Shown piece by piece: positions 1 to 7,609 of a DNA stretch of 7,609 nucleotides (the first letter of the stretch is position 1; each line of letters opens with the position of its first letter). The notes under the pieces were generated by a model, which was not told the origin of the DNA, made no database searches, and worked only from the letters and a program-made list of their open reading frames with translations. The translations under genes and the position numbers were made by a program. Source of the stretch: Candidatus Latescibacterota bacterium (GTDB lineage Bacteria > JAAXHH01 > JABIQT01); assembly GCA_018667995.1 (NCBI GenBank), contig JABIQT010000240.1, positions 1 through 7,609 on the forward strand, read 5' to 3'.

Positions 1-523
1 GATATTCGTACCCCACCTCATCATCCGGGTAGAACCGCAAAGCCTGATGATAACGGATTCCCCATGATATCCTCTCGTCTACGTAAGGTTCGATGAGCTG
101 AGCGCCCCACCATCCATGATCGGGTTTTGCCAGATTCAGCACGATGTCATGAACCAGACATGCCATCACCGTACGCTCGGGCTGATCGGTTGTTAGTGCA
201 TGATGGGCGCTCTGCAGGCAATGCCGCTGTGTACTGCGCGAGAAACGACATTCAAAGAAATCTGCGAGGGTCGGCTTATCAGGCAGATCCTTGAACTTTT
301 GCATTCGGTCGTCGAATACATGGCCAACGCCTTTGCGAAAGTGCTCTCTCGATTCACGAGGCTGGTTCTGCTGTTGACTGTCAGCCTGGGTAATCATCCC
401 CAACTGATCAATCATCTCGTGCTCCAGCGCTTCCGCCAGTGCTTCTGGCGCCATGGCGGCTACGGCAGCAGCCCCGCCGAGTTTTGCAAAGAAGACACGT
501 CGGTCCAGATCGAAATCCTGCAT
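1..523 (-). CDS. HD-domain protein, PhnZ/MIOX-like, with Tat-like signal; 3' end outside window
   Basis: 174 residues are visible from the ATG at 523-521, with no stop before the window edge, so the C-terminus is missing. Residues 8-16 (RRVFFAKLG) followed by an Ala-rich segment and ALA at 28-30 look like a twin-arginine signal with a cleavage site. A Gln-rich hydrophilic stretch follows at about 45-60. The HD region starts near residue 90: H101, then the H125-D126 pair (LVHDIVLN), H136 (PDHGWWGAQ) and H159 (IRYHQALRFY). The steps H101-H125 (24) and H136-H159 (23) match, from memory, the metal-ligand spacing of PhnZ, a mixed-valence diiron oxygenase related to myo-inositol oxygenase; the H125-H136 step is shorter than in PhnZ. 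The membership in the HD superfamily is well supported. Oxygenase rather than phosphohydrolase activity, and export, are inference. The start is fixed by a strong Shine-Dalgarno sequence. The gene lies 138 bases downstream of the kinase/lyase fusion on the same strand and may share its transcript. Confidence 0.8.
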   Translation of the reverse strand, partial: MQDFDLDRRVFFAKLGGAAAVAAMAPEALAEALEHEMIDQLGMITQADSQQQNQPRESREHFRKGVGHVFDDRMQKFKDLPDKPTLADFFECRFSRSTQRHCLQSAHHALTTDQPERTVMACLVHDIVLNLAKPDHGWWGAQLIEPYVDERISWGIRYHQALRFYPDDEVGYEY

Positions 524-527
524 GTAT

Positions 528-534
528 TCCTCCC
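528..534 (-). promoter_or_regulatory. Ribosome binding site of the HD-domain gene
   Basis: The minus strand reads GGGAGGA, four bases before the ATG at 523-521. This supports the start codon and shows that the gene can be translated independently of the upstream one. I see no convincing sigma-70 promoter in the 138-base gap 524-661, so it is open whether the gene has its own promoter or is read through from the fusion gene. Confidence 0.7.
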
Positions 535-661
535 TTTGGAAGAAGGGCAAACTATTGAAATAGATCTCGGTATCACTGTTCTTTCAGGAGTATCGTGTGT
601 TGCTGAATCTGATACGATTTCCTGAGGTCGGCCAGAAAAAAGTAAGACCGGGACCCGCTTT

Positions 662-3600
662 CTAAATCTGCACAAAATCTTCATGCAGGATTTTGGCCAG
701 TGTCGCAACCAGCCGATCGGCGTTTGCCTCACTAAATACCATAGGCGGCTTTATCTTAAGTACGTTATGCAGGGGCCCATCTGTGCTGATCAATATCCCA
801 TGGTCCTTCATCCTGTTTGCCACATAGGAAGCCTGCTCGCCTGCCGGCTCCTGGCTACTCCGATCCAGTACCAACTCAGCTCCCACAAAAAGCCCAAGCC
901 CTCGCACATCACCAATGATCTCATGCTTCGCCATCAGGCCACGCAGTCCATCAATCATGTGGTTGCCGACGTGCAGGGCGTTCTGCTGGAGGTGCTCGTC
1001 CTGTACCACATCCAGAACGGCTGTTCCTATGGCGCAGGAGACGGCATTACCCCCAAAAGTGTTGAAGTATTCCATCCCGTTGGCAAACGCATCGGCGATC
1101 GCTTCTGTGGTGACCACGGCACCCAGGGGATGGCCGTTACCTATAGGTTTACCAAGGGTGACGATATCGGGCACTACATTCTGGGACTCGAAACCCCAAA
1201 AGTGACTGCCTGGTCTTCCGAAGCCCACCTGGACCTCATCCGCGATGCATACCCCACCTGCCTCTCTAACCATGTGATAGGTAGCGTCGAGATAACCGTC
1301 GGGTAACACGACCTGACCGCCACATCCCAGGATCGACTCCGCTATAAAGCCGCACAGCTCCCTGGCCTGTTGGTGTATCTGATTGATGGCTGTCTGCACG
1401 TCGTCCGCATAGGATTCGGCGGCCTGGCGGCTGTAGCCTTTGAAACGACCCCGGTACGGGTCTGGCATAAGTGCTTTGTGAACCCGCGCTGGTAATCCCT
1501 GCCCCCCCGGACCGTCAAATTTGTAGGGGCTGAGTTCGATCAGCGAGGTCAGATTGCCATGGTAGGCTCCGTCGACTACGATCATATCGCGCCGTCCCGT
1601 ATAGGCTCTTGCCATGCGCAGCGCGAGATCATTGGCCTCGCTGCCCGAATTAACGAGAAAGCAGACATTCAGATCGGGTGGCATGGTTCCACAAAGACGT
1701 TCGGCGTATTGCACGAGGCTTTGGTGCAGATATCTGGTATTAGTATTCAGTACTGCCGCCTGCCTTTGGCCAGCTTGTACCACGCGCGGGTGGCAATGCC
1801 CCACATGGGGCACGTTGTTTACGGCGTCCAGATAACCATGCCCGACCTCGTCGAAAAGATACTGGCCGGCTCCACGTAAAATCTCTAATGGAGTTTCGTA
1901 CGAAATACTCAGCGACCTACCTAAGTGGCGTTGCCGAGACCGCAACAGGTCCGCCTTCGTACGTTCCTCCGGGGGAAAACGATCCTCTGGAACACCCACG
2001 ATCACGTTGGGGCCTGGCGCCAGGTTCAACCAGATCTGCCGGCGACTGGCGGCGCCAACCCCGGGGAATTCACCTTCTCTTCCCAACATATCTGTTACGA
2101 TCTGAAAGTGTAGGTGGGGAGGCCACCCCCCGTTCACTGTGTAGTCACCCAGCCAGCCAATCAAATCACCTTTCTGAACGGCCATCCCCTTCGACTTGCC
2201 ATCAAGAGACTTAATCGCAAGATGACCATAGAGTGTATAAAACGGTACATTGCCCTCGGTACGATGCTCGAGTATGATCGTAGGACCGTAGTCCAGAGGG
2301 TCCGTATTGTTACGATAGCTGTGAACGATGCCGTCAAGCGGCGCATAGACCGGGGATTCTGCCGGAAGAAAAAGATCGATCCCTAGATGAATGGTCCTTG
2401 TCTCGGGCATTTCATCGCTATCCACCGCAAATTGATCCGCCGTATACACTTGCCTGGCCTCATTATACCTGCCGATACCGACCTCGGCTCCAGCAGCACG
2501 CATACGACCAAACAGATCGTCCGTTAACTCGTGAACATCGTGGCGATCCTTTAACAAGGACAGTTCAAGGCTGCCGATACTTAAATCGAATACGAGAGAC
2601 TCTCGCAGGTCGTAATCGGGCCCCATTACCGGTGCAAATGCTCCACGGCAACTGTTGAGATAACTCATGATTTGCGCAGTCTGAGTGCAGGGAGGCAAAC
2701 CGCAGGCGTCACGGAATACGTACTGGGCCATATTCGCCGGCAGGCTTTCAAGATGCTGCAACAACTCCCATCCCGTACTCTCGCTCACCGAAAGGTATTG
2801 ATTGTCCGGTTCGTCTCTCTGCTGGGAGGCAGAAATAGCGACACTCATGCAGATCCGCATGCATGCCATATGATACAGGAGCCTGATCTCAAGCTCGGTA
2901 AGTTCAAATTCACGATGGTACCCCTCGACCACGCTCGCAGCCGCAGCCAGAGGATCCGATTTGCCCAGCATGACATAGGCGAGCGCCACTGCTAACTCAG
3001 CAATGGTATACGATTCGACCATGTCGCCGAAATCGATCAATCCAACCACGATCTTCTCCCATGTTTCAGTCTTGTTTTGCCGGGCGTCACCGATCAGCAC
3101 GTTGTGATCGTTGGCGTCATTATGTATCACGCTTCTGCGAAGCGACGATAGGCCTGGTACTACCTCATCTTCGTACCTGCGAAGAAATCCCGCGACCAAT
3201 TCCCGTTTATCTGGATCCGAAATATCCTGCAGTCCTTCCCGTACCACTTCGGGACCGTTATCGATGTTCCACTTTAGGGATCGCTGCGTGGCTGTATGTG
3301 TGAAACCTGTCAAAGCCCCTGTAACACCACCGAGAAATTCACCCAGATCGTTGAGCAGTGACTTTGTATGGGGATTCGTCTCTGCGAGTGGGATACCGGG
3401 GACATATGTGAGTAGGCGGACCATGTGAGCCCCCCCCCCTTCACCGAGGATTTCGCCGATGCTCTCACCCTCGCTCGTCGCAGTCACCGATGGCCAGATG
3501 CCGGTCTGGTGCTCTTTTCCCAATACCTCCATGGCCTGGTGTTGGAGATCGAGAATCGACCTGTCTTCGGCCGCGCTTGATATTTTGAGCACGAATGACT

Positions 3601-3748
3601 CGTTCGTATCCGTGCCAAGATGGAAGTTCTGATCTCGTTCGCTGGGCAGGGAAACGCAGCTCTGAAGGTGGATTCCGTATAGCCGGCCCACTAACTCGGT
3701 CGCTCCATCCACGGTCAGGTGGGGGCGATCTGCAGCGACAGTTGACAT
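662..3748 (-). CDS. Kinase - M23 peptidase - class III phospho-lyase fusion protein
   Basis: 1028 residues from the ATG at 3748, preceded by AGAGGAG at a 7-base distance. Three domains follow in order. (a) Residues about 12-350: APH/choline-kinase-like fold of the hydroxylysine kinase kind, with K55 (FVLKIS), the catalytic loop H209-x-D211-x4-N216 (VIHNDANDHN) and D239 in IDFGD. (b) About 450-555: an M23/LytM-type zinc peptidase with H454 and D458 (HLGID), H509 (LYGHL) and H545/H547 (PPHLHF), the full set of metal and catalytic positions. (c) About 605-1028: a fold-type I PLP enzyme of class III with the SGS phosphate-binding loop at 701-703, D837 in ADEVQVGFGR, the Schiff-base lysine K867 in GKPIGNGHPL and T897 in FNTFGGN. 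The lyase part closely resembles, from memory, human ETNPPL/PHYKPL (GMEYFNTFGGN, NVLKIKPPM), which split O-phosphoethanolamine or phosphohydroxylysine into aldehyde, ammonia and phosphate. Hence the likely activity is phosphorylation then elimination of an amino alcohol; the substrate is not determined. There is no signal peptide, so it is probably cytoplasmic. Automated annotation could call it simply an aminotransferase. Confidence 0.9.
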   Translation of the reverse strand: MSTVAADRPHLTVDGATELVGRLYGIHLQSCVSLPSERDQNFHLGTDTNESFVLKISSAAEDRSILDLQHQAMEVLGKEHQTGIWPSVTATSEGESIGEILGEGGGAHMVRLLTYVPGIPLAETNPHTKSLLNDLGEFLGGVTGALTGFTHTATQRSLKWNIDNGPEVVREGLQDISDPDKRELVAGFLRRYEDEVVPGLSSLRRSVIHNDANDHNVLIGDARQNKTETWEKIVVGLIDFGDMVESYTIAELAVALAYVMLGKSDPLAAAASVVEGYHREFELTELEIRLLYHMACMRICMSVAISASQQRDEPDNQYLSVSESTGWELLQHLESLPANMAQYVFRDACGLPPCTQTAQIMSYLNSCRGAFAPVMGPDYDLRESLVFDLSIGSLELSLLKDRHDVHELTDDLFGRMRAAGAEVGIGRYNEARQVYTADQFAVDSDEMPETRTIHLGIDLFLPAESPVYAPLDGIVHSYRNNTDPLDYGPTIILEHRTEGNVPFYTLYGHLAIKSLDGKSKGMAVQKGDLIGWLGDYTVNGGWPPHLHFQIVTDMLGREGEFPGVGAASRRQIWLNLAPGPNVIVGVPEDRFPPEERTKADLLRSRQRHLGRSLSISYETPLEILRGAGQYLFDEVGHGYLDAVNNVPHVGHCHPRVVQAGQRQAAVLNTNTRYLHQSLVQYAERLCGTMPPDLNVCFLVNSGSEANDLALRMARAYTGRRDMIVVDGAYHGNLTSLIELSPYKFDGPGGQGLPARVHKALMPDPYRGRFKGYSRQAAESYADDVQTAINQIHQQARELCGFIAESILGCGGQVVLPDGYLDATYHMVREAGGVCIADEVQVGFGRPGSHFWGFESQNVVPDIVTLGKPIGNGHPLGAVVTTEAIADAFANGMEYFNTFGGNAVSCAIGTAVLDVVQDEHLQQNALHVGNHMIDGLRGLMAKHEIIGDVRGLGLFVGAELVLDRSSQEPAGEQASYVANRMKDHGILISTDGPLHNVLKIKPPMVFSEANADRLVATLAKILHEDFVQI
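3430..3439 (-). repeat. Run of ten G residues inside the kinase coding sequence
   Basis: The plus strand has ten consecutive C, giving ten G in the coding strand. They encode Gly105-Gly107 and the first base of Ala108, between two beta strands before the motif RLLTYVPG. The tract is in the first third of the fusion gene; gain or loss of one base would shift the frame ahead of all catalytic residues except K55. It is a possible slippage (phase-variation) site, but equally a place where sequencing or assembly errors collect. As given, the frame is intact. Confidence 0.6.
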
Positions 3749-3755
3749 AGACGGG

Positions 3756-3762
3756 CTCCTCT
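3756..3762 (-). promoter_or_regulatory. Ribosome binding site deciding the start of the fusion gene
   Basis: The minus strand reads AGAGGAG, seven bases before the ATG at 3748-3746. The open frame extends 25 codons further, to a TTG at 3823, but that codon has no comparable Shine-Dalgarno sequence and the extra stretch overlaps the terminator hairpin, so the ATG is preferred. Confidence 0.75.
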
Positions 3763-3783
3763 GTGTGGGATTCGTTACAATAG

Positions 3784-3858
3784 AAAAAGGGACGCCCGGG
3801 ATGTATATAGATTCCACTCGCAAACATCAACGAGAAAATCCACATCCCGCGGCGTCCC
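3784..3858 (-). terminator. Long hairpin with T-run, likely terminator of the NHL/cohesin gene
   Basis: On the minus strand, GGGACGCCGCGGGATGT (3858-3842) is matched by ACATCCCGGGCGTCCC (3804-3789): a 16-base-pair stem with one bulged base. The loop can extend the pairing with GATT/AATC (3840-3837 with 3813-3810) and CTCG/CGAG (3834-3831 with 3820-3817). Five T residues (3788-3784) follow directly, and the stem begins about 30 bases after the stop codon of the upstream gene. There is no T-run on the plus-strand side, so termination is expected for leftward transcription only. The loop is larger than in typical intrinsic terminators. Confidence 0.6.
3802..3830 (-). promoter_or_regulatory. Possible sigma-70-like promoter for the kinase/lyase fusion gene
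   Basis: The minus strand carries TTGATG (3830-3825), a 17-base spacer and TATACA (3807-3802), each four of six to the E. coli consensus. The transcript would start near 3795 and reach the ATG at 3748 with a leader of about 45 bases. The elements sit inside the terminator hairpin. The sigma-factor preference of this organism is unknown, so this is a weak call based on spacing and position. Confidence 0.3.
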
Positions 3859-3889
3859 CACGGCCTGCAACTAGAGCAGATGTACTTTT

Positions 3890-6800
3890 CTACTTGAGCA
3901 GGATCATGCGCTGGGCGTCTCTGAAACCAGTGCTGCTGCTCAGTCGATACATGTATACGCCACTGGCCACGCCCTGACCTCGAACATTGGTCCCATTCCA
4001 GACTACAGAATAGCGACCGGCTGGCTTGACTTCATCCACCAGACGAATCACTTCCTGGCCGAGGATATTGTACACCGTGAGCGTCATGTGCGCCTGCCGG
4101 GGAACTTCGTAGGCAATTGTCGTGCTCGGATTGAACGGATTCGGACGATTGCCGGTCAATGCGAAGGTAGTCGGCAGGTCAGCCGATTTCGCGAGAGACT
4201 GGGTCACGACGCCGAAATTAACCAGAGCGGTGCCGGCATTTCGCTCGACCACGATCAATTGTGTCAATGATAACTGTGTGCCGTCAACCAGAGGGGTAAC
4301 CGGGATCAGCATCATGGGGACATCGCCGACTCCGAGGCCCTGGTCTGCCAAAAGACTATAAACGATGACACGCATCTTACCATCTTCGATCCGGTAGTCG
4401 AAGGCCATTCCTCCCGTGGCGCCTCCGAACTGCGGCGTACCAATTTCAAGACCTGCTGGATCGTATGTGAACTCAGCCTGAGCCCCTGCGATGAGACCAC
4501 TTGTGTTCAAATGTATGGGAATTGCCGTCTGGCCATCTTCAAGTGTGACCAACTCTCCCATGTTGACGGCTACTGGACCGCTCGCCACAGGCTTGCCAGG
4601 CGTCTCGACGAGAATGTCGAGAATCTCGTTTACCACACTGACCACATCCTCGACATTTACCTCATTGTCCGAATTGTGATCCGCCAGTGTACGCATGGTA
4701 TATCCGATAGAATCGTCAAGGATGCCTCTGACTAGTATCACGGCATCGAGCACGTTTATATCGTCATCAAGATTCATGTCCCCTGAGTATTTATACTGGA
4801 CACGGCCGTTTCGCACACCGACTGCCTGTTGCTCCCCTTGCGCGTTCCCAACGACTATACTTGAGAATGAAAGCTGGGTCTCCTCGTTCAGGTTGCCGTC
4901 CTCCATGTGTACGAGCAACGTGGCGATGCATATACCGTCTTCGCCATCGGTCGGAGCTATGGAATCGCCAGACACGCTAAACACTACAAAATGAATGGAA
5001 CTGTCTGTAAGTGCAACGGACACACTAAACCCAGGGATGGAGAGGGTATCCTCCACGCCGACCACCGTTGCAAGTGATGGATTATCTATGCGCAGCGTGC
5101 CCTGGAGGCCACCGATGTACTGGTCGGTCGGATTCTCTAGCTTGATCGGAATACGGGCAATATCACCCTGGTCTGCAAATACCTCATTGGTAGTTAGCAT
5201 TATTCCATTGAATATCTCTATTGACTCAAGGACCATACCGGATAACTGGTTGAATCCCGGACCGTCACCTACCTCGTTGAATCTGGAATAAATGGTCCGC
5301 TGGCCCCAGTTTGGATTCTGCCCTGGATCACCGCCTTCGATCTCTACTATGGCCTGATGCCCGGCATCTGCCACAAATCCTCTGTTGAATCCAGCCACTA
5401 CATCGACGGCGTTCACAAAGTCGTGGCCCTGACCATCCGAGGAAAAAACACTTCGGTCCCCGTTACTGTTCAGGTCGGCCACTAGTACGGCGCCATTATC
5501 GTGTGAACTGTCCGTATCGAGCATCAGTACATTGTTTTCCCACAGCGCTAAAGCGACTGGCTCGACGAGAGCGGTACCCGTGCCTTGTGAATTGTGTACC
5601 TGCAGAACTCGGTTTCCACTAGGGGATTCTGGAGTCGGATCAAATGGATCGACGCTGAACACCGAAGAACCAAATAGATCTGTCACGAAAATGTGACCGG
5701 TCAACTTGTTGAAGTCGATGTCCGAGGGATCACCGAAAAACGTGCCCACGCCACCTGAACCTATTTCGAGCCCACTCTCATCGAGTCCCGAGAGGATATT
5801 ACGATCCCCCGAATTCGGGTCGATGCGCAGTAGAGCAGGGAACGGATCGAAACCCGGGTGGTCAAATCCCACAGTCACGTAAATAGCCCCGTCATTTCCG
5901 ATTGTAATTCGGTCTATGTTGGTCAACGGAACACCCGCTCCGAAGTTACCGGACTCATCCGATACCATAGACCGGTCACCTGAATCTCGATCTACTCTCA
6001 ATACTCCCGGATATCCGGAATCTGTAACCAGATATGATCCACTTGGTTCAATAGATATGTCCCTGAGCTGAATGAATGATGGTCCGCCGCCCGTCCCATT
6101 GTCAGATAAAACCTGACGGTAGCCATCCTCGTATATGCGAATTACCTGATTGTTACCACCATCTGTAACTATCAGATTCTCCTCAAACTGATCAGACTGG
6201 CCATCGCCATCACCGTCGTTCTCTATATCTATCCGCACAATACGGTTATTCTCGCTATCGGCCACGAACAGAGCGTTCAGACCGGCGGCCAGTCCAGCTG
6301 GGCCGCTAAATCCACCGGGAATTAGCGTGGCAAACGAATGAGCCTCGGACTCAGGGGGATCGAAATTCACGACGACAATACGGTCATTGCCTGAATCGGT
6401 GATGATCAATTCCTCATCTCCAAGCGTCAAAACAGCTGTTGGATTGAGCAAACCTCCCACATCATTGACCGGGACCACTTCGGCATCGCCTCCGCCTAAC
6501 GGCACGCGAACAACGCGATCGTTGTTGGTATCGGCTATGTAGAGATGGGTATCACTCAACGACAATCCCCTGGCATCCCCCAAGCCTTGCTGTAACCCGG
6601 TAATAGGTAGTAAATCCGCCTCACCGGGAAGGGGGTTGGACGGTCCGCTACTGATTCCTACACGCACAATCCGGTTCAGCCCATCGGATATATAGAGTGT
6701 ATTGTCATCGGCCGCCAAACCCTCTGGTGCGGCAAGCGCCGGTGAGATATTTACCACCAATTCCTCTGTAACAAATGGAGGCTCTCCACTATTTGTATCA

Positions 6801-7609
6801 GAAGAGAGAATCCGGTCATTGCCACGATCAGCGATAAAGAGCCTGTCTTCGGTAACTGCTATGCCACGAGGGTCATTCAGGACGACCGGCACGCTCGCGA
6901 TTTCCAGGCCTACCAGTTGAGCTGTGCCACCTTCTTGATCCACGGCCAGAATTCTGTTATTGCCGGAATCCACGATTACCAGTGGTCCGTCGCTTCCGGC
7001 GAGCAAGCCGGTCAGTCTCGCATCTTCATTACTGTCAATCGCTAAATCGCTCACGCCTGTAACGTCGAGGATGGAGGTCGGCGGCAGACCACCATCGTCA
7101 AAAATCAAGATTCGAACTACCCTATCAGGATCTGTACCGGCGTCGGCGATGAACACTACATCTTGGTTGGCCGTGAGTCCCGTCGGCGACTGTAAGCCCG
7201 TAGTTAAATCTTCGGATAGGTCTAATTCTTCGGCATTGCTGGCATCGAAAGGGGCGAGAACGAGACGTCCGACACCTGCATCAGCAATGACCAACTCATC
7301 TCCCTCACCAGCCGGGAATACATCCGCCGGAACGAAACCTGCCAGATTCACACCATTGATTGCGAGAACCGAGGCGGTCGACGATTCGTTGAGTGGTGCC
7401 CGGACAATCCTGTTGTTACCTGCATCCGCTACGTACAGGTCGGTTCCCGCAACAGTGAGACCAAGAGGATTGGCCAAGGGTGGGGCTGGTAAACTATTCA
7501 GCACCATCACATGTGCCGGGTCGCCGTTGAGCGGCTTGACAACGATCCTGTTATTGCCGGAATCTGAAATGTACAGATCCGTTGGGGATACGGATAACCC
7601 CGTGGGCCC
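3890..7609 (-). CDS. Large secreted NHL-propeller / cohesin / dockerin protein with T9SS-type C-terminal tail; 5' end outside window
   Basis: 1239 residues are visible; the frame is open through the right edge, so the N-terminus and any signal peptide are missing. Numbering below starts at the first codon in the window. Residues 1-457 hold ten NHL-like blades with the signature (I/V)(A/S/T)DSGNNRIV, spaced mostly 45-51 residues. Residues 465-475 (DGDGDGQSDQF) resemble a calcium-binding thrombospondin-3 type loop. Residues 478-795 hold about six more divergent blades, several with SGDRxxxS turns. A cohesin-like domain spans about 800-938. A dockerin follows at about 940-1000 with two calcium loops, DMNLDDDINVLD and DHNSDNEVNVED. 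A second cohesin-like domain covers about 1005-1138. Residues about 1146-1239 form a FlgD-Ig/type A sorting domain (NPFNPSTTI, YNILGQEV, GVASGVYMYRL, ending ILLK), which in known systems directs type IX secretion and surface attachment. A cell-surface or extracellular binding protein is the likely role; no catalytic residues are evident and the ligand is unknown. Confidence 0.88.
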   Translation of the reverse strand, partial: GPTGLSVSPTDLYISDSGNNRIVVKPLNGDPAHVMVLNSLPAPPLANPLGLTVAGTDLYVADAGNNRIVRAPLNESSTASVLAINGVNLAGFVPADVFPAGEGDELVIADAGVGRLVLAPFDASNAEELDLSEDLTTGLQSPTGLTANQDVVFIADAGTDPDRVVRILIFDDGGLPPTSILDVTGVSDLAIDSNEDARLTGLLAGSDGPLVIVDSGNNRILAVDQEGGTAQLVGLEIASVPVVLNDPRGIAVTEDRLFIADRGNDRILSSDTNSGEPPFVTEELVVNISPALAAPEGLAADDNTLYISDGLNRIVRVGISSGPSNPLPGEADLLPITGLQQGLGDARGLSLSDTHLYIADTNNDRVVRVPLGGGDAEVVPVNDVGGLLNPTAVLTLGDEELIITDSGNDRIVVVNFDPPESEAHSFATLIPGGFSGPAGLAAGLNALFVADSENNRIVRIDIENDGDGDGQSDQFEENLIVTDGGNNQVIRIYEDGYRQVLSDNGTGGGPSFIQLRDISIEPSGSYLVTDSGYPGVLRVDRDSGDRSMVSDESGNFGAGVPLTNIDRITIGNDGAIYVTVGFDHPGFDPFPALLRIDPNSGDRNILSGLDESGLEIGSGGVGTFFGDPSDIDFNKLTGHIFVTDLFGSSVFSVDPFDPTPESPSGNRVLQVHNSQGTGTALVEPVALALWENNVLMLDTDSSHDNGAVLVADLNSNGDRSVFSSDGQGHDFVNAVDVVAGFNRGFVADAGHQAIVEIEGGDPGQNPNWGQRTIYSRFNEVGDGPGFNQLSGMVLESIEIFNGIMLTTNEVFADQGDIARIPIKLENPTDQYIGGLQGTLRIDNPSLATVVGVEDTLSIPGFSVSVALTDSSIHFVVFSVSGDSIAPTDGEDGICIATLLVHMEDGNLNEETQLSFSSIVVGNAQGEQQAVGVRNGRVQYKYSGDMNLDDDINVLDAVILVRGILDDSIGYTMRTLADHNSDNEVNVEDVVSVVNEILDILVETPGKPVASGPVAVNMGELVTLEDGQTAIPIHLNTSGLIAGAQAEFTYDPAGLEIGTPQFGGATGGMAFDYRIEDGKMRVIVYSLLADQGLGVGDVPMMLIPVTPLVDGTQLSLTQLIVVERNAGTALVNFGVVTQSLAKSADLPTTFALTGNRPNPFNPSTTIAYEVPRQAHMTLTVYNILGQEVIRLVDEVKPAGRYSVVWNGTNVRGQGVASGVYMYRLSSSTGFRDAQRMILLK
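4610..4792 (-). other. Dockerin type I module within the large secreted protein
   Basis: Two F-hand-like calcium loops with Asp/Asn at positions 1, 3, 5 and 12 (DMNLDDDINVLD and DHNSDNEVNVED), each followed by a hydrophobic helix (AVILVRGIL and VVSVVNEIL). In cellulosomes dockerins bind cohesins. Here the module sits between two cohesin-like domains of the same chain, so pairing within or between copies of this protein is possible but not shown. Confidence 0.75.
5225..6178 (-). repeat. Divergent propeller array 2, about six blades
   Basis: Blade cores begin near window residues 481, 528, 578, 642, 696 and 746 of the encoded protein (for example VTDGGNNQV, VTDSGYPGV, VTDLFGSSV, VADAGHQAI). 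They lack the uniform NNRI ending of array 1 and instead share GDRSMVS, GDRNILS and GDRSVFS turns. Six blades would make one complete propeller. The array is separated from array 1 by the Asp-rich loop. Confidence 0.6.
6239..7609 (-). repeat. NHL repeat array 1, ten regular blades
   Basis: Blade signatures begin at window residues 14, 60, 108, 154, 212, 259, 307, 358, 403 and 449 of the encoded protein. The best copies read DSGNNRI or DAGNNRI. The similarity is visible in the DNA too: ttattgccggaatc occurs near 6957 and 7551, and related variants near 6388 and 6815. Ten blades exceed one standard six-bladed NHL propeller, so at least two propellers are implied, the first starting outside the window. 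Confidence 0.8.

What the first reader, a model, noticed from the sequence alone, without database searches (positions are those of the whole stretch)
662..3748. Kinase and phospho-lyase joined in one chain: a predicted two-step amino-alcohol degradation enzyme
The N-terminal kinase has a complete catalytic loop (H209, D211, N216, D239) and the C-terminal PLP domain has the Schiff-base lysine K867 with strong AGXT2L-type motifs. In animals hydroxylysine kinase and the phospholyases PHYKPL/ETNPPL are separate proteins acting in sequence, so the fusion suggests that the phosphorylated amino alcohol is passed from one domain to the other. Bacterial fusions of this kind are, as far as I recall, known from genome surveys but little characterised. 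The substrate (ethanolamine, hydroxylysine or another compound) is open.
Basis: partly seen in the sequence, partly recalled or inferred. Interest (0 to 1): 0.6.

Follow-up and report, generated by a model that had tools for sequence, protein, structure and literature searches.

The report
Three-domain kinase–M23–phospho-lyase fusion enzyme
This is an intact bacterial enzyme in which a small-molecule kinase and a vitamin-B6 phospho-lyase, the two steps animals use to break down hydroxylysine, are joined in one chain; the family is widespread and already catalogued, but the chain also carries a third, overlooked zinc-hydrolase domain whose job nobody has explained.

Summary
Window 662-3748 on the minus strand encodes one intact 1028-residue protein: an APH-type kinase, then a class-III PLP domain whose closest solved relatives are human O-phosphoethanolamine phospho-lyase (52% identity) and the Arthrobacter phospholyase A1RDF1.

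A complete M23 (LytM-type) zinc-peptidase domain sits between the other two. Its five catalytic histidine/aspartate positions are kept in 96 of 97 homologues, and it is conserved nearly as strongly as the lyase.

The protein is a full-length member of a catalogued family (NCBIfam PRK06148), found across many phyla. Fusion evidence for this kinase/lyase pair is already tied to the 2012 discovery of the animal enzymes.

Substrate: most likely 5-hydroxylysine (inferred). In Latescibacterota relatives the gene sits two genes from L-piperidine-6-carboxylate dehydrogenase, the next step. Alphaproteobacterial copies sit beside Lrp regulators and amino-acid transporters. A discrete kinase+lyase pair on a Klebsiella plasmid sits beside a lysine/arginine/ornithine transporter. 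The window's own genome shows no such dehydrogenase.

Verdict: a new member of a known kind, with one genuine puzzle, the cytoplasmic M23 domain.

The parts
662..3748 (-). Gene for the three-domain protein (1028 aa, stop codon 662-664)
   Evidence: Single ORF without internal stop; full-length match to NCBIfam NF004799 PRK06148, 1280.7 bits against cut-off 1128
3756..3762 (-). Shine-Dalgarno AGAGGAG, 7 nt before the ATG at 3748
   Evidence: Read directly from the sequence
2939..3637 (-). APH-type kinase domain, residues 38-270 (kinase region extends to about residue 345)
   Evidence: Pfam PF01636 1.2e-17; PRK06148 positions 1-349 match residues 1-358
3101..3124 (-). Kinase catalytic loop HNDANDHN, residues 209-216
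   Evidence: D211 and N216 97/97; H209 H70/Y25/Q2
3032..3034 (-). Kinase metal-binding D239 (IDFGD)
   Evidence: 97/97
1994..2488 (-). M23 (LytM-type) metallopeptidase domain with its upstream GRYxExR..Y motif, residues 421-585; Pfam core 453-551 = 2096-2392
   Evidence: Pfam PF01551 3.5e-14; AlphaFold model of 361-592, pLDDT 92.3; VIA-align Z up to 13.5 to lysostaphin and EnvC LytM domains; 45 Foldseek hits at E<=0.001, nearly all named M23/LytM structures
2375..2389 (-). M23 zinc motif 1, H454-x-x-x-D458
   Evidence: 96/97 each
2222..2224 (-). M23 catalytic H509 (YGHL)
   Evidence: 96/97
2108..2116 (-). M23 zinc motif 2, H545-x-H547
   Evidence: 96/97 each
683..1960 (-). PLP phospho-lyase domain, residues 597-1022
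   Evidence: Pfam PF00202 2.8e-74; 6tor human ETNPPL 494.7 bits, Z 58.8, rmsd 1.3, 52% identity
1148..1150 (-). Schiff-base lysine K867
   Evidence: 96/97, the remaining row gapped

Best explanation
A cytosolic catabolic enzyme for a hydroxylated amino acid with an H2N-CH2-CH(OH)- type moiety, most likely 5-hydroxylysine. Step 1 (inferred from fold and intact residues): the kinase transfers phosphate from ATP/GTP to the hydroxyl. Step 2 (inferred; strongest support, from homology, tree, structure and lyase-specific residues): the PLP domain eliminates ammonia and phosphate, giving an aldehyde (2-aminoadipate semialdehyde if the substrate is hydroxylysine), which a separate dehydrogenase oxidises where one is present. 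Step 0 (inferred, weakest): the M23 domain keeps a complete zinc hydrolase site and probably cleaves an amide bond that releases the amino acid, for example from a small peptide or conjugate, before the kinase acts. Confidence is about 0.9 in kinase plus phospho-lyase, about 0.5 in hydroxylysine, and about 0.3 in the amide-releasing role of M23. The score below is for kinase plus phospho-lyase acting on an amino-acid-type substrate.
For: Full-length family match. Lyase nearest to ETNPPL and A1RDF1 by sequence, Foldseek and VIA-align, 58.8 and 52.1 against 51.0 for the next. Tree: lyases apart from transaminases at 100/100; ETNPPL, A1RDF1 and the fusion in one 52-row clade at 99/99. Positions R605, N644, N645, R672, F895 and K998 are invariant in all 52 lyases including both characterised ones and absent or rare in 8 transaminases. 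Kinase D211, N216, D239 invariant. M23 ligands 96/97 and 18.8% near-invariant columns, against lyase 20.4% and kinase 4.4%. Substrate: fusion, a PhyH-like gene and L-piperidine-6-carboxylate dehydrogenase are neighbours in at least 9 genomes of one family of the window's order. In one proteobacterial set 13/15 fusion genomes have that dehydrogenase against 53/184 others, Fisher p 1.4e-5. Lrp/AsnC regulator or family-3 amino-acid binding protein beside the gene in alphaproteobacteria. Discrete kinase+lyase pair beside a lysine/arginine/ornithine ABC transporter on a Klebsiella plasmid.
Against: No biochemistry. The dehydrogenase was not found in the window's own genome at E<=1e-100 (85% complete) and is missing from 8 of 10 Chloroflexota fusion genomes (association p 0.096). 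The syntenic case is a single lineage. Outside it the gene usually stands alone, with no recurrent operon. The co-occurrence test ignores relatedness and genome size. Other transporter types and a glutamine-synthetase-like gene occur beside some copies, so substrates may vary. No M23 enzyme known to me acts in the cytosol.
Confidence: 0.7

Rival explanations
1. The same chemistry on ethanolamine: ethanolamine is phosphorylated and phosphoethanolamine is split to acetaldehyde, ammonia and phosphate.
For: The nearest solved relative is the human phosphoethanolamine enzyme, 494.7 bits and 52% identity; A1RDF1, the second nearest, is also a phospholyase.
Against: Neighbours are amino-acid binding proteins, Lrp regulators and 2-aminoadipate-semialdehyde (piperidine-6-carboxylate) dehydrogenase. 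Human PHYKPL could not be included in the tree, so closeness to ETNPPL does not separate the two substrates.
Confidence: 0.2
2. The lyase domain is an ordinary omega-transaminase, and the kinase is fused for another reason.
For: Shared class-III fold and Schiff-base lysine; NCBIfam lists many transaminase models as secondary hits.
Against: All transaminase models shown score far below their cut-offs. The tree separates lyases from transaminases at 100/100, and lyase-specific residues are present.
Confidence: 0.04
3. The M23 domain is not a working hydrolase but a structural spacer or docking module between kinase and lyase.
For: Some relatives keep kinase and lyase without a recognisable M23: the PRK06149 type, a haloarchaeal 778-aa fusion, a proteobacterial 775-aa fusion, and discrete pairs. 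LytM domains with non-catalytic roles are known (EnvC is an amidase activator, title).
Against: All five catalytic positions are kept in 96/97 sequences from many phyla, and the domain is about as constrained as the lyase and much more than the kinase. A spacer would not need this.
Confidence: 0.25

Closest known systems
NCBIfam NF004799 / PRK06148 (curated name 'hypothetical protein')
   Same: Full-length collinear match, residues 1-1023, 1280.7 bits over the 1128 cut-off
   Different: Nothing structural; the family has no assigned function
Animal hydroxylysine kinase (HYKK) + 5-phosphohydroxylysine phospho-lyase (PHYKPL) and ethanolamine-phosphate phospho-lyase (ETNPPL, PDB 6tor)
   Same: Same two predicted reactions; lyase 52% identical to ETNPPL, Z 58.8
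Arthrobacter phospholyase A1RDF1 (PDB 5g4i)
   Same: PLP phospho-lyase fold and lyase-specific residues
   Different: Solved as a 446-aa single-domain protein; groups with discrete bacterial lyases rather than with the fused ones
NCBIfam NF004800 / PRK06149
   Same: Kinase and lyase fused in one chain
   Different: Middle domain not recognised as M23 by Pfam and lacking the zinc motifs on reading its sequence; a separate clade; the window scores 763.9, below its 973 cut-off
M23 / LytM peptidases (lysostaphin, LytM, EnvC LytM domain)
   Same: Fold (Z up to 13.5) and complete HxxxD + HxH site
   Different: Those are exported cell-wall enzymes or regulators; here the domain sits inside a chain with ATP- and PLP-dependent domains and no visible signal peptide

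Membership tests
PRK06148 (NF004799) | Whole-protein score above the curated cut-off of 1128 bits | tested here: met
   1280.7 bits, residues 1-1023 against positions 1-1010
PRK06149 (NF004800) | Whole-protein score above 973 bits | tested here: not met
   763.9 bits
PLP ammonio-phospho-lyases (ETNPPL/PHYKPL/A1RDF1) | Clade with characterised phospho-lyases, apart from transaminases | tested here: met
   100/100 and 99/99 branches
PLP ammonio-phospho-lyases (ETNPPL/PHYKPL/A1RDF1) | Schiff-base lysine and lyase-specific residues | tested here: met
   K867; R605, N644, N645, R672, F895, K998 invariant in 52 lyases
PLP ammonio-phospho-lyases (ETNPPL/PHYKPL/A1RDF1) | Release of ammonia and phosphate from a phosphorylated amino alcohol | not testable with these tools
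   Needs enzyme assay
Class-III omega-transaminases | Score above a transaminase equivalog cut-off; grouping with transaminases | tested here: not met
   Best transaminase model 261.7 against 574; tree
PbfA, (R)-1-hydroxy-2-aminoethylphosphonate ammonia-lyase (NF049939) | Score above 525 bits | tested here: not met
   195.7 bits
APH-type small-molecule kinases | Catalytic D and N, metal-binding D, ATP-site K | tested here: met
   D211, N216, D239 97/97; K55 invariant in 45 rows; Pfam APH above cut-off
Hydroxylysine kinase (HYKK) proper | Grouping with animal HYKK; hydroxylysine phosphorylation | not tested
   No solved relative of the kinase region, so no reference sequence was on hand
M23 metallopeptidases | HxxxD and HxH zinc/catalytic motifs | tested here: met
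   H454, D458, H509, H545, H547 conserved 96/97
M23 metallopeptidases | LytM fold | tested here: met
M23 metallopeptidases | Export and action on peptidoglycan or other extracellular peptides | tested here: inconclusive
   The N-terminus MSTVAADRPHLTVDG... runs into the kinase with no hydrophobic signal stretch on reading the sequence; no signal predictor was run

The most novel reading that the evidence does not exclude
A three-active-site catabolic enzyme in which a cytosolic zinc M23 hydrolase releases a hydroxylated amino acid from a peptide or conjugate, the kinase phosphorylates it, and the PLP domain eliminates ammonia and phosphate. This would be an unrecognised intracellular, metabolic role for a fold otherwise known from cell-wall hydrolases.
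Probability: 0.3. Interest if true: 0.55.

Novelty: new member of a known kind. Interest (0 to 1): 0.35.

Why it matters
The kinase/lyase fusion itself is ordinary for bacteria and already catalogued. What could matter is that a family present in many phyla still carries the name 'hypothetical protein', that its context points to bacterial hydroxylysine breakdown by the animal-type phospho route, and that it contains a nearly fully conserved M23 zinc site in what looks like a cytosolic metabolic enzyme. That makes a concrete question testable: what does the M23 domain hydrolyse?

Tried and rejected
Omega-transaminase reading: rejected by profile cut-offs, tree and residues. PbfA: far below cut-off. 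Frameshift or assembly fusion: rejected, because the same architecture is found full-length over the cut-off in 14 of 16 genomes of the phylum and in many other phyla. Claim that the animal lyase arose from inside the fused bacterial clade: human ETNPPL nests there in two trees, but a tree holding the fused rows together without ETNPPL is not rejected (AU p 0.844), so it is not claimed. A recurrent operon outside Latescibacterota was looked for in 80 + 28 loci and not found. The 2012 primary paper is not held; paper searches for the three-domain protein found nothing about it. Structure searches with the full model covered the lyase only, so the M23 region was folded and searched alone; the kinase region was not folded alone, and its sequence search found no solved relative.

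Full report
Observation. The finding lies on the minus strand. Window 662-3748 reads as one ORF of 1028 residues from an ATG at 3748, with AGAGGAG seven bases before the ATG. Pfam finds three domains, not two: APH kinase 38-270, Peptidase_M23 453-551 and Aminotran_3 619-1021. The whole protein matches NCBIfam PRK06148 end to end at 1280.7 bits against a cut-off of 1128; NCBI's name for that family is 'hypothetical protein'.

Where it occurs. The window lies in a 6.06 Mb, 85%-complete assembly. A genome of the same order (G009, contig C47 of 78,332 bases) matches a record titled Candidatus Latescibacterota, so the window is very probably from that phylum. The family model is over its cut-off in 14 of 16 genomes of the phylum. 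Frequencies over the cut-off elsewhere: 6/150 genomes in one phylum-wide proteobacterial draw, 15/199 in a proteobacterial order and 10/201 in Chloroflexota. Sinorhizobium meliloti pSymB carries a 47%-identical copy.

Lyase. By sequence the lyase domain is closest to human ETNPPL (6tor, 494.7 bits), then Arthrobacter A1RDF1 (5g4i, 315.1), then dialkylglycine decarboxylase (204). The AlphaFold model of the full protein (pLDDT 89.7, pTM 0.88) ranks the same two enzymes first in the PDB (Z 58.8 and 52.1 against 51.0 for the next). In a 63-row tree all lyases separate from transaminases at 100/100, and a 99/99 clade joins the fused lyases, ETNPPL, A1RDF1 and the lyases of discrete pairs. Positions R605, N644, N645, R672, F895 and K998 are invariant in 52 lyases including both characterised enzymes, and absent or rare in eight transaminases. 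Whether the animal enzyme arose within the fused clade is unresolved (AU p 0.844 for the alternative).

M23 domain. H454, D458, H509, H545 and H547 are kept in 96 of 97 homologues; the exception (L115) deviates at all five. The fraction of near-invariant columns is 18.8% for M23, 20.4% for the lyase and 4.4% for the kinase. Folded alone (pLDDT 92.3) it matches M23/LytM structures: Z 13.5 to lysostaphin and EnvC, and 45 Foldseek hits at E<=0.001, nearly all named M23/LytM proteins. Relatives show the domain is separable. PRK06149-type fusions have kinase and lyase but no Pfam M23 and no zinc motifs in the middle region. A haloarchaeal 778-aa and a proteobacterial 775-aa fusion lack it. Discrete adjacent kinase and lyase genes exist on plasmids of Klebsiella, Azospirillum, Rhodococcus, Paracoccus and S. 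meliloti. The strong constraint argues for a working active site in this subfamily. What it cleaves is inference; release of the amino acid from an amide is the simplest proposal.

Substrate. In one family of the window's order, the fusion, a PhyH-like gene and a dehydrogenase are neighbours in at least nine genomes. The dehydrogenase is L-piperidine-6-carboxylate dehydrogenase, 780 bits over a 730 cut-off. That enzyme oxidises 2-aminoadipate semialdehyde, which is what a 5-phosphohydroxylysine phospho-lyase produces (established pathway knowledge; HYKK/PHYKPL pathway described in PMC5200902). In a proteobacterial order 13/15 fusion genomes against 53/184 others have this dehydrogenase (p 1.4e-5); in Chloroflexota the numbers are 2/10 and 9/191 (p 0.096). 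These tests do not correct for relatedness or genome size. Among 30 fusion genomes from many phyla, 20 had a strong full-length dehydrogenase match and one more a partial one. The window's own genome showed none at E<=1e-100. Alphaproteobacterial copies sit beside Lrp/AsnC regulators and family-3 amino-acid binding proteins, and a Klebsiella plasmid pair sits beside a lysine/arginine/ornithine transporter. All of this favours an amino acid, hydroxylysine first. Ethanolamine remains possible, and different members may use different substrates.

Comparison with what is known. The kinase/lyase fusion is not new: a 2025 review says gene fusions can reveal functions even when both partners are uncharacterised, and the 2012 hydroxylysine kinase/ammoniophospholyase paper stands among that passage's references (PMC12138971). 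I recall that paper using bacterial fusions but could not read it. The full three-domain arrangement is captured by PRK06148. What I could not find in the papers held here is any account of the M23 domain's role.

Verdict. Real, intact, correctly read in outline, and an ordinary member of a widespread catalogued family. The unexplained part worth a bench test is the conserved M23 active site.

Noticed in passing
window 3890-7609 (-): Incomplete (cut by the contig end) large protein with NHL repeats, a dockerin-like stretch, a weak cohesin match and a C-terminal FlgD-Ig / sorting-type domain, i.e. a likely secreted surface protein upstream of the fusion gene. Not conserved beside the fusion in relatives.
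   Followed up: partly
window 2-550 (-): Incomplete ORF with a sub-threshold HD-domain match (E 0.014) and an N-terminal RRVFFAKLGG stretch resembling a twin-arginine signal; directly downstream of the fusion gene.
   Followed up: no
L121 13253-16183 (-): On S. meliloti pSymB a PRK06149-type kinase-lyase fusion lies two genes from a PRK06148-type three-domain gene; its middle domain has lost the M23 motifs.
   Followed up: partly
L122 3959-10375: Klebsiella pneumoniae plasmid: lysine/arginine/ornithine ABC transporter, GntR regulator, kinase, lyase and EamA exporter in a row, near yersiniabactin genes; 39 Klebsiella plasmid records match the kinase/M23 query.
   Followed up: partly
L140 1489-3567 (-): A proteobacterial ORF matching only the M23 and lyase part of the family (profile 331-1011, 692 aa), apparently without the kinase.
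   Followed up: no
L115 7929-10994: A Caldilineaceae copy whose M23 motifs are all altered and whose M23 match is weak (31 bits) while kinase and lyase are intact.
   Followed up: partly
L119, L123: A glutamine-synthetase-family gene lies close to the fusion in both Paracoccus seriniphilus and the haloarchaeon Natribaculum, hinting at a gamma-glutamyl conjugate in some lineages.
   Followed up: no
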